Assembly: GCA_947483545.1 (NCBI GenBank)
Contig: CANKNP010000308.1
Span: 1-6,137, forward strand
Origin: Deltaproteobacteria bacterium
Lineage (GTDB): Bacteria; Myxococcota; UBA796; SXON01
Reading direction: 5' to 3'
Length of the DNA: 6,137 bases
Positions 1 to 6,137 of this stretch are shown here, in pieces. The position numbers and the translations under genes were made by a program. The notes under the pieces are model-generated. The model was not told the origin of the DNA and made no database searches. It worked only from the letters and a program-made list of their open reading frames with translations. Numbering within the stretch: position 1 is the stretch's first letter; each line of letters opens with the position of its first letter.

Positions 1-1094
1 ATCTCCGCCTCGCCGTCGCCGTCGAAGTCCGCGACCGTGGGGGGACCGCCGTACGAGCTGGACGCGGACGGGATGTTGGCAGTGCAGAGCACGGTGCCGT
101 CATCGTCCTGCACGCGCATCTTTGCGTCGCCGGTCAGCGCGAATTCCCCGAATTCGTCGGAGTCGAAGTTGCCGACCGCCGGGTACAGGTCCTGCTCGCC
201 GTTGGACCACAGCGCGTTGCCATCGATGTCATACATCGCGTTGCCGGCGATCAGCTCCAGCTCTCCGTCCTGGTTGATGTCCACCGCGAACGCGCCGGAG
301 CCGACGTTGCTGGACGTGCCGTAGCCGTAGCTCCCGCAGCCGAGCTTGCTCCCCGAGTTGTCGAGAATGCAATTCCCGATCAACACCTCCGGGTTGCCGT
401 CGTGGTCCATGTCGGCGATCCCGGGGGCGTCCGAGGTGCCGTCCATGTGGCCCGACCCGCCGGTCCACGACCACTTGTCGTTGCCCTCGTTGTCGAACAC
501 ATCCACGCCGTTGCTGGTGGCCGCGATGACCTCGACGAGGCCGTCGTTGTCGATGTCCCCGCAGGCCGCACCGCCCGTGATCTGGATCCCGCCGCTGCCC
601 GAAGTCGCCCAAAGTTCCGTGCCGTCGTCGCCGTTCAGCGCCCGGAGCACGCCGGGGGAGTAGGTGATGATCATGACGTCGGGCGTGTCATCGTCGTCGA
701 TCTGGCCATCGCCGTTGTCGTCGGTGAGCGAGCAGACGATGGGCTGCATCATGCAGCTCACGGAGCCGGTCGTGCCCATGGTGAACGTCAACGTCTCCCA
801 CAGCACCTCGGGCGTGAACGTGCCGACCGTCGTGCCGTCGGAGAAGCACTCCTCAAGCTGGGGGATGTCCTTCGCGGGGTAGTAGGCATCATCGCAGGAG
901 GGCAGGGGAGGGGCGCTGTCCGGGGAGTCGGGCACCGACGTGTCCTCGCTGTCCACGGTCGGGACATAGGCCTCTCCGGTGTCAAACGTGGGTTGTTCGG
1001 TGGGCTTCTTCGTCAGCCCATTGTCGATCTTGCACGCGGTGGTGGAGACAGCGAGGAGCAGCAGGACGGCGTAGCGGGGAGATGTGGGGGTCAT
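1..1094 (-). CDS. FG-GAP/VCBS-repeat surface lipoprotein, N-terminal part (runs off the window)
   Basis: The frame is open from an ATG at 1094 to the left edge: 364 complete codons and no stop, so the C-terminus lies outside. An AGAGG ribosome site sits five bases before the ATG (1100-1104). Residues 1-21 are a lipoprotein signal: a leucine-rich core (10-16), then TTA-Cys21. Residues 22-66 are an acidic D/S/T/P linker typical of tethered surface proteins. From about residue 125 there are repeated Asp-rich blades of the DxDxDG type: DDNGDG (125-130), GDIDNDG (179-185), IADMDHDG (226-233), AVDINQDG (269-276), VGNFDSDEFG (307-316) and VADFDGDG (354-361). The spacing fits FG-GAP/VCBS beta-propeller blades that bind calcium in the alpha-integrin manner. 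Family knowledge suggests an outer-surface or periplasmic binding/adhesion protein; the substrate is unknown. Paired cysteines (67, 83, 114, 121, 178, 242, 253, 337) may form disulfides. No catalytic domain is seen in this part. Confidence 0.9.
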   Translation of the reverse strand, partial: MTPTSPRYAVLLLLAVSTTACKIDNGLTKKPTEQPTFDTGEAYVPTVDSEDTSVPDSPDSAPPLPSCDDAYYPAKDIPQLEECFSDGTTVGTFTPEVLWETLTFTMGTTGSVSCMMQPIVCSLTDDNGDGQIDDDDTPDVMIITYSPGVLRALNGDDGTELWATSGSGGIQITGGAACGDIDNDGLVEVIAATSNGVDVFDNEGNDKWSWTGGSGHMDGTSDAPGIADMDHDGNPEVLIGNCILDNSGSKLGCGSYGYGTSSNVGSGAFAVDINQDGELELIAGNAMYDIDGNALWSNGEQDLYPAVGNFDSDEFGEFALTGDAKMRVQDDDGTVLCTANIPSASSSYGGPPTVADFDGDGEAE

Positions 1095-1149
1095 GGAGGC
1101 CTCTGCGCGCAGTGTACGCTGAGGGTGCGGGTTCTGGGGGGTGTCAGGC

Positions 1150-1162
1150 CACGGAATCCGTG
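1150..1162. promoter_or_regulatory. 13-base perfect dyad upstream of the FG-GAP lipoprotein gene
   Basis: CACGGA-A-TCCGTG is a perfect 6+1+6 dyad 56-68 bases before the minus-strand ATG at 1094. A second short inverted repeat (CGCGG 1164-1168, CCGCG 1176-1180) follows directly. The position would suit an operator for either divergent gene. There is no convincing -35/-10 pair nearby, so regulation is inference only. Confidence 0.25.
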
Positions 1163-1215
1163 CCGCGGTACACTTCCGCGTGCTCGCCTCCCCTCCATGC
1201 TGCGCCCTTGATCAC

Positions 1216-1239
1216 GGGCGGCGGTTTCCAAACCCGCCC
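1216..1239. repeat. Stem-loop with 10-bp bulged stem
   Basis: GGGCG-gc-GGTTT pairs with AAACC-CGCCC around a CC loop, giving ten base pairs with a two-base bulge at 1221-1222. It is followed on the plus strand by TGTTTTG, which superficially resembles an intrinsic terminator. However, no plus-strand gene lies upstream, so it more likely belongs to the palindrome cluster that continues to 1390. Confidence 0.5.
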
Positions 1240-1246
1240 TGTTTTG

Positions 1247-1264
1247 TGGGGGGCAAGCCCCCCA
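1247..1264. repeat. Left copy of an 18-base self-complementary repeat
   Basis: TGGGGGGCAAGCCCCCCA is an 8-bp stem with a two-base AA centre (in practice a four-base CAAG loop). The pairing extends one base pair outwards here (G1246/C1265). An identical 18-mer lies exactly 126 bases downstream at 1373-1390. The pair brackets the three-way-junction element, as terminal repeats would bracket a small mobile cassette. Confidence 0.8.
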
Positions 1265-1273
1265 CGCCCCCCG

Positions 1274-1349
1274 CGAGCCGGGGTGCGGTCGAGTACGACC
1301 GCATACCCGTCGTCGTCGGGAGTACCCGACGACGACGGGACCCGGCTCG
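1274..1349 (+). repeat. Three-way-junction palindromic element, copy A
   Basis: The closing stem CGAGCCGGG (1274-1282) pairs with CCCGGCTCG (1341-1349). Inside it sits a 9-bp hairpin, 1283-1291 with 1296-1304, loop AGTA (eight Watson-Crick pairs plus one G-T). A 16-position hairpin follows, 1305-1320 with 1325-1340, loop AGTA; its inner 15 bp are perfect and its outermost A-A is unpaired. In total 33 of 34 positions pair, with only the two loops unpaired. A further weak hairpin, TGGT/ACCA around TGAGT (1354-1366), follows. The element aligns without gaps to copy B. It could be a REP/MITE-like DNA repeat or a structured leader RNA of the downstream gene. It matches no named RNA family known to me. 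Confidence 0.8.
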
Positions 1350-1371
1350 GGTGTGGTTGAGTACCAGCTCG

Positions 1372-2541
1372 TTGGGGGGCAAGCCCCCCATTTCAACGGC
1401 GCCCGTTGGCCTGAGCTCCTGGATCATCCTCCTCGCCGCCCCCTTGGCCGCCTGCACTGGACCGAGCGATCCGCTGCCGGTTGACGACAGCGCGCTGCCC
1501 GCCGCTTGCGTCGAGGAGACCCCAGAGACCGCCGAAAAGGACACCGGCGCCGCCCCCCGCGCCGCCCGCGCGATGTCCGGCGCCATCGACCTCCACGTGG
1601 ACTTCGACGCCGACGCTGAGTCGCTCGGCCTTTACGACTGTGACTACCGGCGTGAGTACACAAATTTCGAGGAGCGGACCGACCTCGGCTGGCTCTGCCC
1701 GACGTGTACGCTGCTCACGCAAGGACGCGCGGTGGTCACCGAGGGCTACGACGACTGCTACGTCCAGATCTCGGACGCGGACGCCGAGCGCACCGAGCAG
1801 CTCGGGCTGATCGAGGGTGACGAGATCGTGCTGCTCGGCAGCAAGCAGAACCTCGTGCTCACCGAGGCCGGGCCGCTCGTCGATGGTGCGGCGACCTGGA
1901 GCTCGGACGGCGAGCTGGACGGTGGGACCTACGTCCTGACGTCTGTCGCCAGCGTTCAGATCGGCGAAGGGACGGGCACCGTGGATGACCCGACGGGCGC
2001 GCGCACGGAGCCGTACGCCTGTGGCTGGCCGACCGAGAGCCCCGGCGGGGCTGTCTCGACCTACACATTTGAGTTGGGATCGCTCTTTCCGGACGCCAAG
2101 CTGCTCGACGCCTGCGAGGAGCGGGTCGCCCTCTGGGATTTTCGCGGCCGCTACCTCGTCATCGACGCGTCGTCGCCCAACTGCGGGCCGTGCCAGGCGA
2201 TGGCTGAGCGGTCGGAGGCGTTCAAGACCCACATGGCCGAGCTTTGCGTGGACGTCGAGATGGTCACGCTGCTCAACGCCGGGCTCTCGGCCGTCAACGT
2301 GCCCGCCGACCCGCTCACCCTCCGAAGCTGGACCACCACGTTCGGCCTCACCTCGGCGGTGTTGGCCGACGAGGGCTTCGGCTACGGCGTGATCGCGCCC
2401 GTGTTGAGCCCCGACGGCGGTATGGGGCTCCCCTCCATCGTGGTGCTCGACCCCGAAGGGCGCGTGATCTACATGGACACCGGCTTTGGCGAGACGTCGG
2501 GCTGGTTTCAGCCGATCGAGGATGTGATTGTGGGGGGGTAG
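1372..2541 (+). CDS. Thioredoxin-fold lipoprotein with CGPC active site (TlpA/redoxin-like)
   Basis: 389 residues from a TTG start. Residues 14-27 form a hydrophobic signal core ending LAA-Cys28, a clear lipobox, so the protein is probably exported and lipid-anchored. Residues 70-205 are an Asp/Glu-rich N-terminal region I do not recognise, with an extra CPTC motif at 109-112. Residues 235-389 resemble a thioredoxin/TlpA domain: NCGPC at 270-274 is the redox motif (the usual Trp before the first Cys is Asn), and GLP (Pro354) followed by a beta strand and DPEG (360-363) fits the cis-proline region. The expected role is thiol-disulfide exchange in the periplasm or envelope. Besides the lipid Cys there are ten cysteines (46, 90, 109, 112, 129, 217, 248, 271, 274, 292). 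The start is uncertain: there is no in-frame ATG or good ribosome site. TTG 1372 gives a lysine-containing n-region; GTG 1351 and CTG 1411 are alternatives. The open frame extends to 1141, but that part crosses the repeats. Confidence 0.82.
   Translation: MGGKPPISTAPVGLSSWIILLAAPLAACTGPSDPLPVDDSALPAACVEETPETAEKDTGAAPRAARAMSGAIDLHVDFDADAESLGLYDCDYRREYTNFEERTDLGWLCPTCTLLTQGRAVVTEGYDDCYVQISDADAERTEQLGLIEGDEIVLLGSKQNLVLTEAGPLVDGAATWSSDGELDGGTYVLTSVASVQIGEGTGTVDDPTGARTEPYACGWPTESPGGAVSTYTFELGSLFPDAKLLDACEERVALWDFRGRYLVIDASSPNCGPCQAMAERSEAFKTHMAELCVDVEMVTLLNAGLSAVNVPADPLTLRSWTTTFGLTSAVLADEGFGYGVIAPVLSPDGGMGLPSIVVLDPEGRVIYMDTGFGETSGWFQPIEDVIVGG
1373..1390. repeat. Right copy of the 18-base self-complementary repeat
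   Basis: Identical to 1247-1264. It overlaps the most plausible start codon of the downstream lipoprotein gene (TTG at 1372), so its hairpin would occlude translation initiation or form part of the signal-peptide coding sequence. Confidence 0.8.
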
Positions 2542-2546
2542 CCGAG

Positions 2547-2574
2547 TTGACCAGACTGGAGTACCCTTGGTCAA
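2547..2574. promoter_or_regulatory. Candidate operator dyad of the toxin-antitoxin operon
   Basis: TTGACCA (2547-2553) and TGGTCAA (2568-2574) form a perfect 7-bp inverted repeat with a 14-base spacer. The spacer contains GGAGTACC (2558-2565). It begins six bases after the preceding stop codon and ends ten bases before the antitoxin ATG, where Phd/YefM and VapB antitoxins are known to autorepress. As RNA it could instead fold into an imperfect AGTA-loop hairpin. Confidence 0.45.
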
Positions 2575-2583
2575 GAGGTCTCG

Positions 2584-2838
2584 ATGTCCATCCAGGTCAA
2601 CGTGCTGGAAGCCAAGACGCAGCTCTCCCGACTGCTCGACCGCGCCGAGGCGGGGGAGGAGGTGATCATCGCGCGCGCCGGACGCCCCGTCGTGCGGCTG
2701 GTTCCGATCACGACCGGTGCGCTCGACGCGCCGCGCGTACTCGGCACACTCCAGGGCAAGGGGTGGATCGCCGACGACTTCGACGCCCCGCTCGACGAGG
2801 AGTTCCTTCTGACGCCGGGCGACCGGCGTGACCGCTGA
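2584..2838 (+). CDS. Phd/YefM-family type II antitoxin
   Basis: 84 residues, typical of the family. The N-terminus carries the family signature: VNVLEAKTQLSRLLDRAEAG (residues 5-24), then EEVIIARAGRPVVRLVP (25-41). This is the dimeric DNA-binding Phd fold. The C-terminal part, with GKGWIADDFDAPLDEEF (58-74), matches the disordered toxin-binding tail common in Phd-type partners of PIN toxins. The ATG follows an AAGAGG ribosome site (2573-2578) with a five-base gap. The antitoxin is expected to neutralise the PIN ribonuclease encoded next and to repress its own operon through the dyad just upstream. The coding end abuts or overlaps the toxin gene, indicating co-transcription. Confidence 0.93.
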   Translation: MSIQVNVLEAKTQLSRLLDRAEAGEEVIIARAGRPVVRLVPITTGALDAPRVLGTLQGKGWIADDFDAPLDEEFLLTPGDRRDR

Positions 2839-2845
2839 GCCCGCC

Positions 2846-3265
2846 ATGACCGTGCTCGTAGACGCCAACGGCCTCCTCTTTGCGCTGCTGGCGCCGGAGC
2901 GCCTCTCCCCTCGGGCGCGCCGGGTCCTCGAGGACCGGAGCAGCGCATTGGTATGGAGCGCCGCCAGCACCTGGGAGGTCGTCGTCAAGGCGCGGCTCGG
3001 CAAGTTGGACCTCGGCGGCGATGTCGCGACCGTGCTGGGGGAGCAGATCCTGCGGATGGGGATGCGGATCTTGCCGGTGGAGCAGGCCCATTCGCTGCGG
3101 GTGGCGAGCCTGCCAGACGTGGATTGGATCGATGCCAGCGGCTCGCCTCGGCGTCACGCCGACCCCTTCGACCGCTTGCTGGTGGCCCAAGCGTTGGTCG
3201 AGGGCCTACCCATCCTCACCGCGGACGACCAGTTCGACCGTTACCCGGTGGAGCGCGTCTGGTAG
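2846..3265 (+). CDS. PIN-domain toxin ribonuclease (VapC-like)
   Basis: 139 residues. The acidic PIN active site is complete: Asp6 in VLVDANG, Glu44 in STWEVVVK, Asp106 in HADPFDR and Asp127 in LTADDQF. The C-terminal FDRYPVERVW is the usual family ending. Such toxins are magnesium-dependent ribonucleases that cut tRNA or rRNA when the antitoxin is lost. I chose ATG 2846 because it places the first Asp at the usual position and lies seven bases after the antitoxin stop. A GTG at 2828 would add six residues and overlap the antitoxin by 11 bases. Oddity: residues 91-103, between SLP and HADPFDR, seem to be an insertion of about a dozen residues; in relatives SLP is normally followed almost directly by HxDPFDR. 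The stop is six bases from the end of the convergent beta-barrel gene, leaving no room for a separate terminator. Confidence 0.92.
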   Translation: MTVLVDANGLLFALLAPERLSPRARRVLEDRSSALVWSAASTWEVVVKARLGKLDLGGDVATVLGEQILRMGMRILPVEQAHSLRVASLPDVDWIDASGSPRRHADPFDRLLVAQALVEGLPILTADDQFDRYPVERVW

Positions 3266-3271
3266 CGCGCC

Positions 3272-3859
3272 TCAAGGCAAATAGAATCGCCCGCCGATCG
3301 CCACGTCAAACTCACCCCGCACGCGCGGGATCACGCCGAGGCCCACGGCAGCCTCCAAGAAGCCCTCCACGGGCACGCCCTCGTGATAGAACGCCATCCC
3401 AATTGGCACACGAAGCGCGAAGATCGACGGGGCGTAGGCGCTGATCGGCGGGCCGAGTCGAAATCTGGGACCGACACCGACGTAGAGAGGGAACGAGAAT
3501 TCCTCGATGTCGGGCGAGTGAAGGGTCGCCAGCGTGTACATGACCTCGGCGTGAACGGCGAGCGTGCCCGTGCTGAAGTCCCAGGCGACCGCAGCGTCGG
3601 CCCACACGCCGTCGAGCTTCGGCTTGTACGCGAGGCTCAAGCCGGTGGGCAGGCCGAGCATGGCGCCGATGCCGATCCCGTCCGGATCACGACCGATGCG
3701 GGTGGTCGTGACTGGCTCAGGCGCCGGGGCCCAGGGGGCGGGTTCGGCGAGGGCGAGGGGGACGAGGAGGGCGAGGAGCACGGCGGGGCGTAACCCGGGG
3801 GGTGTGGTCGCCGGCGGTCGAGTTGGTTTACGGAGGCCCCCCGAACAGCCCCAGCACAT
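3272..3859 (-). CDS. Small outer-membrane beta-barrel protein
   Basis: 195 residues from the ATG at 3859. Residues 27-38 are a hydrophobic signal core ending ALA, with likely cleavage before Glu39. Residues 60-195 alternate in the manner of beta strands and follow a small-barrel pattern I recognise from proteobacterial outer-membrane proteins: GAMLGLPTGLSLAYKP (65-80), VAWDF (91-95), FPLYVGVGPRFRLG (123-136), ALRVPIGMAFY (148-158), VEGFLEAAVGL (164-174) and a C-terminal strand ending GGRFYLP. That size fits about eight strands, too narrow to be a general porin. Its specific function is unknown. The gene overlaps the end of the TPR gene by 32 bases. An alternative GTG at 3781 would begin directly at the hydrophobic core, but without basic residues; the ATG version has an Arg/Lys-containing n-region and a close GGGAG. 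It is the last gene of the minus-strand operon. Confidence 0.78.
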   Translation of the reverse strand: MCWGCSGGLRKPTRPPATTPPGLRPAVLLALLVPLALAEPAPWAPAPEPVTTTRIGRDPDGIGIGAMLGLPTGLSLAYKPKLDGVWADAAVAWDFSTGTLAVHAEVMYTLATLHSPDIEEFSFPLYVGVGPRFRLGPPISAYAPSIFALRVPIGMAFYHEGVPVEGFLEAAVGLGVIPRVRGEFDVAIGGRFYLP

Positions 3860-4451
3860 CGTCTCCCTGGTAGACCGTGATCAGTCGCTGCATCACCAGA
3901 CCGAGCTTCGGGTCCAGAAAGATCGTCCGCCAGGCGGGGTCCTGGGCGACGTCTCGAAACGAGAACCCATACCGTAGCGCCTCGGTCAGCTCCCGCTCAA
4001 AGACCACGACGTCGCCCCGCCGCGCTGCGATGTCCGCGAGGCGAAAATGCGCCGGCCAGGTCTCAGGCGCGTGCTTGACCACCTCCGTAAAGTCCGCCAG
4101 CGCGCCGTCCAGATCCCCGCGCTGAAGCTTCACCTCCCCCCGGTCATACAGCGCAGCCACGAGCGTCGGATCCGCCGTGATCGCGTCGTCCAGCGCGCCC
4201 TCCGCCCGCTCGGCGTCCCCCGCGAGCCGCCACCCCAGGCCAAGCTCGTACGCCAGCTGGGCGGACCCCTGGGCGTCCCGACTGCCAAGCGTCCGTCGCC
4301 ACCGCTTGGCGAATTCCTCTGCGGCCTCCATCTGCGCCACGGAGCCCGCCTGTGCGAACACGGCCGCCTGATCCGCCGCGGCGTTCGCCAGCTCCCGGTG
4401 GTAGTCGGGCGGCGGGATCTCCGCATACGCGGCGGCAAGCAGCAGGATCAC
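3828..4451 (-). CDS. Exported TPR-repeat protein
   Basis: 207 residues from a GTG. Residues 1-10 (MILLLAAAYA) resemble a very short signal peptide without basic residues, cleaved before EIPPPD. Residues 64-97, 98-131 and a weaker 132-165 are tetratricopeptide repeats, with the typical small/large residue pattern (for example LYDRGEVKLQRGDLDGALAD at 101-120). A DPAWRTIFLDPKLG segment (171-184) is common at the end of TPR proteins. TPRs mediate protein-protein contact, so this may be a periplasmic scaffold for its operon partners; that is inference. The GTG overlaps the TGA of the cytochrome gene (GTGA, 4448-4451), implying translational coupling. The preceding run of nine G on the coding strand may serve as a poor ribosome site. 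Confidence 0.85.
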   Translation of the reverse strand: MILLLAAAYAEIPPPDYHRELANAAADQAAVFAQAGSVAQMEAAEEFAKRWRRTLGSRDAQGSAQLAYELGLGWRLAGDAERAEGALDDAITADPTLVAALYDRGEVKLQRGDLDGALADFTEVVKHAPETWPAHFRLADIAARRGDVVVFERELTEALRYGFSFRDVAQDPAWRTIFLDPKLGLVMQRLITVYQGDDVLGLFGGPP

Positions 4452-5983
4452 GGCTGGCCCCCCCCCGTGGGCGCGCGCTCGTGCTCTCCCTTCAGTCCCA
4501 CGCAGGAGACCCGTCTCAGGTATTTTCCATAGTCAAATTCTGGCGAGTTGGCGTCATCATGGCATCCCGTGCAAGTCGCCTCCGTGATCGGCGTCGCGTG
4601 ATTCGCCCGGGGATCGGCCACGTGGGCCGAGAGTGGGCCATGGCAGGACTCACACTGCACCGCCTTCCAGGTGCGCATCGGCACGTCCGCCGTGGACGCA
4701 TTCCCGCCGGGCTGGCCCCACGCCGTCGAGTGGCAACCGACACACTCGGGGTTCGTCGTCGCTCCGCGGGAGACCAGCGCTTGCCAGGCCTTGGCGTGGG
4801 GCGTGAGCGTCCAGGCTGCGAAGTAGTCGGTGTGACAGCCGGTACACGCCCCCGCCGCCTTGTAGCCGACGGTGGTGGACATCTCCGTGCGGGCCTGGGC
4901 CTCGCCGATGCTCTCGACCTTGAAGGCCTCGACGGTGCCCGCCACCGTGCCTGTCGGCGCGGCGAGGTCCGACCCGAGCGGTCGGTCCCGCACAATCGCC
5001 AGATTGCGACCGATCGCGAGCGGGGCCAGCGCCTCCCACGCCGCCTGCACCCGCCCCCGCTCCGCCGTCTCCGAAGCGCCGGTTTGAAGGGACAGTCGCT
5101 CCAGCGCCTCGTCCCAGGCCTTCGCCCTCCCCCCCGCTTCGCCGCCCTCCACCAAGGTCGCCGCACCCGGCGCCGTCCCGATCACCCAGCGCACGACGCT
5201 CACAAAACGCCCGCGGTCGGGCGCTTCGAGGATCGGCGCTCCGCCCGTCAGCCGCGGCGGGTCCAGATCGCCCCCCCGCGTCGCCAGCACCATCCCCAGC
5301 TCAGGCACCCCCTCCGCGATCGCGAGGTTCACCGCCGGGCTGGCGTTCGAGAGCACCACCCAGCCGTCCGCCTCGCCCCCCTCCACGATCGCGCCCTTCA
5401 CGCCGGCCACCAGGTCCGCCGCGCTCACCGGCTCTCCGGGCTGGGCCCCGCTCACCCCGATCACCCCCACGCGCACGCCGCCCCGCTCGAACACCCGCGA
5501 CCCGGGCAGCCCTGCGTTGACCCCCAACGCATCGTGCAACGGCCATCCGTCCGCCACCCTCCGATCCGTAGCGCTCGGCGCCCAGGCGTCCAGCCCCACC
5601 TCTCGGCTCAGGTTCAGCACGGTCTTCGCCCGGAGTACGAGGTCCGGCGCCACCGCCCCGCGCGCCCCCTTCACGAGCATCTCCCCTGCATCGAGCACGA
5701 AGACGGGGTCGCCCTGCGCGCGCAGCTGGTCCACGTACGCCGCTCGCCGCTCAAAGCCCCCATACGGTACGGTCGGGCAGCCACACGGCTCGATCTCGCC
5801 ACGCACTTCGGCGGTCCAGGCCAGCGTCACGCGCTTCGTGGGGATGGCGACGCCGGCCGGTGGCAACGCCCCGCGCTCCTGGCGGGGCGGCAACGCCGGG
5901 AGATCGGGCGTGGCGGGTTCGGGTCCGGAGCAGGCGGCGAGGGCCAAGACCACGCAGGCCAGCTCCAGGAAGTGCCTTACCAC
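4448..5983 (-). CDS. Tetraheme c-type cytochrome lipoprotein with degenerate 5'-nucleotidase (UshA)-like domain
   Basis: 511 residues from the GTG at 5983. The n-region VRH is followed by a hydrophobic core and LAA-Cys18, a lipobox. Residues 50-270 resemble the metallophosphatase/UshA fold: VTLAWTAEVRGEIEPCGCP (52-70), GGFERRAAYV (75-84), VLDAGEM (96-102), GGVRVGVIGVSG (168-179), VVLSNAS (209-215) and DRGRFVSVV (256-264). Family metal ligands appear lost. Residues 360-490 are a cytochrome c554-like domain with four heme sites: CTGCH 380-384, CVGCH 414-418, CESCHGP 444-450 and CTGCH 471-475. His396 (HAKAW) and His454 (SAHV) are candidate distal ligands. The likely role is electron transfer in the periplasm or at the outer membrane; donor and acceptor are unknown. 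The frame is open back to an ATG at 6100, but that start lies inside repeat copy B and would bury the signal peptide, so GTG 5983 is preferred. First gene of the operon. Confidence 0.88.
   Translation of the reverse strand: MVRHFLELACVVLALAACSGPEPATPDLPALPPRQERGALPPAGVAIPTKRVTLAWTAEVRGEIEPCGCPTVPYGGFERRAAYVDQLRAQGDPVFVLDAGEMLVKGARGAVAPDLVLRAKTVLNLSREVGLDAWAPSATDRRVADGWPLHDALGVNAGLPGSRVFERGGVRVGVIGVSGAQPGEPVSAADLVAGVKGAIVEGGEADGWVVLSNASPAVNLAIAEGVPELGMVLATRGGDLDPPRLTGGAPILEAPDRGRFVSVVRWVIGTAPGAATLVEGGEAGGRAKAWDEALERLSLQTGASETAERGRVQAAWEALAPLAIGRNLAIVRDRPLGSDLAAPTGTVAGTVEAFKVESIGEAQARTEMSTTVGYKAAGACTGCHTDYFAAWTLTPHAKAWQALVSRGATTNPECVGCHSTAWGQPGGNASTADVPMRTWKAVQCESCHGPLSAHVADPRANHATPITEATCTGCHDDANSPEFDYGKYLRRVSCVGLKGEHERAPTGGGQP
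4458..4466 (-). repeat. G9 homopolymer at the cytochrome/TPR gene junction
   Basis: Nine consecutive C on the plus strand (G on the coding strand) encode the Gly-Gly-Gly near the cytochrome C-terminus. They sit six bases before the GTG of the TPR gene. Slippage here would change the last cytochrome codons and move its stop relative to the overlapping start. Confidence 0.6.
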
Positions 5984-5994
5984 CCCAGCCCCCG
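5977..5994 (-). repeat. 18-base direct repeat, copy 1 (contains the cytochrome start)
   Basis: On the minus strand CGGGGGCTGGGGTGGTAA includes the GTG start codon of the cytochrome gene and the G-rich stretch before it. An identical 18-mer lies 47 bases upstream. Confidence 0.75.
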
Positions 5995-6023
5995 GTGAAA
6001 ACGTCCGCCAGACGGAAGGGAAT

Positions 6024-6041
6024 TTACCACCCCAGCCCCCG
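6024..6041 (-). repeat. 18-base direct repeat, copy 2
   Basis: Identical to 5977-5994. Its GTG (6030-6028) opens an out-of-frame 17-codon reading frame whose TAA (5979-5977) overlaps the start of the cytochrome gene. Between the two copies lies the short inverted repeat CGTC/GACG. Confidence 0.75.
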
Positions 6042-6053
6042 CGGAAAGGCACC

Positions 6054-6129
6054 CGAGCCGAGGGCCGGTTTCGGAGGGTACTCCCGACGAAAGCGGCCAC
6101 GCGCTCGTAGTCGAGCGCATCTCGGCTCG
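6054..6129 (-). repeat. Three-way-junction palindromic element, copy B
   Basis: Read on the minus strand, CGAGCCGAG (6129-6121) pairs with CTCGGCTCG (6062-6054). The short hairpin pairs 6120-6112 with 6107-6099, loop ACTA. The long hairpin pairs 6098-6083 with 6078-6063, loop AGTA. In all 31 of 34 positions pair (one as G-T); the three mismatches are in the long stem. It is the same length as copy A, aligns without gaps at 57/76 identity, and is also preceded by a CCCCCC run (6137-6132). It ends 70 bases before the GTG of the cytochrome gene and is in sense with it. The window edge cuts off whatever lies further upstream. Confidence 0.8.
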
Positions 6130-6137
6130 CCGGGGGG

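Follow-up and report, generated by a model that had tools for sequence, protein, structure and literature searches.

Two diverged copies of a putative three-arm palindromic repeat in an uncultured Myxococcota-like bacterium

Miniature elements of the MITE type are characterised by terminal inverted repeats, a target-site duplication and a parent transposon. REPINs consist of two REPs in inverted orientation and are mobilised by RAYT transposases; compensatory changes are reported to be common in them, and a 'clover' fold to be possible (PMC3116915). Most of the REPs monitored in a further study carry a GTAG or CGTC tag at one end (PMC3733652). According to another study, template switching can give rise to compensatory changes in hairpins and to paired changes of several bases, most compensatory changes there being isolated and uninformative as to mechanism (PMC8794818). 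In this study, we examined two copies, A and B, of a 76-nt three-way junction in a GC-rich window of 6,137 nt (the whole stretch of DNA analysed), whose closest searchable relatives are metagenome genomes, mostly titled Myxococcales, Myxococcota, Deltaproteobacteria or proteobacterium. The reading we favour, and hold to be somewhat better than even, is that A and B are two copies, since diverged, of an interspersed palindromic repeat that is short and GC-rich, probably does not code for protein, belongs broadly to the REP/MITE-like class and is confined to the lineage of this uncultured Myxococcota-like organism.

Copy A lies at 1274..1349 on the plus strand and copy B at 6054..6129 on the minus strand, and both fold as an outer stem around two hairpins. 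The fold of A reaches -66.5 kcal/mol (z -9.2) and that of B -50.0 kcal/mol (z -6.8), with 0/200 shuffles folding as well as the real sequence for A and 0/200 for B. On the plus strand of A, the 5' arm of the outer stem (1274..1282) pairs with its 3' arm (1341..1349), a stem of 9 bp in both copies with one compensated change. Hairpin 1 (1283..1304, plus strand) has a 9-bp stem with one compensated pair and two wobble switches, and hairpin 2 (1306..1339, plus strand) has a perfect 15-bp stem whose arms are a triplet repeat, three of the 15 pairs being broken in B; at most one unpaired base stands at the foot of the inner hairpins. The loops are those already described in the earlier note, AGTA in A and ACTA in B for hairpin 1, and AGTA for hairpin 2.

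Like a REPIN, the element is a palindrome outside clear genes, for which a branched 'clover' fold is possible and which shows compensatory changes between copies (PMC3116915), whereas neither of its inner hairpins is an inverted copy of the other and no GTAG tag stands at the stem foot. Between hairpins 1 and 2 of A there is no inverted-repeat pair of at least 9 nt, and both loops read AGTA on the same strand, unlike the halves of a REPIN doublet. With the tagged REPs it has in common short hairpins in intergenic DNA and 4-base loops, in REPs sometimes inside larger palindromes; it differs, as a 76-nt three-arm unit, in length from the 20-40 bp of those high-copy repeats, and the 15-bp stem of hairpin 2 of A exceeds the 5-13 bp given for their stems (PMC3733652). 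An unpaired end tag, GTAG or CGTC (TGTC/CCTC), is absent at A and B, which sets both copies apart from tagged REPs; GTAG can be read across the loop of hairpin 1 in B, on the opposite strand, and hairpin 2 contains CGTC, in neither case as an unpaired end tag. The perfect 9-bp outer arms of A and B form terminal inverted repeats around a core without a recognised gene, as in a MITE, in contrast to which no target-site duplication or parent transposon was identified. An attC identity appears unlikely from the motifs of attC sites. The element may work like tagged REPs or REPINs, yet we do not file it as a member of either; its general kind is probably a known one, and its three-arm shape is the less usual feature.

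The two copies align without a gap and are identical at 57 of 76 positions, in agreement with the 19 differences first reported. Among the 33 pairs, 23 are identical, five have changed on both sides and are still paired, two have gained or lost a wobble through a change on one side, and three are broken in B. The five two-sided changes (G1281-C1342 to A6122-T6061; G1288-C1299 to C6115-G6104; C1306-G1339 to G6097-C6064; C1311-G1334 to T6092-A6069; G1312-C1333 to T6091-A6070) were reproduced, as were the two switches between Watson-Crick and G-T in the basal pairs of the short hairpin, 1283-1304 and 1284-1303, and, read from the alignment, the A-A opposition 1305/1340 of A that is a G-C pair in B. 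The claim that the same fold is kept holds in that both copies are three-way junctions and 30/33 pairs survive; it left out the three broken pairs, all in the long hairpin (the equivalents of 1310-1335, 1316-1329 and 1317-1328). When the 16 paired-site substitutions were placed at random on paired sites, at least five compensated double changes arose in 13, 9 and 41 of 200,000 trials (transition shares 0.33, 0.5 and 0.67), statistics that carry some selection bias because the copy pair was chosen by eye. Column shuffles, whose power on a two-row alignment is inherently low, reached five double changes in 19/500 cases. When the partners were shifted by 1-3 columns, no double change was left.

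How such paired changes arise bears on a further claim of the earlier note, that they reflect selection on, or copying of, a structure. The copying of a foldable unit with mostly matched arms is supported; selection does not follow, since template switching can yield the same paired changes (PMC8794818). Quasi-palindromes subject to template switching are expected to show paired, sometimes adjacent, two-sided stem changes, as seen here, although this is a mutational mechanism and not an element family (PMC8794818). At 1310/1335 both sides have changed and pairing is lost, next to the compensated pairs 1311-1312/1333-1334, so that both arms have changed along the run 1310-1312/1333-1335 and two of its three positions are paired, a cluster that template switching could make. 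A and B might then be no family at all and have no mobility, the second copy arising by a single duplication of an ordinary strong quasi-palindrome whose arms were matched by template switching. The adjacent two-sided changes fit such arm-to-arm copying (PMC8794818), the triplet-repeat arms of hairpin 2 in A look as if perfected by it, and only two copies are known; we nevertheless judge this course of events unlikely, and repeat activity of a more general sort is suggested by what surrounds A, namely the palindromes and the partial hairpin copy. Two copies are too few to separate selection, copying from intact units and template switching.

Homology between A and B extends beyond the 76 nt at both ends, giving inverted-repeat arms of 87 nt at 77%. 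On either side of the outer stem the sequence is ...CCCCCCG / GGTG... for A and CCCCCCGG / GGTG... for B, where the common C-run (6130..6137, minus strand) is one base longer than in A and ends with the window, 8 nt past B. Since these flanking bases are common to both copies, the true boundary of the element lies outside the 76 nt. Around A, the 18-nt palindrome TGGGGGGCAAGCCCCCCA stands to the left (1247..1264) and, in a second perfect and identical copy, to the right (1373..1390), and a decayed fragment of hairpin 1, corresponding to its 5' half, follows at 1349..1364 (plus strand; 14/16 identical to 1281-1296, 88%). No target-site duplication was identified around A or B, with only 8 nt visible past B. 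The interspersed-repeat reading is thus supported by a three-arm fold shared despite 19 differences, by five compensated pairs, by homology beyond 76 nt, and by the palindromes and decayed partial hairpin copy that flank A, as in clustered repeats; against it stand the mere two copies known, the lack of a target-site duplication and the absence of a transposase among the scanned ORFs.

The genes of the window were assigned by Pfam. An FG-GAP protein (3-1094, minus strand) and a redoxin-like protein (up to 2541, plus strand) are followed, between A and B, by a Phd/YefM antitoxin and PIN toxin gene pair (2584-3265, plus strand), an ORF without a Pfam match (3272-3859), a TPR protein (3828-4451, minus strand) and a cytochrome c554-type gene (4448-5983, minus strand; the start is our choice, and the database version is 10 residues shorter). 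Among the seven window ORFs scanned, one of which had no match at all, there were no matches to transposase or recombinase families, and a tRNA scan of the window found none. With gene starts as we read them, copy A lies between two divergent genes and copy B upstream of the cytochrome gene, about 70 nt from position 5983. From their N-termini, judged by eye, we read the FG-GAP, redoxin-like and cytochrome proteins as putative lipoproteins. From element A to its hydrophobic N-terminal stretch (1351-1410) the redoxin-like gene has no in-frame ATG; in-frame GTG/TTG codons directly after A, at 1351, 1357 and 1372, are possible starts, and if one of them is used, the second 18-nt palindrome would encode part of the N-terminus. 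Between copy B and the cytochrome gene, a 24-nt sequence, TTACCACCCCAGCCCCCGGTGAAA, occurs twice (92%) 47 nt apart, at 5977-6000 and 6024-6047, and its first copy overlaps the likely cytochrome start.

This placement also allows a structured RNA leader, in which A and B would be transcribed in the 5' UTRs of the redoxin-like and cytochrome genes and have a cis-acting role, such as an influence on translation or on the stability of the mRNA. Both copies are upstream of, and in the same orientation as, a gene with a lipoprotein-like N-terminus, an agreement that with two copies has even odds, and both wobble pairs, one in A and one in B, are G-T on the named strand. The predicted energies on named and opposite strand are -66.5 and -64.6 kcal/mol for A, and -50.0 and -55.1 kcal/mol for B, so that A would fold better on the named strand and B on the opposite one, not a consistent preference of RNA type. 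Beyond the AGTA loops hardly any base is unpaired, five relatives with the cytochrome gene show no element, and 4227 Rfam families, scanned as covariance models over the whole window, gave no match up to E 1, in agreement with the previous statement that no named RNA family of this shape is known. No sigma-70-type promoter match was found in the A and B regions, which carries little weight in this phylum, and no terminator-like site was found at A or B. Taken together, we regard an RNA leader as distinctly unlikely. A coding element, as an in-frame palindromic insert, was rejected, the 19 differences falling 7, 5 and 7 by codon position without a third-position excess. Because the same reading frame is open through A and B, with translations that align at 49% identity, that the repeat is non-coding is something we infer; translated searches of a protein collection, in which only proteins of similar length could be found, gave 34 candidates with none at E 1 and 36 candidates with none at E 10.

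Further copies, which the earlier note had proposed to seek in relatives with a covariance model and BLAST, did not come to light. The two-copy model scores its own copies at 103.5 and 95 bits; among 45 relatives' loci, their own opposite strands aside, no match exceeded 27 bits (best 26.9 bits, E 0.04), and none was convincing. Searches of whole genomes gave no match at E 0.01 among 22 genomes of the family and 63 of the order, and none at E 0.001 among 377 of the phylum, negative evidence that is weak, as these groups overlap, at most 12 to 150 candidates per genome were scored and no positive control genome was included. Seven matches at E 0.098-0.757 fell in 6/11 relatives' genomes (those of 11 of the 45 loci). 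The lower E-values obtained for the places of whole-genome matches (0.0016-0.016) and for one further locus, L089 (0.003), are a product of re-searching pre-selected pieces and were discarded. Five weak locus matches were folded with their flanks, and four have other shapes. The match at L034 (19.4 bits, E 1.3), when folded with its flanks, gives a branched stem that bears two hairpins, of which one measures 15 bp, and without them two separate hairpins. The sequence before it is presumably the C-terminal end of GroEL, and we take the match as a probable terminator from this position and from the two separate hairpins.

Searches by sequence or by shape alone gave a similar result. The exact pattern built from A and B had no match in GTDB genome contigs or in viral contigs, and neither had a 22-mer of copy A in viral contigs. 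BLAST in 71 class genomes found pieces in 20/71 with copy A as query (at most 60/90 bases) and in 10/71 with copy B (at most 47/84), and no such element was seen by eye in the folds viewed, namely the listed surroundings of pieces in loci L083-L102; the two longest pieces had no locus and lay outside that set. Among the best 20 of 66 and best 20 of 218 matches in phages and plasmids, all had E 0.1 or more and coverage of at most 40%. A loop pattern matched 5/63 and 31/377 genomes, at places that by eye look coding and not palindromic, none of which was kept; the reversed control pattern likewise matches some genomes (three in the 63-genome set). The flanking palindrome with C-run was absent from the 63 order genomes at up to two mismatches and, as an exact match, from the 377 phylum genomes. 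A generic scan for three-way junctions returned both window copies and 32 others in the 45 loci, a small excess over the 22 that a single Markov control of all 46 sources contained. Per base, the energy of A is the lowest among the listed junctions (five values compared), and three other junctions with a long hairpin (L008, L017 and L034) follow the same GroEL-like end. Literature listings on Myxococcota repeats and branched repeats contained nothing pertinent. Since no copy was found in any relative searched, the repeat family is to be called putative.

The cytochrome locus itself can be followed into relatives. In the five nearest (L001-L005; cytochromes at 57-61% identity), the cytochrome and TPR genes are adjacent in 5/5 and no element is detectable at the cytochrome gene, which fits a later insertion in the lineage of the window. 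The same comparison bears on whether A and B could, as inverted terminal repeats, mark the ends of a segment of about 4.9 kb that moves or has been exchanged, given that they are inverted and enclose 4.7 kb with the Phd/YefM-PIN pair. This is very unlikely: cytochrome and TPR genes stay together in all five without detectable ends, the ORF without a Pfam match is within the fetched stretch in 4/5 (once on the other strand, once 3.4 kb away), the scanned ORFs contain no transposase or recombinase family, and the two ends differ by 25%. In the more distant loci, among 18 of the 45, the TPR gene, where found, is apart and on the other strand. Upstream of the cytochrome gene, L001-L005 have a stretch resembling GGATTTACTGGAACGTGACACGATACAT (5/6 relatives viewed), possibly a shared promoter or operator. 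Four records (L005, L010, L011 and L036) are titled Bifidobacterium breve or Klebsiella pneumoniae, yet their cytochromes, 42-58% identical to that of the window, resemble those of other Myxococcota-like relatives, and the titles are probably wrong.

A dispersed hairpin of another sequence was met in a family-level relative, genome G019. Its query, at L008 (5443-5510), is GC-rich with arms like GTAGGGGGGGAACCCGC, and has 13 matches at 10 distinct dispersed places including the query, against zero in two other genomes; the generic junction scan had led to it, and the result is a post hoc one that comes from a single selected query. The matches mostly cover the single long hairpin and not the outer stem, and the fetched copies mostly fold as single hairpins; similar sequence follows in several copies, some have a GTAG-like start, and the L008 junction has matches in L009 and L042. 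By eye there is no sequence likeness to the window element. The G019 hairpin is possibly a REP-like family, and by its presence at 10 places and absence from two other genomes it indicates that genome-specific dispersed hairpins do occur in the family. G019 has one weak Y1 transposase match, and Y1 transposases (PF01797) exceed the family cut-off in 12/22 family genomes; a possible mobiliser thus exists in the family, although presence does not show that it is cognate.

For the repeat in the window, we propose that the unit would spread as a foldable piece of DNA whose copying is done in trans, perhaps by an enzyme with specificity for single-stranded DNA hairpins. Its arms may afterwards be kept matched partly by arm-to-arm template switching and partly by copying from intact units; selection for foldable DNA, needed for copying, would be a third way to the same end. 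Effects on downstream genes would be a side effect of the landing site. In a more ambitious version, which we put forward as quite unlikely, mobile DNA elements shaped as three-way junctions with AGTA hairpin loops would form a new family; a transposase able to read both hairpins inside a single stem would move them in single-stranded form, and correction of one arm from the other would preserve their shape. If a family of the repeat exists in this lineage, it would add a branched type to the small palindromic repeats, for which two copies are a pointer and not a test, and its copies would provide many natural pairs with which to separate selection on the fold from template switching.
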